Below, piece by piece: positions 1-64,000 of a stretch of 64,000 nucleotides of DNA. The stretch's first letter is position 1, and each line of letters starts with the position of its first letter. Source of the DNA: an uncultured Rhizobiaceae group bacterium (GTDB taxonomy: Bacteria > Pseudomonadota > Alphaproteobacteria > Rhizobiales > Rhizobiaceae). The position numbers and the translations under genes were made by a program. The stretch covers positions 124,001 to 188,000 of the forward strand of contig CANMVS010000011.1 in NCBI GenBank assembly GCA_947501445.1, in the 5' to 3' direction. The notes below the pieces were generated by a model. That model was not told the DNA's origin and did not search any database. It was given only the letters and a program-made list of their open reading frames with translations.

Positions 1-470
1 GGTCCCTCTGCAATCTGGCAACGAGTAGCGCAATCTTCAGATATTTCGTGTGAGTTGAATTCAAAGGCCACCATGCGTACCTTCGATGAAATCAGAGAAG
101 AAGCATTCGGATTGATTATTTGCTTCGGCTCAAAAGTCCGACATCCAACAGTGACATGTCGATGTGCCGATTTACCCTCTGTGTCCGTTTCAGTATTTGT
201 TCCACGTACAGATATCCGTGTTTCCGGCGATATCATCTGGGGTCCCACCGTCAAAGACATCAGGCGTCATCTGTGCCACCTTGTTTGTTTTCGGCTGTGC
301 CGGATGAATTTGTTGTTTAAATATCGGAATGAAAGCCTGTGCGTGGTCAATGTGATTCCAATGGGCCGATGTGCGACACTTGCGAACGCCTGACCGGTAC
401 TGAAGTGCTGCAAAAGGAACAGTCAATAACGCTGGAACGGATATTCAATGCTGTCGAGAGGTAGGCTCTA
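1..470. other. degenerate region, no intact gene
   Basis: No reading frame here has a convincing start, ribosome site or recognisable family. The only interpretable piece is at about 368-464 on the plus strand, where a frame ending in a coiled segment (ERLTGTEVLQKEQ, then TAG at 462-464) matches a fragment at 7066-7173. It looks like the 3' end of a small phage gene whose 5' part is lost or scrambled. The rest is probably prophage debris. Confidence 0.4.
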
Positions 471-836
471 TTAGCAGAAAAGGTTGTGACAACTAAAACT
501 CGCCCGCACCGCCACAACAGTCCCACCAGCTTTTTCACAACTCAGCGCATCTTGTGTAAGCACAGCCACGTCATTAATCGAGCAATGCGTTGCATCTATT
601 GTCTGGGTGGCCTGTGGTGCATGTGTATGCGGTGGGATCGGTGCTTGCATCTGTTGTGCTGGGACATAGACGGTCATGGAGACCATGCCGGGAGGGGCGG
701 TGGGGATGGCGAATTTACCGACAACTCCCTGGTGCCTAGGTCGTCCTACAATATCGTCATGTGAAAACGTCTCAACTGCCATACCCGCCACCATCAAGCA
801 AGTCGCCAGTGCAGTTTTTGCCAATCTTGAAGTCAT
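471..836 (-). CDS. small exported Cys-containing protein, paralogue 1
   Basis: A 121-residue protein of unknown function. The N-terminus (MTSRLAKTALATCLMVAGMA) is a plausible Sec signal peptide. The middle is Pro/Gln/His-rich (VYVPAQQMQAPIPPHTHAP), and the C-terminus carries a conserved segment THCSINDVAVLTQDALSC with several cysteines that could form periplasmic disulfides. It is a clear paralogue of the protein at 7192-7620, being most similar in the VYVPAQQMQ and THCSINDVAVLTQ segments. Its last dozen residues diverge and end earlier. It sits on the strand opposite the surrounding phage remnants. No family name is assigned; lipoprotein and toxin-like roles were considered but nothing supports them. 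Confidence 0.6.
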   Translation of the reverse strand: MTSRLAKTALATCLMVAGMAVETFSHDDIVGRPRHQGVVGKFAIPTAPPGMVSMTVYVPAQQMQAPIPPHTHAPQATQTIDATHCSINDVAVLTQDALSCEKAGGTVVAVRASFSCHNLFC

Positions 837-970
837 GCCTTTGTACCTCCGAGATTACTTATTTCATTAGTAAAGGCATATATATATCAATGAGAATGGT
901 GTATATGAACATTGTAGCGATTAATGTTTATGCACACTGTTGAATGCCCACAAAAAAACTTGCAGTGGAG

Positions 971-1068
971 TAATTCAGGCCTTGACGGTAACGGCAAAAC
1001 CTGACGGCATCAACAACTTCAAAGGCCGACACTATTGTCCTGTTTCTGACAAAATGTGAAACGGTCTA
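971..1068 (-). repeat. ~100-bp dispersed repeat, copy A
   Basis: In reverse orientation it begins TAGACCGTTTCACATTTTG and includes an imperfect inverted repeat (CCGTTTC ... GAAACAG). Related copies lie at 19111, 24884, 27483, 30690 and 54043. It is absent from the matching position (about 7738-7748) of the second copy of the duplicated block. Confidence 0.75.
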
Positions 1069-1338
1069 ACTCCATTGTCAGGAGTACAAAATAGGAACAT
1101 GTCGGGGCATTCAATACTATGCGGAAAGAAAGTGATGACACATGTGCAAGGGCAGACGATCCACTTTTATGAGATTCAAGGAAGCCTCTGGAGTGGTCGT
1201 GGCGGTTGCGGTAACTGCGGACTTCAAGCTGGTAGCCTCGGGAGGCACCCGACTTCGTGAAAAAAGTTCGCTTTGTTCGGCGATACTACGCCCATATGAC
1301 AGTTCATTGATGCGATTGGCGCATGCCGTAATCCGGGG
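1069..1338. other. duplicated block tail and unassigned sequence
   Basis: Bases 1069-1190 repeat the sequence at 7747-7890. A short frame begins at the ATGATGACA near 1133 but has no supported product, and its counterpart in copy 2 differs. No promoter or RNA was recognised. The bases just before 1339 read QFIDAIGACRNPG in frame and may be the N-terminal part of the following broken phage gene. Confidence 0.3.
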
Positions 1339-1662
1339 GTGGTCCGGTCTGAAAATTCCGCGCCGGACATTGAATTTTCGACTGAGATCAATGTTCCTGA
1401 CCCGGTGCCAACCGACTATGAACTCAATCCGTTCCAGTTTTTCACGTTCCTGGAGCAAATCGGTTTGAAAGAAGCCAAGGTGGATGCAGCAATTGACTCT
1501 GTTGAAGCTGATCGAAACGAGCGGATAAAGAACAAGCGTAGGTTCCGACATGCAACGTCATATCGACGTGATCACCCGCTGCTTGTTTCTCTGGTTGCTG
1601 CTGTTGGCTAGACACCGGCGTAAATTGATGCTGCATGGATGGAAGCAAAAGACATGCATTGA
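1339..1662 (+). pseudogene. phage-type small protein broken by two nonsense codons
   Basis: The frame reads through an acidic protein (PDIEFSTEINVPDPVPTDYE, then NPFQFFTFLEQIGLKEAKVD) to VAAVG. It then meets TAG at 1609-1611, continues TPA, meets TAA at 1621-1623, and continues IDAAWMEAKDMH before a final TGA at 1660-1662. Replacing TAG by TTG (Leu) and TAA by CAA (Gln) gives LTPAQIDAAW, which makes good protein sense, so two point mutations are the simplest explanation. The first half resembles small hypothetical proteins of rhizobial prophages, recognised from memory only. The GTG at 1339 is the first usable start; the frame is open back to 1300. Confidence 0.5.
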
Positions 1663-2431
1663 ATGAAGCGCCGGGGTCGCATCGTTTTGGGGGGGGGAGG
1701 CAAGCCCCGGCTAATGCCACACAGCAGGGACGCGTATGGCATATGAGCTACTTGATTATGTGGCTCCATTATTGCCATATAATCGCACGCAAATTTATTT
1801 CAAATTACACTTTTTTAACATACACCATGCGGAAAATATTCACTGGGCCGCATCGGCCCGCATCGTTCAGACGCACTATCCTGCATGGAAATACCAGACC
1901 AGTGACTTAATCTGGTAAACGCAAAGATAGTAGTGGTTTAGTCGGAATGGTTCGCAATAAAGTACCTGTCCGACATGAATTATTTGTATTGAAATTTCAT
2001 TTTAATTCCAGGTAATGCCACCCCAAATTCTCATTGCAGGTCATTGTGTGAATGTATGGTTGAAGCCGGAATTTTGCCAATGACGACCAAATGGAGTGAT
2101 CGAGTTGACAAATCAGACACAGAATGAAAAAAACAACACACCACGTGAAAATGTGGGCTCAAAGTAAATGAAAAGCAGCGATACGGAAAAGGTTGCAGGC
2201 GGTGCTAATCCCGAGCCTCCGGTTGATTGGCCAACTTAATGCCTGAACCAGGCTTGATAGTTGAATGAAATATGATGTCCAGACTTTTCTTTGGTTTCGC
2301 TGAAGAAGGGTCCGGACTGCCCTGAACCTCAAACTCGAACGACCACGCGCTTCGTTTTGTTTGCGCTGGATCCAAAGGTAAGCATGCAACATACGCGAGT
2401 GTAAACAGGCACGCGTGTTTCAGAAATAATT
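1663..2431. other. about 770 bases with no supported gene
   Basis: Reading frames here are short, lack ribosome sites and do not resemble proteins; the G-run near 1690-1698 makes any frame through it suspect. One of them, 1736-1918, encodes 60 residues beginning MAYELLDYV but was not recognised. This is probably eroded prophage sequence. Confidence 0.4.
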
Positions 2432-2456
2432 GGCTCCCTAACGGGGGCCTTTTTTG
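2432..2456 (+). terminator. rho-independent terminator remnant
   Basis: GGCTCC and GGGGCC arms around TAAC, followed by six T residues. It is near-identical in design to 2732-2756 and lies directly upstream of a repeated translation leader. Confidence 0.55.
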
Positions 2457-2465
2457 TATCCAAAT

Positions 2466-2483
2466 ATCACAGGTGAAAACATG
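2466..2483 (+). promoter_or_regulatory. repeated translation leader, copy 1
   Basis: ATCACAGGTGAAAACATG contains an AGGTG Shine-Dalgarno element and ends in a start codon. The same 18 bases recur at 3049-3066 and 3548-3565, each time at the start of a different small gene or gene stub. Confidence 0.6.
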
Positions 2484-2528
2484 GTCATGAAAGTGAGCCG
2501 TGAGGGGGTGATTGAAATCGCAGAATAA
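2481..2528 (+). pseudogene. N-terminal stub of a phage lysozyme-like gene
   Basis: It encodes only MVMKVSREGVIEIAE before TAA. The segment KVSREGVIEIAE resembles the start of GH24-type phage lysozymes of rhizobial phages, where it is followed by HEG and the catalytic region; here everything downstream is missing. The start is preceded by the repeated leader. The family call comes from memory of the N-terminal pattern only. Confidence 0.35.
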
Positions 2529-3048
2529 TAAATTAATGCTGTGGATTAATGCTATCACTTTAATTGATTTGTACAATAGATTGCAAATTCGTAAAAGAGC
2601 ATTGTGCGATCAGGTCGGCGATTTTCGCGCCTCGTTCGACCTGACTGCATGACTTTTTAAGACTGGCCTGTTGCTTGGTTTGCGTCCAAGGAAATTGAAC
2701 AAGGGCCTTCCAATACAGCAATGAACACAATGGCTCCTATTCGGGGCCTTTTTTTTATCCAAGCCGCACAAGTCAGTGGTATGAAAGCGAGTCGGCTGAC
2801 CTATTCGCGCCTCAAATCAGCCGACTCTGTCCAACTCACACGGGGGCTGGGTTATACTAAAGTCCAATAAAATTCTACTAAAGTCAAATTTGCCGATATA
2901 CATGTGTTTTCCTTGACGTGTGTTTATAAAACAAAACCGCAATCGCCAGATTGTTACGATTGTAGAATAGGACCTGCGTTTGAAGGTCCACAGCAACCGT
3001 CGGACTTCAACGGCATGCAAAGCCATTGTGCTTTTTATCCAAAAACTT
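2529..3048. other. about 520 bases without an intact gene
   Basis: It holds the second terminator (2732-2756) and, after it, a short frame from the ATG at 2781 (starting MKASRLTYSRL). That frame has a similar but degraded leader and ends within 50 codons. Bases 3031-3048 repeat the ATCCAAA stretch that precedes leader copy 1. It reads as a damaged tandem arrangement of lysis-region units. Confidence 0.35.
2732..2756 (+). terminator. rho-independent terminator
   Basis: GGCTCC-TATTC-GGGGCC hairpin followed by eight T residues. It is a duplicate of the hairpin at 2432-2456. Confidence 0.6.
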
Positions 3049-3063
3049 ATCACAGGTGAAAAC

Positions 3064-3171
3064 ATGATCATGGGAGAATATATTGAGTTGATAAAAACGG
3101 CATTAGTGGGTGCCATCATTGGTGTGTGTGTGTGTGCCTACTCAATCATTCTTGCTCTTGTCCAAGCCTAG
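3064..3171 (+). CDS. 35-residue putative membrane peptide
   Basis: The frame starts at the ATG of leader copy 2 (AGGTG seven bases upstream). It encodes a short polar start (MIMGEYIELIKT) followed by one hydrophobic helix (about residues 13-34) and a stop. No family is recognised. A single-helix protein in a phage lysis region could be a holin or holin remnant, but that is inference. Its end overlaps the 3' end of the minus-strand gene at 3142-3486. Confidence 0.4.
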   Translation: MIMGEYIELIKTALVGAIIGVCVCAYSIILALVQA

Positions 3172-3486
3172 TATGCTGCGCAAATTTAGAAGAAACGCTG
3201 CATAACCTCCATAAACAAAAAAAACGATTAGCAGCATCATCGCGGGGCCCTTTAACTGCGAAGTAATGTCTTGAGCAGAATCCAGTTTGCCGGGGGCGAC
3301 AATGCTCAACAAAGCAGCGAATGTTTGACTTACCCCAATCCAAAAGCAAAAACACATCAAACCGATGATAATCGACCCGATGATTATGCCGGGCCCGATT
3401 ACTTCGTATTGGCCATGATGTTTGTAGGCGACGAATGTTGTTGCTGAAACAACAGCAAACGCCAAGGTATATATGAACGCTTCCAT
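3142..3486 (-). CDS. small multi-pass membrane protein, unknown
   Basis: About 114 residues with three or four hydrophobic segments (roughly 2-20, 30-55, 85-105). The start is placed at the ATG at 3486, which has GGGG six bases upstream; the ATG at 3492 directly abuts that G-run and is less likely. The longer reading back to 3573 would run through the repeated leader and is rejected. It lies on the opposite strand to the lysis genes, convergent with the peptide at 3064. No family was recognised. Its role in the phage remnant is unclear, and it could be a cargo gene or an unrelated insertion. Confidence 0.5.
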   Translation of the reverse strand: MEAFIYTLAFAVVSATTFVAYKHHGQYEVIGPGIIIGSIIIGLMCFCFWIGVSQTFAALLSIVAPGKLDSAQDITSQLKGPAMMLLIVFFVYGGYAAFLLNLRSILGLDKSKND

Positions 3487-3547
3487 TTTCATCCCCAAGT
3501 TGTACCGAAGCGTAAACAAACTCACGAAGTGAGTCCACATATCAAAA

Positions 3548-3565
3548 ATCACAGGTGAAAACATG
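3548..3565 (+). promoter_or_regulatory. repeated translation leader, copy 3
   Basis: ATCACAGGTGAAAACATG places AGGTG seven bases before the ATG at 3563, the probable original start of the endolysin gene. Identical to 2466-2483 and 3049-3066. Confidence 0.6.
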
Positions 3566-3654
3566 GACCGCAAGGTATTCTTTGCGGCGCCGCGCCGCGG
3601 CGTCGTGACAGTGGCGTATTTGGTACGCCACTACGTCAAGGACAGGTCACCGGC

Positions 3655-4311
3655 ATGGACGTTATTCTTGATGCGTTCATTGTCACAGGTGACCGGCGCG
3701 AAAAGACACTGGCCTATGTGCCGGCTACAGCCTATCACGAGACCGGACGACGCATGGTTCCCGTTCGTGAGGGTTTCAAAACCCCGAATGGAACGGTCCG
3801 GGTGTATGTCCAACGCAATTATGGCCACAAAGGCAAAGATTGGTATTGCTGGCCTGCTGGTCCCTACGGCAACGTCTATTATGGGCGGGGCATTGTTCAA
3901 CTCACATGGCATGAGAATTACGTCAAATCCTCAAAGGACGCCGGTGTTGATCTGGAGAAACATCCGGACAAAGCACTGGATCCGGTTATCGGTGCCCGGC
4001 TGCTGCACGCTGGCTTGATTGATGGTCGTTGGAACGGGCGAGGGAAGGGGATTGAGCATTACCTTCCAACCAACGGCAAGGATGATCTGAGGAACGCACG
4101 TCGAACAGTCAACGTCACAGACAAGTGGGATCAGATCGGGCGGTATTATCGGGCCTTTTTGAAGGCGATCAAAGAAGCAGGCGGGGTTCCAATGATTGAA
4201 GCCCCAGGCAACGAACCGTTTGCACCTGTAATACCGCGTCCGAAGCCACCACAGCCCGATAAGCCCGATCCGGCACAGCACCACCCAAAACCCCACCAAG
4301 CGCGCCAGTGA
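3655..4311 (+). CDS. GH19-type phage endolysin, apparently frameshifted at both ends
   Basis: The longest open part gives 218 residues of a glycoside hydrolase 19-like lysozyme/chitinase that would cleave peptidoglycan during phage lysis. Visible features are AYHETGRRM with the likely catalytic Glu, followed by YGRGIVQLTWHENY and a Pro-rich linker. The usual N-terminus is present but in another frame: MDRKVFFAAPRRG starts at 3563 behind leader copy 3, while the continuation GVFGTPLRQGQVTG runs straight into the ATG at 3655. The usual C-terminus (TRNGGLFAHLIGALNALGEW and FSRRKSK) is also in another frame and ends with a TGA at 4392-4394 that overlaps the next ATG. One indel near 3585-3605 and another near 4272-4287 would restore a single 3563-4394 gene. 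It is either a pseudogene or there are assembly errors. Confidence 0.8.
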   Translation: MDVILDAFIVTGDRREKTLAYVPATAYHETGRRMVPVREGFKTPNGTVRVYVQRNYGHKGKDWYCWPAGPYGNVYYGRGIVQLTWHENYVKSSKDAGVDLEKHPDKALDPVIGARLLHAGLIDGRWNGRGKGIEHYLPTNGKDDLRNARRTVNVTDKWDQIGRYYRAFLKAIKEAGGVPMIEAPGNEPFAPVIPRPKPPQPDKPDPAQHHPKPHQARQ

Positions 4312-4390
4312 CTCGGAATGGCGGTCTATTCGCACATCTGATTGGTGCGCTCAATGCGCTCGGCGAATGGTTCAGCAGAAGGAAAAGCAA

Positions 4391-4774
4391 ATGACCTTCA
4401 TAAAACTATCCCAACATCCTGAGATTGCTCTGAAATGGCAACAGGCAGTCAACGGCGCGATGACACCCGGGCAGATCAAAGCTCAGAGCGAATCATGGGC
4501 TGAAGCGATGAAGCCGTGTGAGGGGTGCCACAGAGATATTGAAGAATGCCAATGCAAGGAAAAGCAAATGACCAACACAGAACCATTTCAGGATTTTGAG
4601 CCTGACAACGTGCTTCACAAAGCCGTGGGTCAATTCCAACGTGTTGTTGTGGTCGGCGTCAATATGGCTGGCGAACACTGCTTCATGGCTTCCAATCTTA
4701 ACCCCGGTGATTGCCTGTTTGATCTTGAGCAGGCCAAGAAACTCATTCTGGATGGATGGAGGCCAAGCCCGTGA
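4391..4774 (+). CDS. phage lysis-region hypothetical protein, possible two-gene fusion
   Basis: 127 residues starting at an ATG that overlaps the restored endolysin stop (ATGA). The first 59 residues carry a Cys cluster (CEGCHRDIEECQC) that could bind zinc. The second part, from MTNTEPFQDFEPDN, resembles a stand-alone small phage protein (pattern QRVVVVGVN ... DLEQAKKLILDG). The 18 bases AAGGAAAAGCAAATGACC before and at the first start (4379-4396) recur exactly at 4556-4573, at the start of the second part. So a second start at 4568 or a fusion by duplication is plausible. The stop overlaps the following GTG start (GTGA). Confidence 0.6.
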   Translation: MTFIKLSQHPEIALKWQQAVNGAMTPGQIKAQSESWAEAMKPCEGCHRDIEECQCKEKQMTNTEPFQDFEPDNVLHKAVGQFQRVVVVGVNMAGEHCFMASNLNPGDCLFDLEQAKKLILDGWRPSP

Positions 4775-4929
4775 CCAAATACAACAAGCTCTGGGTGGCC
4801 GTCGCCATGATGGCCGGCAACTTCATTCGTGACTATTGGGGCATTGATCTGGGTGTCGATGAGACCACGGCCAGCCTGATTGTCGGCGGGCTTGGATCAA
4901 TCGCCATCTGGGCGGTGCCAAACACATGA
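4771..4929 (+). CDS. holin-like small membrane protein
   Basis: 52 residues from a GTG start that overlaps the upstream stop as GTGA; the TGA overlaps the next ATG as ATGA. The sequence (MTKYNKLWVAVAMMAGNF, then GIDLGVDETTASLIVGG and AIWAVPNT) matches the layout of short rhizobial phage holins with two hydrophobic segments. A holin would form membrane lesions that release the endolysin. Tight coupling to the endolysin and spanin genes supports the role; the family call rests on context and pattern. Confidence 0.6.
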   Translation: MTKYNKLWVAVAMMAGNFIRDYWGIDLGVDETTASLIVGGLGSIAIWAVPNT

Positions 4930-5189
4930 GCACACTTATGGGTTTGCTGTCGGGTGGCTCCGGCACGCTGGCGCTGGTTGTGGCCGGTGTTGTTGCCGTG
5001 CTCGGTTTCATCTGGCGCGTGTTTGCTGCGGGTAAGAAGGCCGAGCGCGTCAAAAACCTCCAACAATCCAACAAACAATGGGTGGAAGCCAATGACCTTA
5101 TTGGTGAAGCACAGGACGCGCGTCGCGATGCTGGCCATCGCGCCAATGGTGACGGCCTGCACGATGACGACGGGTTCAAGCGGCCCTGA
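4926..5189 (+). CDS. Rz-type inner-membrane spanin subunit
   Basis: 87 residues with an N-terminal membrane helix (about 13-33), then a charged helical stretch (AAGKKAERVKNLQQSNKQW) and an ending DGLHDDDGFKRP typical of rhizobial phage Rz-like proteins. In spanin systems the inner-membrane subunit contacts an outer-membrane lipoprotein to fuse the envelopes at the last lysis step. The start overlaps the holin stop by four bases, and the second spanin gene is nested in a different frame within its 3' half. Sequence similarity among spanins is low, so context carries much of the call. Confidence 0.65.
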   Translation: MSTLMGLLSGGSGTLALVVAGVVAVLGFIWRVFAAGKKAERVKNLQQSNKQWVEANDLIGEAQDARRDAGHRANGDGLHDDDGFKRP

Positions 5190-5316
5190 CATAACCACAG
5201 TGGCCTGTCGCTCATTCGAGCCGGTCACCTGGTCCGATACGGACACTCCCGAAACCATCAGACAGATCAAACAGCACAACGCTGCATGGCTGGCTGTGTG
5301 TAAACGGAAAGGCTGA
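5092..5316 (+). CDS. Rz1-type outer-membrane lipoprotein spanin, nested in Rz
   Basis: A frame overlapping the Rz-like gene encodes 74 residues from the ATG at 5092. It has a positively charged start (KHRTR), a hydrophobic stretch, and a lipobox VTAC giving Cys as the lipidated residue. A shorter start at 5128 is possible but leaves almost no n-region. The mature part is small and polar, ending KQHNAAWLAVCKRKG. A lipoprotein embedded out of frame in the preceding small membrane protein is the classic Rz/Rz1 arrangement. The stop at 5314-5316 lies one base before the next gene. Confidence 0.6.
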   Translation: MTLLVKHRTRVAMLAIAPMVTACTMTTGSSGPDITTVACRSFEPVTWSDTDTPETIRQIKQHNAAWLAVCKRKG

Positions 5317-5317
5317 G

Positions 5318-5707
5318 ATGATGATGACGAGACAGGAACAAAAACGCGGGAACCTGATTATTGTCGGGTTCTTCACCGCCCTGATGATTGGAGCAATGCT
5401 TGGCAGTGCCTGGCCTGATGACAACAAGTGCCTGCCGGGCTATTCATTGGCAGATGTCAAGGCTCACATTGTCGAGGTCGGACAGTCAAAAAAAGTACGC
5501 TATGTCACTCGGCTAGTGCCATTCGAGACGAACGATCGGTCGGTCCTCTTTCTGATTGATGAAACCGGCGACTCTGTTGCATGGCTGATGTCAGGAGCGG
5601 GATGTCTGCTTAAATTTATCAACAACGGACGCCCTGCGGAAGAGGTTGCGTTGGCTGTATTCGGTAAACCGTTTGATGAGATTTTTCCACCGGAGATTGG
5701 CAGCTAA
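5318..5707 (+). CDS. single-pass membrane or exported phage-region protein
   Basis: 129 residues with a short basic N-terminus (TRQEQKRGN), one hydrophobic helix (about 12-30) and a periplasm-sized remainder (NKCLPGYSLADVKAHIVEVG and a mixed alpha/beta pattern). The start codon follows the spanin stop by one base; AAAGG lies six bases upstream. The TAA overlaps the next ATG (TAATG). No family was recognised. Its position in the lysis operon suggests a role in lysis control or a lysogenic conversion function, which is inference. Confidence 0.55.
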   Translation: MMMTRQEQKRGNLIIVGFFTALMIGAMLGSAWPDDNKCLPGYSLADVKAHIVEVGQSKKVRYVTRLVPFETNDRSVLFLIDETGDSVAWLMSGAGCLLKFINNGRPAEEVALAVFGKPFDEIFPPEIGS

Positions 5708-5916
5708 TGGGTGGGCTTTCGGAAGATGACATAGAAGCCCTCAAAAAGCTTGTGCCGCTGGCAGACGAGATAAGGCGTGATGCTGAGTATCAGAAGTCAC
5801 GCAGTATCATGTGGTCATACTGGAAAACCGTTGTGATCAGTGCGGCCGGTGTGATTGTCGCGCTGTTTCTTATCTGGGAAAAGGTCAAGCTGTTTGGGAC
5901 TTGGGTGTTTCGGTAG
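5707..5916 (+). CDS. small helix-plus-membrane-anchor phage protein
   Basis: 69 residues: an acidic helical N-terminal half (LSEDDIEALKKLVPLADEIR) and one membrane helix (about 40-60) before a short basic tail. It overlaps the preceding gene by one base and is the last gene of the lysis run. The design resembles small membrane-anchored coil proteins that accompany phage lysozymes and holins. No specific family is assigned. Confidence 0.55.
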   Translation: MGGLSEDDIEALKKLVPLADEIRRDAEYQKSRSIMWSYWKTVVISAAGVIVALFLIWEKVKLFGTWVFR

Positions 5917-6282
5917 AGGTTGCGAAAGTCCCATCACACACGATTGCTTAACAATCTGACATTCATCTACAGGTTGCGAATTTGGAGCCTGTCGCGGATA
6001 TTTTCCCCATTATCCCCAAGAACTTGGTCGATTCGAGGTGGTTACATGCTTTTTCACAACCTACCTCTTGTAATTGTAGGAAGGAGTACCCAGAGTCCAA
6101 CAGTCAATTGAATCGTTTGATTGATACAGAGCGGCCTGGTGGTGCGTCAACACCAACCAGGCCATTTAACTACCACCTTGCAGCGGAATTATGTGATCAC
6201 ATGAGCCAAATATGGGTATTCTCCGATAGTTGTCAAGCGATTTCGTCCCGCTGCATACAAGACATAACAAAGGATTTATGTC
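5917..6282. other. intergenic region between lysis operon and Bro-N gene
   Basis: No gene seen. It contains the hairpin at 6133-6168. AAGGA at 6269-6273 serves the next start. No clear promoter was identified. Confidence 0.5.
6133..6168 (+). terminator. strong hairpin ending the lysis operon
   Basis: GGCCTGGTGGT pairs with ACCAACCAGGCC across a short loop, with only a brief ATTT tail. It is placed after the last lysis gene; termination is likely but the T-run is weak. Confidence 0.5.
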
Positions 6283-7056
6283 ATGCAATATGCAATGCAG
6301 GTCTTTGAATACGACGACGACGACAATGAGTTCAGGGTAATTGATAGGGACGGCGAACCGTGGTTTGTTCTAAATGAAGTTTGTAAAAAAATTGGCATTT
6401 CCAACCCAAGCGATGCAGCCGGCAGGCTTGACGCGGATGAAAAATCGGCCCTCGGAATTTCCGACCCCCACGGGCGAACCCAGACAACCACAGTTATCAA
6501 TGAATCGGGTTTGTACTCTCTGATCTTGCGCTCAACGAAGCCGGAAGCAAAGCGTTTCAAAAAATGGATTACCTCTGAAGTTCTTCCATCGATCCGAAAA
6601 ACAGGATCTTATGGGGGCAAGATCCCGGCCTTTATTAGGCGGTTCAACGAAAATTGGGACCGCGTAAGCCCGCTGCACTTCTCAGTAATTTCTGAATTGG
6701 CAATCAGGTTACATGGCAGGCTTGAAATGGTCGGTCACATAATGGCTGACAAGGCTCCGGATGGTAAAGAGATAAGACCTGACGTGAGTGTGGGTGGATT
6801 GTTCATCAAGTGGTTGAAGCGAAACCACCCTGGTGTCGCTGAAACTGCCTCCAAATATATTCACAAAACTCCGGAGTGGGAAGGACCAGTCAACCAGTTC
6901 TCAAATGATTACCTTCCACTCTACATAGAATTTTTGGACACTGTCTGGATACCAAAGCACTCAGAGCGATATTTCAACACCAGAGACCCCGCCGCTCTGC
7001 CTTACCTACCCAAACTGATCGGTGCGGCACCCGGTAAACTACAATCCGCCGCCTAG
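6283..7056 (+). CDS. Bro-N domain antirepressor-like protein
   Basis: 257 residues. The N-terminal ~105 residues form a Bro-N/KilA-type DNA-binding domain (FEYDDDDNEFRVIDRDGEPW, then VLNEVCKKIGISNPSDAAGR, NESGLYSLILRSTKPEAKRF and VLPSIRKTGSYGG). This domain is typical of phage antirepressors and regulators. The C-terminal half (from about 110) is a helical region found in some alphaproteobacterial Bro proteins. The start at 6283 has AAGGA nine bases upstream; ATG at 6295 is an alternative. The TAG stop at 7054-7056 is followed in the same frame by 35 more codons encoding the coiled fragment at 7066-7173, so the stop may once have been read through or be coincidental. Confidence 0.8.
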   Translation: MQYAMQVFEYDDDDNEFRVIDRDGEPWFVLNEVCKKIGISNPSDAAGRLDADEKSALGISDPHGRTQTTTVINESGLYSLILRSTKPEAKRFKKWITSEVLPSIRKTGSYGGKIPAFIRRFNENWDRVSPLHFSVISELAIRLHGRLEMVGHIMADKAPDGKEIRPDVSVGGLFIKWLKRNHPGVAETASKYIHKTPEWEGPVNQFSNDYLPLYIEFLDTVWIPKHSERYFNTRDPAALPYLPKLIGAAPGKLQSAA

Positions 7057-7065
7057 TCGGTTAAC

Positions 7066-7173
7066 GTGCAATTCCGGGCAGGCGATGTGCGTGAACGCCT
7101 GACCGGGATTGAAGTGCTTCAAAAGGAGCAGTCAAAGACACTGGAGCGGATATTGAAGGCTGTGGAGAGGTGA
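7066..7173 (+). pseudogene. 3' fragment of a coiled phage gene, copy 2
   Basis: In-frame codons give VQFRAGDVRERLTGIEVLQK and then EQSKTLERILKAVER and TGA. The same ending occurs at 368-464. It looks like the C-terminus of a small coiled phage protein whose N-terminal part is missing. It lies in the same frame as, and just after, the TAG of the Bro-N gene. Confidence 0.45.
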
Positions 7174-7890
7174 ACGGAATTGAATCCGACACTACCAGCA
7201 TAAATATTGCGTTTTTCCTGATTTACATACTTTATTTATTCTAAAGCTTGCCCTCTCCGCAACAACCTTGCCGCCCGCCTTCTGACAGCTCGGTGCATCC
7301 TGCGTAAGGACAGCCACGTCATTTATAGAGCAATGTGTTGCAGACAATTTTTGCGCTGCTTGTGGCGGTGTTGGTGCATGTGTATGCGGTGGTACTGCGG
7401 GCTGCATTTGCTGTGCTGGCACATAGACAATCATTGGCACCATACCGGGAGGAGTTGCCAAGGGCTGTGCTGGCACTGAGAAGCCGCCATGAGGATTAAT
7501 GCCAAAAGTTGGCACTTGTTCTTGGGCCAATATATCTGATTGTGCTTTGGCATTCACAATACCTGCACTACCTGCAATCAGTGCGGCACATAATACCAAT
7601 TTGAGTTTATTCGAGAACATAAATTCAGACCTCTGTATTGTTGATTTGTATAGAGTATAAGCATGAATATATTTAATAATAAAGTATAAAAATATTTATA
7701 GTTATGTTGCGTTGTGTACGTAAATTGAAATACAGGCTTGCAATAGTTCCATTGTCAGGAGTACAAAACAGGAACATGTCGGGGCAACCAACACAGTGCG
7801 GAGAAAGAATGATGACAAATGAGCAAGGGCAGGCGTTCCGCGTTCCGCAACACCGACGTACTTGAAAAGCTCAAAACAGGCAGGGCAGGG
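7083..7890 (+). repeat. diverged ~0.8 kb duplicated block, copy 2
   Basis: Partner of 368-1190, with the same gene-fragment / minus-strand exported protein / CCATTGTCAGGAGTAC order. It lacks the ~100-bp repeat present in copy 1, so it preserves the empty site (around 7738-7748). Confidence 0.7.
7192..7620 (-). CDS. small exported Cys-containing protein, paralogue 2
   Basis: 142 residues with a clear signal peptide (MFSNKLKLVLCAALIAGSAG, then IVNAKA). It has the Pro/Gln/His middle (VYVPAQQMQPAVPPHTHAP) and the conserved THCSINDVAVLTQDAPSC segment, ending with a Cys-containing tail (VCKSGKTQYLCW). Compared with paralogue 1 it has a longer mature N-terminus and an extended C-terminus, so it may be the better preserved form. 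Cysteines in the C-terminal third suggest a disulfide-bonded fold. The function is unknown; it is probably a cargo gene of the prophage duplicated with its flanks. Confidence 0.65.
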   Translation of the reverse strand: MFSNKLKLVLCAALIAGSAGIVNAKAQSDILAQEQVPTFGINPHGGFSVPAQPLATPPGMVPMIVYVPAQQMQPAVPPHTHAPTPPQAAQKLSATHCSINDVAVLTQDAPSCQKAGGKVVAERASFRINKVCKSGKTQYLCW

Positions 7891-8028
7891 GCTGTTGCCG
7901 TTCTGGCAGGCTCACCACCATTCAAAGAACGATATAACAAGGCCCATGCGCTCGTTGAGGCTATTGACGACCTTGCCGAGGATTTGACCGGTGATCGTGA
8001 GTTGTTTTGGGGAGAGGTGCGCAGGTAG
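7819..8028 (+). CDS. small hypothetical protein
   Basis: 69 residues. The C-terminal half (RYNKAHALVEAIDDLAEDLT, then GDRELFWGE) looks like a genuine folded segment seen in small rhizobial phage/plasmid hypotheticals, while the N-terminus is basic and may be out of its original frame. No good ribosome site precedes the ATG. The tail of the duplicated block covers its start. It could be a fragment of a longer gene whose N-terminal part is frameshifted. Confidence 0.35.
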   Translation: MSKGRRSAFRNTDVLEKLKTGRAGAVAVLAGSPPFKERYNKAHALVEAIDDLAEDLTGDRELFWGEVRR

Positions 8029-8030
8029 GT

Positions 8031-8429
8031 TTAACACCAGGGCTTGCGTTTACCTTCCCACGGGCGCGCAAGTCCTTCCTCAATGAGGATTGCGCCAAAG
8101 TCTCGGCCATCTACCACGATAACGGCCAGCGTGCGGCCGTACCGATCCGTCATCCTGCCGGTATCCGGATCGCCTCGAACAATCTCAAAATTCCCATCAC
8201 CCAACAATTCAACAGCACGTTCCTTTGCATCGAGCGCCAGCTTTAACTCAGCGTCACATTTGTGGCCTCTGATTTCGGCTGTGTCTATGTTGGCTATCCG
8301 GATTTTCTCACCATCAACATGAACGGTGTCGCCGTCGATGACGCGAATATCTGCGGCCTATGATGGGTTGGCAATGCAGATGGCCATTGCGATAGCTGTG
8401 AAAAGACAATGTGCAAACTGAAGTATCAT
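8031..8429 (-). pseudogene. exported thermonuclease-like (SNase) gene with in-frame TAG
   Basis: Reading from the ATG at 8429 gives a signal peptide (MILQFAHCLFTAIAMAICIA, then NPS), a TAG codon at 8358-8360, then a complete staphylococcal-nuclease-like domain. That domain reads ADIRVIDGDTVHVDGEKIRI, then NIDTAEIRGHKC, TDRYGRTLAVIV and ARPWEGKRKPWC, with TAA at 8031-8033. SNase proteins are exported phosphodiesterases that degrade DNA and RNA using Asp, Arg and Glu of the IDGDT, TAEI and DRYGRT regions, all visible here. The TAG is codon 24, exactly at the predicted signal-peptide junction, so the mature domain is intact but cannot be made with its signal unless TAG is read through. The start overlaps the stop of the upstream gene (ATGA), implying co-transcription. 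Confidence 0.75.
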
Positions 8430-8857
8430 GCAGCATGAAACTCGAAATTGGAGCTCATTTCAGATATACGAGCAAAATTGAGTTTCTCGACCTCAATCCT
8501 CTGTTCCTGTAATTCTCTAACCAAATTGGGCAACGCTCTCCTGGATAATGGCCGCCAGCTACCCCAGCCAATCCCATAGGCTCCATCTGGGTGGCTGCCA
8601 GGCAATTCAGTGCCATCGTCTGGAATTATCACCAGCATACTGACATCTGGAATGAACAGCGGTTCATTGGGGTTGTTGATGCGCCTCATTAAAGCAGGTG
8701 ACAAACCCATACCTCTGTGATTTGGCAGTTCCACTGACAGCAATATTTCATAGCTGGTTGCAGTGTCGGTTTGCGGCTTGTGAAGTCTCTTGATTTTGGC
8801 TTCGGGAAGATTGCGTGTGACATAATTTTTAAAAGCGTTGAGCATTCTATAGTTCAC
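8426..8857 (-). CDS. hypothetical protein upstream of nuclease
   Basis: 143 residues, soluble, with no recognised domain. It contains segments YEILLSVELPNHRGMGLSP and IPDDGTELPGSHPDGAYGIG and a helical C-terminus (RELQEQRIEVEKLNFAR). Its stop overlaps the nuclease start by four bases, so the two formed an operon. No signal peptide or membrane helix is visible. The name stays hypothetical. Confidence 0.55.
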   Translation of the reverse strand: MNYRMLNAFKNYVTRNLPEAKIKRLHKPQTDTATSYEILLSVELPNHRGMGLSPALMRRINNPNEPLFIPDVSMLVIIPDDGTELPGSHPDGAYGIGWGSWRPLSRRALPNLVRELQEQRIEVEKLNFARISEMSSNFEFHAA

Positions 8858-8952
8858 AATTTGATTTCAGGTTGGTTGTACCGTAAATCGAATTCGTTTT
8901 AAAATTGCTAAAGCAGACATTGAAATACCGTATGAACTGCCGACGCATTGCA

Positions 8953-9198
8953 TTATTCCATTTCAGCGACTTCTCCCGCCTGAAATAAAACTTCTGGCTC
9001 GCCATATTCACCGAGATTTGGGTCCGCTGTTCGCGCCCAGGCGATGACACCAATATGCTTGTTGGATAGTTCCTTTGCCATGCGAACCGCGCGCTCTGCG
9101 CTATCGAATTGCATTGGTTCGATTGCCGCGATCAAATCACCAGCTTCGGGATCTGGATCAAAGGCCATAACAACAATCAGGTGTGTCGGTGTGGCCAT
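8953..9198 (-). CDS. conserved small rhizobial hypothetical protein
   Basis: 81 residues from the ATG at 9198 (MATPTHLIVVMAFDPDPEAG); an in-frame ATG 18 bases upstream is less like the family start. The C-terminus (ADPNLGEYGEPEVLFQAGEV, then AEME) matches a short conserved hypothetical frequently found in rhizobial genomes near phage or plasmid genes, recognised from memory. Between its start and serC there is no further gene. The function is unknown. Confidence 0.65.
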   Translation of the reverse strand: MATPTHLIVVMAFDPDPEAGDLIAAIEPMQFDSAERAVRMAKELSNKHIGVIAWARTADPNLGEYGEPEVLFQAGEVAEME

Positions 9199-9371
9199 TG
9201 CTTTGCTCTCCCACAATATGAACAGAATGAGAACGCCAATCGATCACTGCGCCAATGGTGTGTCAATTTTACCTGCATGTTCACGCCTCGTTCTGCACAA
9301 CGCTGCAAGTGCCTGCAAGAAAGTTGACCGCAGGACCATTGCATACTTGCCCTTTGCAAATCTTTGCGCTA

Positions 9372-9429
9372 TCTGCCGCCGTGGGACACCCCTCCCCAAC
9401 GAGGGGCAACTATCTGGAAGGATAGCCAC
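9372..9429 (+). ncRNA. serC leader RNA
   Basis: It holds two hairpins: CCCCTC-CCCAAC-GAGGGG at 9389-9406, and CTATC-TGGAAG-GATAG at 9410-9425. The second contains the Shine-Dalgarno sequence GGAAGGA of serC. This is the known architecture of the alphaproteobacterial serC leader motif, in which the last stem sequesters the ribosome site. It probably controls serC translation; the ligand or signal is not established. Confidence 0.8.
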
Positions 9430-10605
9430 ATGACAGATACGACCAAACCGGACATTCGTCCGGCGAATCCCCGTTTTTCTTCTGGTCCTTGCACCAAGCG
9501 TCCCGGTTGGACGCCTGACGTTCTGTGTGATGCCGCCCTTGGCCGCTCGCACAGAGCCAGGATTGGCAAGGGCAAACTCAAACAGGCAATTGATCAGACG
9601 CGTGCCATACTTGGTGTGCCTGATGATTACCGTATCGGCATTGTGCCGGCGTCGGATACCGGTGCCGTTGAAATGGCCCTTTGGTCAATGCTTGGCCAGC
9701 GCGGTGTCCAAATGGTTGCCTGGGAATCCTTTGGCGCCGGATGGGTTTCAGACGTTGTGAAGCAACTCAGGCTTGACGATGTCAAAACGCTGGAAGCCGA
9801 ATACGGATTGCTGCCCGATCTTGACAGCATTGAATTTGACCGCGATGTCGTCTTCACCTGGAACGGCACCACATCCGGTGTGCGCGTTCGTGATGGTTCC
9901 TTCATCCCGGCTGACCGTGAAGGCCTGACAATTTGTGATGCAACATCTGCTGCATTTGCGCAGGATCTGCCTTTCGATAAACTCGATGTTGTGACTTTTT
10001 CCTGGCAGAAGGTGCTTGGCGGTGAGGGTGGCCATGGGGTCATCGTTCTCAGCCCGCGTGCTGTAGAGCGCCTGGAGACCTATGTTCCCGCTTGGCCGTT
10101 GCCGAAAATTTTTCGCATGACGAAGGGCGGCAAGTTGATTGAGGGCATTTTTGAAGGTGCCACGATCAACACACCTTCCATGCTTTGCGTAGAAGACTAT
10201 CTGGACGCACTTGGCTGGGCACAGGATATTGGTGGTCTGCCATCCCTGATCAGGCGGGCGGATACGAACGCACAAATCATTGCTGATTTTGTTGACCGAA
10301 CGCCATGGATTGATTTTCTGGCCGTTGACCCGGCGACCCGCTCGAACACGTCCGTTTGCCTGAAAATAGTTGATCCGCACGTTACCGGGCTTGATGATGA
10401 TGCCCAGGCAGCATTTGCAAAAAACATTGCCGCATTGCTTGAGAAAGAAGGCGTTGCGCTTGATGTGGGCGGTTATCGCGATGCGCCGGCAGGTCTGCGC
10501 ATATGGACCGGTGCTACGGTAGAAACATCCGATGTCGTGGCATTGATGCCATGGCTTGAATGGGCCTTTCAGCACCATTGGCAGGCACTCAAGGCCGCCG
10601 CCTGA
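9430..10605 (+). CDS. serC: phosphoserine aminotransferase
   Basis: 391 residues. It converts 3-phosphohydroxypyruvate and glutamate to phosphoserine and 2-oxoglutarate in serine biosynthesis, and also serves pyridoxal phosphate synthesis. The PLP-binding lysine is K194 in [15 protein letters not shown], and the N-terminus ([16 protein letters not shown]) is typical of the alphaproteobacterial form. The ATG at 9430 is chosen because the GGAAGGA of the serC leader lies at the right distance; upstream codons belong to the leader. It is followed in the same direction by serA, the next enzyme-coding gene of the pathway, after 136 bases. Confidence 0.95.
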
Positions 10606-10741
10606 CTGTAAGATTACTGACACCGTGACCACAGGGGCCGCATTGATGCGGCTCAATTTCCGATAACAGGCGCCGTCAAACATATTGCAGCAATATGAGC
10701 TGAGACCCTGTCGCCCAAAAATTTCCCAAAGGAGGCCTTCA
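10606..10741 (+). promoter_or_regulatory. serC-serA intercistronic region with hairpins
   Basis: GCCGCA-TTGA-TGCGGC (10637-10652) forms a compact hairpin, and CATATTGC-AGCAATATG (10680-10696) is a second inverted repeat. AAAGGAGG precedes the serA ATG. The hairpins could adjust mRNA stability or partial termination between the two genes. Confidence 0.4.
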
Positions 10742-12337
10742 ATGGCACCGCGTGTACTTGTATCCGACAAACTTTCTGAAACCGCCGTCCAGATATTCCG
10801 CGATCGCGGTGTTGATGTCGATTTTCTCCCAGATGTTGGCAAGGACAAGGAAAAACTCCTTGATATCATTGATCAATATGATGGATTGGCCATTCGCTCA
10901 GCCACCAAGGCAACGGCGAAGCTGATTGAAAAGGCCAGCCGGTTGAAGGTTATTGGCCGGGCCGGTATCGGTGTTGACAATGTCGACATACCTGCCGCGT
11001 CGCGTCGCGGTATCATTGTCATGAATACGCCGTTTGGAAATTCCATCACCACGGCCGAGCACGCAATTTCGCTGATGATGGCCGTTGCCCGCCAGATACC
11101 GGCTGCAGACACATCAACCCAGAACGGTAAGTGGGAAAAATCCAAATTCATGGGTGTCGAAATAACCGGCAAGACCCTGGGTGTGATCGGCTGCGGCAAT
11201 ATCGGTTCAATCGCGGCAGCGCGCGGCATCGGACTTAAAATGCGCGTTATCGCATTTGATCCGTTTCTGTCAGCGGACCGGGCGGAAGAAATCGGTGTTG
11301 AAAAGGTCGATCTGGACGAGCTGCTTGCCCGCTCGGACTTTATAACGCTGCACGTTCCACTGACCGACAAAACCCGCAACATCATCAACGCTGACGCCAT
11401 TGCAAAAATGAAAACGGGTGTGCGGATCATCAATTGCGCACGCGGTGGGCTTGTCGTTGAAGCCGATGTTGCAGAGGCCATCAAGTCCGGCAAGGTTGCC
11501 GGTGCAGGATTTGATGTATTCGAAGTGGAACCGGCACAAAACAGCCCGCTGTTTGGCCTGCCAAATGTGGTTTGTACGCCGCATCTTGGAGCCTCGACAA
11601 ATGAAGCACAGGAAAACGTTGCTTTGCAGGTTGCCGAACAGATGTCAGATTATCTGATCAAGGGCGCTGTTACCAATGCGATCAACATGCCCTCCATCAG
11701 TGCAGAAGAAGCACCACGGCTCAAACCGTTCGTAAAGCTTGCCGAGGTGCTTGGCTCCTTTGTGGGGCAGGTGACGGAAAGTGCCATAAAGGAAGTGGAA
11801 ATTCTGTATGATGGTTCAACCGCTCAAATGAACACCAGGGCCCTGACCAGTGCCATTCTGGCTGGCCTCATTCGCCCACAGGTTGCGGATGTGAATATGG
11901 TTTCGGCGCCGATCATGGTGAAGGAGCGCGGTATTATCCTGTCGGAAGCCCGACGGGACAAATCCGGCGTGTTTGACGGTTACATCAAATTGACGGTCAA
12001 TACGGACAACCAGACCCGCACGATTGCCGGCACATGTTTTTCCGATGGAAAACCACGGTTCATCCAAATCAAGGGGATCAATCTGGATGCCGAAGTTGGT
12101 GCCAATATGGTCTATACAACCAATGAGGATGCGCCAGGGATCATCGGCCTGCTGGGCACGGTCTTTGGTGAAGCAGGTGTCAATATTGCCAACTTCTCTC
12201 TCGGCCGCAACCAACCGGGCGGTGACGCAATCGCGCTGCTTTATGTGGATGCGCCTGTCGATGAGTCGGTGCTTGATATTGTTCGTCAAAATGAGGAAAT
12301 CCAGTCCGCAAAACCTCTGGTGTTTGACGTCATGTAG
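10742..12337 (+). CDS. serA: D-3-phosphoglycerate dehydrogenase
   Basis: 531 residues, the length of the long (type I) enzyme. It oxidises 3-phosphoglycerate with NAD+ as the first step of serine synthesis. The NAD-binding motif is GCGNIGS at 150-156; the catalytic residues R234 (CARGG), E263 and H281 (TPHLGAST) are present. The middle region is an allosteric substrate-binding segment, and the C-terminal ACT domain starts near 459. The ATG at 10742 has AAAGGAGG upstream. Co-directional with serC. Confidence 0.95.
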   Translation: MAPRVLVSDKLSETAVQIFRDRGVDVDFLPDVGKDKEKLLDIIDQYDGLAIRSATKATAKLIEKASRLKVIGRAGIGVDNVDIPAASRRGIIVMNTPFGNSITTAEHAISLMMAVARQIPAADTSTQNGKWEKSKFMGVEITGKTLGVIGCGNIGSIAAARGIGLKMRVIAFDPFLSADRAEEIGVEKVDLDELLARSDFITLHVPLTDKTRNIINADAIAKMKTGVRIINCARGGLVVEADVAEAIKSGKVAGAGFDVFEVEPAQNSPLFGLPNVVCTPHLGASTNEAQENVALQVAEQMSDYLIKGAVTNAINMPSISAEEAPRLKPFVKLAEVLGSFVGQVTESAIKEVEILYDGSTAQMNTRALTSAILAGLIRPQVADVNMVSAPIMVKERGIILSEARRDKSGVFDGYIKLTVNTDNQTRTIAGTCFSDGKPRFIQIKGINLDAEVGANMVYTTNEDAPGIIGLLGTVFGEAGVNIANFSLGRNQPGGDAIALLYVDAPVDESVLDIVRQNEEIQSAKPLVFDVM

Positions 12338-12534
12338 CGTCAAGCGGCAATTTGCTGTTGTGTTTGCGGGTCTTTATGAAAATATTTGTACCGCAGAGCC
12401 AGTATTTTGCCCTTGTCGCGCCATTCAGGTGCGTATTTTGCATGGCAGCGATTTCCCTTGGAATTAACTTGCGCTATAGATGCGCGGGTTTGAAACACAG
12501 GTGGTGAAAATCACCGTATCGGCAAGGGGAACAC

Positions 12535-13833
12535 ATGACGAATGTCGTGGTGGTCGGCTCTCAATGGGGCGACGAAGGCAAGGGTAAGATTGTTGACTGG
12601 TTATCAGAGCGCGCAGATGTGGTTGTGCGTTTTCAAGGCGGGCATAATGCCGGCCACACACTGGTCATTGATGGTATCAGTTACAAATTGTCGTTGCTGC
12701 CTTCGGGTGTTGTACGCGAGGGAAAGCTGGCGGTCATTGGCAACGGTGTTGTAATCGATCCCCATGCGCTGCTTGCAGAGATTGATCGATTGGCAAAACA
12801 GGGTGTCGCGGTCTCTCCCGAGAACCTGCGCATTGCGGACAACGCAACACTCATATTGTCCCTGCATCGCGAGCTGGACGGTATTCGCGAGGATGCTGCT
12901 TCCAATTCCGGCACAAAAATTGGCACCACGCGCCGTGGCATCGGTCCTGCTTATGAAGACAAGGTTGGTCGCCGCGCCGTTCGTGTCATGGATCTTGCCA
13001 ATATGGAAACCCTGCCAGCCAAAATTGACCGGTTGCTGACGCACCATAATGCATTGCGCCGTGGTCTTGGTCAGGAAGAAGTTGCGCATGCGACCATCAT
13101 GAACGAATTGAAGGACGTCGCCGGTCGCATCCTGCCGTTCCGTGAGACAGTATGGCGGCTGCTCGATGAAAAACGCCGCAAAGGCAAACGGATCCTCTTT
13201 GAAGGTGCACAGGGAACGCTGCTGGATATCGACCATGGCACCTACCCATTTGTGACATCGTCCAATACGGTCGCTGGCCAGGCCGCCGCAGGGTCCGGCA
13301 TGGGACCCGGGTCTGTAGGGTATGTGCTTGGTATCACCAAGGCCTATACAACGCGCGTCGGAGAAGGTCCGTTTCCAACCGAACAGGACAATGAAGTTGG
13401 CCAGTTTCTGGGAGAAAAGGGCCACGAGTTTGGCACAGTCACCGGGCGTAAACGGCGTTGCGGATGGTTTGATGCCGTTTTGGTGCGTCAGGCGGTTGCG
13501 ACCAATGGCATCACCGGCATTGCACTGACCAAACTGGATGTTCTTGACGGCCTTGACGAGTTGAAGATTTGTGTCGGCTACCGGCTGGATGACGAAGAAA
13601 TGGACTTTCTTCCAGCCAGCCAGGGGCAGCAGGCGCGCGTTGTGCCTGTTTATGAGACACTTGAAGGCTGGAAAGGCTCAACGGTTGGGGCCAGAAGCTG
13701 GAACGACCTGCCTGCTCAGGCTGTTAAATATGTGCGTCACATTGAAGAGCTTATTGGTGCACCGGTGGCTCTATTGTCCACCAGTCCCGAACGGGACGAC
13801 ACAATCCTTGTGACAGACCCGTTTGAAGACTAG
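12535..13833 (+). CDS. purA: adenylosuccinate synthetase
   Basis: 432 residues. It joins IMP and aspartate using GTP to make adenylosuccinate in AMP synthesis. The signature [11 protein letters not shown] (8-18) includes the catalytic D13, and H41 in GGHNAGHT is the partner residue. [14 protein letters not shown] in the C-terminal part is also typical. The gene stands alone, ~200 bases after serA; GGGGAACAC precedes the ATG. Confidence 0.97.
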
Positions 13834-14034
13834 TATCTGCAAACCGAGGTTCCTGGCTGTTCATTTTGGGGCGTGATGGACAGCGAATTGAAGGCAGGTG
13901 CTGTCAGCAGCAAGTGTTGGCGCAGAATTAGGATTGAAAATTTTTCACATTCTTTTCTATGGTGAAGAATTCCTTAATCTTACTGCGCCATTGTTGCCGC
14001 CAGCCCAAGCAAGCAGAGTGTACAGAGCGATTAC

Positions 14035-15564
14035 ATGGTGGATTTTGTAGCAGTTATTCAAAAAGCTGTAGACGGGTTGAGCGACAATACCCCGGAAATG
14101 CGTGAGAAGGTCTATGAAAAGGCCCGCGCAGCCATTGGTCGCCAATTGGATAATATCAATCCTCCTGTCAGCAGTTCAGTCCGCCAAAAGCAGATGGAAC
14201 GGCTTGAAGAGGCCATTGACGAAATTGAAGACAGAAATGCCGAAGCACTGCCCGAAATAGATGATGATGTCTTTGCCGATATCCTGGCAGACGAGCAGGC
14301 AGGCGAACAGGGCGAGGAAGCTTTCGCAGATCACTATGAGGATCGCGAAGCAGAACCGATGCGCGAACCTGAGATCGACGACTATGCCGAGCCGCAGATG
14401 GATGTCGACGACCATCTGCCGGTCGATGGCCCGGAAATGGATGTTGAACCGGAAATTAATCGCGGTGGTTTTGGTGATGTCAGCGTTGACGGTTCAATAA
14501 ATGGTCAGCCGCGTGGTCTGGGCGGACAGAACGCCGCACGATATGCAGAACCGGCGCGTTCGCGTCGCGGTGGTGTCATTCTGATTATTATTATCGTCCT
14601 GATAATTGTGATTGGCGGATTTGCAGGGGTCTGGGCCTACCGGGACAAAATTTCATCAATGGTGTTTACGCCGTCATCAGATAATACCAGCTTAACAACC
14701 AATACGAATTCTGCGGCTGAAGAACCTGTGGCAAATACTGAGCCGGCAAAGGTTGATCAGCCATCAGGCGATGCGCTTTCACAGGGCCAGCCAAATTCCA
14801 CAAAATTCACCCAAAGACTGTTGTCTGACGGTTCGGAAATTGATGTCGGACCGGCAGAAGGCACCCAAGGGGCAACCACTGCTGAAGGTAAATCTGTAGC
14901 AGCGCTCGATACCTCACAACCGGCCGCACCTGCGACAGCAGACACACCGGTTGCAAACCAACCCCAATCATTGCAGGACACAACGGCAGCGCCCGTCGTT
15001 GGGCAAAAAATGTTCCTCTATGAGGAGCGTCTTGGCCAACAGGCACCGACGGCAGAACAGGGAACCGTGGTCTGGAGCATCGTGCGCGAATCGCCAGGTG
15101 ACAACCAGCCGCCGGAACCTGCCATTCAGGCGCAGATTGATGTGCCAGCCAAAGGCATAAGCGCAATCATGACAATCAAACGCAATGGGGACCAGTCATT
15201 ACCGGCCAGTCATCTGATTGAGATTGTTTTTGTTCTGGCAGACGCGTTTGATGGCAGTGGAATCGATGCCGTGCAGAATTTTGCCATGAAGCCGACGGAG
15301 CAGGAGACGGGCGATTCACTTATCGCCGTTCCTGCCAAGATCACCGATAGTTTCTTCATGATCGCGCTCAATGATTACAGTGAGGCCGTGGAACTCAACT
15401 TGCGGCTGCTGCAGGAGCGTAACTGGATTGACCTGCCCGTCAGCTACGGCAACGGACGACGCGCCCTGCTGACGATGGAAAAGGGCACAACCGGTGCGGA
15501 AGTGTTCGATCAGGTCATTCGGGCCTGGCAGGCCCGCACTGCTGACACCAGCAGCGCGCAATAA
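14035..15564 (+). CDS. conserved rhizobial single-pass membrane protein
   Basis: 509 residues. The N-terminal ~100 residues are helical (VIQKAVDGLSDNTPEMREKV), followed by an acidic low-complexity stretch, one membrane helix (about 180-201), a disordered Pro/Ala/Thr-rich periplasmic linker (about 205-320) and a folded C-terminal domain ending EVFDQVIRAWQAR. Rhizobiales genomes carry a similar protein between purA and rpoH; its role is not established. The layout is that of an envelope protein with cytoplasmic and periplasmic parts. The ribosome site is weak. Confidence 0.75.
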   Translation: MVDFVAVIQKAVDGLSDNTPEMREKVYEKARAAIGRQLDNINPPVSSSVRQKQMERLEEAIDEIEDRNAEALPEIDDDVFADILADEQAGEQGEEAFADHYEDREAEPMREPEIDDYAEPQMDVDDHLPVDGPEMDVEPEINRGGFGDVSVDGSINGQPRGLGGQNAARYAEPARSRRGGVILIIIIVLIIVIGGFAGVWAYRDKISSMVFTPSSDNTSLTTNTNSAAEEPVANTEPAKVDQPSGDALSQGQPNSTKFTQRLLSDGSEIDVGPAEGTQGATTAEGKSVAALDTSQPAAPATADTPVANQPQSLQDTTAAPVVGQKMFLYEERLGQQAPTAEQGTVVWSIVRESPGDNQPPEPAIQAQIDVPAKGISAIMTIKRNGDQSLPASHLIEIVFVLADAFDGSGIDAVQNFAMKPTEQETGDSLIAVPAKITDSFFMIALNDYSEAVELNLRLLQERNWIDLPVSYGNGRRALLTMEKGTTGAEVFDQVIRAWQARTADTSSAQ

Positions 15565-15645
15565 GCCGGGCCGAGCACAATAAGAAAGATCAATGCGGAT
15601 AATTGTATCCTGTGCGATGATGTGCCAGGTTTTGTTTTAATTCAC

Positions 15646-15674
15646 ATCTGGCAGCGGATACGCCGCCGCCAGAT
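15646..15674. terminator. convergent hairpin between membrane protein and rpoH
   Basis: ATCTGGC and GCCAGAT pair around a GC-rich loop, followed by TTTAAAT. It lies between two convergent genes and could serve both. Confidence 0.5.
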
Positions 15675-15697
15675 TTAAATATCAGCCGCAGGAAATC

Positions 15698-16600
15698 CTA
15701 GGATTCTACGACCTGGACACTGTGTGCCCGGTCGTGGGCTGTTTTGCGGACGGCGTTTTGCACCTTCTCAAAAGCACGCACCTCAATCTGCCGCACACGC
15801 TCTCGGCTGATGTCAAATTCACCGGATAGCTCTTCCAGCGTCAGGGGATCCTCTGACAGGCGGCGTGCCTTGAATATGCGTTTTTCGCGGTCATTCAACA
15901 CATCCATGGCGGATGCCAACATGCCCCGGCGGTCCTCCAGCTCATCCTGTTGGATCAGCATGGTTTCCTGGTTTTCGCTATCGTCAACCAGCCAGTCCTG
16001 CCACTGCCCTGATTCTCCTTCTGCAGCCTTGATGGGTGCGTTGAGAGACGCGTCACCGGAAAGCCGCCGGTTCATGGACACGACTTCCTCTTCGCTGACA
16101 TTCAGTTTTGTGGCAATCTCGGTCACCTGTTCAGGGCGCAGATCACCATCTTCCAAGGCCTGAATTTTACCCTTGAGCTTGCGCAGGTTGAAAAACAGCC
16201 GCTTCTGATTGGCTGTGGTTCCCATTTTAACGAGCGACCACGACCGCAGGACATATTCCTGAATCGACGCCTTGATCCACCACATGGCATAGGTGGCCAA
16301 ACGAAAGCCCCGTTCGGGATCAAATTTCTTGACGGCCTGCATGAGACCGACGTTGCCTTCCGAGATGACTTCGCCAATGGGCAGACCATAGCCGCGGTAA
16401 CCCATGGCGATTTTGGCAACAAGCCTCAAATGGCTGGTTACAAGCTGATGTGCAGCACCGGTATCTTCATGCTCGCTATAGCGTTTTGCGAGCATATATT
16501 CCTGCTGCGGTTCCAACATTGGAAAGCGGCGGATTTCTTCAAGATAACGGTTAAGTCCGCCTTTTCCGGCAGAAATGGTAGGTAAAGAGCTTCGGGCCAT
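15698..16600 (-). CDS. rpoH: RNA polymerase sigma-32 (heat shock) factor
   Basis: 300 residues. It directs RNA polymerase to heat-shock promoters. Sigma regions 2 and 4 are clear: GNVGLMQAVKKFDPERGFRL, then TYAMWWIKASIQEYVL, and FDISRERVRQIEVRAFEK. The RpoH box QKRLFFNLRKL (132-142) separates it from other sigma factors. The ATG at 16600 has GGGGGTG upstream; a longer reading to 16681 is not family-like. It is convergent with the gene at 14035. Confidence 0.95.
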   Translation of the reverse strand: MARSSLPTISAGKGGLNRYLEEIRRFPMLEPQQEYMLAKRYSEHEDTGAAHQLVTSHLRLVAKIAMGYRGYGLPIGEVISEGNVGLMQAVKKFDPERGFRLATYAMWWIKASIQEYVLRSWSLVKMGTTANQKRLFFNLRKLKGKIQALEDGDLRPEQVTEIATKLNVSEEEVVSMNRRLSGDASLNAPIKAAEGESGQWQDWLVDDSENQETMLIQQDELEDRRGMLASAMDVLNDREKRIFKARRLSEDPLTLEELSGEFDISRERVRQIEVRAFEKVQNAVRKTAHDRAHSVQVVES

Positions 16601-16684
16601 AACAGCACCCCCCGTTTTTTGATTGTGGCTCCCTCTTGGAGGCAAGCCCACCGTGCCCTTTGTATTCAAGACACATTCCACTCA

Positions 16685-16714
16685 CAAATAGTTACGAAAA
16701 ATGGCGATATCAAG
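16685..16714 (-). promoter_or_regulatory. candidate rpoH promoter
   Basis: On the minus strand CTTG is followed after 17 bases by AACTATTTG, roughly the alphaproteobacterial heat-shock or housekeeping pattern. Only one strand-specific match by eye, so low confidence. Confidence 0.25.
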
Positions 16715-16834
16715 CCAGACACACATAAATCGATTTATCAATCCAGTTCAGCAATGGGTGCTTTGGGCTGATGTGTTCTGTAAGGCATTGATATAATATT
16801 GAAAAACTGAACAGAAGGCTGCTGATGTGATCGG

Positions 16835-17869
16835 TCAGGACGATAGAGCGCCAAATGCGTCGATCACGTTTTGCATGTCGGTGGGTAGAGGCGCTTCAAA
16901 CCGCAGGGTTTGTGCGCTGCGCGGGTGTTCAAATTGCAGCAGGAAAGCGTGCAGGGCCTGGCGCTGAAACTGCGATACCAGCGCTTTTGCCGGTGAAGGC
17001 AAAATATTGATTTTGGATCTGAATGCCAGACCATATTCCGGATCACCCACTAATGGGTGCCCGGCATGTTCCATGTGAACGCGTATTTGATGTGTTCTAC
17101 CTGTTTCAAGGCGACATTCGACAAGCGATGCAATTACATCGCGACCGGCTGTGAGACCAAAGCGCTGACGCACAAGATAGTGGGTAATCGCATGCCGGGT
17201 ATCTGCACTATCGATCTTTTTGACCGCCCGCTTGGTTCGGTCGGAACCGGCCCGTCCCAAAGGCGCGTTTATGGTGCCTTTGAGCGGTTCAGGACATCCC
17301 CACACCAGAGCCATATAGGCCCGTTGCAGCGGACCCGTGCGTCCGTGATCTGCAAATTGATCGGCGAGGTGACGATGGGCGTAGTCGTTTTTTGCAACGA
17401 CCATTACACCGCTGGTGTTTTTGTCGAGCCGGTGGACAATGCCCGGGCGCTTGACACCGCCTATGCCCGAGAGCGAATTGCCGCAGTGATGCAGCAGAGC
17501 ATTGACCAATGTGCCGGATCCATTGCCGGCCCCAGGATGGACAACAAGGCCGGCCTGCTTTGTGATGACGATCAGGTCGTCATCCTCATAGAGCACATCA
17601 AGCGGGATATTTTCAGCGCGCGGTTGTGCGTCTGCGGCCTCAGGCATGATGATTTCAACCTGATCAGACGGTTTTATTTTCTGTTTTGGTTCCTGCGCGA
17701 CAACGCCATTGACACTGACGGCGCCCTCCTGGATGAGCAATTTGATCCTGCTGCGGGAGATTTCGCCACTCACAGCCCCTGCCAACCATGCATCAAGACG
17801 CCCTGATGCCAATTCATCTGCGATGAGCACTATCCTATCGCCTGCAGCTTGGGTAAATGGTTCAGTCAT
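16835..17869 (-). CDS. rluD: RluA/RluD-family 23S rRNA pseudouridine synthase
   Basis: 344 residues. It isomerises uridines to pseudouridine in 23S rRNA. An N-terminal S4 RNA-binding domain covers about 22-75 (GRLDAWLAGAVSGEISRSRI) and the catalytic domain follows. The catalytic Asp is D149 in HRLDKNTSG, with GRTHQIRVHM downstream. The ATG at 17869 matches the family start better than the one at 17908. It is divergent from the DUF6476 gene. Which RluA-family target it has is not provable from sequence alone, but RluD is the usual form in this position. Confidence 0.9.
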   Translation of the reverse strand: MTEPFTQAAGDRIVLIADELASGRLDAWLAGAVSGEISRSRIKLLIQEGAVSVNGVVAQEPKQKIKPSDQVEIIMPEAADAQPRAENIPLDVLYEDDDLIVITKQAGLVVHPGAGNGSGTLVNALLHHCGNSLSGIGGVKRPGIVHRLDKNTSGVMVVAKNDYAHRHLADQFADHGRTGPLQRAYMALVWGCPEPLKGTINAPLGRAGSDRTKRAVKKIDSADTRHAITHYLVRQRFGLTAGRDVIASLVECRLETGRTHQIRVHMEHAGHPLVGDPEYGLAFRSKINILPSPAKALVSQFQRQALHAFLLQFEHPRSAQTLRFEAPLPTDMQNVIDAFGALSS

Positions 17870-17901
17870 GAAACTGTTTTGAGCATTGCATAGGGACCGA
17901 T

Positions 17902-18288
17902 ATGTCAAAAGTTGAGCTGGACCGGGAAGAGGATAAACCGCTTGATCCGGAAATGGAAAAGGTACGACGCAAAATGGTCCGGCTTCTGGGCGTTTCCATT
18001 GCCATCATGTTTGTGGGTGTTATGGCTGTCCTGGCCGGGGTTGTCTACAAAATCGTGCAACCGGGTGAAGAGACTGCGCAGGACCTGCCGGTGGCCAGTG
18101 TGGATGCATCCCCATTGCCTGCGCGCGTTCAGGCAGGGCTTCCGGTGGGATTTGTGGTTGAATCAGTCAGCCTCGATGGATCGCGTGTGCTTTTTTATGG
18201 CCGGGGTTCCGATGGTGCAAACAAGGCGTTGATTTTGGATATTACCACCGGGCACATCGTCAGCCAAATCGATTTTCAGGCATCCTGA
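17902..18288 (+). CDS. DUF6476 family membrane protein
   Basis: 128 residues: an acidic N-terminus (DREEDKPLDPEMEKVRRKM), one membrane helix (about 30-50) and a small soluble domain (GLPVGFVVESVSLDGSRVLF, then GRGSDGANKALILD). It matches the pattern of the DUF6476 family, which in alphaproteobacteria lies beside rluD. It abuts the SpoU-family gene (stop at 18286-18288, next ATG at 18289), so the two are an operon. No biochemical role is known. Confidence 0.8.
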   Translation: MSKVELDREEDKPLDPEMEKVRRKMVRLLGVSIAIMFVGVMAVLAGVVYKIVQPGEETAQDLPVASVDASPLPARVQAGLPVGFVVESVSLDGSRVLFYGRGSDGANKALILDITTGHIVSQIDFQAS

Positions 18289-19113
18289 ATGGCAGATTTT
18301 TCGCAACGTATCGTTCGCATAGATGATGCCAGCGACGAGCGGGTTGCGGATTTTTGCGACATCCGGGAACGTGATCTTGTTGGGCGTCAGGGCCGATTTG
18401 TGGCGGAAGGCACCGTCGTTCTTCGCATGCTCGCGCGTTCGAGCAGATTTGATGCTGAAAAGATTCTGGTGCTGGAAAACAGAGTTCACGGCATCGCTGA
18501 TTTGCTTGCTCAGTTTGATGACGCCGTTCCGATATTAACCTGCAATCGCTCGGTGATGGATGCAATTGCAGGTTTTCCAATGCACCGTGGCGTTCTGGCC
18601 ATGGGGCGGGCACAGGCACCCCTGGAGTTACCTCAGGCACTGGTGCCGCTCCAGAAACGCGCACTGGTTCTGGTTGGCAGTGCCATTTCAAACCACGATA
18701 ATCTTGGCAGTCTGTTTCGAAATGCGGCTGCATTTGGCGCTGATCTGGTCTGCCTGGACGAACAATCCTGTGACCCGCTCTATCGCAAATCCATCCGTGT
18801 TTCTGTCGGCACCGCATTGACGCTGCCCTATACAAGACACGGAAACATCAGCGATATTGTAGACCAGCTGGGGAAGGCAGGATTTGATCTGCTGGCGCTT
18901 TCACCTCGGGGGGAAGCGCCCATACATATACACTCTCCAGCGCCCAGAACGGCGCTTCTGGTTGGCACAGAAGGTGAGGGACTTCCTGCGGCGCTTTTGG
19001 GACGGTTAAACACGGCTCGCATTTCGCAGGTCTGCGGAGTGGACAGTCTCAATGTGGCCATGGCCGCGGGTATTGCACTTCATGCAATTGCGACGGCGCA
19101 GGGGCGAATCTAG
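18289..19113 (+). CDS. SpoU/TrmH-family RNA 2'-O-methyltransferase
   Basis: 274 residues. It transfers methyl from S-adenosylmethionine to a ribose 2'-OH in tRNA or rRNA. The SPOUT knot motifs are NHDNLGSLFRNAAAFG, LLVGTEGEGLP and SLNVAMAAGIALH. An N-terminal substrate-binding domain precedes them. The TAG stop (19111-19113) is the first three bases of a dispersed repeat. The exact RNA target (tRNA 18/32-type or rRNA) cannot be told. Confidence 0.88.
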   Translation: MADFSQRIVRIDDASDERVADFCDIRERDLVGRQGRFVAEGTVVLRMLARSSRFDAEKILVLENRVHGIADLLAQFDDAVPILTCNRSVMDAIAGFPMHRGVLAMGRAQAPLELPQALVPLQKRALVLVGSAISNHDNLGSLFRNAAAFGADLVCLDEQSCDPLYRKSIRVSVGTALTLPYTRHGNISDIVDQLGKAGFDLLALSPRGEAPIHIHSPAPRTALLVGTEGEGLPAALLGRLNTARISQVCGVDSLNVAMAAGIALHAIATAQGRI

Positions 19114-19182
19114 ACCGTTTCACGTTTTGTCAGAAACGGGACAACGGTGTCGGCCTTTGATTTTGTTTATGCATTCAGGGTC
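19111..19182 (+). repeat. ~100-bp dispersed repeat, copy B (shortened)
   Basis: It begins TAGACCGTTTCACGTTTTG and contains the perfect inverted repeat CCGTTTC-11 nt-GAAACGG. It supplies the stop codon of the upstream methyltransferase, and its other end reaches the stop of the convergent coiled-coil gene. The second half of the consensus is missing. Confidence 0.8.
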
Positions 19183-20837
19183 TAATTTTCAAGTTCAGAT
19201 TTGGTGCGCGCTGCCAGACTGAGCCGCGCCTGGGCAGGACGCCTTTGAACGCCCGCGTCGGAAATGATCTTGTGTATTGGTGATCGCACACCCTCACGTT
19301 GGCCCGACAGGCCAACGACTGCCGCTGCAATGGACGCAATTTCCTCACGCATGCGCGTATCGCTGCTGGAATCGGGTGCATTTTTCAGTTTTTCGACAAG
19401 AATTGAATGGCGCTGACGCAAATCATCAATGCGTTTTTTGACGGCCCCGCCCACATCTCTGCTGGTGGTTGGCCGATCTGCTTCTTCTGCCAATGGAATT
19501 TGTGCCTCAACTGTTTCTGATTGACCTGTCATCGCCCTGGTGGACAACGCGTTTACACCGGATTGCATTTTTTCCACCTGTTGTCTGAATTGTGCTGACA
19601 TTTCCTGGCTCAGTCGGAGTTCATTTTTGAGTTGCCCGATCTGATCTTCCAATTGGCTTGTGCGTTCCTCAGCCACCTGTCGGGCCTGTATATGCCGGTC
19701 GGCATTGCTGTTCAGTTTGCGCAAATCATTTTGCTGCTGCTTTGTGGCCCCCACAGCCTCTGCCAGTTTCGTATCACTGAGAACGAGATTGTGCTGGGCG
19801 CTATCGAGTGCCTGGGATAGTTTTGCATTGTTCTGCTGCTCACGCTCAAGGTGCTGCTCCAGGTCGTTGGCGAGTTCGGCGACAAGTTTGTTTTCCTTTC
19901 GCAGCAATCTGGTTTCGGCCTTCAATTCTCCAACACGGGATTTGTGATCCTGCTCGGCGGCCTTGCTTTTTTCCGTCGCCAGTTTGCTGGTCCTTATCCT
20001 GCCATCGAGTGTTTCAATCTGTTTTTGCGCCTTTTTGAGCGCTTGCGTCAGTTCCTTGTTGGTGGTCTCCGTGATCCTGACTTTCTTGTCATAGAGCGCG
20101 ATGCGCTCATCGGCGTCGCGGAGCCTTAATTCCCGTTCTTCAAGGTTGGACATCGCTGCCGCCAGCTCAATACGGTTTTCATTGCTGTTTTCCTGTTCGC
20201 GCTGCAGGCGTTTTTCAGCGTCCTTTGCGGCATCTGCAATGGTCTGAATATCGCGTTGAAGCTGATCACGTTCATCCCGCAGCGAATCCACTTCAGCTTT
20301 CATGCTGACGGTTTCCGTGCCGCTTGTCGCAAGATCAATCTTCATGCTCTCAACTTCGGTCGAAACATGAACCAATTCACTATGCAGGCGTGCTATCTGA
20401 GCATTGTCTGCCTTTTTGATACGCTCGAATTCACGCAGACTGTCAGTCAGTTTCTCAATGAGCTGCTGGTTTTTGCGGCTCTCTGAGCGTAATTCTGCGC
20501 CTTCGGTCACAAGCTCTTCTATTTGTTGTTGAGCCTGTTGCCTTGCACCGGATATTTGCGCCAGGTCAGACCGCAACTGACCGGCCAATATCTCACCATG
20601 TGCCTGACGTTCTTCTGCAGATTTCAATTGTGCGGTCAGTTTTGCTGTCTGGCTGGCAAACCCGGCGCGCAGGAGATCCGTTTTACCCTTGATTTCAGCC
20701 TGGCTGAGCGGAACTGTGGATTCGATGCGCTTTTCCGTCAGTTTGACGATCCGGCCATAGATGGCAGGGGTGACCAGGACTGCCAGCATGGCAGCGGCCA
20801 GAAACCCCAAGGCAAATATCAGAAGAAACTCTATCAC
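19182..20837 (-). CDS. membrane-anchored coiled-coil protein, rhizobial conserved hypothetical
   Basis: 551 residues: an N-terminal membrane helix (MIEFLLIFALGFLAAAMLAV) with a conserved following segment (VTPAIYGRIVKLTEKRIEST), then about 350 residues of Glu/Gln/Lys-rich coiled coil, and a C-terminal segment (VKKRIDDLRQRHSILVEKLK, then REEIASIAAAVVGL). Similar proteins are widespread in Rhizobiales and unassigned; the shape suggests an envelope or division scaffold. Its stop meets the dispersed repeat. Confidence 0.75.
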   Translation of the reverse strand: MIEFLLIFALGFLAAAMLAVLVTPAIYGRIVKLTEKRIESTVPLSQAEIKGKTDLLRAGFASQTAKLTAQLKSAEERQAHGEILAGQLRSDLAQISGARQQAQQQIEELVTEGAELRSESRKNQQLIEKLTDSLREFERIKKADNAQIARLHSELVHVSTEVESMKIDLATSGTETVSMKAEVDSLRDERDQLQRDIQTIADAAKDAEKRLQREQENSNENRIELAAAMSNLEERELRLRDADERIALYDKKVRITETTNKELTQALKKAQKQIETLDGRIRTSKLATEKSKAAEQDHKSRVGELKAETRLLRKENKLVAELANDLEQHLEREQQNNAKLSQALDSAQHNLVLSDTKLAEAVGATKQQQNDLRKLNSNADRHIQARQVAEERTSQLEDQIGQLKNELRLSQEMSAQFRQQVEKMQSGVNALSTRAMTGQSETVEAQIPLAEEADRPTTSRDVGGAVKKRIDDLRQRHSILVEKLKNAPDSSSDTRMREEIASIAAAVVGLSGQREGVRSPIHKIISDAGVQRRPAQARLSLAARTKSELEN

Positions 20838-20977
20838 ACGCTACGTCCGTAAATTCCCATCGAAACCCTCGATACCGGGTTGGTATAAAACATGGCTGGG
20901 TCTGCGGGTAAAGGTCACGGGCTGGCAATCGTCCAGCCCGAAACGTATCCACTAGCGCTATATTACGCTGGTTTTTC

Positions 20978-21577
20978 TCAAAATGGGTTCCAGGTGGGCT
21001 TGGGTGTCATTTTAAGATACCCGATATTAACGCCAATGCGTGCGCCAACCCCGGTGCGAACAGGGACCACGATGACATGCCCGCCCTGAAGGACAGTCAT
21101 GCCGGCACCTGCAACCGCATAGGCCTGACCGCTGACACCTGCAAAACGACCATAAAGGTCTTCGATATTATTCAGGTGATAGACCAGCATCATAACCCGG
21201 CTGCCCTGGCCGCCCCAGTCAAACCCGAGTGATGGTCCCTGCCAGAATAGCGGGTGTTCGCCAGCGTTCTTGGTGTACAGGCGCCCCTCGCCATAGGTGA
21301 GGCCGCCGATGAATGCACCTGATCCTTCCTGACCAAGGACGTAGCCATTGGGCAGGCCATAACGTTCAAACGCCTGTTCGATGACCCGCGCCAGGCCATC
21401 AGTCGTGCTGCCGAAAAAAGTGTGCCCCTTGTCGACCATCTCCTGGGCTGTGTATCCGTCCGAGCCGACCGGTTGTGCCTGCTGTGCAGCTGCCGGGGAA
21501 ATGGCTATAGCGATCAGGAACAGCATAACGAAGGCTTGTTTGGCTGCCGCCACAAATGCGCTTTGCAGGCTTGTCAT
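20978..21577 (-). CDS. eipA: DUF1134 envelope protein, EipA-like
   Basis: 199 residues with a signal peptide ending AISPAAA near residue 31. The mature part has the DUF1134 core: GHTFFGSTTDGLARVIEQAF, then YVLGQEGSGAFIGGLTYGEG, and a C-terminal stretch IVVPVRTGVGARIGVNIGY. In Brucella the family member EipA is a periplasmic beta-barrel-like protein needed for envelope integrity and its transcription is tied to the CtrA system; here it lies 170 bases from chpT on the opposite strand. The symbol is by homology. Confidence 0.85.
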   Translation of the reverse strand: MTSLQSAFVAAAKQAFVMLFLIAIAISPAAAQQAQPVGSDGYTAQEMVDKGHTFFGSTTDGLARVIEQAFERYGLPNGYVLGQEGSGAFIGGLTYGEGRLYTKNAGEHPLFWQGPSLGFDWGGQGSRVMMLVYHLNNIEDLYGRFAGVSGQAYAVAGAGMTVLQGGHVIVVPVRTGVGARIGVNIGYLKMTPKPTWNPF

Positions 21578-21743
21578 CGGGTAACTCCATGTTGGGACGT
21601 GTATTGTCCCCTATCATGGCAACAGGACATTAACAGTCGGTTTACCAAATGTGGTGTCTTTATGGCTATAAATGATTATTGATGTTGCAACAGGCCGGTA
21701 ATAGGGCAAAAGGCCTACATACGGTTTGAAAAAGGAGCCGAAA

Positions 21744-22379
21744 ATGTCAGCAAACCTCAATTTGAATCTGTCCGGACCCGATCTGGCCGCGCTTTTGTGC
21801 AGCCGTGTTTGTCATGACATTATTTCGCCTGTCGGGGCAATAAACAATGGGCTGGAACTGCTGGACGAGGGCGGCGCTGATGCGGATGCCATGGATTTGA
21901 TCAGGACCAGTGCACATAATGCCTCGGTGCGGCTGAAATTTGCCCGCCTTGCATTTGGCGCATCCGGTTCTGCCGGTGCCTCCATTGATACGGGGGAAGC
22001 TGAAAAGGCGGTTCAGGAATTTGCCGGTGCTGACAACAAGACGGAGATTTCCTGGCAGGGTGCAAGGGCCATCATCGGTAAAAACAAGGTCAAGCTGCTG
22101 CTCAATCTGTTTCTTGTTGCCTATGGTACAATTCCGCGCGGTGGCACCATCACAATTACGCTGGAAGATTTGGAAACAGAGCCCAAATTCAGCCTGATTG
22201 CCCGGGGCAAGATGGTCCGTGTTTCACCAAAATTTCTTGAAATTCAAAACGGTGAAAGCAGCGAGCCGATCGATGCACATTCGGTTCAGCCTTATTATAC
22301 CGTGATGCTGGCTGAATTGACCGGGATGAAAATTACATCAACTGTTGGACCCGAAGAAGTCATTCTGACAGCTGCGTGA
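21744..22379 (+). CDS. chpT: histidine phosphotransferase ChpT
   Basis: 211 residues from the ATG at 21744, with AAAGGAG seven bases upstream. ChpT relays phosphate from the kinase CckA to CtrA and CpdR. The phosphorylated histidine is in LLCSRVCHDIISPVGA (H24), followed by a dimeric helical hairpin and a degenerate HATPase-like fold (about 90-211). Its proximity to ctrA and sciP fits the cell-cycle phosphorelay. Confidence 0.93.
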   Translation: MSANLNLNLSGPDLAALLCSRVCHDIISPVGAINNGLELLDEGGADADAMDLIRTSAHNASVRLKFARLAFGASGSAGASIDTGEAEKAVQEFAGADNKTEISWQGARAIIGKNKVKLLLNLFLVAYGTIPRGGTITITLEDLETEPKFSLIARGKMVRVSPKFLEIQNGESSEPIDAHSVQPYYTVMLAELTGMKITSTVGPEEVILTAA

Positions 22380-22715
22380 TCGCCTGTCGGTGATGCGCCT
22401 GCATATGGTTCGCAAAGCCCGTTGCAGGCGTGTTGACGTATTGCCATTCCTGCAATGGGCAGCATCGCATAATCCACATGCCTGCCCAGACATTCATGTT
22501 TTGGACGAGCGGCCGGTCATGGCCGGGTCAATTGCGGATACCATCTGTAGTCATTTCATAGAAAATTAAGCCTGTCTGATAACCAAATGTTTCACTCCAC
22601 AATCTAGGATACGTGTACGGGTGGGGCACACGGGACATTGCTCACCGACGTGCAGTCAGGGTGCAACGGTCGAGGATCTTTGCAGCCATTCGGGATTGAT
22701 TGAGGAGTTACGATT
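22380..22715. other. intergenic region after chpT
   Basis: It holds a hairpin at 22396-22430 (CGCCTGCA pairing with TGCAGGCG around a 19-base loop), a possible chpT terminator without a T-run. GAGGAG at 22700-22705 serves the next start. No other gene was seen. Confidence 0.4.
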
Positions 22716-23081
22716 ATGCAGCGACTTGTTCTCGTTGAGAAATCAGTCGTCATACGCAAGGTGGCCAAACGCATATTGACCGACCTTGGCTATCTCGTTT
22801 CCGAAGCATGTGACCGGCAGCAGGCTCTTTCCTTCTGCCAGGAACTGACACCAGCCGTCCTCGTTGTTGATGCCGGTATAGATGGCGCTACTGATTTGAT
22901 CAGAACCGTGCGGGAATTGCCCGGTGGTGCACGCACAAAAATCTACTATTGCCTGATAGAAGGCAAGCTCAAGCCGATGATGCAGGGCAAACGTGCTGGC
23001 GCTGATGATTTTTTGCTCAAACCCTTTGATCGCCAAATTTTGACCAGGGTTTTTGCTGCTGATGCAAGAACGGCAGCCTGA
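22716..23081 (+). CDS. atypical single-domain response regulator
   Basis: 121 residues forming one receiver domain and nothing else. The phospho-acceptor is probably D52 in AVLVVDAGID, and the conserved lysine is present in FLLKPFD. The acidic pair near the N-terminus is reduced to VEKS, and the usual Thr/Ser on strand 4 appears as Cys in YYCLIEGK, so phosphorylation behaviour may be unusual. It lies between chpT and ctrA. It resembles receivers found beside ctrA in other rhizobia and is not CpdR or DivK by sequence. Confidence 0.8.
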   Translation: MQRLVLVEKSVVIRKVAKRILTDLGYLVSEACDRQQALSFCQELTPAVLVVDAGIDGATDLIRTVRELPGGARTKIYYCLIEGKLKPMMQGKRAGADDFLLKPFDRQILTRVFAADARTAA

Positions 23082-23146
23082 AAAACAAATCCATAGTGGA
23101 CGTGTTTTACCGCGTGCATGGCGAGCGACATTTTGTAACCAAATAA

Positions 23147-23221
23147 AAACCCGCTTGAGAAGGTTTGTCTCAAACGGGTAAATCTGTCTGGCAGGCAAAG
23201 AAGGCCGCTTTGATTGGCCTT
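23147..23221. terminator. two hairpins between convergent receiver and ctrA genes
   Basis: ACCCGCTTGAGA and TCTCAAACGGGT (23149-23179) form a long hairpin ending in GTAAAT. AAGGCC-GCTTTGATT-GGCCTT (23201-23221) forms a second. Together they probably terminate both convergent genes. Confidence 0.65.
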
Positions 23222-23230
23222 CGCCTAAAA

Positions 23231-23932
23231 TCAGGCGCTTTCGAGTATCTGACTTTCTTCAGGTTCCCGCAGAACATAGCCGCGTCCCCAAACCGTTTCG
23301 ATGTAGTTTTGTCCATCGGCCGCTGTTGCCAGTTTTTTGCGCAATTTGCAGATGAAGACGTCGATAATCTTCAATTCCGGTTCATCCATGCCGCCATAAA
23401 GATGATTAAGGAACATTTCCTTGGTCAGTGTCGTTCCCTTGCGAAGCGACAGCAATTCAAGCATTTGATATTCCTTGCCTGTCAAATGCACCCGCTGACC
23501 ACTGACTTCAACAGTCTTGGCATCCAGGTTAACAAGCAGATCACCGGTGGTGATGACGGATTGGGCGTGCCCCTTGGACCGGCGCACAATCGCATGAATT
23601 CGGGCGATCAGCTCATCCTTGTGGAAGGGCTTGGTCATATAGTCGTCTGCACCAAATCCAAGACCGCGCACCTTATCCTCTATTCCGGCCATACCGGACA
23701 GAATGAGAATTGGTGTTTTGACCTTTGATAGCCGCAAGGTGCGCAAAACCTCGTATCCCGACATGTCGGGCAGGTTCAGATCAAGCAGGATGATGTCGTA
23801 ATCATACAGCTTTCCCAGGTCCACGCCTTCTTCACCAAGATCAGTGGTATAGATGTTGAAACTCTCCGACTTTAACATCAATTCGATGCTCTGTGCCGTA
23901 GCGCTGTCGTCCTCAATCAATAGTACCCGCAT
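23231..23932 (-). CDS. ctrA: cell-cycle response regulator CtrA
   Basis: 233 residues. It is the OmpR-family master regulator of the alphaproteobacterial cell cycle, acting on TTAA-N7-TTAA sites at origins and promoters of flagellar and division genes. The receiver has D51 in [17 protein letters not shown] and [10 protein letters not shown]. The winged-helix DNA-binding domain ([20 protein letters not shown]) reads almost identically to other rhizobial CtrA proteins. The ATG at 23932 begins MRVLLIEDD; the frame continues upstream without family support. Confidence 0.97.
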
Positions 23933-24393
23933 GAATTTCCCCTTTTCCGCCGCAGTCGGCCGCAACAGCCGCCTACACCCACGGATCGAGTCGTTGCCTG
24001 TTAAAAACCTGCCATAAAATGGTTAACAAATTCTAATTCGGTATGGCAACCCTTAATTAGCTTGTCAGTAATTTCACTTAACATATTGATTTCTCACGTG
24101 ATTAAAAAAACCAAAAGTTAATTCATCACATTAAGAAATGTTTATAACCGACTCGATAGACTCAGGAAATAAAACTTGATTCTGGCATCTTTCATTTACC
24201 CGGCCTTAAGCGATTGGCCCTATGATTAACGATGTCCGTAAACGAAAGGTTACCAAAATGGCTCTATGAGCACTTTTGGGGGCTTTTGACCTGACCTTTT
24301 TTGTTCAGGTTTTATGGAGTGTGTGTTGGCGTTAACTGAGTTGCAGGTGATGAGGCTGTTTATATGGGGTCTCGCATCACGGGAGTATTGCGT
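23933..24393. promoter_or_regulatory. divergent ctrA / fliJ promoter region
   Basis: This 460-base AT-rich stretch has no gene and is unusually rich in TTAA half-sites (24001, 24023, 24053, 24078, 24102, 24118, 24131, 24206 and 24226). None is a perfect TTAA-N7-TTAA pair by my reading. The closest are TTAA-N6-CTAA at 24023 and TTAA-N9-TTAA at 24118-24134. CtrA autoregulation is established in the order, so some of these are probably CtrA sites. Confidence 0.5.
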
Positions 24394-24750
24394 ATGAAAT
24401 CAAGTGAGAGCCTTGTTCGCCTGAAGGAATTTCAGGTTAATGACAAACGTCGACAGCTGAACCAGATTCAGTTGATGATGTCCGAATTCGACCGCATGGC
24501 GGCTGAACTGGAATATCAGATTGCTGCGGAGGAGAAAAAGTCCGGAATTACGGATCCAACCCACTTTGCCTATCCAACATTCGCCAAGGCGGCGCGGCAG
24601 CGTGCCGACAATCTGCAGGGATCAATCCGGGAACTGCGGGTGCAGCAGGATGCTGCGGAACTGGCGGTTGAAGTTGCTGAGGCCGAACGCGATAAAGCGG
24701 CCGCGCTTGAAAGCAGGGATACCAATACGAGAAACGCCAAAGCGGGCTGA
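24394..24750 (+). CDS. fliJ: flagellar export protein FliJ-like
   Basis: 118 residues, almost entirely coiled coil (LVRLKEFQVNDKRRQLNQIQ, then MMSEFDRMAAELEYQI). FliJ escorts substrates to the flagellar type III export ATPase. Rhizobial genomes carry such a gene divergent from ctrA, which supports the call. The ATG at 24394 (MKSSESLVRL) is preferred over 24364. No other flagellar gene is in the window. Confidence 0.75.
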   Translation: MKSSESLVRLKEFQVNDKRRQLNQIQLMMSEFDRMAAELEYQIAAEEKKSGITDPTHFAYPTFAKAARQRADNLQGSIRELRVQQDAAELAVEVAEAERDKAAALESRDTNTRNAKAG

Positions 24751-25044
24751 ACTCAACACGCCGGCTGCGATGCCGGGCGCCAATAGCCACAGGGTGCACA
24801 GGTTATGGGACGTATTCGGGGGAATGAGTCCATATCCGGCTGGCCGGGGAGGCGGTGATGTGCTTTTGTGCGGGCAATTGCATCAGAGCAATTCAGGTTT
24901 TGACGGAATCGGCAAAATCCGAATGCATCAACATATCAAAGACCGACACCGTTGTCCCGCATCAGTCAAAACGTGAAACGGTCCAAAAGAACGCAATGGC
25001 CGTAATTGTAATGGCCGATTGACGTCTCAATCGGGGATTCCCAT
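24751..25044. other. intergenic region with dispersed repeat
   Basis: No gene seen. Contains repeat copy C (24884-24985). GGGG at 25033-25036 serves the TTG start of the next gene. Confidence 0.45.
24884..24985 (-). repeat. ~100-bp dispersed repeat, copy C
   Basis: In reverse it reads GGACCGTTTCACGTTTTGAC and continues through GGTGTCGGTCTTTGATATG and TTGATGCATTCGG to GATTCCGTCAAAACCTGAAT. This is a full-length copy with both halves of the consensus, though the inverted repeat is degraded on one arm. Confidence 0.75.
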
Positions 25045-25539
25045 TTGTTTTATCCGCTCATGCTGTCATTGTTGCTGTTCGCCGGGCCGTTCTTTCTGGC
25101 GCTGGGGCTGACAATGCCGCTGGTGCGGTTTGAAAAACTCTATTTTTTTGAAGAAACGCCCTCACTGCTGCAGATCATTGTGACCTTGTGGCAGGATGCA
25201 AATTTTACGCTGGCCACACTGGTTGCGCTCTTTTCTGCTGTTTTCCCAATCGCCAAAATGCTGACGGTGGCTTATGAGGCGACTGTCGGAAGCCTCGAAA
25301 CCAAACGACAAAACAGCCGGATTGCAAGATTAATTCCATTGCTGTCCAAATGGTCCATGATGGATGTCATGCTGGTGGCGCTGGTCATTGTTGCTGCAAA
25401 AACAAGCGGTGTTGCCGACGCGTTTACCCAGCCAGGCCTGTGGTTTTATGCGCTGTCGGCTCTTGTTGTGACGCTGACACACTATCTGGTGCAGCGGCGC
25501 AGTGCAGCAGTTCGCCATACGATTGCATCCGGCGATTGA
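25045..25539 (+). CDS. PqiA-family (paraquat-inducible protein A) membrane protein
   Basis: 164 residues with four membrane helices (about 3-22, 48-70, 100-120, 127-148). The TTG at 25045 is chosen because GGGGATT lies eight bases upstream; the ATG at 25060 would cut into the first helix. PqiA-type proteins partner MCE proteins in lipid trafficking between membranes. No pqiB-like gene is adjacent and this copy has one PqiA unit rather than the usual two, so its role is uncertain. Confidence 0.75.
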   Translation: MFYPLMLSLLLFAGPFFLALGLTMPLVRFEKLYFFEETPSLLQIIVTLWQDANFTLATLVALFSAVFPIAKMLTVAYEATVGSLETKRQNSRIARLIPLLSKWSMMDVMLVALVIVAAKTSGVADAFTQPGLWFYALSALVVTLTHYLVQRRSAAVRHTIASGD

Positions 25540-25698
25540 AACTGGCGATCAAGCCATTTCATGTTATTTGTGATTTGGACAAAATTAGCAGGCGCTGTCT
25601 GTAGTCCGCAGACTGATGTCAGCACAGGTTTTGCCATGGGCACAGCGTAACCGCCTGTATGCCCAGAGCTTTGTTCTTACCGAAAAGCCTGAAATGCT

Positions 25699-25974
25699 TC
25701 AGTGTCGGTATTGCTGAATGCGGGTTGTCCGCAATCCGGCAAGGCCATGCGCGTCAATGGATGCCTGCCAGGACAGGAATTCCTCCACAGTCAGCGTATA
25801 GCGGGCACAGGCCTCTTCGAGACTAAGCAGGCCACCACGCACAGCGGCCACAACCTCGGCCTTACGACGGATGACCCAGCGTCTTGTCGAGCTGGGCGGA
25901 AGATCGGCGATCGTCAGCGGGCTGCCGTCGGGGCCAATCACGTATTTTATTCTTGGTCGTACCATTTCGGTCAT
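25699..25974 (-). CDS. sciP: CtrA inhibitory protein SciP (DUF1153)
   Basis: 91 residues, nearly invariant in alphaproteobacteria: RPRIKYVIGPDGSPLTIADL, then TRRWVIRRKAEVVAAVRGGL and YTLTVEEFLSWQ. SciP contains a helix-turn-helix (about 38-62) and binds CtrA and DNA to repress CtrA-activated transcription in early cell cycle. The ATG at 25974 matches the family start (MTEMVRP). Presence near ctrA and chpT fits. Confidence 0.95.
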   Translation of the reverse strand: MTEMVRPRIKYVIGPDGSPLTIADLPPSSTRRWVIRRKAEVVAAVRGGLLSLEEACARYTLTVEEFLSWQASIDAHGLAGLRTTRIQQYRH

Positions 25975-26288
25975 TGGACTCACTTTACACACTCAAAGAC
26001 CTTACTGACCCAAACATACACTTTGAGGTTTAAAGATTGTCTAAACAAACCAGTACAAGTTTGTTCAAGTTTTAGCGGATAGAAATAACTGCATAAAAAC
26101 AAAGTCTTGGTGAAATTCTAGCATTTCAGGAAAGATTTTTCCTCAATGTCAGCATGCCCATTTTGTTGCAGCCTGCCACGAATTGAGCTGAATCTTCAGT
26201 TTATTAATCGCTCTTGCTGTTGCGGCCCGGATTGCATATATCAGTGCAACAGCTTGATCGGCGCCTTTAACGCCTTTGAACGCGGAAT
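25975..26288. other. sciP upstream region
   Basis: About 310 AT-rich bases with no gene. They presumably hold the sciP promoter (minus strand) and the mnmA promoter (plus strand). No operator or perfect CtrA site was recognised. Confidence 0.4.
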
Positions 26289-27485
26289 ATGACCTTGAAC
26301 ACATTAGATTTTGACAAAAGACCTGAGGACACTCGGGTCGTGGTTGCCATGTCTGGCGGCGTTGATTCCTCCGTCGTTGCGGGTTTGCTGCAACGCGAGG
26401 GGTATGATGTTGTCGGCGTGACACTTCAGCTCTACGACCATGGTGCAGCAGTGCACCGTGCCGGCTCCTGCTGCGCGGGGCAGGATATCGATGATGCGCG
26501 CCGTGTTTCCGAAACACTCGGCATTCCCCATTATGTGCTGGATTATGAACAGCGCTTCCGTGAGGCGGTGATCAATCCGTTTGCGGAAAGCTATGTTGCG
26601 GGTGAGACACCAATACCCTGTGTTGCCTGCAATCAGACGGTCAAATTTGCCGATCTGTTAAAGACGGCAAAGGAGCTTGGGGCCGATGCACTGGCGACGG
26701 GGCACTATATCCGCTCGCGTGCCAATGGTGCGCATCGGGCTCTTTTTCGGCCGATCGATTCGGACAAGGATCAAAGCTATTTTCTGTTTGCGACAACGCA
26801 GGAGCAAATAGATTATCTGCGCTTTCCGTTGGGCAACCTGTCCAAGGCGGAGACCCGGGCACTGGCAACAGATATGGGTTTGAATGTAGCCGAAAAGGCT
26901 GAAAGCCAGGACATCTGTTTCGTGCCACAGGGCAAATATAGCGACATTATCACCAAGCTGCGGCCTGATGCGGCGTTAAGTGGCGACATCGTTCATATCG
27001 ACGGCCGGGTGCTCGGACAGCATGCCGGTATCATGCATTATACGATCGGTCAGCGCCGGGGCATCGGTGTTGCAACGGGTGAGCCATTGTATGTGGTGCA
27101 TCTGGATGCACGATCGGCCAGGGTTTTTGTTGGGCCGCGTGAGGCACTCGAAACGAGCCGCCTGTTCCTGCGCGATGTCAACTGGCTCGGCGATGATGTT
27201 ATTTCCGCCATCCCGCCGGGTGGATTTTCCTGTTTTGCCAAGGTACGCTCAACACGTCCTCCAAAGCCGGCGACCATTCATTTGCATGAAGGCAGTCTGC
27301 GCGTAACGCTGGACGAGGGTGAAGACGGCGTTGCACCGGGGCAGGCCTGTGTCCTTTATTCCAGTGCCGGAGACAACGCACGGGTGTTTGGCGGTGGGTT
27401 TATTGATCGCACAGAACGCACAGCCGAAGCCCAAAGTCTTTTGACAGGTCTGCTGGCGGAACGCGACGTCCAACCTGTTGCCTAG
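26289..27485 (+). CDS. mnmA: tRNA-uridine 2-sulfurtransferase MnmA
   Basis: 398 residues. It thiolates U34 of Lys, Glu and Gln tRNAs. The PP-loop is SGGVDSS (22-28), and the catalytic cysteines are C114 ([12 protein letters not shown]) and C210 ([13 protein letters not shown]). The C-terminal beta domain includes [12 protein letters not shown]. The stop TAG (27483-27485) is the first three bases of a dispersed repeat. Confidence 0.96.
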
Positions 27486-27582
27486 ACCGTTTCACGTTTT
27501 GTCAGAAACGGAACAACGGTGTCGGCCTTTGATTTTGTTGATGCATTGAGGCTTTGCCAATTCCGTCAAAATCTGAATTGCC
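27483..27582 (+). repeat. ~100-bp dispersed repeat, copy D (full length)
   Basis: It begins TAGACCGTTTCACGTTTTG, has the perfect CCGTTTC/GAAACGG inverted repeat, and ends near TCCGTCAAAATCTGAATTGC. It supplies the mnmA stop codon. Confidence 0.85.
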
Positions 27583-27667
27583 TTAAACCAAAGGTGGCGC
27601 CTGGGCATTGCGCAAAGCCAGATCACGGCAGGTTTATGCAAAGTCGACGAATTGAAATTTGACGCAA

Positions 27668-27697
27668 TAAAAAGCCGGCTCTTTAGCCGGCTTTTTA
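27668..27697. terminator. bidirectional rho-independent terminator
   Basis: AAAAAGCCGGCT-CTTT-AGCCGGCTTTTT is a perfect hairpin flanked by A-run and T-run, between mnmA and the convergent aminotransferase gene. Confidence 0.92.
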
Positions 27698-27723
27698 AAT
27701 GTTAAGTGTTTGAATTTTATCTT

Positions 27724-28863
27724 TTATTCGGCTGCTACCGATTGTTGCGCCTGAATAAATGATCCAATCGTTTCAATGATACGGTCCTGATCTGTGCGTT
27801 TGAGATAGGGATGCATTGGCAGGCACAATATCGTATTGGGCAATTGATTGGTTATTGTCATGGCACCCGGGCCTGTCGGATAGTGCTTGTAGGCCGGCTG
27901 CTGGTGCAGTGGTTTGACATAGTAGATAACCGACGGAATATCGTTTTCACCCAGATGCGCCTTGAGGCCATCACGGTGCGGCGTTTCAATGGCAAATTGT
28001 GCCCAAGCGGATGTCATGCCTTCACCAACCTTTGGCACACGCACGAAGTCGCGCAGGTTGTCGCAGTAATATTGTGCAATGTTTTGACGCGATTCCAGTT
28101 CTTCATCAAAGATTGCAAGCTTTTCCAGCAGGATTGCTGCCTGGATCGTATCAAGACGTGAATTCAGGCCGATGTGCACATTGTCGTACTGGCTTTCACC
28201 TTTGCCATGAAAGGCATAGGAACGCAGTTTTTCCATCAGGGCATCATCATTCGTCAACATGGCGCCGCCGTCACCATAACAGCCCAGCGGCTTGGCCGGA
28301 TAAAAGCTCGCACCGGCCACGTGACCAAAGGCACCGCAGCGACGTTTTGGCGTTGACCCGCCAATAGCCTGTGCAGCATCTTCGAGGATCAGCAGGTCAT
28401 ATTTGCGACCAATGGCCTCAATGGCATCATAATCTGCGGGAAGGCCAAACAGGTCGACTGGTATAATGGCCTTTGCATTGAAATTGCCGTCAGCCCGTAT
28501 GGCCTGAATGGTTTCTTCAAGATGCGTAGGGCACAGATTATAGGTCTCGTGTGAAATCTCAACGAAGACGGGTGTTGCGCCGGTCAGCGCCACAACTTCA
28601 GCGGTTGCCGCGAAAGTAAACGAGGGCACAAAAACCGCGTCGCCAGGGCCAATGTCCCAGGCCATCAGTGGCAGCAGCAGTGCATCGGTGCCATTGGCAC
28701 AGGCAATTGCGTGTTTCACACCGGTATAGGCAGCAAGTTTTTCTTCGAACGCACCAACTTCGGGGCCCAGGATATAGCGTCCTTCACCGAGCACCTTCGA
28801 AACGGCCTTTTCCAGCCGGTCACCAATGCGCTCCCGTTGCGCGGCAAGATCAATAAATTGCAT
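27724..28863 (-). CDS. DegT/DnrJ/EryC1-family sugar aminotransferase
   Basis: 379 residues from the ATG at 28863 (MQFIDLAAQRERI). This PLP enzyme aminates nucleotide-sugar keto groups. PLP lysine K191 lies in FYPAKPLGCYGDGGA, with D162 in ILEDAAQAIGG. The closest pattern is the WbpE-like group that forms diacetamido-uronic acids for surface polysaccharide. The oxidoreductase at 29160 is on the same strand upstream and would supply the keto sugar, although ~295 bases separate them. Confidence 0.88.
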   Translation of the reverse strand: MQFIDLAAQRERIGDRLEKAVSKVLGEGRYILGPEVGAFEEKLAAYTGVKHAIACANGTDALLLPLMAWDIGPGDAVFVPSFTFAATAEVVALTGATPVFVEISHETYNLCPTHLEETIQAIRADGNFNAKAIIPVDLFGLPADYDAIEAIGRKYDLLILEDAAQAIGGSTPKRRCGAFGHVAGASFYPAKPLGCYGDGGAMLTNDDALMEKLRSYAFHGKGESQYDNVHIGLNSRLDTIQAAILLEKLAIFDEELESRQNIAQYYCDNLRDFVRVPKVGEGMTSAWAQFAIETPHRDGLKAHLGENDIPSVIYYVKPLHQQPAYKHYPTGPGAMTITNQLPNTILCLPMHPYLKRTDQDRIIETIGSFIQAQQSVAAE

Positions 28864-29159
28864 TTTACTTCTGTCCCCTGCGGTATACGCCGACTGCCGC
28901 CCATTCACGTGGATCAGGTCATCAATTGTCAGCCGTGAAAATTCCGAAACCCGGCTCCCAATCTGCCGGGTCGTCATCACGATTGACCAACAATAACGAT
29001 GAAATCCTTACATTCCAGCTAATACGCCGACATTACACATATTTCTACCCCCGGTTCAGTCACACAAACCTGCAGATTGTAACGATGGGTGATCGCTACG
29101 CGGGCGACCGCGTGCAGCTTTACCCACCGTCACCTGGAAGCGGTCGCTGTGTCCAATCT
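28864..29159. other. gap between two sugar-modification genes
   Basis: No gene was supported on either strand. CCCGGC and GCCGGG near 28952-28967 form a short hairpin. It may hold a separate promoter for the aminotransferase gene. Confidence 0.35.
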
Positions 29160-30119
29160 TCAGTCGTGGGCAATGGTGCCCTGGCTGAGGATGCGAATGA
29201 CAGCAAGCCCGTCCTGTGCCGGTGTGCGCGATGGTTTGCCGGTTTGAATGCAATCGATGAAATGCGCACATTCGCGGGTCAGCGGCATGCCGTCCGGCAC
29301 GGCTATGAAGCGGGGTTCTGCCGTTTCGAATTGCAGCCCGGCACCCTCGGACCAGACTCTGTGATCATAGACCGCCAGTTTTTCGTTCCAGGGTGCCACA
29401 TCATCAAAGACCGCCATGGCTTTTTCGCCAATAACAGTCAGGCGTCGTTCGCGATAAGGATTGAGCCGCGAGGTAAAGACGTGAGCGCGAATGCCGCCGG
29501 GGAAAGTCAGATGAAGATGGGCAAAATCGCTCAGATGATCATGAACCGCCGTGCCTTCGCCATGGATCGTATCGGGCTCTTCCCCGGTCAGCGCCATAAT
29601 CAGCGACAGGTCATGGGGGGCTATATCCCACAGGGCATCATTTTCGGCATGGAATTTGCCAAGGCCAAGGCGGTGTGAGTGAATATAGCGAACAGCGCCC
29701 AACGTATCATTGGACACCATTTCGGCCAAAAGCTCGAACGCCGGATGGAAGCGCAACACATGACCGGTCATCACACAAAGGTTCGCAGCCTTGCCAGCCG
29801 CAACGACCTGCTGTGCATCATCGACATTCAGCGCGATGGGTTTTTCGATCAGCACATGTTTGCCTGCGGCAATGGCCTGCAGCGCTACCTGTGCATGAAA
29901 CTGTGGAGGCAGTGCCAGAACAACGCCGTCAACCGAAGGGTCAGCCAGCACGGCCTCAGGATCCAGGGCAGGCACATCAAATTGTGCGCCAAGTGCCTGT
30001 GCACGTTTGGTATCCTGGTCACTTACAGCATAGAGCGAACCCAGCGTGCTCAGGGTGCGCACATGATTCTGGCCCCAATATCCGCAGCCGATAACAGCGA
30101 TAGCCGGATTGGTTTTCAT
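29160..30119 (-). CDS. Gfo/Idh/MocA-family oxidoreductase
   Basis: 319 residues from the ATG at 30119. The Rossmann motif is VIGCGYWGQNHVR (about 10-21), EKP at 92-94 supplies the lysine of the family, and DIAPHDLSLI carries the likely catalytic His. It probably oxidises the C3 hydroxyl of a UDP-sugar or a related polyol for the downstream aminotransferase, as WbpB does for WbpE. Substrate is inferred from context. Confidence 0.85.
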   Translation of the reverse strand: MKTNPAIAVIGCGYWGQNHVRTLSTLGSLYAVSDQDTKRAQALGAQFDVPALDPEAVLADPSVDGVVLALPPQFHAQVALQAIAAGKHVLIEKPIALNVDDAQQVVAAGKAANLCVMTGHVLRFHPAFELLAEMVSNDTLGAVRYIHSHRLGLGKFHAENDALWDIAPHDLSLIMALTGEEPDTIHGEGTAVHDHLSDFAHLHLTFPGGIRAHVFTSRLNPYRERRLTVIGEKAMAVFDDVAPWNEKLAVYDHRVWSEGAGLQFETAEPRFIAVPDGMPLTRECAHFIDCIQTGKPSRTPAQDGLAVIRILSQGTIAHD

Positions 30120-30264
30120 AACGTGAATTCCACATGTGATTGTTGCATTGCCGTTGCAATATCGGCCTGACCACAGCCACGCAAGTGGGCAACCCAATTT
30201 TCTTCAAGCTTTTGCTTGACACCAGCCTTTGCCCACCATTATATCGCGCCGTTCCCAAAGGTAC

Positions 30265-30341
30265 GGCGGGGTAGCTCAGGTGGTTAGAGCAGCGGAATCA
30301 TAATCCGCGTGTCGGGGGTTCAAGTCCCTCTCCCGCTACCA
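30265..30341 (+). tRNA. tRNA-Met (CAT anticodon)
   Basis: A 77-base cloverleaf: acceptor GGCGGGG, D arm with AGCTCAGGTGGTTAGAGC, anticodon arm GCGGAAT-CAT-AATCCGC, T arm GGGGG-TTCAAGT-CCCTC, and encoded CCA. The acceptor start and anticodon stem match the alphaproteobacterial elongator methionine tRNA; initiator features (three G:C pairs at the anticodon stem base) are absent. Confidence 0.95.
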
Positions 30342-30984
30342 ATTTTTCAATATAATCAGCTATTTGGCCGAAAAATTGATTTTTCGTGTGCCTGAAATGC
30401 GCTTACACATCACGTATACAAAATTTCACAACAGCGGGCCGGATTCACAATGATGTCCGAAAATCACGCGATTTTTGGTGGAAAGATGCATGTTTACCAG
30501 AAGAGCGTGCAAACTTTGGGGTTTTGCTGGTCTGTGAAGCGCGAGTTGGGGTGAAAGGATGTCTGATCGCCCCTGGATTTCGTATTGATCGAACAAATCA
30601 TATTTGAGCTTTCAAGCGCGCGCCGGTTCTGCTCCATCGCATGTGCAGATTTTTCACGAAACGCCTTGCGATACGGAGGTTGATGTCTGATTCAGCTGAA
30701 TGCATCAACAAAATCAAAGGCCAACACCATTGTTCCGTTTCTGACCAAACGTGAAACAGTCTAAGGAAACGCCACCCGGGCTCCGGTTGGTTTTGTCTGC
30801 CGGCACCAGGCGACCTGTTATCAGCCGAATAGCGATCAACGCAACAAGGCCTTTCGGCAGGGACGAGGCAGTGAAGAGGTATCCGGCAACTTCAGTCTCA
30901 GTTACGTGTGCCTGGTCGACATGACGGCAGCCAAGCACGGCAATGATACCTTTTTCATCACTCTGTTCGTTGATTGCCGCCTCT
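30342..30984. other. about 640 bases without a gene, holding repeat copy E
   Basis: No coding frame is credible. Contains the repeat at 30690-30764. The rest gives no recognisable signal; no integrase or attachment-site duplication of the tRNA 3' end was found. Confidence 0.4.
30690..30764 (-). repeat. ~100-bp dispersed repeat, copy E (shortened)
   Basis: In reverse it reads TAGACTGTTTCACGTTTGG and continues to TTGATGCATTCAGC. The second half of the consensus is lost. Confidence 0.7.
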
Positions 30985-32814
30985 TTATTCTGCGGGTACA
31001 GATTCAAGCCCGGAATGTTGATGTTTTTCACGCAAGTGGTCTCGATACAGCGCTTTACCCAATGCGACCATCATCATTCCCAGGATCACTGCAAAGGGCA
31101 GGGCACCAATGATCATCGCGTTTCGTATCGCTTCCATCGGATTGTTCTCTCCGGCCGCCAGCAATAATGTGCCGAGCACGGCGGTCAGAATCACACCCCA
31201 GACGATACGGTGTTTGATACCGGTTTCCTGATCTCCTCCGGACATGATTGTGTTCATTACGAGTATACCCGAATCTGCAGACGTGACGAGGAATGTCATG
31301 ACCAAAACAACACACATCACATTCAGCGCGGACAGTAATCCACCATCCAGAATGTAGGACAGGGTGACGAACAACTTGTTGGTATTGGATGCGCCCATGA
31401 TGGCGCCATCAGCTATACCGCTGAGTTCCAGATCAATTGCTGTGGCTCCCAGAATTGTCATCCAGGCAAAACAAACCAGCGATGGCGCAACAACACAGCC
31501 TATGACGAACTCGCGAATTGTGCGCCCTTTTGAGATGCGGGCAAGAAACAGGCCTACAAATGGTGCATAGGCAACCATCCATGCCCAGTAGAAAGTTGTC
31601 CATCCCGCTTGCCAGGTGAATTGGCGAGCATTGTTGCCTGCCTCATACACCGCCGCGAGTGTTGCTGCATCGAGCGCTGCCGCGTCACCGGTAAGCCCCG
31701 AAACAAAGCCATCGTAGCTGCCCCAGGCGTTGGTTGCACCGGCAAAAAGGTCACCGGAAAGCGGCCGTGCTGCCTCTGGCAACGCAACGGCGAATTCTGA
31801 CTCAGTCATGGGAAAATATGCATTGAAGGACAGCGATATAAAGTGCGTAACATAGTCATAAAGTGCGATCCCATAGGTTGTCATGGCGAAGAGAAACGAA
31901 CCAAATATCACAAAGGTCAGCAGCAATACCAATGACAGAACAAGGTTGAGGTTTGACAGGTATTTCACGCCTTTTCCCACGCCTGACACAGCAGAGATAA
32001 TTGACAAACTCATAATCAATACCAGCCCCGCTATAAGACCCGCTCTGCTGGGTTCTGGTGCCTCACCGCCAAGGTTCATAATCCATGCCATGCCAGTGAT
32101 TGCGTATAGTCCGTTCAGAAACTGGCTGACTCCAAAACCGATTGTAACGGATACAGCAAGTATCGTAGCGACGACACCAAGCGTATCAACCACATGCCCA
32201 AAGAGACCATTTGCGTGGCGTCCGATAAGCGGCGTCAGAGCACTTCTGATCGTCAGGGGCAAACCGCGTGTGTATGAGCAATACGCCATCGCCAGACCGG
32301 CTATCACAAATACTCCCCATGTATGAAAGCCGTAATGTGCAAACGTAAATATGTAGGTTGATCGTATTGCTTCTCTCGAGTTCGCTTCAACGTTCTGAGC
32401 CAGGACCTCCGGGTTGGACGCCCACAAACCCAATGGTTCGGCAGTGGCAAAGACCATAAGCCCCACGCCCAGACCCGCACCAAACATCATTGCGAACCAA
32501 GAAAAATTCGAAAATTCCGGTTTTTCTCCCGGAAGTCCCATCACACGCTTACCCGTTGAGGGAATAGCGGCAATGACGATGAGGAAGATGGCGAAAAAAC
32601 CAAAGAGAATTATGTAGAAAGCATTGAAACTTTCAAGGAGTTGCCATTTGAAACTACTCAGGGTGCTGTTCGCCGCTTTGGGCCAAAGCAGAGCCCATAG
32701 CACCAATGCAACCATGATGCATTTACTACCTATCGCAATAGGGAGGCTGTAGTTCTCGTAGAATCCGGATGGTGATTTCGCAATCACAACATCAGTAAAC
32801 GGTGGCTTTATCAT
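30985..32814 (-). CDS. BCCT-family transporter
   Basis: 609 residues from the ATG at 32814, which has GGGGACAAAG directly upstream; ATGs at 32826 and 32895 are less well placed. Twelve membrane helices are visible, with the family signature FYWAWMVAYAPFVGLFLARI and GRTIREFV. BCCT carriers import betaine, choline or carnitine with Na+ or H+. In the usual signature the aromatic box reads YWAWWISW; here it is YWAWMVAY, so two of the substrate-binding tryptophans are replaced, suggesting a non-betaine substrate. The divergent XRE regulator at 32947 probably controls it. Confidence 0.9.
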   Translation of the reverse strand: MIKPPFTDVVIAKSPSGFYENYSLPIAIGSKCIMVALVLWALLWPKAANSTLSSFKWQLLESFNAFYIILFGFFAIFLIVIAAIPSTGKRVMGLPGEKPEFSNFSWFAMMFGAGLGVGLMVFATAEPLGLWASNPEVLAQNVEANSREAIRSTYIFTFAHYGFHTWGVFVIAGLAMAYCSYTRGLPLTIRSALTPLIGRHANGLFGHVVDTLGVVATILAVSVTIGFGVSQFLNGLYAITGMAWIMNLGGEAPEPSRAGLIAGLVLIMSLSIISAVSGVGKGVKYLSNLNLVLSLVLLLTFVIFGSFLFAMTTYGIALYDYVTHFISLSFNAYFPMTESEFAVALPEAARPLSGDLFAGATNAWGSYDGFVSGLTGDAAALDAATLAAVYEAGNNARQFTWQAGWTTFYWAWMVAYAPFVGLFLARISKGRTIREFVIGCVVAPSLVCFAWMTILGATAIDLELSGIADGAIMGASNTNKLFVTLSYILDGGLLSALNVMCVVLVMTFLVTSADSGILVMNTIMSGGDQETGIKHRIVWGVILTAVLGTLLLAAGENNPMEAIRNAMIIGALPFAVILGMMMVALGKALYRDHLREKHQHSGLESVPAE

Positions 32815-32914
32815 CTTTGTCCCCATCGACCGTAATTTGTTCCATGAAGAGACATCATAAATAGCCGCGATAACATATTTCTCTAACATGCGCACTTGTA
32901 ATCGAATGTAAGCT

Positions 32915-32927
32915 GTTTAGTGTAAAC
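32915..32927. promoter_or_regulatory. candidate operator palindrome
   Basis: GTTTA-GTG-TAAAC is a perfect 5-3-5 palindrome in the divergent region between the BCCT and XRE genes, 20 bases before the XRE start. Suited to a dimeric regulator; no direct proof. Confidence 0.4.
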
Positions 32928-32946
32928 CTGCGAAGGGTAGAGGTCG

Positions 32947-33741
32947 ATGTCCAAAAGTTTTTCAGAAAACCTGCGTAGCTTGTGCGCTGAACGGGTGAGC
33001 ATTGCACAGGTTTGCCGCGAGATCGGGTTCAACCGTCAACAATTCAATCGCTATCTCAACGGTGGTGGTATGCCGTCAGCCCATAATCTGCGCCGCATTT
33101 CGCAATATTTCGGGGTTAGTGTTGAAACACTGGTTTTAAGCAAGGATGAGTTTTCCGTCGAATTGGAAGACCTATTGCCTGGTGATCACCATCGATCACG
33201 CCATTCGCTGGATTCCATGTTCGAAGGACAAGCCCAATATTTAAGGCGATATCTTGGTTTCTATCATGGTCATTTTCAAACACCCACGTGGACGGGAAGC
33301 ATCATACGCACCCTCGTCTGGCTGCGTGAAGAGAAAGGCAAAGTGGTAAGTCATACTTTCGAACGCGCGTATAGTGACGATGGCAGTGTTCGGCAAAAAA
33401 CGCGGCATTTGGGTCTGGTCGCTTATCAGGGGAACCGAATTTATCTTATCGAGTCTGCAAATAGCGAAGATAGCTTTATGTCCAGCACGATCATGTTTCC
33501 AGCACATCGCCAGCAGATCAATTTGATACAGGGGCTCACAATGGGTGTTGCCTCACGCCCCCGGCTTACGCCCTATGCTTCGCCAATAATCTGGAAACGC
33601 ATTCCCGCATCGGTTTCAGCCCGTCGGTGCCTCGAGCAAACAGGAATTTTCCCTGAAACCAGCACCGCTATTGACCCCGTTATTCGAAAACGCCTGGTCG
33701 AAACAGCTTATCCGCATGAGTTTGTTGCTCAAATCGGTTGA
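32947..33741 (+). CDS. XRE-family transcriptional regulator
   Basis: 264 residues. The N-terminal helix-turn-helix spans about 8-62 (AQVCREIGFNRQQFNRYLNG, then HNLRRISQYFGVSVETLV). The remainder is a regulatory domain without recognised cofactor motif (FYHGHFQTPTWTGSIIRTLV). Divergent transcription from the BCCT gene and the short palindrome between them suggest local control. The start has AGAGGTCG upstream. Confidence 0.8.
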   Translation: MSKSFSENLRSLCAERVSIAQVCREIGFNRQQFNRYLNGGGMPSAHNLRRISQYFGVSVETLVLSKDEFSVELEDLLPGDHHRSRHSLDSMFEGQAQYLRRYLGFYHGHFQTPTWTGSIIRTLVWLREEKGKVVSHTFERAYSDDGSVRQKTRHLGLVAYQGNRIYLIESANSEDSFMSSTIMFPAHRQQINLIQGLTMGVASRPRLTPYASPIIWKRIPASVSARRCLEQTGIFPETSTAIDPVIRKRLVETAYPHEFVAQIG

Positions 33742-33790
33742 ATTTCCATCTCCTGAAGTGGCCCGACAAAACCCGAACTGCACGAAAAAC

Positions 33791-33818
33791 AAAAGCCCAC
33801 ATCTGTTGGGCTTGTTTC
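33791..33818. terminator. hairpin between XRE gene and secreted pair
   Basis: AAGCCCA-CATCTGT-TGGGCTT followed by GTTTCTC. It lies between convergent genes and could work in both directions. Confidence 0.7.
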
Positions 33819-33860
33819 TCAAACTGGCGACTTCGCCCAATCCGACCACAGATGAGCCGC

Positions 33861-34934
33861 TTAATAAATCTCGAACTCAACCGCTTCAACCCGTTTGCCG
33901 ATCGTTCCGGGGTTGGCATCGAACGGGGCACGCATTGTGTTTCCGCAAACATCCTCCAGCCCGGGATCTATTCGCAGGCGGGCCAATGCCCTCCAAGGAT
34001 TGTTTGGCGTGAATTGCCAGCTATATCCATCATTCTCGACCTTACCCGCAATGGCATTGCCGGATGGATCAACGACAGTGATTAATCTGGTCGAAGCGCC
34101 GCGGTCCATAAGCCTGTCGAAATGCACCACCAGCGGGTCTTTGCTGCCGGGTTTGGCGGCATTGATCTGCCAGTTGTCTGGGTCAAGGGCACGTCGTTCC
34201 GCGGATCCGACTGCAAGCGGCAGTCGCACTTCCTTGTCGATGTGTTCGCCATCTGCACTTTTCATGGTGCCGGATATCACCAGCACGTAGTTTTGCCCTG
34301 CCTGGAGCGGCGCACCGTCTGTCCGGTTCGGACCGACACCCTGTTTGAGACGGCCCGGATCAAAAAGCAGGGTCAATCTGCGCTGCTCGCGGTCCCATAG
34401 TTCTGCCGCCAGATTGAGAAAGGGGCTGTGGACTATGGTGCCATCAGTCCGCTCAAGCCGGATCGCATCACGGATCTGACCCTTGGCCATCGGCTCGGAA
34501 AACATGAAGTAGAGACGTAGTGTATTCTGCGGTATCAGTGTGTTGTGTGGCGCGTGCCAGACAAGTTCCGGTGGCGCTGATCTGGTTGTTTGTACGGACA
34601 CCGTCGTCTCAAATTTTTCAACTTCGCCCAGTTCAAGGCGAAGCAGATAGTTCGCGCCGGGTCGCAGCTTAAACCTTGGTTTGATCACAAGCGTGTCTTT
34701 GTTTTCCGCAACCGAGAACGCCATACTGTGCCTGCTTTGCACGGTGCTGTGTTGAAAGAAGACGTTCGAGGGATCGCCGAGCAATTTCCCGCGCCTGGTG
34801 GCATCAAGTCCAGAAACGTGAACGGTCCCACCCACGGTATCGAAGATCGCGCGAACCTCTGCCATCGCTTTTGAGGGCAGGAGGAGCAGTGCGACAAGCA
34901 TTGCCTGCCGCACCAGCGAATTGTTACAGATCAT
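33861..34934 (-). CDS. secreted protein with Ig-like/SbsA-type domains, unknown role
   Basis: 357 residues with a signal peptide (LVRQAMLVALLLLPSKAMA). Three beta-rich stretches contain phrases typical of bacterial Ig-like domains (LRLYFMFSEPMAKGQIRDAI, YVLVISGTMKSADGEHIDKE and LVVHFDRLMDRGASTRLITV). Its ATG overlaps the stop of the upstream beta-propeller gene by one base, so the pair is translationally coupled. No catalytic motif was seen. A structural or ligand-binding periplasmic role is likely. Confidence 0.6.
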   Translation of the reverse strand: MICNNSLVRQAMLVALLLLPSKAMAEVRAIFDTVGGTVHVSGLDATRRGKLLGDPSNVFFQHSTVQSRHSMAFSVAENKDTLVIKPRFKLRPGANYLLRLELGEVEKFETTVSVQTTRSAPPELVWHAPHNTLIPQNTLRLYFMFSEPMAKGQIRDAIRLERTDGTIVHSPFLNLAAELWDREQRRLTLLFDPGRLKQGVGPNRTDGAPLQAGQNYVLVISGTMKSADGEHIDKEVRLPLAVGSAERRALDPDNWQINAAKPGSKDPLVVHFDRLMDRGASTRLITVVDPSGNAIAGKVENDGYSWQFTPNNPWRALARLRIDPGLEDVCGNTMRAPFDANPGTIGKRVEAVEFEIY

Positions 34935-36160
34935 CAGTTGTACTTCAAAGGCGGGTCGACGTGGAAGCCGAAGGGATCCGGCGCGCCCTTCCAGTTCATT
35001 TCGACGACATGGTCCGAACGTTCGAAGAACATTGGCATTGCCAGCGTATGCATCTGAAGCTCTCTTGGGTTTTCCGGGTTTTCCCGCACAGTCACGGCCC
35101 AGGTATCATCGATGGTATCAAGATGGACCACACCGCTCATCGGGACCGGCGTGTACTCAGCGCCGCCTATGCCGAAGAGTGGCTGAACGCCTTCTCCGAA
35201 CGGCATTGCCCCTGCTGTCTCCAACGTATGGAGCGTATAGGAGGCTGCGCTGCGATGGGTATTGGTAACCAGAACGTTCCGGGCGCCGGTCCAGGCATTT
35301 GTGTAGACGACCGTGTCAACGGGTGAGTTGCCGTAGCCAAGCTCGGCAATCATTGTGCCACGCACCTGTTTGCCGTCTTCCAGATCGCCAAGCGGGATGC
35401 CAACGACCGGCGTGCAGCCATACAGCGCGATCAGTGTTGCAACACCGTCCAATTCGGCGATGGTCTGCGTAATAATCGGCGCGCGGGTTTCCCATTGGGC
35501 GTGGACTGCATGCCAGATTTCGATCCTGGAGACCGCTACGTCGTCATCGAAGGGGTAGCTGATACGACGGAGTGTGGAATCGAACGCTTCGTTCGACACA
35601 CCGGCAACAAAAATCTCGCCGTTGTAAAAATCGATATCGGTGATAGCGAGCGTATGGAGCGGCCGCTCGAATTCAATTGTTTCGTCCCCTGGTAACGCAC
35701 CGATGCTTTGCGTCGAATGCGTCGCCTTGCTGAGATCGACCAGTTCGATCTTGCCCTGATCGACCTTGACGATGAGCGCTTCGGCGTCTGGTCCAAGACC
35801 GCGGTGTACAGACAGGAAAATCTGCTTGGTGGGCTTGTGCACCACCAGATCATTGATCTGAACCTCGTCGGCTGTCACGCCCAATACAGCGCCGATTTCA
35901 GTATTGATGTTGTCGAAAACAGTGCGGCCTTCGAAGGTCTTTGCCCGGCCGAGTTCGTAGGAGGATTGGTCTTCCAACTGGGTATCGCTCAGCTCAAATG
36001 CATGAACAAGGCCGGCCTTGCCGTCTCCGACAAACAGGGTGTTGGCCTTATCAAAGGCAAGTGCCCCTGCGGATGTCAGGGCTGTGCTGTCTGCGAACGC
36101 GGCTCCTGCGGTGGATAACATTATTATGCCAGCGCTCAGATTTCTAAAGAGGGAAGTCAT
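34934..36160 (-). CDS. secreted beta-propeller-like protein, unknown role
   Basis: 408 residues with a signal peptide (about 1-23, ending GAAFA). Repeated beta-sheet units (LAFDKANTLFVGDGKAGLVH, DIDFYNGEIFVAGVSNEAFD and RNVLVTNTHRSAASYTLHTL) suggest an NHL- or WD-like propeller. There is one Cys in the mature part (YGCTPVVG). It is first of a two-gene operon with the Ig-like protein. The family is not recognised. Confidence 0.6.
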   Translation of the reverse strand: MTSLFRNLSAGIIMLSTAGAAFADSTALTSAGALAFDKANTLFVGDGKAGLVHAFELSDTQLEDQSSYELGRAKTFEGRTVFDNINTEIGAVLGVTADEVQINDLVVHKPTKQIFLSVHRGLGPDAEALIVKVDQGKIELVDLSKATHSTQSIGALPGDETIEFERPLHTLAITDIDFYNGEIFVAGVSNEAFDSTLRRISYPFDDDVAVSRIEIWHAVHAQWETRAPIITQTIAELDGVATLIALYGCTPVVGIPLGDLEDGKQVRGTMIAELGYGNSPVDTVVYTNAWTGARNVLVTNTHRSAASYTLHTLETAGAMPFGEGVQPLFGIGGAEYTPVPMSGVVHLDTIDDTWAVTVRENPENPRELQMHTLAMPMFFERSDHVVEMNWKGAPDPFGFHVDPPLKYN

Positions 36161-36600
36161 CGGGTTGTCTCCGGTTTGTTGCTGTCCTGGAGAAAATAAT
36201 GGTTACCAGAAACGCAACAAGAGGCACAATGTGAACGTCAGGTTCCATTATATAGAACGGTGCGGTTTTGGAAAATCAGGCAAACGGGTTGGCGCATATG
36301 TGTGCGGGGGTGTTCCACCAGTACTGCCGGGGACGGGCAAAGTTGTCCTCAAAAGTGATCAGTCTGTAAATGAAGTGAAAGCTGATGCCGACGCAGGGCG
36401 GTTTTCAACACCGCCATTGCCGACACATGCGATGTGGCACTAGCCCAACCCAAGCCTTATCTCGGAGCAATCCGACCCTAGGAAGAGCCGTTGTCCTGCT
36501 TATCGGATATTAAACCGAGTGCGGCAAGGCGCCGTCACAGTGTCAGCGTGCCGTCATCGGGAAAAAGTGAAAAGCCCTAATCACCGAAACGGCGATTTCA
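36161..36600. other. 440-base region upstream of the secreted pair
   Basis: No gene supported; presumably holds the promoter of the minus-strand operon. Bases near 36520-36560 carry GCGCCGTCACAGTGTCAGCG and similar short GC repeats of no clear meaning. Confidence 0.35.
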
Positions 36601-36790
36601 TCAACACAGATACTTGTTAAGCGGTGTCCTGGATCTGATGCCGAGCGCTGCCATTATCTCGGCCGGCTTCATGCCCTTCGCTTTAAGTTCACGCGCCCGA
36701 GCAGAGTTGGCTTTATGCGTACTGGCTTTTCGGTCGCGATAGGCCCCGTTCCATTTTGCTTCAGCAATGCCAGCCGCTTGCCGCTCATGA
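36601..36790 (-). pseudogene. C-terminal fragment of a serine resolvase/invertase
   Basis: The frame encodes ERQAAGIAEAKWNGAYRDRK and ARELKAKGMKPAEIMAALGI, the C-terminal helix-turn-helix part of Tn3-type resolvases. The catalytic N-terminal domain with its serine is missing; upstream codons in the frame are unrelated. A second, better preserved fragment lies at 40525-40980 in the same orientation, with the autotransporter gene between. Confidence 0.7.
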
Positions 36791-37122
36791 ATATGGGGTT
36801 CATCCCAACAAAGGTACCGAAAGGACCACAGAATTGCTGGTCTAATTATTGTTCTCAAAAGATTTTTCGCAGCTTCAAATGCACCTGCATTTCTGAGCAA
36901 TTTTTAAAAGTCTAACTAATCCAATATTTTAAGTGTAACAGACCGCATAAAGAATGAGCGGGGAAAAAATATTTCCTAGAGAAAGTATTAGTGCAATTAG
37001 ATTTTCAATTTTCTCTAAAAACCTCCCGTTGTTCTTACATTTCTGCGCCATTATTGACATTGAATGGTAAAAATTGCAGTTTTTGTGAAACAATATTCTA
37101 TATGCAGTGGGAATTAGCGCAA

Positions 37123-40100
37123 ATGTCCATTTTTGAAGAAGTAAAAACATCCGTGCACTCAGAGACCACATGCCGCAATTCTTTTTTTGGTGGCGGGCGC
37201 ATAACGAAATATAATGGTGTTGTGGCAAGCTATGCGCCAAATACTGGGGCTTTGGCTTTGGGTCTATACCTATTTGCTGCCTTCGGTGGGCAGGCGCAAG
37301 CCGCCGATGAATGTGGAGCCGATGGTGTGGGTGCCGATACGATTACCTGTAGTGCCGGCAATTATGCTGGCGGCGGCGTTTTCCCGAACTACCCAAATGG
37401 GATCACATATACTGGCTCTGACGGGCTCACCCTTATTCTCAACGATCCTGCAATCACTGTGACCAACCCCGGGGTATCGGTAACAGGGGCCGTTACTAGT
37501 CTATCGGCGATTAACGTGATCGGTACTAGCTTTGATACCATTACAACAACCAGTGTTTCTGCTTTTGGGCTCCATGCCCGAATCACCAACTCGGCCAGTA
37601 CAGCGACAGCAATGGCGCTGCTTACCGACGGTGATATCGAAACCGCTGAGGAGTCTGCATATGGCCTCTATGCGCAGACCGAGGGACTTGGCGCTACGCA
37701 GGCACAGATGGATGGCGGCTCGGTTACCACAGAAGGAGATATAGCTCACGGGCTCCATTCCCGAATTATCAATACGGCCAGTACAGCGACGGCAACGGCG
37801 CTGCTTACTGGCGGTGATATCGAAACCGCTGAGGAGTCTGCATATGGCCTCTATGCGCAGACCATCGGTCTTGGCGCTACGCAGGCACAGATGGATGGCG
37901 GCAAGGTCACCACAGAAGGAGAATTAGCTTTCGGGCTCATTTCCCAAATCAAAATATCGACCAGCACAGCGACGTCATCGGTGCTGCTTACCGACGGAGA
38001 TGTCGAAACCACAGGGATATTTGCATATGGCCTCTATGCGCTGACCGGCGGTCTTGGTCTTGCATCAGCCATGGCTACGGGTGACAGCACAGTGACAGCC
38101 GAGGGTGTAAATGCTGATGGTATCAGTACAATGATCAGCAGAGCCGAAGCTACCTACGAAGTTGTCGTGAGTGACACGGCGGTCGTGAAGGGTGGTTCGG
38201 GAAGCGGAGCCGGTATCCATACGCAAAGTGTAGCGGGGAGTACGGGTACGATTGGTATTGCGGCTGGGGCCACTGTCGATGGTTCAACCGGCCTGGCAGG
38301 TATTGTTGACGATGCCGGGAATACCACAATGACCATTAATGGCACTTTGAAGAACGGTATTGCCGCAGGCGCCGGCGATGATGTTGCCAACCTGAATGCT
38401 GGAAGCGTCTCAACGGGTGGTGTGGCCATGGGTGATGGCTCTGACAACGTCACAATTGCAGCAGGTGCGGATATCACAGGCATTACCTTGCTGGATGGCG
38501 GCGATGACACGCTAATTGCTGACGGTTTTATTGATGAGATTACTCTTGTTGACCAAGCCTTAAGTGTTCCAGGAACATTTCTGACCAATTGGGAGGACGT
38601 TATTGTTGCCGGTGGCTCTTTGACGATTACCAATGGTGCTCTGAGCGTTGGCATCGACACAGGCCATGGCCTGCTGGTCACCAACGGCGGTATTGTGGAT
38701 GCGGGCGGGGCCCTAGCCCTGACCGGCAATCTGGTTACCACAGCGGGCGGTATTTTTGATGGCACTGGTTTGGGCGCAGGCGTTTATTCTATCTCCGGCA
38801 CCCTTCAAAACAACGGCATCGTGACCACGCAAGATGGTGCCGCTGGTGACATGATTACGGTTGCCGGCAATTATGATTCGCAGGGCGGTGCGTTCTATCT
38901 CGATAGTTATCTGGATGACGGTTCCAGCGGGATGAGCGATAGGCTGGCGGTTGCGGGCAATACGTCCGGATCGACACAGGTTTTCGTGAACAATGATGGT
39001 GGTCCTGGCGGGATTACCGGTCGCGGCGCTACAGATGGTATTATGATCACCGACATTGGTGGTTCGTCGGACGGTCAGTTTGAACTGGGTGCCCGGGCAT
39101 ATGGCGGTGTGTTCGAATATGGTCTGTTCCAGGCCGATGGTCAGGACTGGTATCTGCAGACAACAAACCTGCGCGATCAGGGGGTGATGGCGCCTTTCGT
39201 TGGCTATTCGCTCCGCACCTTTGGCCGGCAGATCAATGGCAGTTATGACGAGCGCACCAGCAACCGGGCAGGATGGCAGCGGGGGACGGTGACGGACGGT
39301 CTTTCCTCAACGTCCAATGCCGATCTTGTCACCGATGTGCCGACGCCTATCGTCATCGAGGAGATACCCTCTTCGCGCGGCGGTGTTTGGGGCCGCATGA
39401 TAGGCAATTTGTCGGATGCGGATGGTTCACTTTTGGGTGGCTTTAATGATGTGTCTTATGATGAGACCCTTTGGGCACTGCAGAGCGGCCTTGACCTGGT
39501 CATTGGACAGCAATCATCAGGTACGTGGATTGGCTCTGTCTTTGGGCATTACGGCCAGATCGATACCGACAGCACCAATGTGACGACGGGCCTGTCGGCC
39601 GGCTCGGTTGATACGAACGGCTATGGTGGCGGGGTATCGCTGACCTTTGAGGCCAATAGCGGGTTTTATCTCGATGGTGTTGCCACCTATACCCGTTATG
39701 ATCTTGACGAGGTGGCCAGTGACGGTTCCTTCGGCAGCACCCATGCCAATGGCTGGGTCGTGTCGGGTGAGGTCGGCAAGGAGATTGCGCTTTCCGACCG
39801 GTTTTCGATGACGCCGCAGGTGCAGTTGATCTGGCAGAGTATCAACATTGACGCCTTTATAGACAGTTCCGGTGTGAACACATCATTCAGCAATGCCGAC
39901 AGTCTTGAGGGCCGGCTGGGTTCGACCCTTGCCTATATGGTCAATCCAAACACGCGGATTTATACACGGGCAAACATCGTGCACGAGTTCATGGATAGCC
40001 CTGTTGCAACGGTTGCCGGAACACCGCTGACATTGGGCCTTGATGACAGTGGCTACGTGGTTGGCGGCGGAGCGCAATGGTCAAACACAGCGGCGACCAT

Positions 40101-40194
40101 GGCCCTGTGGGCCGAGGGAGACTACCGCGCAGCCTTCAACAACGATGGCGTCAACACCTGGTCAGCCGTCGGCGGTGTCGCATTGAAGTTCTAG
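37123..40194 (+). CDS. type V (autotransporter) surface protein
   Basis: 1023 residues from the ATG at 37123. An extended signal region (1-60) ends GGQAQA, followed by a passenger rich in Gly, Thr and Asp. From residue ~149 the passenger holds 61-residue tandem repeats, such as DGDIETAEESAYGLYAQ and the related TGGDIETAEESAYGLYAQ. The C-terminal ~270 residues (from about GGVWGRMIGNL, 754) form the autotransporter beta-barrel, ending with the typical aromatic F (GGVALKF). It would export its passenger to the cell surface, possibly as an adhesin. The region is flanked by resolvase fragments, suggesting acquisition. Confidence 0.88.
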   Translation: MSIFEEVKTSVHSETTCRNSFFGGGRITKYNGVVASYAPNTGALALGLYLFAAFGGQAQAADECGADGVGADTITCSAGNYAGGGVFPNYPNGITYTGSDGLTLILNDPAITVTNPGVSVTGAVTSLSAINVIGTSFDTITTTSVSAFGLHARITNSASTATAMALLTDGDIETAEESAYGLYAQTEGLGATQAQMDGGSVTTEGDIAHGLHSRIINTASTATATALLTGGDIETAEESAYGLYAQTIGLGATQAQMDGGKVTTEGELAFGLISQIKISTSTATSSVLLTDGDVETTGIFAYGLYALTGGLGLASAMATGDSTVTAEGVNADGISTMISRAEATYEVVVSDTAVVKGGSGSGAGIHTQSVAGSTGTIGIAAGATVDGSTGLAGIVDDAGNTTMTINGTLKNGIAAGAGDDVANLNAGSVSTGGVAMGDGSDNVTIAAGADITGITLLDGGDDTLIADGFIDEITLVDQALSVPGTFLTNWEDVIVAGGSLTITNGALSVGIDTGHGLLVTNGGIVDAGGALALTGNLVTTAGGIFDGTGLGAGVYSISGTLQNNGIVTTQDGAAGDMITVAGNYDSQGGAFYLDSYLDDGSSGMSDRLAVAGNTSGSTQVFVNNDGGPGGITGRGATDGIMITDIGGSSDGQFELGARAYGGVFEYGLFQADGQDWYLQTTNLRDQGVMAPFVGYSLRTFGRQINGSYDERTSNRAGWQRGTVTDGLSSTSNADLVTDVPTPIVIEEIPSSRGGVWGRMIGNLSDADGSLLGGFNDVSYDETLWALQSGLDLVIGQQSSGTWIGSVFGHYGQIDTDSTNVTTGLSAGSVDTNGYGGGVSLTFEANSGFYLDGVATYTRYDLDEVASDGSFGSTHANGWVVSGEVGKEIALSDRFSMTPQVQLIWQSINIDAFIDSSGVNTSFSNADSLEGRLGSTLAYMVNPNTRIYTRANIVHEFMDSPVATVAGTPLTLGLDDSGYVVGGGAQWSNTAATMALWAEGDYRAAFNNDGVNTWSAVGGVALKF
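37567..38115 (+). repeat. 183-bp tandem repeats inside autotransporter
   Basis: Three units start at 37567, 37750 and 37933, each exactly 183 bases (61 codons) apart; a fourth, decayed unit may start near 38116. Units 1 and 2 are nearly identical over GAGGAGTCTGCATATGGCC and neighbouring stretches, unit 3 is more diverged. Repeat-number variation is likely. Confidence 0.8.
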
Positions 40195-40274
40195 AAGCAG
40201 GAGCAGGACGAGAGGATCGATCATTTGTTGCCCCGGCACCAGATGGTTAATCCTGCGTTTGATGGATTGAATGC

Positions 40275-40520
40275 ACATCGGCTGGCACGGTTGTAACGTG
40301 CACAGGTGAAGTCAGTGGTGACTACACAAATGATGGCGGCATATTGGTCCCGGTCTCTTATGACACCCTCAAAGTCGACGATATTGATGGTAATCTGATT
40401 GAGCCAGAGGACGGCACATGGACGAAGAACAAAGTCTGCGTGAGTGTGAGCTGCCCGACTTGCCGGCCAACCAACAATGCGACGGGTGACTTTTTTGGGC
40501 GATCGAATTTTCTATGGTTA
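40275..40520 (+). pseudogene. autotransporter passenger fragment
   Basis: The frame reads TSAGTVVTCTGEVSGDYTND, then GGILVPVSYDTLKVDDIDGN. The VVTCTGEVSG pattern is typical of the first mature residues of large autotransporter passengers. There is no start codon, signal peptide or barrel. It lies between the intact autotransporter and the resolvase fragment and may be what is left of a second one. Confidence 0.45.
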
Positions 40521-40524
40521 CTGC

Positions 40525-40980
40525 TCATGTACCCCTCAAATATTTGTGGCGCGTTATTTGTGACCCGATGCCGAGCGCTTTCATGATTTCAGCTGGTTTC
40601 ATTCCTTTAGCTTTCAATTCCCTGGCCCGCGCCGGATCAGCTTTTATGGCACCAGATTTACGGCCGCGATAAACGCCCCTGGACTTTGCTTCAGCAATGC
40701 CAGCCGCTTGGCGTTCACGGATATGTGCCACGTCAATTTCTGCAATTCCAGAAAGAAACCCCGCGACCGTTTTCCCGATCGGTCCGGATAAATCAAATTG
40801 TTGAGTAACAGACACTACACGAACGCCGGCATCGACCCTCTCCCAAAGTTTGAGCCATTTCTGAGTTAGCTTGTTTGTGATTGCATTTTCATGCGGCACT
40901 TGTCCTACCGGGCATTGGGGGCAATCAATCGGGGCAAGCGGACCCTTCCGAATCATTCGGTCGGAATTGATCCTGCGCAC
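40525..40980 (-). pseudogene. serine resolvase/invertase, N-terminally truncated
   Basis: The frame gives part of the catalytic domain (LKLWERVDAGVRVVSVTQQF, then GPIGKTVAGFLSGIAEIDVA) and the complete C-terminal DNA-binding part (HIRERQAAGIAEAKSRGVYR and RARELKAKGMKPAEIMKALG). The N-terminal portion with the active-site Ser is missing. Family: Tn3-type resolvase. Same orientation as the fragment at 36601. Confidence 0.75.
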
Positions 40981-41102
40981 CCGGCGGCGAAGGAGCGCCG
41001 CGTTGGGAGGCGCGGCGTATCTCTATATCAACGCTCTGAATCAACCGGAACTTAATGTCTGGCAGATTCAGAACCGGCGCGCATGGGGGCCTGGCCGAGC
41101 GC

Positions 41103-41942
41103 TCAACCATTGCCTTCGATATGGGCCGCAAATGCGTCCTTGTAATCGGGATGCCAGCGGCTGAGAGCCGGGCGATTTTCGATCAGATCTCCCACGGCCC
41201 AGGCAATTCGTTTTTCATCCAGTTCCCGAGTGACGTCATTGTCCGGACACAGAATGTAAAAGTCGCCACGGTTCATTCGTTCAATAAAGAAATCCGCCGT
41301 TTGTTCTGCCGTCCAGGCAGACGCAGGCTTTTCGGGCGCACTGATCATGCCGGTGTAGACAAATCCGGGGATCAGCAGATGCGCGGTAATGCGGTCCCCG
41401 ACCGCCGAACGCAATTCGTGTGCGAGCATTTCTGTGTAGGTTTTGATGGCCGTCTTTGAGACATTGTAGGCCGGGTTTCCGGGAGGTGTGGTAAGTCCCT
41501 GCTTGGAGCCGGTGTTGATGATCGCACCGGGTCTGTCCCGTCTCATCATGTTTGGTGCAAAGACCTGTGTGCCGTGGATCGGACCCCAGAGATTTACACC
41601 GAACATCTTTTCCCAGGGTTCAATTGCATCCAGGGTCGACGATTTTCCGCCGATTCCGGCATTATTCATCAAAATGTCTGTTCCCCCGAACCGGTCTGTG
41701 ACCTGTTTCTCAAGCAATTCAAGTTGTGTCCGGTCAGCGACATCCAAGTCAGTTGCCATGACGTCCGCAGCTCCGGCCGCACGGACTGTTTCGGCGGCAG
41801 CAGCGAGCTTGTCGGCAGCCTTGTCGGCGATGATCACACGCATTCCCATGCGAGCGAAGTTTGTTGCGGCGGCAAGTCCAATGCCCGAGGCACCGCCCGT
41901 AATGACGGCAACCGAGTCGGATTTGAAAGCGGGATGGGTCAT
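41103..41942 (-). CDS. short-chain dehydrogenase/reductase 1
   Basis: 279 residues from the ATG at 41942. NAD(P)-binding TGGASGIG (15-22), NNAG (93-96), and the catalytic Ser146/Tyr159/Lys163 set (YNVSK) are all present. The C-terminus has an insert (YTEMLAHELRSAVGDRITAH). The stop of the second SDR lies 66 bases upstream, same strand. Probably acts with SDR 2 on a related alcohol/ketone substrate; the identity is unknown. Confidence 0.88.
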   Translation of the reverse strand: MTHPAFKSDSVAVITGGASGIGLAAATNFARMGMRVIIADKAADKLAAAAETVRAAGAADVMATDLDVADRTQLELLEKQVTDRFGGTDILMNNAGIGGKSSTLDAIEPWEKMFGVNLWGPIHGTQVFAPNMMRRDRPGAIINTGSKQGLTTPPGNPAYNVSKTAIKTYTEMLAHELRSAVGDRITAHLLIPGFVYTGMISAPEKPASAWTAEQTADFFIERMNRGDFYILCPDNDVTRELDEKRIAWAVGDLIENRPALSRWHPDYKDAFAAHIEGNG

Positions 41943-42007
41943 GGTATTTCCTTTTGAACGGGAAAGGCAGAACGCTGGTCGGCCCACCTGCCGACCGGCG
42001 TTCAGCA

Positions 42008-42892
42008 TCAGGCCGATTTGGGTGCAACTGTGTTTAGTTTGAGCATCCCTTCCATACCATAACTGGTGAAAAGGGTTTGAGAGACTTTTTCTGCCTGCAC
42101 GTTGTACGGAACGATTGGGTCAGACATCCCGCTACGATCCACTTCATTGCGGAACGGGCGTTCACCAGGCGCCATATTGATCAATTCAACAACCGCGTCG
42201 GAGACAATCTGTGGCGTCTGTAGCGGATTGGCCGCTAAAGACTCACCCATTTCTTCAAGCATCGCCTCAGGTGCACCCGCCAACTCGCCGTAGCCCAGAT
42301 CCCGATCATGGGACGTCGGAGTGATCAAATTGCCGAAAAAACTCGTCGGGAATCCACCGGGTTCAATAACAGCAACTTCAACACCGAACTGACTGAGTTC
42401 CCATCGGTAATTTTCGCTAAGTGCCTCAACGGCCCATTTCGCTGCATTATAGGGCCCCAAAAACGGTATGGTGACACGGCCAAGCAAGCTCGTGACATTA
42501 AGAATGAGGCCGAAGTGGCGTGCACGCATCTGCGGCAACACAGCCCGGATCATTCGCTGGACGCCAAAGACATTGATATCGAAGATCCGGCGGAAGTCTT
42601 CAGCGGAAAAGTTCTCCTGTATGCCATATGCGCCAGCGCCGGCATTGTTGATAAGCACGTCAATGCCACCCAGGGCCCTGTTGGCTGCGGCAACGCCCGA
42701 TTCGACCGAGGCATCATCAGTCACGTCAATTTCGACAACCTCGACGCCCAATGCGCGCAGAGATGCCGCTACTTTGGCATTGCGTCCCTCGGGATCGCGA
42801 ACAGAGCCAGCAACGCGGTGGCCGGCCCTTACCAGGTCTGCGGCAATCAGATTTCCGAATCCGCTGCTGGCTCCTGTGACAAGTATATTCAT
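42008..42892 (-). CDS. short-chain dehydrogenase/reductase 2
   Basis: 294 residues. TGASSGFG (6-13) is the cofactor loop; catalytic Ser135, Tyr148 and Lys152 (YNAAK) are conserved. First gene of a two-gene operon with SDR 1; the divergent LysR regulator at 42989 probably controls both. Classical SDR of the oxidoreductase type; substrate unknown. Confidence 0.88.
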   Translation of the reverse strand: MNILVTGASSGFGNLIAADLVRAGHRVAGSVRDPEGRNAKVAASLRALGVEVVEIDVTDDASVESGVAAANRALGGIDVLINNAGAGAYGIQENFSAEDFRRIFDINVFGVQRMIRAVLPQMRARHFGLILNVTSLLGRVTIPFLGPYNAAKWAVEALSENYRWELSQFGVEVAVIEPGGFPTSFFGNLITPTSHDRDLGYGELAGAPEAMLEEMGESLAANPLQTPQIVSDAVVELINMAPGERPFRNEVDRSGMSDPIVPYNVQAEKVSQTLFTSYGMEGMLKLNTVAPKSA

Positions 42893-42981
42893 TTTGGCTT
42901 CTCCTGTTTACCACCCGCTATCGGGTCATGCGATCAGCGGAAGATAGGAGTTGCCGGGCTTGCGCAACAGATGTAGATAAT

Positions 42982-42996
42982 TGAACCTATGGTTCA
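42982..42996. promoter_or_regulatory. palindrome over the LysR start codon
   Basis: TGAACC-TAT-GGTTCA spans the ATG at 42989. It could be an autorepression site for the LysR protein, whose start has no clear Shine-Dalgarno. Confidence 0.35.
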
Positions 42997-43909
42997 CGAA
43001 TTTAGAACGATAGGCCTGCCTGCCTTGCTCAGCTTTAGCACAGTTGCCCGTCTCGGCGGTATCAGCGCTGCGGCCGATTATCTGGGTATGGCGAAATCCG
43101 GTGTTAGCCGTCATGTATCGCAGCTGGAGGCGCATTTCGCTGTCAAGCTGCTTGAGCGCGGCGCGAGGTCAGTCAAACTCACCCCGATTGGGGTCCGGCT
43201 GGATCAGCGTATTCGATCCATTCTGGCAGAGATAGACCTGCTCGATGACATCGCGCGCGAGGAAAGCAGTGGCATCTCAGGCCAGGTCAACCTGGCGACA
43301 ACGCCGGAATTCGGTTCTCTGGTTGCCTCTATCCTGCTTCCAATTGTAAAGGAGCGGCATCCGGACCTGACACTGGTCATGCGGCCTGCCTATGCATTTG
43401 AAGACATGCAGGATCCAAACACGGATCTGGCATTTCGGATTGGAACCTTTCAGGACGACCTCCTCGTTGCCAAGGAATTGGGAAGTTTTCGGTTCTGGTT
43501 GGTCGCATCGCCTAAGCTGGCTGGCGAAACTGGAATCAGGTCGGCACGAGACCTTGAGGGCCAGTCGTGTCTGACGTTTCGTGATGACAAGCCAGACACC
43601 ACCTGGACTTTGTTCTCACCAAAGGAAGTGACCACGATCAAGGTTACCGGTCCATTTGCAGCACGAAGTTTCGCTGTCCTGTTAGACCTTGCAGAGGCCG
43701 GTCACGGGTACGCTTTCCTGCCCGAATTCATGCTTGGTGATGCACTTGATCAGGGTAGGTTGGTTCGGTGCCTGCCGGGACACGTCTCTCGACCTTTTTC
43801 CGTCTTTTTGACCTATCGGCCCGGCACAAGACGCATCGCCCGCATTGATGCAACCGCGACCCTTGCTGAAGAGCTGATCCCTGCTGTGTTGTCCAGCTTC
43901 CAGAACTGA
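42989..43909 (+). CDS. LysR-family regulator 1
   Basis: 306 residues. N-terminal winged helix-turn-helix (about 12-72: LLSFSTVARLGGISAAADYL, then LGMAKSGVSRHVSQLEAHFA), then the co-inducer domain (GQVNLATTPEFGSLVASILL). Divergent from the SDR pair, which is the usual arrangement for LysR control. The start codon lies within a palindrome and lacks an obvious ribosome site. Confidence 0.88.
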   Translation: MVHEFRTIGLPALLSFSTVARLGGISAAADYLGMAKSGVSRHVSQLEAHFAVKLLERGARSVKLTPIGVRLDQRIRSILAEIDLLDDIAREESSGISGQVNLATTPEFGSLVASILLPIVKERHPDLTLVMRPAYAFEDMQDPNTDLAFRIGTFQDDLLVAKELGSFRFWLVASPKLAGETGIRSARDLEGQSCLTFRDDKPDTTWTLFSPKEVTTIKVTGPFAARSFAVLLDLAEAGHGYAFLPEFMLGDALDQGRLVRCLPGHVSRPFSVFLTYRPGTRRIARIDATATLAEELIPAVLSSFQN

Positions 43910-44201
43910 CCTTGCCATTGCCGCAAAACACGACTGCCATTTACGAAAATGGAGATGTTGACCAAGTTACTTTCCAACGTCCGCAACCGCAGTGGTAGAA
44001 AAGGGACGTTTATTGTGCCTGACCGCCCATGAGGATGGTTCGTTGACACTTGTGAACACCGCCGTACAGCAACGATCTGATAGGCGTAACGCAGGCGAAT
44101 GAACAAAGAAAATTCGCATATTCGGGTGCGCGTCTGGTAGGATTGTGGACCGGTGCGACCTGCGTTGATCGTTGTGGTTAATTTGTGCAATTGAGGGTGA
44201 A
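43910..44201. other. intergenic region before the exported deaminase
   Basis: About 290 bases without a gene or recognised signal other than GAGGGTG near 44192 serving the deaminase start. Confidence 0.4.
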
Positions 44202-44777
44202 ATGATGAAGCTTGGACGCAGACCAGTGGTATTGGCAACGATGGCTGCGCTTGTCGCCCGGGTTGCACCAGCGACCGCATCCAGCCGGCAGGTTGTCGTT
44301 AAGTCGGCCGATACGCTTGGTGATGAGGAGCGCCAGCGCCACGAGCGATATATGCAGATGGCGATCGATGGTCTCGGCGACGGCCCTCCCTTTGGTGCCG
44401 TCATTGTCGACAACGACAGTGGCGAGGTGATGTGTCACGGAAGGAATCGCGGCAGCACAAACCGGATTTATCACGGTGAAATGGATGCCATGATAAATTG
44501 CGGCGACAAACACCCGCAGTTGGATTGGACCGGACTGACGCTCTATACGACCGGGGAACCATGCCCAATGTGCATGAGTGGGATTATCTGGAACCGAATT
44601 CCCAGAGTTGTTTATGCCACATCAATCAGAAAACTGACCAATATCGGCCTCCACCAGATCAGTCTTGACTCACCGACGGTTGCTGGCGCTGCATCGTTCT
44701 ATAGCGGCGAAATCATCAGCGGCATTCTGGAAGATCGTACGGACAGGATGTTCGAGGCGTGGCGGGCATCGCGTTAA
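44202..44777 (+). CDS. exported nucleoside-deaminase-like protein
   Basis: 191 residues. A signal-peptide-like N-terminus (MMKLGRRPVVLATMAALVAR, then VAPATAS) precedes a CMP/dCMP deaminase fold. Zinc ligands H91 (with E93, in YHGEMDAM) and C121/C124 (EPCPMCMSGI) are intact. Members normally act in the cytoplasm on cytosine, guanine or tRNA adenosine; secretion is unusual. ATG at 44202 or 44205 both fit GAGGG. Not linked to other genes by overlap. Confidence 0.8.
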   Translation: MMKLGRRPVVLATMAALVARVAPATASSRQVVVKSADTLGDEERQRHERYMQMAIDGLGDGPPFGAVIVDNDSGEVMCHGRNRGSTNRIYHGEMDAMINCGDKHPQLDWTGLTLYTTGEPCPMCMSGIIWNRIPRVVYATSIRKLTNIGLHQISLDSPTVAGAASFYSGEIISGILEDRTDRMFEAWRASR

Positions 44778-44795
44778 CAGCCGGCAGGGCGCGAA

Positions 44796-44812
44796 AGGTG
44801 AAACGGTCTGGA
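44796..44812 (-). repeat. possible short remnant of the dispersed repeat
   Basis: Only CCAGACCGTTTCACCTT in reverse matches the repeat end. Too short to be sure. Confidence 0.3.
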
Positions 44813-44829
44813 ACGTCGGAGTTTTTATC

Positions 44830-45765
44830 TCATTGTTCTGCGAGCATCTGCGTTACTTCATTCACGAACCAGGTTATTGCGGGATTGAATTGCCCGCGCT
44901 CGTGCCAGAGCAGGTAGTAGGGAAATTCTGCACCTGATCTGAATGGTACCGAGACCACGTTGGAGAAGGTTAAAAGCTGTGTTCCCAGTCGCGAAGGTGC
45001 AGCGGCAACAGCATTGCTGTTGGCGACATGAAAAGGCATGGCCGTAAAGAACGGTACAGAAAACATTGCTGCGGCGTCTTCGCGCTGAATACGCATGACA
45101 GGATCGGCCTGCAGCCGGTCGACAGTCGGGTAGCTGAATTCGATTTTGCGGTAAGGTGCGATATCCCCCGGGTCAAGAAACCCTTTCTGCGCTGCTAATT
45201 CCAAAAGTGGATGCCCCTCACGCATAAGAAGAACGTAGCTGTCAACAAACAGTTTTTTGGCGATCAGGTCGCCTTTCACATCCAGCCCCGCATAAAATAC
45301 AAAATCAATCTCGCCCTCCAATATCATCGAAAAACTATCCGGTACCAAAGGTGTTACATCGACCTGTATGTGCGGCGCGATCTCGGCAACCCGGTCCATG
45401 AGCGGCCCGATTATGCATGCGGTAGCATAGTCAGTGCCGGCAATCCGAAAGCTGCGATGGGAGTGCTCAGGGTTGAAATTTGGTGGTTGAAAGACCGCTT
45501 CAATCGAATGGATGGCATCAATAACCGGTTCCTGAAGGGACAGGGCATGATCAGTCAACTGATAGCCGGCCTGGGTTCGGATTAGCAGCGGATCTCCGGT
45601 CAGGTCACGTATACGCGCCAGGATGCGACTGGCGGCGGGTTGACTGATCTCAAGCAGCTCAGCCGTTCGTGTCACACTGCCGGTTTGCAGTAACAGCCGC
45701 AAAAACCGCAATACGCGAAAATCCATTGAGGCCAGTTGTATATTCATTTTTTGCATGACGATCAT
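44830..45765 (-). CDS. LysR-family regulator 2
   Basis: 311 residues with a helix-turn-helix (about 18-75: RLLLQTGSVTRTAELLEISQ, then PAASRILARIRDLTGD) and the usual effector domain. Divergent from the EF-hand / MoaF-like / hydrolase run, which it probably controls. ATG at 45765 has GGGA five bases upstream. Confidence 0.88.
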   Translation of the reverse strand: MIVMQKMNIQLASMDFRVLRFLRLLLQTGSVTRTAELLEISQPAASRILARIRDLTGDPLLIRTQAGYQLTDHALSLQEPVIDAIHSIEAVFQPPNFNPEHSHRSFRIAGTDYATACIIGPLMDRVAEIAPHIQVDVTPLVPDSFSMILEGEIDFVFYAGLDVKGDLIAKKLFVDSYVLLMREGHPLLELAAQKGFLDPGDIAPYRKIEFSYPTVDRLQADPVMRIQREDAAAMFSVPFFTAMPFHVANSNAVAAAPSRLGTQLLTFSNVVSVPFRSGAEFPYYLLWHERGQFNPAITWFVNEVTQMLAEQ

Positions 45766-45842
45766 GCTAATCCCGACATTTCAGTTATGTCAAGTTTGGT
45801 GCAAACAGGCTTCATCGAAATCAATTCAGATGAGGAACTCCG

Positions 45843-46133
45843 ATGAAACTCAATCTCCTGATCATTGCTGCCGGAACCGTCGCTTTGGGTGTCAGTGCAG
45901 CCCGTGCAGATGTTTCAACCGAAACGCAGGACCTGAACAATGACGGTGTCGTCACGTTTGAGGAATTCATGGATAGCCACGACACCGGCATTGCGCGCAC
46001 GCAGGCTTTTGTCGATCGCCACAAGGGCATCTTCGATGCAGCGGACACCAACGGTGACGAGGTTGTCGATCAGAGCGAAAGTCAAGGTGGTGCCACAGGC
46101 AAGCCCAAAGCCAAGGGTGCCAACAAATCCTGA
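45843..46133 (+). CDS. periplasmic EF-hand protein
   Basis: 96 residues with a signal peptide (about 1-22) and two EF-hand loops: D30-E41 (DLNNDGVVTFEE) and D68-E79 (DTNGDEVVDQSE). The tail is basic (KPKAKGANKS). Calcium binding is expected. First of three co-directional genes. Confidence 0.85.
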   Translation: MKLNLLIIAAGTVALGVSAARADVSTETQDLNNDGVVTFEEFMDSHDTGIARTQAFVDRHKGIFDAADTNGDEVVDQSESQGGATGKPKAKGANKS

Positions 46134-46203
46134 TCCATCGTGCCTGCGTCACCTGCGATGGGCTGAAAAACACTTGACCCAATCATAATTGCAAGGAAAT
46201 GCC

Positions 46204-46626
46204 ATGCTCAAAACAATACGCCCTACGGCTTCATTGTTGGCAGTTTCGCTTGTAGTTGCCACGCCCGTAACGGCGGCGGAACCGGAACCGAGCTGGGCCA
46301 CTGAGGTTGGTACCATCAATAACGTAACCGGAAAAGGCTTTGAATACGTTGTGTCCGGCTATCGCATTCGTATGGATTTCATTGCAGCCGATCGCATCCG
46401 CCGGACGCGCATCGATGCAGCGGATGATTCAGCCGGTACAACAGGCGAAGAAGAGATCATTCATACCGATCCACGCCCCGGCGTCTTCTCCATTGCCTTT
46501 ACCGACGCCGAGGGCAACGTCGTGGATATCTTTGACCTGCAGCGCAAACGGCTCTTTGTCACCTACATCACCAACGATGGAAAACGTATTCACAGCGAAA
46601 CCGCGATCAAAGACGTTACATCATGA
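46204..46626 (+). CDS. exported MoaF-like small barrel protein
   Basis: 140 residues; signal peptide about 1-24. The mature part (YRIRMDFIAADRIRRTRI and RPGVFSIAFTDAEGNVVDIF) has the alternating pattern of MoaF-related lipocalin-like domains. The ATG at 46204 has AAGGAAA upstream. The name rests on pattern, not on a search. Next to an alpha/beta hydrolase. Confidence 0.6.
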   Translation: MLKTIRPTASLLAVSLVVATPVTAAEPEPSWATEVGTINNVTGKGFEYVVSGYRIRMDFIAADRIRRTRIDAADDSAGTTGEEEIIHTDPRPGVFSIAFTDAEGNVVDIFDLQRKRLFVTYITNDGKRIHSETAIKDVTS

Positions 46627-46644
46627 AATCAACGGAGTTTGGAA

Positions 46645-47646
46645 ATGAATATTACCCGCAGATTGTTTGCCGGTCTGGTGGCAGGCTTGCCTGTTGTTGC
46701 AAGCCTGCCAGCTTCGGCCCGGACAGCGGCCTCACAGATGTATGAGGTGCGTGATGTCACGTTTCCCAGCGGTGGTGAGACACTTGCCGGAAAACTGTTC
46801 ATACCTTCAGGCAATGGCCCTTTTGCAGCGGTTGCAGTGATTGGCCCCGTCGCCTATGTGAAAGAGCAATCACCGGTACAATACGCCACGCGTCTGGCCA
46901 ATCAGGGCATTGCGGTGCTGATATTTGATCCCCGTTATCATGGAGCAAGTTCGGGTGAGCCGCGTAGATTCGAATCTGCCGAAGCCAAAATCGAAGATAT
47001 CAGTGCGGCCCTCAACGTCCTCTCCAATCAGGAGGGTGTGGCGCGTGACAGGTTGGGTGTTCTGGGCATTTGCCAAGGTGTCAACTGGGCCATTGAAGCG
47101 GCCGTGCGGGATCAACGGGTATCGACCCTTGGTCTGGTTGCCGGTCACTATCTCACACCTGCCACAGCAACGCTCTATCTTGGTGACAACCAGGCGGTTG
47201 CGGCGCGTATGGAACGCGCTGGCCAAGCGAAGGCGGTGTTCGATGATACAGGCGAGGTACGCTATATCCCGATCACAGGCACGGACGAGGCTTTGCTGAC
47301 AGCGGATCTGATTGATCAATGGTACGCGCCGTGGGGTAATCGGGCACCGTGGTTCGCCCATCGAGGTGGGTGGGAAAATCGCATAACCGCCATGAGTGAA
47401 GCGACCATCTGGGGTTGGAAGATCAACGAAACAGTGACCGGGCTGCACACATCTGTCTTGATGATACATGGCGACAAAGCCGCGTCCGGGGAAAAAATCC
47501 CACGTGATCTTTTCGAAACCATTCCGGCGACGGATAAAACACTCCATTGGATCAACGGCGCCAACCAGCTTCAATTCTACGAGGACCCTTTGGTCATTGA
47601 TGCCGCTGTTGCGCCACTCGCATTACATTTCAGCGCAAAGCGTTGA
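46645..47646 (+). CDS. exported alpha/beta hydrolase
   Basis: 333 residues. A twin-arginine-like signal (NITRRLFAGLVAGLP) is followed by a dienelactone-hydrolase-type domain. The nucleophile elbow reads GICQG with C143, as in dienelactone hydrolases, and HGDKA carries the acid region. At the place where the family usually has the catalytic His (before the aromatic F-Y-D region) the sequence is NGANQLQFYED, so the His appears absent. Starts six bases after the upstream gene region with GGAG at the right distance. Confidence 0.8.
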   Translation: MNITRRLFAGLVAGLPVVASLPASARTAASQMYEVRDVTFPSGGETLAGKLFIPSGNGPFAAVAVIGPVAYVKEQSPVQYATRLANQGIAVLIFDPRYHGASSGEPRRFESAEAKIEDISAALNVLSNQEGVARDRLGVLGICQGVNWAIEAAVRDQRVSTLGLVAGHYLTPATATLYLGDNQAVAARMERAGQAKAVFDDTGEVRYIPITGTDEALLTADLIDQWYAPWGNRAPWFAHRGGWENRITAMSEATIWGWKINETVTGLHTSVLMIHGDKAASGEKIPRDLFETIPATDKTLHWINGANQLQFYEDPLVIDAAVAPLALHFSAKR

Positions 47647-47958
47647 ATCCATGCCAGCCAATCTGCGCTCTACGTATCAAAATGACATAACGCAACAGTG
47701 TGACAAAGCAGCGAATTGCTGCTTTGTCCGCGCAACGAACATCAAATCGGATTTGATCGGGTTGAAATCGGCATGTCGGTCGAAAGCGCCATACTTGCCA
47801 AGTTCTACAGTCTGATCTGCCCATGCAGAATGTCCCGATTGGTTGGTGAAAGCCTGCGGGTAAAGACAAGCGCGCGCGGCACACCTTTCGGTTCCGTGTC
47901 CTGAAAATTCATGTTACAAATCTGCAGTGGCAACTGAAGTGGCAATCTCAAATTTGAA
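47647..47958. other. intergenic region with a 10-bp inverted repeat
   Basis: ACAAAGCAGC-GAATT-GCTGCTTTGT (47703-47727) is a perfect hairpin that may end the preceding run, although no T-run follows. No gene otherwise. Confidence 0.5.
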
Positions 47959-50145
47959 ATGATGAATCTGAGCGACCAGATCGAACGCCTGCGTGTAATC
48001 AATGCGCTGCGCATAACGCTGGTTATGGTGATGTGTATCTTTCTTGGTGTGTTGCTGGACATGCGTACCGGTGTGTTCGTCATATTTCCGGTTCTGGTGA
48101 TTTCATTCATGTTTCACGATGAATCACCTGCTGCGGGATTTTCCCTTGTTGCCGGATCAGCGCTGGGCGCCGCAATTTCCTTTCTCACCATCGATGCGTT
48201 TTTGACTGCGCGGCCGCTGTTTATGCTGGTTACGCTCGTCGTGACCTGCCTGTTGAGCTATTGGGCTGCACAGGGGTTTCGCAACCGCTGGCCCTGGCCA
48301 TTTGGTGCATTCTTTGCAATCCTGATTCTGGTTGGGGCGGCTTTTGCAGCCATCAGCGGCGCGCAATTGGGCGTGCAGGTTGCTTTTCACTGGACGCTCG
48401 AAATCACTCTCGGTGTGGTTGTCACCTGGTTCGTCATGCTGGGTCTTTGGCCTTCACCGCGGGCGCGCGACCTCGATAATCTTTGTTCGGGTATCGGAAA
48501 AGAATGTTCGATTTTATTGACCAAAACCGCAGATCGCCTGGAAGCCGGGCAACCGATTTCCTATCACCCCAGCCCCATCAGCCTGATGAATTTCGGTAAA
48601 TGGAGGCGTCAGGTCGACGGCCTCAAATGGCAGTTCAAGGGGCAAAGGGAGCATTACGAGGCAATCCGTCAGCGCATGCGCAATCTTTTACTGGCCTATA
48701 TCAATGTGCGTCATATGGAACGCACGCTGGAGGGCATGCCGCAGGATGATGAGGTGGCCAATATTCGAGCTGACATGGTCGCCGTTCTACGCGTTCTGGC
48801 TGGCGGTATGGAAAAACCGGGTGATACCGGTCGCCTGGACCCAAGACTGGTGCGCATCGACCGTTTCCGCAATGCTGTTGCACAAAATCTTCAAAAACGG
48901 GAAACCGCGTTGGAAAGGCTGCCGGCCAAGCTGTCTGCATTCACGACAGCAGCGCGCGAATTGCGCCGCAACCTTGTGGCACTTTCCAATCCAGAGATGT
49001 CTGAAACTCCAATACCACGCGAGGTGTCGCCCTCGGGACGGAAGGGCTGGATTGAACAGGACAGTGCAAAGGTCGCCCTCAAATTGTCGCTGGGTGTTGC
49101 CATAGCGCTGATAATTCATCTGGTTGCACCAATACCCGCTGGTGCCTATCTGGTGCTCGGGCTGGTGATGGTGATGTTGCAACCAAACCTTGGAAGGTCT
49201 CATCTTCGCGTCCGCCTGTGGTTTCCGGGCGTATTGGTTGGATCAGCCTATGGTCTCGTCGGGCTTGCATTGATTTCGTTTGCGCCGCACTTGCCTCTCC
49301 TGCTGGCATGGCTTGCAGCAGGATTCCTGATCGGTGCCTATATCGGCGCAGGGCAAGACCGCATTTCCTATTCCGGCTTTCAGATTTGCATCGGTATTAC
49401 CGTTATTCTGGGCATGGCGGCTTTCCCCTATGCGACGGTGATTACCGCCGAACAGCGGGTTCTTGGTGCTGTTCTGGGTTTTTCAATTGCGCTTGCGATA
49501 GGACAATACATCTGGCCGGAACATCCGGCCGATCTGCTGCGCAAGAGCTTTGCGGAGAATTTGCGGGCCATGCCGCAGGCCCTGTCGCGCATATGTGCAG
49601 CCGAAGACCCGAATCCGATACTGCTCAATTCTCATCTGTTGCGTCTGCAAACTGACGTACAGAGGGATTTTGCGCTGCTCTACGACTTCAGCTACATGCT
49701 GCCCGGGAAAATTCCTTCGAAATATAATTATCACTGGATGACCCATGCAACCGGTAATATGTTTCACCAGATGTGGACGCTGCACCAGGCTCTGTCGCGG
49801 GTTGAAACCACCGAAATCAGGCGTGCAATGATCGTACCTACGACCTGTGCCCTTGAGCAAATGCGCATGTTAGCCGAAGATCTGGCGGACGAGATTGTTG
49901 CGGAGGGGATACTGGAAGATGGGACCTTGCGGGCGCGGCTGGAGGCGCTTGATTGTGCAATAGCGGACGCAGGGTTGCTTCCGGTTGGCGCAGGAGAGAT
50001 ACAACAGGCTCGGTATTTTGGCATGAATTTCATTCGGGAAATGCGTGACCAACTGGCATTGGTGGTTACGTCGGTCGACAATTCAGATACGCATGGATTG
50101 CCGGATACTTCACAATTGGCACACACGTATGAGGGAATACGGTAA
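47959..50145 (+). CDS. FUSC-family inner-membrane efflux protein
   Basis: 728 residues: two blocks of about six membrane helices (about 15-170 and 380-520) separated by a soluble helical region, as in AaeB/FUSC aromatic-acid exporters. The TAATG overlap with the next HlyD-type gene completes an AaeA/AaeB-like pump. Outer-membrane partner not present. Substrate unknown. Confidence 0.85.
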   Translation: MMNLSDQIERLRVINALRITLVMVMCIFLGVLLDMRTGVFVIFPVLVISFMFHDESPAAGFSLVAGSALGAAISFLTIDAFLTARPLFMLVTLVVTCLLSYWAAQGFRNRWPWPFGAFFAILILVGAAFAAISGAQLGVQVAFHWTLEITLGVVVTWFVMLGLWPSPRARDLDNLCSGIGKECSILLTKTADRLEAGQPISYHPSPISLMNFGKWRRQVDGLKWQFKGQREHYEAIRQRMRNLLLAYINVRHMERTLEGMPQDDEVANIRADMVAVLRVLAGGMEKPGDTGRLDPRLVRIDRFRNAVAQNLQKRETALERLPAKLSAFTTAARELRRNLVALSNPEMSETPIPREVSPSGRKGWIEQDSAKVALKLSLGVAIALIIHLVAPIPAGAYLVLGLVMVMLQPNLGRSHLRVRLWFPGVLVGSAYGLVGLALISFAPHLPLLLAWLAAGFLIGAYIGAGQDRISYSGFQICIGITVILGMAAFPYATVITAEQRVLGAVLGFSIALAIGQYIWPEHPADLLRKSFAENLRAMPQALSRICAAEDPNPILLNSHLLRLQTDVQRDFALLYDFSYMLPGKIPSKYNYHWMTHATGNMFHQMWTLHQALSRVETTEIRRAMIVPTTCALEQMRMLAEDLADEIVAEGILEDGTLRARLEALDCAIADAGLLPVGAGEIQQARYFGMNFIREMRDQLALVVTSVDNSDTHGLPDTSQLAHTYEGIR

Positions 50146-51017
50146 TGGCGGCACAGCGACGCGGAATTACAAACATTCGGTTCTGGGTAACGCTGGCTTC
50201 CTGCGTGATAATGCTGCTTGCCGTCTATTACATTGCCTCGGATCGCATTACACCAATGACGCGGGACGCCTATGTACAAGCCACGGTCATCCCTGTGGCT
50301 CCGCTTGTGTCGGGCGAAGTTACCGAAGTTCTTGTCAAAAATGATAGCCTTGTCAAAAAGGGCGATCCATTGTTCCGCATAGATCCGCGTGCTTTTCAGT
50401 ATGACGTCGACCGTCTGCAGGCCAAACTGGATCAGACGCAGTTGAAATCGGGACAGCCAGATGATCCACCGGCCAATGACAACGCCGAAACGAGACAGAT
50501 CGAGGCGGAGCTGGCCATAGCCAGGTTGCGCCTGACGCAAACCACAGTCCGGGCTTCTACAGACGGTGTTGTCGACGATATGCAATTGCAGGCAGGTGCC
50601 TATGCGACAGTCGGCAAGGCGGTGATGACACTTGTTGACGCCAGTCGATGGTGGATCGTCGCGAATTATGAAGAAAATGCGCTGTCGGTCATTCGGGAGG
50701 GGCAGACGGTGGAATTTGGCCTCTATATGTTCCCCGGGCATGTTTTTGCCGGTCGTGTGGAAAGCATTGGATGGGGCGTGGAAAGGGGACAGGGGTTTGC
50801 CACCGGCGATCTGCCGCAGATCGAAAACCCCTCCCGGTGGGTATCCCTCTCGCAGAGGTTTCAGGTCCGCATAGCGCCGTCCGGCCCCATTGCCCAACAG
50901 CCGCTCAGAGTTGGCGCGACAGCACGCGTTGTTGTCTTTTCCAGCGATGCGGGCGTGATGAATGTGCTGGCAAGATTACTGATGAGACTTTCAACAACGA
51001 CGGATTATCTCTACTGA
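50145..51017 (+). CDS. HlyD/EmrA-family membrane fusion protein
   Basis: 290 residues with one N-terminal membrane helix (about 12-32), a lipoyl-like half (AYVQATVIPVAPLVSGEVTE), a short helical hairpin, and the returning half (TQTTVRASTDGVVDDMQLQA). Partner of the FUSC protein, sharing the A of TAATG. Confidence 0.88.
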   Translation: MAAQRRGITNIRFWVTLASCVIMLLAVYYIASDRITPMTRDAYVQATVIPVAPLVSGEVTEVLVKNDSLVKKGDPLFRIDPRAFQYDVDRLQAKLDQTQLKSGQPDDPPANDNAETRQIEAELAIARLRLTQTTVRASTDGVVDDMQLQAGAYATVGKAVMTLVDASRWWIVANYEENALSVIREGQTVEFGLYMFPGHVFAGRVESIGWGVERGQGFATGDLPQIENPSRWVSLSQRFQVRIAPSGPIAQQPLRVGATARVVVFSSDAGVMNVLARLLMRLSTTTDYLY

Positions 51018-51219
51018 CGTGTGTTGGGTCAGATTTGTCGTGTAACCGGGTAAGGTTGTTGATTGCAATGCCTAACGCTCCCGCTCCATATAATGCCAAA
51101 AGTATTGAGTGGGGCAATTTCTGGACGGATGTGAAATCCGGCCACTGCCAGTGTGCAACAGCCGGATCCCCTTGATATATTGCCTTTTCAGCCACTGATG
51201 GCCGATCAATGCGCTATGA

Positions 51220-52155
51220 TTATGCAATTTCCATTTCGTTGATATGGAATTTGGCGGTCAAATCACCGTCGGCGTCAAATACGCTGGCATCAACGCCGGT
51301 AAAATCGGCTACACCCTGGAAGACGTCACCAATAAATTCTGCAGCAAAAACATCAGTATTTGATATTTCCATCAACTCTTCGATCGAAAAATTGTCATTG
51401 CTGTAGTTCTGGCCGGTCTGAATGTCGACATTATAGAACTGAAATGATTCTGCATTTTCAATTACAAATGTCTGTCCGTCCGAACCATCCTTGAGAATGG
51501 ACCTGAAAGCGACCGTGCCATCGTCGAGCACCTGGATTTTATAGTCCTCTATTGTGTGTTTGAGAGCGACAACGTCTTTGCCTTCTCCCATATCCACATG
51601 GTAGGTGTCCGTGTCGTTTTCGGTCGCAGCTATTTTGAGGCGATCTCTTCCGCCACCCATGTCCATTACCCCGTCCGCATCTTTGGTCATGTGACCACTG
51701 ACGACCAGGTCGTTGCGCTCTGTTCCAACAAAGTTACTGCCGTCAAATGCTGCCGGCACCTCTCCCTGATTGAACAGGATGTTAGCACCGTCCGCACTTT
51801 TGAATGTTACGCTGGCGCCATAGGTCGGCGTATCGCCATCCTTTGACGTGATATAGGTGTATGTGACACTTCCGTCGCCGTTTTCCACCCGCTCGTAGTC
51901 AGATTCGGCATAGCTGAATTTGATCGTGTTATTGCCTTCACCCAGGTCGATTGTGGCATCAATATTGGCATCACGTGCCCGGCCGTGGTTGAAAACAAAA
52001 GTATCGTCTCCGGCACCCAGGTTTCCGACCTGATCAACATCAGCCAATACATCATACAGATTTTTGTAGTCATTCCCGTCCGTACCGTCCAGTACTCTTC
52101 CAGCCTGGGCCTGGTGAACGGTTGCAGCATAGAGTTTTGCAGCTGTACTTGTCAT
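51220..52155 (-). CDS. RTX/hemolysin-type calcium-binding-like protein, probable type I secretion substrate
   Basis: 311 acidic residues, no signal peptide. Degenerate nonapeptide motifs GAGDDTFVF, GEGNNTIKF and GGGRDRLKI recur. The C-terminus (DASVFDADGDLTAKFHINEM) is acidic/hydrophobic as in T1SS signals. No transporter gene is adjacent. Role unknown. Confidence 0.65.
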   Translation of the reverse strand: MTSTAAKLYAATVHQAQAGRVLDGTDGNDYKNLYDVLADVDQVGNLGAGDDTFVFNHGRARDANIDATIDLGEGNNTIKFSYAESDYERVENGDGSVTYTYITSKDGDTPTYGASVTFKSADGANILFNQGEVPAAFDGSNFVGTERNDLVVSGHMTKDADGVMDMGGGRDRLKIAATENDTDTYHVDMGEGKDVVALKHTIEDYKIQVLDDGTVAFRSILKDGSDGQTFVIENAESFQFYNVDIQTGQNYSNDNFSIEELMEISNTDVFAAEFIGDVFQGVADFTGVDASVFDADGDLTAKFHINEMEIA

Positions 52156-52822
52156 TAAATTTCTCCAGTTTCCATCGTTTCTTACATGCCACTCCTTTAT
52201 TGAGGTGGCACTGAGCGTAGGCGTATGCAGAAATAAACTAGGTATATATTTCTACTGTCCCCGCCTTTACTCATTTGGGGAACGAGGCTTGGAAAAAAAA
52301 TTAACAATTGGTAATGAACGGTCGAAATTTCGCTGAAATCCGTCGAAAATTCACGAAAACCCCGGAAATACGTGTATCAGCTGCAGTAGCGTCCCATGCG
52401 GATGATATGTATGTCACGATGATGTTATCGGATAATCGTTAGTTGATTTTCGCCCATTGAGGTGCGGGGCAAGGCTTGAATTTGATCCGGCATTGACCGT
52501 TGATCCAACTGTGAGGTGGTGTTGGCGGCGCAGCGGCATTTTGATCAAAAAATACCGCCAGTGAGCACAAGACTCATTGGCGGTTATTTTGGTTGTTATT
52601 AGTCACGTACCAATCATTCAAACAGGATTGGGATTGGTTGGGAAAATTCAAAATCCACCCATTGTCTCTACTCCTCTGATTTGGAGTTGGGCTTTTCCCG
52701 CCTTCCTGTTTCAGAAAGGTTTGAGCGGTCTGAGCACCAACCGGTATTTGTTTCTTACACTTATAAACTTGGCTATGAGTTGCGGGCGGTACAAGGCGTT
52801 TTTCATGAACAATTGGACAGGT
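52156..52822. other. about 670 bases with no gene, hairpin near 52554
   Basis: ACCGCCA (52554-52560) pairs with TGGCGGT (52578-52584), with GTGAG/CTCAT extending the stem, followed by TATTTT. It is a plausible terminator in the plus direction. Otherwise unassigned; the frame opposite to the aminotransferase extends into it but is rejected. Confidence 0.5.
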
Positions 52823-54043
52823 TTAGCCATCCGGCCATTCGGCATGCGCCAGGCGGTCTGCAAAATTTTCAATTCCCGCAGAATCGACATTTGCAAAGGC
52901 CAGACGCAGAAATCTGTCCTGATCAGAACCAAAGAATGCACCCGGCAGGCAGATGATGCCGTGTTCGCGCGCCAGATTTTCTGCCACAGTGACAGAGTCC
53001 AGATGTTTAAACGGGTGACGGATGTAGCTGAAATAGGCCCCGACAGACGACAGGTGCCAATCGGGCAGTTCTCCGATGACGCGTTCGAGCGTTCTGCGGC
53101 GCCGGGCAATTTCCTGGCGATTGCCCTCTCGCCAGTCGTCGAGCCGGGGCAGAGCATGGGCAATGGCGTGTTGCGGTGCGCGTGGGGCGCAAATCTGAAG
53201 ATTGTCCATGACCTTGGCCACATTGTTGATTATCTGCGTTCCGGCGGTAATGGCACCAAGCCGGTGTCCGGGAATGCAAAAGGACTTGGAAAAGCTGTAA
53301 AGGCCAATCAGGTGATCCCGCCAATCCGGACGATTGAAAAGATCATGTGGTTTTGCCCTGTCAGTCGGCAGAAAATCGCGATAGGTCTCATCGACAATCA
53401 GCCAGATATTATGGGCCATACACAGACCAAACAGGGTATCCATCAGACCCGCCGGGTAGATGGCACCCGTTGGATTATTGGGCGTTACACAGACAATTGC
53501 CTTTACATCCGGGGTAATGGCTGCTGCCAGTCTGGCCGGATCCGGCAGGAAACCGTTTTCAGCACTGGCCGCGACGCTCCGGGTGTTAATGCCCAGCATG
53601 GCCAGTGTCGTATCATGGTTGAAATAAAACGGTGTGATCAACAACACAGCATCTCCGGCACCGGCGACCGTCAGTGCTGCGGCAACGAACGCCTGGTTAC
53701 ACCCGGCAGTAATATGAACTTCACTGCTGCCAAATTGGCTGCCATAGGTTTTTTGAAGGTCATTTGCATAGGCTTTGCGCAACAGGTCTTCACCCTCGAT
53801 GTCACCATAACCCAGAAGGTCAGTGCGACTTGAAGCCTGCGCCAGCTGTTCCATCAACAATGGATGAGCCGAATAACCAGGCACTGCCTGTGACAGATCT
53901 ATCAGCGGACCAAACCGACCGTCATAAAGGGCGGCGGATTGCTGCACGCGCGGGATGGGTGGCGCGCTGAGCGCGTCAACGGTGTCATTGATCGGAGCGG
54001 CAGTAATGATGAAACCTCCATCAGGTGTGTCGTATCGTGTCAC
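52823..54043 (-). CDS. class I/II PLP-dependent aminotransferase
   Basis: 406 residues. PLP lysine K253 lies in LYSFSKSFCIPGHRLGA, with D218 in IWLIVDETYRDF and N190 in VTPNNPTG. Divergent from the LysR regulator of the catabolic operon, so probably in the same regulon, removing or adding an amino group in that pathway. Confidence 0.9.
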   Translation of the reverse strand: MTRYDTPDGGFIITAAPINDTVDALSAPPIPRVQQSAALYDGRFGPLIDLSQAVPGYSAHPLLMEQLAQASSRTDLLGYGDIEGEDLLRKAYANDLQKTYGSQFGSSEVHITAGCNQAFVAAALTVAGAGDAVLLITPFYFNHDTTLAMLGINTRSVAASAENGFLPDPARLAAAITPDVKAIVCVTPNNPTGAIYPAGLMDTLFGLCMAHNIWLIVDETYRDFLPTDRAKPHDLFNRPDWRDHLIGLYSFSKSFCIPGHRLGAITAGTQIINNVAKVMDNLQICAPRAPQHAIAHALPRLDDWREGNRQEIARRRRTLERVIGELPDWHLSSVGAYFSYIRHPFKHLDSVTVAENLAREHGIICLPGAFFGSDQDRFLRLAFANVDSAGIENFADRLAHAEWPDG

Positions 54044-54143
54044 TAGACCGTTTCACATCTTGTCAATAACCGGACAACGGTGCCGGCCTTTGATTTTTGT
54101 TGATGCATTCCGGTATTGACGATTCCGTCAAATCCTGAATTTC
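54043..54143 (+). repeat. ~100-bp dispersed repeat, copy F
   Basis: It begins TAGACCGTTTCACATCTTG and ends near TTCTCTAG, so the copy is bounded by CTAG on both sides. Lies between the aminotransferase and LysR genes. Confidence 0.8.
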
Positions 54144-54233
54144 TCTAGCGTGAAAGGACAGGTGCAACAAGCTGAAGGCGTGTGATGAAATTACCTGTTG
54201 CAATTTGTTACATTTGGATATTTCAATGATTGC

Positions 54234-55127
54234 ATGAGAATTTCCGGATCCGATTTACACCTGTTGACTGTCTTTGACTGCGTCGTGCGTAATGGCGGTT
54301 TCTCCGCCGCGCAGGTCGAGCTGGGGCTGAGCCAGCCAACAATATCCAACCATATTACTGCCCTTGAAGAACGTCTGGGTATCAAATTGTGCCAAAGGGG
54401 CCGACGTGGGTTCATGCTTACGGAAAAAGGGCAGGTTGTCCATACCGTGAGCAAAGACCTGTTCGCATCGATTGGCGACAGCTCAGGCAAACTTGCAGAA
54501 TTACGTGGCAGTATGGTGGGGTCCCTTCGGGTGGCAACAGTGGATTGCATATCCAGCGATGATACGAATAAATTGCCTGATGCAATTGGCGCATACGTAA
54601 AGCACGCGCCATTGATCAGGCTTGAGTTATCGCAACAACGACCACAGGAAATCCTGCGAAAGGTCATGGATGGTGGATTGCATGTGGGCATAGGTGGTTT
54701 CGACGCCACCATTCACGGGCTTGAATTTGTAAGTCTCTACAGGGAGCAGCATTCATTTTATTGTGGAAACAAACACCCGTTGTTTGCAATTCCCGATGCC
54801 CGAATTTCGGACGATCAATTCCAGCAAAGTGCGCGTATTGACCGCAGTTACTGGAGCCAGCTGCGTCAACGCGAATTACAGATACGTGAGAGTGACCTTT
54901 CCGTTCACGAGATCGAATCGCAATTGATGATCGTCCTCTCCGGGCAGTACATCGGTCTGTTGCCTGACCATCTGGCACGTTCCTACGTGGCGGCCGGCCG
55001 CCTTCGCAGGTTTGAACGTAACCAGGAACCCTATGTGTGCGAGATCCAGATGGTGACCAAATCGGGCAATAAGCCACTGGTCATCAAAACCTTTTGCGAT
55101 ACGCTGGCGGCGGCACACCAGCCCTGA
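54234..55127 (+). CDS. LysR-family regulator 3 (catabolic locus)
   Basis: 297 residues from ATG 54234 (MRISGSDLHLLTVFD). Winged helix-turn-helix about 5-62 (VVRNGGFSAAQVELGLSQPT). Upstream of and co-directional with the long operon, and divergent from the aminotransferase; likely activates both. Confidence 0.88.
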   Translation: MRISGSDLHLLTVFDCVVRNGGFSAAQVELGLSQPTISNHITALEERLGIKLCQRGRRGFMLTEKGQVVHTVSKDLFASIGDSSGKLAELRGSMVGSLRVATVDCISSDDTNKLPDAIGAYVKHAPLIRLELSQQRPQEILRKVMDGGLHVGIGGFDATIHGLEFVSLYREQHSFYCGNKHPLFAIPDARISDDQFQQSARIDRSYWSQLRQRELQIRESDLSVHEIESQLMIVLSGQYIGLLPDHLARSYVAAGRLRRFERNQEPYVCEIQMVTKSGNKPLVIKTFCDTLAAAHQP

Positions 55128-55259
55128 TCCCGGTAATTGCAGCGGTCTTACATTTGAATTTTCAAATATAAGCGTTGATACAGCGTTATTGATGGTTGTG
55201 ATCCGGACCGATAATTGTGGCTGCAAATGACCCTTTGCAGCAGTCCCCAGGAAAACCGC

Positions 55260-56222
55260 ATGAATACTATTGCTGAACGATCACTGAACCAGCCGCTCGG
55301 TGGCAACCAGATGCCAAGGTTCGCAGGCGACGCCACCATGATGCGATTGCCGGGACAGGAGAGTGCAGAAGGGCTGGATGCGTGTTTTGTCGGTATTCCA
55401 ATGGATATTGGAACATCAAATCGCGCCGGAACACGCTTTGGACCACGGGCGATACGGGCGGAAAGCAGCATGCTGCGCCCCTTCAATATGGCGACCGGCG
55501 CTGCGCCTTTCAGCCATATGCAGGTGGCTGATATTGGCGATGTTGCGATCAATACCTTTGACCTCAAAAAAACCGTCGACATCATCACCCGGGCCTATGG
55601 TGGTATTCTGGACTGTGGCGCTGTGCCGCTGACACTGGGCGGTGACCATACGCTGACCTATCCGGTGCTTCGTGCCATTGCCGCAAAACACGGACCTGTG
55701 GCGCTGATCCACGTGGATGCTCATGCGGATACCAATGATGTCATGTTCGGCGAAAAAATCGCCCATGGCACACCCTTTCGCCGGGCGGTGGAGGATGGGC
55801 TGCTCATCAATAACAAGGTTTTTCAAATCGGGCTGCGTGGCACCGGTTATGCGCCAGATGATTTCGACTGGGGGCGCAACCAGGGCTTCAGTGTCGTTCC
55901 GGCGGAAGAATGCTGGCACAAATCGCTGTCACCTTTGATGGCGGATATAAGGGCGCGGATTGGCGATGCACCGGTCTATCTGACCTATGACATTGACAGT
56001 CTGGATCCGGCGTTTGCGCCGGGTACCGGTACGGTCGAAATTGGCGGATTGACAACAATCCAGGGCCTTGAGATCGTTCGAGGATGCGCTGGTCTTAATC
56101 TGGTCGGTGGGGATCTCGTTGAGGTTTCCCCGCCGTATGATCCAAGCGGGAACACGGCGCTTATTGGCGCAAACCTGCTTTATGAAATGCTGTGTGTTCT
56201 GCCAGGGGCATCCAGCCAATAA
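55260..56222 (+). CDS. agmatinase-like ureohydrolase
   Basis: 320 residues. The two-manganese site is complete: H130 (GGDHTLTYP), D153/H155/D157 (HVDAHADTN), D244/D246 (YDIDSLDPAFAPGTGT). The family hydrolyses guanidino compounds (agmatine, guanidinobutyrate, guanidinopropionate, formiminoglutamate) to urea and an amine. The substrate cannot be told from sequence. ATG at 55260 with AGGA upstream; first of the operon. Confidence 0.9.
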   Translation: MNTIAERSLNQPLGGNQMPRFAGDATMMRLPGQESAEGLDACFVGIPMDIGTSNRAGTRFGPRAIRAESSMLRPFNMATGAAPFSHMQVADIGDVAINTFDLKKTVDIITRAYGGILDCGAVPLTLGGDHTLTYPVLRAIAAKHGPVALIHVDAHADTNDVMFGEKIAHGTPFRRAVEDGLLINNKVFQIGLRGTGYAPDDFDWGRNQGFSVVPAEECWHKSLSPLMADIRARIGDAPVYLTYDIDSLDPAFAPGTGTVEIGGLTTIQGLEIVRGCAGLNLVGGDLVEVSPPYDPSGNTALIGANLLYEMLCVLPGASSQ

Positions 56223-56253
56223 AACGGCGATAAACAAACAACTCCAAAGGGAA

Positions 56254-57339
56254 ATGAACATGCTTAGCACTATCACCAGACGGCGATTTCTCACCACGAC
56301 AGCGGCCACGGGATTGGCCGCCTTGGCAGCGCCAGCCATCGTTCGCGCCGCCGGAGAACCACTGAAAGTCGGTACTTACGGGGGCTATTTTCAGGAATCT
56401 TTTGACAAGCATATTTATCCTGATTTTACCAAGGACACAGGTATTCAGATCGAGTCGATCAGTGAACCGACAGGGTCGGCGTGGCTTGTGCAGTTGCAGG
56501 CCGCCGCACGCGCAGGGCAGGCCCCGGCTGACGTTTCCATGATGACGCAAACAGCCAATACCAAGGGAGCCAAGGAAGGGCTCTGGATGCCTTTGGACAA
56601 CGCCAAGCTGGAAAATACCTCAGTATTGCCTGAGCATTTTGTCCGCAAATATGGAGATGGATCCATCAACGCGGTTGGTGCTGTTTCCTGGTATATTACC
56701 CTGGTTAGCAATACGGATGTTTATCCCGAGCCCCCAACGTCCTGGAAAGTGCTTTGGGAGCCGCAATATAAGGATACGCTCGGCCTCTTGGCCAAGGTCG
56801 ACAATTCGTTCCTGTTGGAAGTGACCGCCAAGACCTGGTTTGGTGGCACCGAAATTCTCGATACCGATGAGGGCATCCTCAAGGTGATGGACAAACTGGC
56901 TGAAGTAAAGCCAAATGTGCGCCTGTGGTACCGCGATGAGGGTCAGTTTCAGCAGGCGCTTCAGTCGGGCGAAATTCCGATGGGTCAATATTACCATGAC
57001 GTGACCGGCCTGGCTGCGGCAGACGGAGAACCTGTACGTTCCACGTTCCCGATAGAAGGCGGTATTCTTGATTCGGGCTCATGGTGTGTTCTTAAAACGT
57101 CGAAACGCCAGGACGAGGCACAGGTGTTCATCAACTATATGTGCCAGCCTGCCATTCAGGCGAAACTGTCACGCAAGGTTGGAACAGCACCAACGGTACC
57201 GCGCGATCTGACTGATCTGACGGACGCGGAATTTGCCTCGGTTTCCAGCCCGATACCGCCGATTATTCCACGCTATGACCTTTACAGCACCAAGGGTGAC
57301 TGGCTCAATCAGAAATGGTCAGAGCTCATCGCAAGCTAA
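56254..57339 (+). CDS. extracellular solute-binding protein, polyamine-type ABC uptake
   Basis: 361 residues. A twin-arginine-like signal (TITRRRFLTTTAATGLAALA) and a PotD/PotF-class fold (VGTYGGYFQESFDKHIYPDF). ATG at 56254 is three bases from AAAGGG, so ATG 56260 is an alternative. It delivers a small cation-like compound to the transporter encoded next. Confidence 0.88.
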   Translation: MNMLSTITRRRFLTTTAATGLAALAAPAIVRAAGEPLKVGTYGGYFQESFDKHIYPDFTKDTGIQIESISEPTGSAWLVQLQAAARAGQAPADVSMMTQTANTKGAKEGLWMPLDNAKLENTSVLPEHFVRKYGDGSINAVGAVSWYITLVSNTDVYPEPPTSWKVLWEPQYKDTLGLLAKVDNSFLLEVTAKTWFGGTEILDTDEGILKVMDKLAEVKPNVRLWYRDEGQFQQALQSGEIPMGQYYHDVTGLAAADGEPVRSTFPIEGGILDSGSWCVLKTSKRQDEAQVFINYMCQPAIQAKLSRKVGTAPTVPRDLTDLTDAEFASVSSPIPPIIPRYDLYSTKGDWLNQKWSELIAS

Positions 57340-57416
57340 ATCGGCCTGATTTAAGTTATACACCGGGCAGGTGAAATGCCCGGTGACCTTTATTGTTGCG
57401 TAGATTGGAGCCGTGC

Positions 57417-58484
57417 TTGTCAGATCAATCCAGTGGTCTTGAACTGCAAAAACTTACAATGAATTTTGGCACTGTGCGCGCCGTTGATGATGTTGATCTG
57501 GCACTGCCTGAAGGGCAATTCGTCTGTTTGCTCGGCCCGTCAGGATGCGGCAAAACCACGTTGCTGCGGCTTATTGCCGGCCTGCAGACACCCACCAGCG
57601 GCGATATTGTCTTTAATGGCCGCTCGATTGTGGATGTCCCATCGCACAAGCGCGATTTTGGTATGGTGTTTCAGTCTCTGGCACTGTTTCCGCACCTGAC
57701 AATTGCTGAAAATATAGCCTATTCGTTGCGCATTCGCGGCCAGTCTGCGGCACAGACAAAGGCGCGTGTTGATGTGCTTTTGGACATGGTGCACATGTCT
57801 GGCGTCGGAGACCGCCGCATCACCCAGTTGTCGGGCGGCCAACGCCAGCGTGTTGCGATTGCACGTGCCCTGGCGATTAGTCCACGTCTGTTTTTGCTGG
57901 ATGAGCCGCTTTCTGCACTGGATGCGAAATTGCGTGAGGCCATGCAGGTCGAGCTGCGTCAGCTGCAAAGGGACCTGGGTATCACCACAATTGTTGTAAC
58001 CCATGATCAGCGCGAAGCCATGACCATGGCCGATCATGTCGTCATCATGAAGGATGGCAAGGTGCAGCAGAATGGTTCGCCGCTGGATATATACCGTAAA
58101 CCCGCGACAGCTTTCGTCGCCGATTTTATTGGCTCAAGCAATTTATTGCCCTGTCTGGTGACGGGCAATTCGGTTGTCAGCGTTTTTGGCCAAACGGTTA
58201 CCATTGCCAATATGTCAGATGATCTGAAAACAGGTGATGATGCGGTTCTCTCGGTAAGGCCCGAAAACCTTCATATACATACTGATGGAAGTCATTCGGC
58301 GATGAATATCGCCGCGACGGTCACATTCATCAGGGACCTCGGTTCACAGGTGGAGATCATGCTCACCCATGGCAATCACCAGCTTGTTGCAACAATGACG
58401 CCAAAAGACCGGCCCGGCGTTTCCATTGGTGATACGGTCGCCGTGGAATTTTCCGGTGATGCCTGCACGGTGGTGCCGGTATGA
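57417..58484 (+). CDS. ABC transporter ATPase, PotA-like
   Basis: 355 residues from a TTG at 57417 with GGAG seven bases upstream; a longer reading to 57393 lacks a ribosome site. Walker A GPSGCGKTT (40-48), signature LSGGQRQR (138-145), Walker B LFLLDEP (158-164), and a C-terminal TOBE-like domain. Powers uptake with the two permeases. Its stop overlaps the next ATG. Confidence 0.9.
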   Translation: MSDQSSGLELQKLTMNFGTVRAVDDVDLALPEGQFVCLLGPSGCGKTTLLRLIAGLQTPTSGDIVFNGRSIVDVPSHKRDFGMVFQSLALFPHLTIAENIAYSLRIRGQSAAQTKARVDVLLDMVHMSGVGDRRITQLSGGQRQRVAIARALAISPRLFLLDEPLSALDAKLREAMQVELRQLQRDLGITTIVVTHDQREAMTMADHVVIMKDGKVQQNGSPLDIYRKPATAFVADFIGSSNLLPCLVTGNSVVSVFGQTVTIANMSDDLKTGDDAVLSVRPENLHIHTDGSHSAMNIAATVTFIRDLGSQVEIMLTHGNHQLVATMTPKDRPGVSIGDTVAVEFSGDACTVVPV

Positions 58485-59356
58485 CAGACGCGAAGATGAG
58501 CCGTCACGATCAGGGGTTTGCAGGCCGGGTTCTCCTGCCGGCCTATCCTACAGTGATGCTGGGCCTGTTTTTTCTGATCCCGCTGTTGATCATGTTGTCG
58601 GTCAGCTTTTTCCATCGGGTCGAGGGCGCCTTTTATGAGCCCGCCTTCGAGTTTTCCAATTATGCGCGGTTTGTTGATCCGTTCTTTATCAAGATCATGG
58701 GCTTTTCAATTGGTCTGTCCCTTTCGGCCGCGCTGATAGCCGTGATGATCGCCTTCCCCTTTACCTATCTGCTGACCCGCTCCGGCCGCAGCTTACAAAT
58801 TGTCGCTCTGGTTTTTCTTCTGGCCGTGCTGTCGCTGTCCGAGGTCATCATCGGTTTTTCCTGGTCAACGCTGTTGTCGCGCACAGCCGGGATTTCAAAT
58901 CTGTTTGTTGCCCTGGGGCTGATGGAGCGGACTGCCGCCTATTATCCCAGCCTGCCTGCACTTGTCATCGGACTTGTCTATCTGAGCTTTCCCTATACGG
59001 TACTGGTTTTATATCCATCGCTATCACGGCTTGACCCGGAATTGTCGGAGGCCGCCCGCATGATGGGTGCATCACCCGCCAAGACCTTTTTTACCGTGGT
59101 GGTGCCAGTGATGCGGCGAACGATCATGAGCACCATAATCCTGGCTTTCGTCTTTACACTTGGTGCCTACATTCTGCCTCAGACACTTGGAAAACCGCCC
59201 CATTGGACCCTGTCTGTGCACATCACGGATCAGGCCATATTTGAGGCCAACCTTCCCTTTGCCGCAGCTATGGCAATCCTGCTGTTGCTCGTATCGCTGG
59301 TTATGGTTGCGATAACGCTGTTGATGGGCAATGACAGCAAAGGAGCAAAGGGCTGA
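58481..59356 (+). CDS. ABC transporter permease 1, PotB-like
   Basis: 291 residues with six membrane helices and the EAA loop EAARMMGASPAKTFFTVVVP that docks the ATPase. ATGA overlap with the ATPase gene; its last base is shared with the next start. Confidence 0.9.
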   Translation: MTDAKMSRHDQGFAGRVLLPAYPTVMLGLFFLIPLLIMLSVSFFHRVEGAFYEPAFEFSNYARFVDPFFIKIMGFSIGLSLSAALIAVMIAFPFTYLLTRSGRSLQIVALVFLLAVLSLSEVIIGFSWSTLLSRTAGISNLFVALGLMERTAAYYPSLPALVIGLVYLSFPYTVLVLYPSLSRLDPELSEAARMMGASPAKTFFTVVVPVMRRTIMSTIILAFVFTLGAYILPQTLGKPPHWTLSVHITDQAIFEANLPFAAAMAILLLLVSLVMVAITLLMGNDSKGAKG

Positions 59357-60153
59357 TGAAGCTGATCCGCGCCATCTTCATGCTACTTGTCCTGTGCTTC
59401 ATGTCCGCACCCATATTGGTGGTGCTGGGTGTTTCCGTGAATGAGAAAAAACGACTGCTGTTTCCGCCGCAGGGATTTTCCCTCAACTGGTATCTGGAGC
59501 TTTTTACACAGCAGGCCTGGTTCAACGCACTGATGAACTCGGTGATTATCGCCTTGCTCGCCAGCCTGTTGGCGGTTTCGGTGGCATTGCCCGTGGCCCT
59601 TTATTTATGGCAGCGCAACAGCGTCTTTGCACGTATGCTTTTTGGGCTTGGTCTTGCCCCTTTTATGTTGCCACCTGTTATCACAGCCCTTGGCCTGCTG
59701 ATTTTCTGGGTATCGGTCGGTGGATCAGGTCATATGGCAGCGACAATCATCTCGCATGGCGTATTTCTGGTGACATTGCCGCTGGTCACCATTTCACTTG
59801 GGCTTGAATCCATGAACCGTCAATTGATTGAGGCTGCGCGCACGATGGGTGCTGATGACAAGACGGTTTTCCTGACCGTCATAAGGCCACTCATTACGCC
59901 CTATATTGTGTCCGGTTTCGCCTTTGCCTTTGTGCTCAGTCTCAACGAGTACATCATTGCCTATATGGTCGCAGGCTTTACGGTGGAAACGCTGCCGATC
60001 AAAATATTCAACTCGTTGCGCTATGGCTATACGCCTATCATGGCGGCCGTGGCTGTGCTCTTTGCGGCAGTTTCCATCATTGTATTTGGACTGGTTGCCC
60101 GATTTGGTGACCTGCCGCGCCTGCTTGGAGCGGCGCCCAAAGATGTCGAATAG
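59356..60153 (+). CDS. ABC transporter permease 2, PotC-like
   Basis: 265 residues, six helices, EAA loop EAARTMGADDKTVFLTVIRP. Completes a polyamine-type importer (SBP, ATPase, two permeases). Confidence 0.9.
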   Translation: MKLIRAIFMLLVLCFMSAPILVVLGVSVNEKKRLLFPPQGFSLNWYLELFTQQAWFNALMNSVIIALLASLLAVSVALPVALYLWQRNSVFARMLFGLGLAPFMLPPVITALGLLIFWVSVGGSGHMAATIISHGVFLVTLPLVTISLGLESMNRQLIEAARTMGADDKTVFLTVIRPLITPYIVSGFAFAFVLSLNEYIIAYMVAGFTVETLPIKIFNSLRYGYTPIMAAVAVLFAAVSIIVFGLVARFGDLPRLLGAAPKDVE

Positions 60154-60163
60154 GATACAGTCG

Positions 60164-60961
60164 ATGAAACGTGTTGCGGTTTCTCAGATGGCAGGCATTG
60201 TGGGAGATAATGCGGCAACAATGGCGCAGGTTATCGCTGATATTGAAACCGCCGCCGCGCGGGACGCAGACCTGTTGATATTCCCGGAAGCCATCATGAC
60301 CGGCTATTATCGCTCGGACCTGAAAGCCGAGCATATCCCGCCTGTTGACGACTGGCTTGTCGAGTTGCAGGAGCGGGCAAAAAACAGCCACCTGGCGTTG
60401 ATCATCGGTACGCTGCGGGCTGTCGACAACGGCATGCGCAACAGCGCAATAGCCATCAATGAAAACGGGATTGTCGTGGCACGCTACAACAAGCGGGCAC
60501 TCTACAGCGCCTGGGAGCAGAACAATTTTATTGCAGGCACGGATTTTGACATTGTTGAACTGGCAGGCATACGCACCGGTCTCCTGATCTGTTATGACAT
60601 TGAGTTTCCTGAGTTTTCACGTGAGTTGGCACGCGGCGGTGCGCAGCTGATCGCCACCCCGACTGCGCTGATGGCGCCGGGTGATCAGATTGCGCAGGTG
60701 CTGGTACCGGCGCGTGCGATCGAAAATCAGGTTTTTGTGGCCTATGCAAATCGTGTGGGGGTCGAAGAGAACCTCGTCTATATCGGTCAATCCAGTATTG
60801 TCGGTCCAGATGGGGCTATGCTGGCAAGGGCTGGGAATGAACCCGCATTAATTTTTGCAGACCTTGATTTTTCCCGAACTGACATGGTCAGGGCAGAGAA
60901 CAGTTATCTGGATGATATGCCCATGATAGATCGGTATTTTGATGGAAAGACCCATGGTTGA
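60164..60961 (+). CDS. carbon-nitrogen hydrolase (nitrilase superfamily amidase)
   Basis: 265 residues from ATG 60164 with AGGA eight bases upstream (ATG 60143 overlaps the permease). The Glu-Lys-Cys triad is E42 (FPEAIMTGY), K110 (RYNKRALYSAWEQ) and C143 (LLICYDIEFPE). The sequence resembles aliphatic or omega-amino amidases and carbamoylputrescine amidases. Beside nitrile hydratase it would hydrolyse the amide formed, taking the place of a signature amidase. Confidence 0.85.
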   Translation: MKRVAVSQMAGIVGDNAATMAQVIADIETAAARDADLLIFPEAIMTGYYRSDLKAEHIPPVDDWLVELQERAKNSHLALIIGTLRAVDNGMRNSAIAINENGIVVARYNKRALYSAWEQNNFIAGTDFDIVELAGIRTGLLICYDIEFPEFSRELARGGAQLIATPTALMAPGDQIAQVLVPARAIENQVFVAYANRVGVEENLVYIGQSSIVGPDGAMLARAGNEPALIFADLDFSRTDMVRAENSYLDDMPMIDRYFDGKTHG

Positions 60962-62006
60962 TACCGTTCCCGATACCATGCTGGCAGCGCTTTGCGCAGC
61001 ACCCGGTGCGCCTTTGGAAATATCGCGTATTGATGTTCCAAAACCGGGGCGCGGCGAAATAATGGTGAAGATGGAAAGCTGCGGTGTCTGTTTTTCCGAC
61101 CTGCATCTGCGCGATGGGGACGAGAACCTGCCGGATGCGCTTTATCCGCTGGTGCTTGGCCATGAGGGTATTGGACGCGTCGTCCGGCATGGTGCGGGTT
61201 GTGCCGATGCGCCAGACATCGGCCAAAGAGTTGGGCTGCCCTGGCTTTATGACACCTGTCTTGATTGCAAACCCTGCCTGACGGGGGCAGAAACCTTTTG
61301 TGCGTCGCAAAACGCCCGTGGTATCCAGCGCCATGGTGCATTTGCACAATATGCGATCCTGGACAGCCATTTTGCCTGCGTGATCCCGGACGAAATCGAT
61401 CCCATTGCCGGTGCCCCGCTGCTGTGCGCAGGATTGACTGCCTGGTCTGCGTTAAAAAAAACCAGAATTGCACCGGGCCTGCGGGTTCTGATCATTGGCG
61501 CCGGTGGACTTGGACAATACGCAATCCTGATTGCCAAGGCCTACGGCGCCCACGTTATTGTTGTTGATTCTGAAGCTTCAAAACTGGATGAGGCTGTACG
61601 CCTGAAGGCCGATGAGGTCTATCTGGCGGGACCGCAGGTCGGAAAAGCCATTCAACAGGCTGGCGGTGCGGATGTAACCGTCAATTTTGCACCCAGCGCT
61701 GCGGTCTGGCAGACCATCGAAACCGCCGTTAATCCGATGAGTGATGTTGTCGCCGTTGCGCTGGTTCATCAGCCGGTTGATCTGTCGATGATGTGGCTGA
61801 TTGACGGTGGTCACCGGGTATTTGGTTCCTCGGTTGGCTCACGGCAGGAATTGCGCGAGTTTCTGGCGTTCTCGGCGCGAAACCCACTTGATACAGATGT
61901 TGAAACCATCGCATTTCGTGATGTGAACACAGCGCTCGACCGGCTGAAGGCTGGCAGGGTTACCGGGCGGTTGTGCATCGACTTTGCAGATGCGGACCAG
62001 CTTTGA
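60954..62006 (+). CDS. zinc-dependent alcohol dehydrogenase family protein
   Basis: 350 residues. Catalytic-zinc residues include C43 (ESCGVCFSDLH) and H70/E71 (GHEGIG); structural zinc cysteines are C102, C105, C108, C116 (TCLDCKPC and ETFC). Rossmann loop IIGAGGLGQYA. Overlaps the amidase gene by eight bases. It would interconvert an alcohol and aldehyde in the same pathway. Confidence 0.9.
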   Translation: MVDTVPDTMLAALCAAPGAPLEISRIDVPKPGRGEIMVKMESCGVCFSDLHLRDGDENLPDALYPLVLGHEGIGRVVRHGAGCADAPDIGQRVGLPWLYDTCLDCKPCLTGAETFCASQNARGIQRHGAFAQYAILDSHFACVIPDEIDPIAGAPLLCAGLTAWSALKKTRIAPGLRVLIIGAGGLGQYAILIAKAYGAHVIVVDSEASKLDEAVRLKADEVYLAGPQVGKAIQQAGGADVTVNFAPSAAVWQTIETAVNPMSDVVAVALVHQPVDLSMMWLIDGGHRVFGSSVGSRQELREFLAFSARNPLDTDVETIAFRDVNTALDRLKAGRVTGRLCIDFADADQL

Positions 62007-62041
62007 GGCTGGTGATATTTCCTTATAAAAAGGGGTGATTC

Positions 62042-62689
62042 ATGGCCAAAAAATCACACGGGCCCAATAAACACGGACATGATCATGGGAACGATGACGG
62101 GCACGACCATGCGCATGATCCGCTGGAGGAGGGCGCTGCCCTGCGTGTTCGTGCGCTTGAAGAGATCGTTGTGGCCAAAGGCCTGGTGGATCCTGACGCG
62201 CTGGATGCCATCGTTGAATATTATGAGCGCGAAACGGGCCCGCGCAATGGTGCACAGGTCATTGCGCGTGCCTGGACAGATCCCGACTTCAAAGACTGGC
62301 TTTTGAAGGACGGTACAGCGGCAATCAACAGTCTTGGTTTTAGCGGTTATCAGGGTGAGCATATTCGTGTGATCGAAAATACTGACACTGTTCACAATGT
62401 CGTCGTGTGCACGCTTTGCTCGTGTTACCCGTGGCCTGTGCTGGGGCTGGCGCCTGCCTGGTATAAAAGCCCGGCCTATCGCTCGCGCGTTGTGCGCGAA
62501 CCAAGGGTTGTTTTGCAGGAATTCGGACTGAACCTTGCCAGCAGCGTTAAGGTTCGTGTGTGGGACAGCACTGCGGAGGTGCGCTATCTTGTTTTGCCCA
62601 GGCGTCCGCCCGGTAGCGAAGGCATGGATGCGCCAGAGCTGGCAAATATCATCACCCGCAATGGAATGATTGGCACAGCGTCGGTTTAA
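62042..62689 (+). CDS. nitrile hydratase alpha subunit, cobalt type
   Basis: 215 residues. The metal-binding motif VCTLCSC (C123, C126, S127, C128) followed by [10 protein letters not shown] places it in the cobalt class (Thr, where iron-type has Ser). The first 26 residues are His-rich ([16 protein letters not shown]), a possible metal-collecting tail. Nitrile hydratase hydrates nitriles to amides. Confidence 0.95.
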
Positions 62690-62736
62690 CCCCAATCAAC
62701 GTGGTGGCCAACCAGTGGGGCACGAGAGGAAATTGC

Positions 62737-63399
62737 ATGAATGGCATTCATGATATGGGCGGTATGCATGGTTTTGGCAAAGTGCAGGTCGATGATGATA
62801 CGGTGTTTGGTGCCGACTGGCAGCGCCGTGCTTTTGCACTGGTGGAGACCCTGGCCTGGGCCGTGCCCTATAGTACCGATCAACACCGTTATGCAATCGA
62901 GTGTCTTGAGCCGGTGAATTATCTGAAACACGACTATTTTGAAAACTGGATCGAGGCGACAGAAACTTTGTTGATAGAAGCCGGTCTTGTTGATCGCAGC
63001 GAGCTGGAGGCGGGCGTCAAACGCTTTGACATCAACTGTGAAAACCACGCGCCGGTTGGGCCTCAAACACTTGTCGCGGCTACCAGAGCAGGTGCAGAGA
63101 TGATTTTCCCCGCCGATACATCAACTGCCGCGTTTCATGTTGGCCAGCGGGTTCGGGTTCTCAACACTCATCGTCAGGGGCACACCCGTGTTCCGGGTTA
63201 TGTGCGCGGAAAGTGCGGATTGATTATTCGCAATGGGGGGATATTTCAGTTTGCAGATTCGCTGGCAGCGGGTAACGGGCCTGATCCGCAACACTGCTAC
63301 ACGGTCGAATTCACAAGCACAACTTTGTGGGGAGACGATGGGTCACAAGGCGACACGATATGTCTTGATTTATGGGAGCCCTACCTTGAAGCCATCTGA
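62737..63399 (+). CDS. nitrile hydratase beta subunit
   Basis: 220 residues starting MNGIHDMGGMHGFGKV, the typical beta start; the C-terminal half is an SH3-like barrel (FHVGQRVRVLNTHRQGHTRV, then PGYVRGKCGLI). ATG at 62737 preferred over GTG 62701. Forms the active enzyme with alpha. Confidence 0.95.
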   Translation: MNGIHDMGGMHGFGKVQVDDDTVFGADWQRRAFALVETLAWAVPYSTDQHRYAIECLEPVNYLKHDYFENWIEATETLLIEAGLVDRSELEAGVKRFDINCENHAPVGPQTLVAATRAGAEMIFPADTSTAAFHVGQRVRVLNTHRQGHTRVPGYVRGKCGLIIRNGGIFQFADSLAAGNGPDPQHCYTVEFTSTTLWGDDGSQGDTICLDLWEPYLEAI

Positions 63400-63769
63400 A
63401 CAGCATCGTGCTGCCCTTGAACTTGCGCGGGCAAATCTGCCGAGGAGAGACGAGGATGCACCTTTGTTTCGCGCACCATGGCATGCGCGTATTTTTGCTC
63501 TCATAATTGCGCTGGTGAAGAATGAGCACCTCGGCTGGAAACCGTTTCAAGAAAACCTTGTTGTTGTTCTTGCTCGCCACCAGTCCGCCGATCAGGATCA
63601 AAGTGATACGCAGGTCGAGTTTGAGTATTTCGATTGCTGGCTGATTGCTGCGGAAATGACATTGCTTGAGGCCGGGTTTGTTGCCGAAGACGAGATTTCC
63701 AAGCATATTGATGATATTCGCGCCATGGTGGCGCAAATACGTGCGGATCAGTTGTCTCATCATCACTGA
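63386..63769 (+). CDS. nitrile hydratase accessory (activator) protein
   Basis: 127 residues from a TTG at 63386 with GGGAG seven bases upstream; an in-frame ATG at 63338 (GGGGAG upstream) would lengthen it and overlap beta by 62 bases. The segment FRAPWHARIFALIIALVKNE and HLGWKPFQENLVVVL match the beta-like activator family that swaps with beta to insert cobalt. The C-terminus is helical. Confidence 0.85.
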   Translation: MKPSEQHRAALELARANLPRRDEDAPLFRAPWHARIFALIIALVKNEHLGWKPFQENLVVVLARHQSADQDQSDTQVEFEYFDCWLIAAEMTLLEAGFVAEDEISKHIDDIRAMVAQIRADQLSHHH

Positions 63770-63814
63770 AACTGCGTACAGCTGCAAGTTGATTTCAGAA
63801 AGTGCTGTTGGGAT

Positions 63815-64000
63815 ATGGACAGGAAAAAAGCCCTGATTGTCTGGGGAGGCTGGGAGGGGCACACGCCCGAGCGCAGCGCAAATATTGTTCGCGATATGCT
63901 CGAGCCGCATAAATTCGATGTGACAGTCGAAAACCACACGCGTGCCTTTGCAGATCCCGGGTTGGTCGGATTTGATCTGATCATTCCTGTCATTACCGAT
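63815..64000 (+). CDS. ThuA-like protein, 5' end (runs off window)
   Basis: The 62 visible residues (ALIVWGGWEGHTPERSANIV) match the start of ThuA-domain proteins (glutamine-amidotransferase-like fold, often with sugar utilisation). Continues the operon; the gene is incomplete here. Confidence 0.75.
   Translation, partial: MDRKKALIVWGGWEGHTPERSANIVRDMLEPHKFDVTVENHTRAFADPGLVGFDLIIPVITD

Follow-up and report, generated by a model that had tools for sequence, protein, structure and literature searches.

A patchily distributed operon joining a cobalt-type nitrile hydratase to a guanidinobutyrase-type enzyme may serve the use of a cationic guanidinoalkyl nitrile

The window analysed here, a stretch of 64,000 nucleotides from an uncultured Rhizobiaceae bacterium, carries a run of genes for a guanidinobutyrase-type ureohydrolase, an ABC importer, a carbon-nitrogen (CN) hydrolase and a cobalt-type nitrile hydratase (NHase), and we give about even odds (a probability of roughly 0.5) to the reading that this is a patchily spread catabolic operon that uses a cationic guanidinoalkyl nitrile as a source of nitrogen and carbon. 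The gene set is rare yet conserved among bacteria, and it has probably attained its patchy distribution by horizontal transfer. The neighbourhood, being conserved, points to a guanidino acid as the product of the route, which allows a guess at the starting compound; the imported substrate is probably 4-guanidinobutyronitrile.

In the proposed route, the ABC importer would take up the cationic nitrile, as its distant likeness to PotABCD suggests, and the NHase, a clear member of its family that would be matured by its accessory protein, would hydrate this presumed substrate to the amide. The CN hydrolase would then convert the amide to the acid, and the GbuA-type enzyme would cleave the resulting guanidino acid, releasing urea and an omega-amino acid. 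Because the substrate is set by GbuA, the likeliest chain would run from 4-guanidinobutyronitrile through 4-guanidinobutyramide and 4-guanidinobutyrate to GABA and urea. The LysR-family regulator would sense the substrate or an intermediate, and the dehydrogenase and aminotransferase would supply accessory steps. An earlier note on this DNA had supposed that guanidino, nitrile and amide groups are stripped from an imported cationic compound; that logic gains strength because the hydrolase is of the guanidinobutyrase type, although the substrate and the activities are still those we infer.

The gene run consists of 11 genes on the forward strand (54234-63769, LysR through the NHase accessory gene), all of them open and separated by short gaps or overlaps, which bears out the earlier description of at least ten closely spaced co-directional genes. 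It opens with the LysR-family regulator (54234-55127; PF00126, PF03466), followed after 132 bp by the ureohydrolase (55260-56222) and after a further 37 bp by the substrate-binding protein (SBP; 56260-57339). The ATPase (57393-58484), which like both permeases is assigned by family profiles, begins 53 bp beyond the SBP gene if its uncertain start codon is correct; it overlaps permease 1 (58481-59356) by 4 bp, which in turn overlaps permease 2 (59356-60153) by 1 bp. The CN hydrolase (60164-60961) lies 10 bp further on if the ATG at 60164 is its start, and overlaps a zinc-type alcohol dehydrogenase (60954-62006; family profiles, start uncertain). The NHase alpha gene (62042-62689) follows after 35 bp and the beta gene (62737-63399) after another 47 bp; beta overlaps the accessory gene (63338-63769), whose start is also uncertain. 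Upstream, on the reverse strand, lies a divergent class I PLP aminotransferase (52823-54043; NCBIfam PRK07550, 531.9 bits against a cut-off of 366). Downstream, a forward-strand ThuA-family reading frame (PF06283; L007:1816-2463) begins 45 bp past the accessory gene and extends beyond the window (63815-64000); its membership of the operon is doubtful. A GC-rich hairpin of nine pairs on the forward strand (57361-57385), found by a consensus scan between the SBP and ATPase genes, is a possible attenuator for the downstream genes, although support for it is weak, the scan having returned 19 terminator-like sites against a mean of 12.5 in shuffled sequences. The corresponding promoter scan gave 10 sites against a mean of 8.7, and a search for plasmid relatives of the window DNA gave no match.

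By sequence, the ureohydrolase is a guanidinobutyrase, with strong support for the family. It shares 70.2% identity (219 of 312 residues) with GbuA of Pseudomonas aeruginosa (3nio), which scores 498.6 bits against 301.5 for the next solved structure (3nip) and 240.1 for 1gq6, and it keeps the methionine of GbuA position 161, to which Lee and colleagues are said to have ascribed a role in specificity in 2011. Guanidinopropionase is 45.8% identical and has Tyr157 there; the methionine recurs at the equivalent position in loci L041-L044, L047-L051 and L261. The protein also passes the agmatinase model TIGR01230 (204.2 bits, cut-off 174.3), and judging by its closeness to 3nio the name agmatinase is probably misleading here. 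Agmatine itself was rejected as a substrate because of the GbuA-type sequence, namely the closeness to 3nio and Met161. In the portion of PMC9772407 consulted, a human relative of GbuA accepts guanidino acids and not agmatine; nitrile and amide groups would therefore have to be removed beforehand, which would be the task of the other enzymes of the operon. As far as the available source text goes, gbuA of P. aeruginosa belongs to the arginine dehydrogenase pathway, whereas the window gene shares its run with a nitrile hydratase. GbuA-type genes also occur with neither a nearby NHase nor this operon (L041-L044). A GbuA 84% identical to that of the window, in Gemmobacter fulvus, adjoins an annotated succinate-semialdehyde dehydrogenase on the opposite strand, in keeping with the proposed route.

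The hydratase exceeds the cut-offs of all its family models (PF02979, PF21006 and PF02211; TIGR01323 at 293.1 bits against 249.85; TIGR03889, for the accessory protein, at 54.9 against 46), and its VCTLCSC motif marks it by sequence as the cobalt type that had been proposed. The accessible part of PMC12646544 likewise reads this motif as cobalt-dependent. In gene order (alpha, beta and a P14K-type accessory protein) the cluster resembles known Co-type NHase clusters, from which it differs in that its run also holds genes for an importer and a guanidinobutyrase, in having a CN hydrolase in place of a signature amidase, and in clade-specific residues of the beta subunit that may lie near the substrate tunnel. 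In a tree of 122 NHase alpha sequences, seven of the eight members of the set were included and formed one clade (support 100/99). Beta Arg51, Tyr67 and Trp71, which we take to correspond to the conserved Arg, Tyr68 and Trp72 of PtNHase, consistent with an alignment to 3qxe, are present in all seven clade sequences and all 104 others. The clade is set apart by an acidic residue at position 37 (Glu37 in the window; 7/7 versus 1/104), His50 and Gln171 (each 7/7 versus 0/104) and Asp66 (6/7 versus 0/104), and the beta subunit of L261 carries all four. These residues may reflect shared descent and not adaptation; according to the part of PMC7587978 available, the neighbour residue of Phe37 in PtNHase packs partly into the core and not clearly into the tunnel. 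The AlphaFold model of beta has a mean pLDDT of 83.5, with residues 1-13 under 50. The histidine-rich tail that had been attributed to alpha proved to be N-terminal, with seven histidines within residues 6-25, and is common to the orthologues, which start with a shorter stretch of this kind; the accessory protein ends in three histidines.

The earlier label of a polyamine-type importer stands as family likeness only. All four components are kin of the PotABCD spermidine/putrescine importer, but they score far under the NCBIfam equivalog cut-offs (PotD 61.2 against 582, PotA 343.9 against 482, PotB 113.3 against 348, PotC 125 against 326 bits). The CN hydrolase (PF00795), a predicted amidase whose nearest solved relatives are amidases, is the only candidate for the amide step among the scanned operon genes, none of which encodes an amidase-signature amidase, in agreement with the replacement noted earlier. 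It is divergent: in a tree that omitted L261 it sits unplaced on a long branch (43% identity at best), its relative in L261 is 63% identical and those of the other loci that carry one 34-42%, none was detected in L051, and no close one is present in G085, the only other sampled genome of the window's genus. Its specificity for amides is thus a guess.

The conservation of this set was the test on which the earlier interpretation was to stand or fall, and a neighbourhood search found seven further loci in which GbuA stands together with the ATPase, the two permeases and the complete trio of hydratase genes, with protein identities of 34-86%. GbuA orthologues (83-86%) occur in all seven; LysR orthologues (51-78%) in six, with none detected in L049; and an intact SBP in six, that of L199 being broken, with two pieces recovered by a laxer search and the middle absent. 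In L261, which belongs to a different family, every gene of the window's set has its counterpart, including the divergent aminotransferase (65%), except that no dehydrogenase separates the CN hydrolase from alpha. Across the six Roseobacter-type loci, the best-kept of the window's proteins are GbuA (83-86%) and NHase alpha (73-77%), above the SBP, permeases and CN hydrolase, which suggests that the two are functionally tied. The dehydrogenase, present in the window as described, is not a constant part of the operon: orthologues (64-68%) occur in six of the seven other loci, that of L199 as two overlapping pieces in different frames, and the proposed chain from nitrile to GABA leaves it without a step, though seven of the eight loci carry it. 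The aminotransferase was likewise found where expected, yet accompanies the full set in only two of eight loci and elsewhere lies beside a hydratase-free operon, its orthologue occurring in 12 of the 20 loci fetched around CN hydrolase relatives from that operon. The earlier interpretation is partly supported: the linkage is conserved and the guanidino-nitrile-amide logic gains strength, but the place given to the dehydrogenase and aminotransferase, the importer label and the histidine tail do not hold in full.

The hydratase-free operon occurs in the window's own family: of the 20 loci fetched there, 18 have ureohydrolase, importer and CN hydrolase in that order and no NHase. Examples from Shinella sp. 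H4-D48 (L046) and Neorhizobium petrolearium (L045) share the importer (SBP 67-72% identical), gene order, CN hydrolase and often the aminotransferase with the window, but their ureohydrolase is only 42-47% identical, and they have no NHase and no such zinc dehydrogenase. The window falls outside this class, as its importer order fits but its ureohydrolase type differs and NHase is present. It looks like a hydratase-free operon into which GbuA and the hydratase were installed, and the unit would thus have been built on the family's frame of aminotransferase, importer, amidase and a different ureohydrolase.

Such a frame also lends itself to another account, which we consider unlikely on balance, in which two separate functions are linked by shared regulation: importer, aminotransferase and GbuA would take up and use arginine-like guanidino acids, while NHase, CN hydrolase and dehydrogenase would form an independent nitrile and amide module for small neutral nitriles. 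The 18 hydratase-free loci agree with it, as does L044, where a GbuA relative (74%) lies beside 5-guanidino-2-oxopentanoate decarboxylase and aldehyde dehydrogenase genes in an arginine transaminase-type neighbourhood. Against it, in L047, L048 and L050 NHase comes directly after the permease, with the CN hydrolase and the dehydrogenase placed on the divergent side, so that NHase appears to travel with the importer and GbuA and not with its amidase; the spacing of 3-18 bp between permease end and alpha start in these loci favours a single transcript. Moreover, among loci with this importer, NHase presence tracks the GbuA type (8/8), whereas the 18 loci without NHase have the other type. That the genes are neighbours by chance has next to no probability: each family is common alone, but the recurrence of the set in eight loci refutes it, and an arginase-family gene near NHase was found in only 6 of 80 loci in one survey (five set members and L082, at 36%) and 1 of 40 in a second (L199, a set member).

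Two other substrates or directions were weighed against the guanidinoalkyl nitrile route. It is improbable that a cyanoguanidine-type compound is hydrated by NHase to guanylurea, relieved of its carbamoyl group by the CN hydrolase and split as guanidine by the arginase-family enzyme. The nitrile of acetamiprid is an N-cyano group. An Ensifer Co-type NHase hydrates acetamiprid, in the part of PMC12646544 seen, and the order of enzyme classes would be the same. Against this, the arginase-family enzyme scores 498.6 bits against GbuA and 151.0 against 7esr_A ('Probable agmatinase 2'), presumably a guanidine hydrolase, and a tested GbuA relative refuses compounds without an acidic group (PMC9772407, in excerpt). 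The cyanoguanidine route was rejected on the GbuA-type sequence. Known NHase clusters are often part of an aldoxime-nitrile pathway, and the operon might then be biosynthetic, with a nitrile made from aldoxime in the cell and leading, for example, to an auxin-like acid. This is very improbable, as it leaves the importer and GbuA without a role; no aldoxime dehydratase match was found in the window's genome, a weak argument given that control genomes were equally silent.

Beyond the guanidinoalkyl nitrile operon, a parallel arrangement in Ruegeria halocynthiae (L056) also places the NHase alpha, beta and accessory genes behind those of a Pot-type importer, with a CN hydrolase nearby. It differs in that no guanidino hydrolase was detected there, an FAD oxidoreductase, an S58 peptidase and a succinate-semialdehyde dehydrogenase standing in its place, and its alpha subunit falls outside the window's clade. 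That a succinate-semialdehyde dehydrogenase accompanies the PotD/F-like SBP, the NHase and the CN hydrolase suggests that this route also ends near GABA. In L206, which likewise combines importer and NHase, amidohydrolase and enoyl-CoA hydratase genes lie nearby, with no sign of GABA use among the genes scanned. To our knowledge, most nitrile hydratases have no established natural substrate. A broader proposal, which we offer tentatively while leaning somewhat against it, is that a Co-type NHase can have its natural role in assimilating cationic nitriles, agmatine analogues in the window type and putrescine analogues in the Ruegeria operon, both ending at GABA. If so, cationic nitriles would occur in soil and sea, speculatively through the action of haloperoxidases on amines or amino acids (for such chemistry see PMC13054786, consulted in part), and the tunnel of the beta subunit would have become acidic and polar in adapting to them.

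If the reading of the window is right, bacteria feed on an unnoticed class of cationic nitriles, natural or man-made, and industry would gain a hydratase whose tunnel is unusual and may accept charge. The literature searched held no mention of guanidinobutyronitrile, guanidinobutanenitrile, cyanopropylguanidine or guanidinopropionitrile and, of the nitriles sought, named aminobutyronitrile only; with no natural source of guanidino nitriles known to us, this weighs against the proposed route. A similar operon was not found in the portions of PMC8567248, PMC5770400 and PMC13255781 consulted; in the last, guanidinobutyrase appears solely in the title of a cited work, and the second reports nitrile hydratase in most of the Thalassobius and Shimia genomes it compares.

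The final 11 kb of the window (bases 124001-188000 of contig C11, in a genome of 6.8 Mb and 110 contigs) contain eleven plus-strand genes that overlap or are separated by short gaps, together with a divergent aminotransferase (PRK07550, 531.9 bits versus a cut-off of 366). Family searches recognised a LysR regulator, an arginase-family protein, an ABC substrate-binding protein (SBP), an ATPase and two permeases in the first part of this run, and a CN hydrolase, a zinc-type alcohol dehydrogenase and the alpha subunit of a cobalt-type nitrile hydratase (NHase) in the second. The run also includes the NHase beta subunit, for which the N- and C-terminal domains were both matched, and the NHase accessory protein (TIGR03889, 54.9 bits versus a cut-off of 46), and the gene set described in the earlier note was thus observed correctly. 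The whole run would be transcribed as an operon. A ThuA-family gene (L007:1816-2463) lies on the same strand 45 bp past the accessory gene and extends beyond the window end. The genome encodes a second NHase (C10:84702-85244), and the 20 kb around it (L008) contain neither a guanidinobutyrase-type ureohydrolase (GbuA) nor a CN hydrolase.

We scanned GTDB genomes with the window NHase alpha and took the best 80 of 91 loci, which were compared in six frames with all window proteins (E 1e-8, at least half of the query covered). Five of these 80 encode GbuA (83-86% identity) together with the SBP, the ATPase, both permeases and NHase alpha, beta and accessory genes; these five Roseobacter-type loci (L047-L051), which are also the top five NHase alpha matches, come from Pseudohalocynthiibacter aestuariivivens, a Sulfitobacter MAG, an uncultured Pelagicola MAG, an uncultured Roseovarius and Roseovarius spongiae. 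Another of the loci, L082, has an arginase-family match at 36% and, besides NHase, just an ATPase match. In the P. aestuariivivens family, NHase alpha was detected at 1e-80 in 100 of 394 genomes; besides P. aestuariivivens itself, only one (G819) was more than 70% identical to it (79%). G819 also holds the set (L199), with the SBP in two pieces lacking the middle and the dehydrogenase in two frames (L199:12774-16620), which reflects either decay or an assembly error. Within the window's order, NHase alpha was found at 1e-60 in 153 of 397 genomes, and among the matches listed it exceeded 64% identity only in the window's own genome. At 1e-93, a sample of the class returned 2 of 385 genomes, the window's own and G1266, which belongs to another family (f206). 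The G1266 locus (L261) matches the window gene for gene: the aminotransferase (65%, divergent), LysR (78%), GbuA (83%), SBP (84%; 82% when the complexity filter is disabled), ATPase (74%), permeases (82% and 86%), CN hydrolase (63%), and NHase alpha (81%), beta (62%) and accessory protein (59%). The dehydrogenase is absent between its CN hydrolase and NHase alpha, as judged over a stretch reaching about 1.5 kb past the aminotransferase.

The neighbourhood search that the earlier note had proposed finds the set together in seven further loci (L047-L051, L199 and L261). All eight loci, window included, carry GbuA, the ATPase, the permease pair and the full NHase trio (alpha, beta, accessory); the SBP is whole in seven (broken in L199), and LysR (not L049), the CN hydrolase (not L051) and the dehydrogenase (not L261; two frames in L199) are each found in seven. 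Among the five Roseobacter loci, the dehydrogenase is on the divergent side in all five and the CN hydrolase in four, the exception being L051, which gave no match to it with E relaxed to 1e-3; LysR was detected in four. The aminotransferase is adjacent in two of the eight, the window and L261; in the whole genomes of L047, L050 and L051 its best matches are 42-44% identical, that of L047 lying about 70 kb from the locus. Among 40 comparison NHase loci of 10-20 kb (the top 20 each of the P. aestuariivivens-family and window-order samples), an arginase-family gene occurs in one, L199. The gene set is a real, rare and conserved unit and a new form of nitrile hydratase operon, and no operon of this combination was found in the portions of the open-licence literature searched.

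NCBIfam classifies the arginase-family protein as an agmatinase (204.2 bits, cut-off 174.3). Among proteins with solved structures it is closest to guanidinobutyrase 3nio (498.6 bits; 219 of 312 residues identical), followed by 3-guanidinopropionase 3nip (301.5 bits; 140 of 306) and proclavaminate amidinohydrolase (240.1 bits). Met161 of 3nio is also Met in the window protein, the 3nip counterpart being Tyr157, and work by Lee et al. in 2011 is said to have found that position 161 of GbuA determines specificity. By these sequence comparisons the enzyme is of the guanidinobutyrase type. One report (PMC9772407) describes the human enzyme, which shares 60% identity with Pseudomonas aeruginosa GbuA, as acting on guanidino acids but leaving agmatine uncleaved. 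The window enzyme would accordingly be expected to act on a free acid, which calls for nitrile and amide to be processed beforehand. On Gemmobacter fulvus plasmid p2 (L041:9989-12463), a gene of the GbuA type that shares 84% identity with the one in the window adjoins an annotated succinate-semialdehyde dehydrogenase on the opposite strand, which fits GABA as the product.

In an NHase alpha tree of 122 rows, reconstructed without L261, the window, L047-L051 and L199 form one clade (support 100/99), recovered in all 200 trees counted from a bootstrap that had not fully settled. The ancestry of the importer points elsewhere. Across 151 sampled genomes of the window's family, the CN hydrolase was listed at 29 loci outside the window's own genome, both permeases adjoining it in 21. 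Twenty of the 29 were taken with more flank (18 chosen for adjacent permeases, 2 without), and 18 of these encode a ureohydrolase, SBP, ATPase, two permeases and CN hydrolase in this order on one strand, 2-3 kb separating ureohydrolase from SBP in L247, L248 and L253. An aminotransferase is found in 12 of the 20, and NHase and dehydrogenase in none within the stretch fetched. The window SBP is 67-72% identical to that of the hydratase-free operon, 57-62% to the five Roseobacter loci and 82-84% to L261, whereas the hydratase-free ureohydrolase is only 42-47% identical to the window's. Given this importer kinship and shared gene order, the window and G1266 type resembles a hydratase-free operon in which GbuA and NHase were installed. 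The window CN hydrolase forms a long branch that could not be placed; among the matches listed, no CN hydrolase more than 43% identical to it occurs in other sampled genomes of its family, one further genome of its genus included.

The hydratase-free cassette (L045, L046, L239-L256) is present on named Neorhizobium and Shinella plasmids and in genomes of the window's family, which on these grounds is probably Rhizobiaceae. Judged by its permeases and CN hydrolase, the cassette occurs in 21 or more of the 150 further genomes sampled from that family. On a Neorhizobium petrolearium plasmid (L045:4993-11977), an iron-containing alcohol dehydrogenase follows it where the window has the zinc one, and the L045 and L046 ureohydrolases have an unusual metal loop, DAHCDTxGxFD.

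The NHase beta alignment comprised 111 rows (7 of the clade and 104 others), fragments being removed by a coverage rule. At position 37 all seven clade members carry Glu or Asp, as does 1 of the 104 others, and at 41 all seven carry Trp or Phe, where 7 of the 104 have Phe. His50 and Gln171 are present in every clade member and in none of the 104, Phe68 is in all seven and in 10 of the 104, and Asp66 is in six (the seventh has Asn) and in none of the 104. L261 aligns with the same letters at these six positions, and Arg51, Tyr67 and Trp71 are invariant across all 111 rows. From the 3qxe alignment, we take beta 36, 40, 47 and 50 to be Phe37, Phe41, Leu48 and Phe51 in PtNHase numbering, and position 37 to be Pro38. 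In published work, PtNHase Phe37 is a ligand gate that steers selectivity (PMC7193024, PMC7587978), the residue next to it packs partly into the core (PMC7587978), and Phe41 and Leu48 are located at the tunnel entrance (PMC9297474). Judging from the alignment, the pocket is therefore remodelled and more polar, and we hypothesise that it binds a guanidinium group; shared descent within one clade would be sufficient to explain the same residues.

Under the proposed route, the ABC importer would take up a cationic nitrile, the starting compound would be 4-guanidinobutyronitrile, and the CN hydrolase would hydrolyse the amide; this route assigns no step to the dehydrogenase or the aminotransferase. 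The guanidino, nitrile and amide reading in the earlier note is plausible and is sharpened by the guanidinobutyrase type. Sequence comparison shows the gene set, its conservation, the GbuA and cobalt NHase types and the NHase clade, with the substrate, import, amide step and joint transcription being what we infer. Searches of open-licence literature found no mention of guanidinobutyronitrile, guanidinobutanenitrile, cyanopropylguanidine or guanidinopropionitrile; guanidinobutyramide is mentioned in three papers, two of them apparently on Streptomyces polyketides.

Two further loci combine an importer with NHase. The Ruegeria halocynthiae locus (L056:1532-13032) groups the three NHase genes (alpha, beta, accessory) with an importer, a PuuR-like regulator and an FAD oxidoreductase; the SBP is PotD/F-like (191.5 bits to PotF versus a cut-off of 636), and on the other side are a CN hydrolase, an S58 peptidase and a succinate-semialdehyde dehydrogenase (TIGR01780, 724.5 bits, cut-off 646.35), possibly a putrescine-like nitrile route. 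In L206 an importer whose SBP is PotD-like precedes NHase, and the remaining neighbours, an amidohydrolase and an enoyl-CoA hydratase, give no pointer to GABA. Both NHase alpha subunits fall outside the clade of the window's, and the pairing of importer and NHase thus occurs in more than one NHase lineage. In two such lineages the route would end at a C4 amino acid, the L056 side being a single locus, and this parallel supports, short of proof, cationic nitriles as substrates.

Elsewhere in the genome, two tandem ORF pairs on contig C7 give partial NHase alpha profile matches (C7:255612-256135, as L009:9606-9893 and 9971-10240; C7:192751-193292, as L010:7655-7918 and 8071-8337). A minus-strand ORF of 311 aa at window 51220-52155, without a match in a Pfam search, has Asp/Gly-rich N-terminal motifs (GTDGNDYKN, GAGDDTF) and, by eye, a haemolysin-type calcium-repeat look. 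The four C7 ORFs are 87-95 aa long and on visual inspection resemble nitrile-hydratase-like leader peptides of RiPP precursors.
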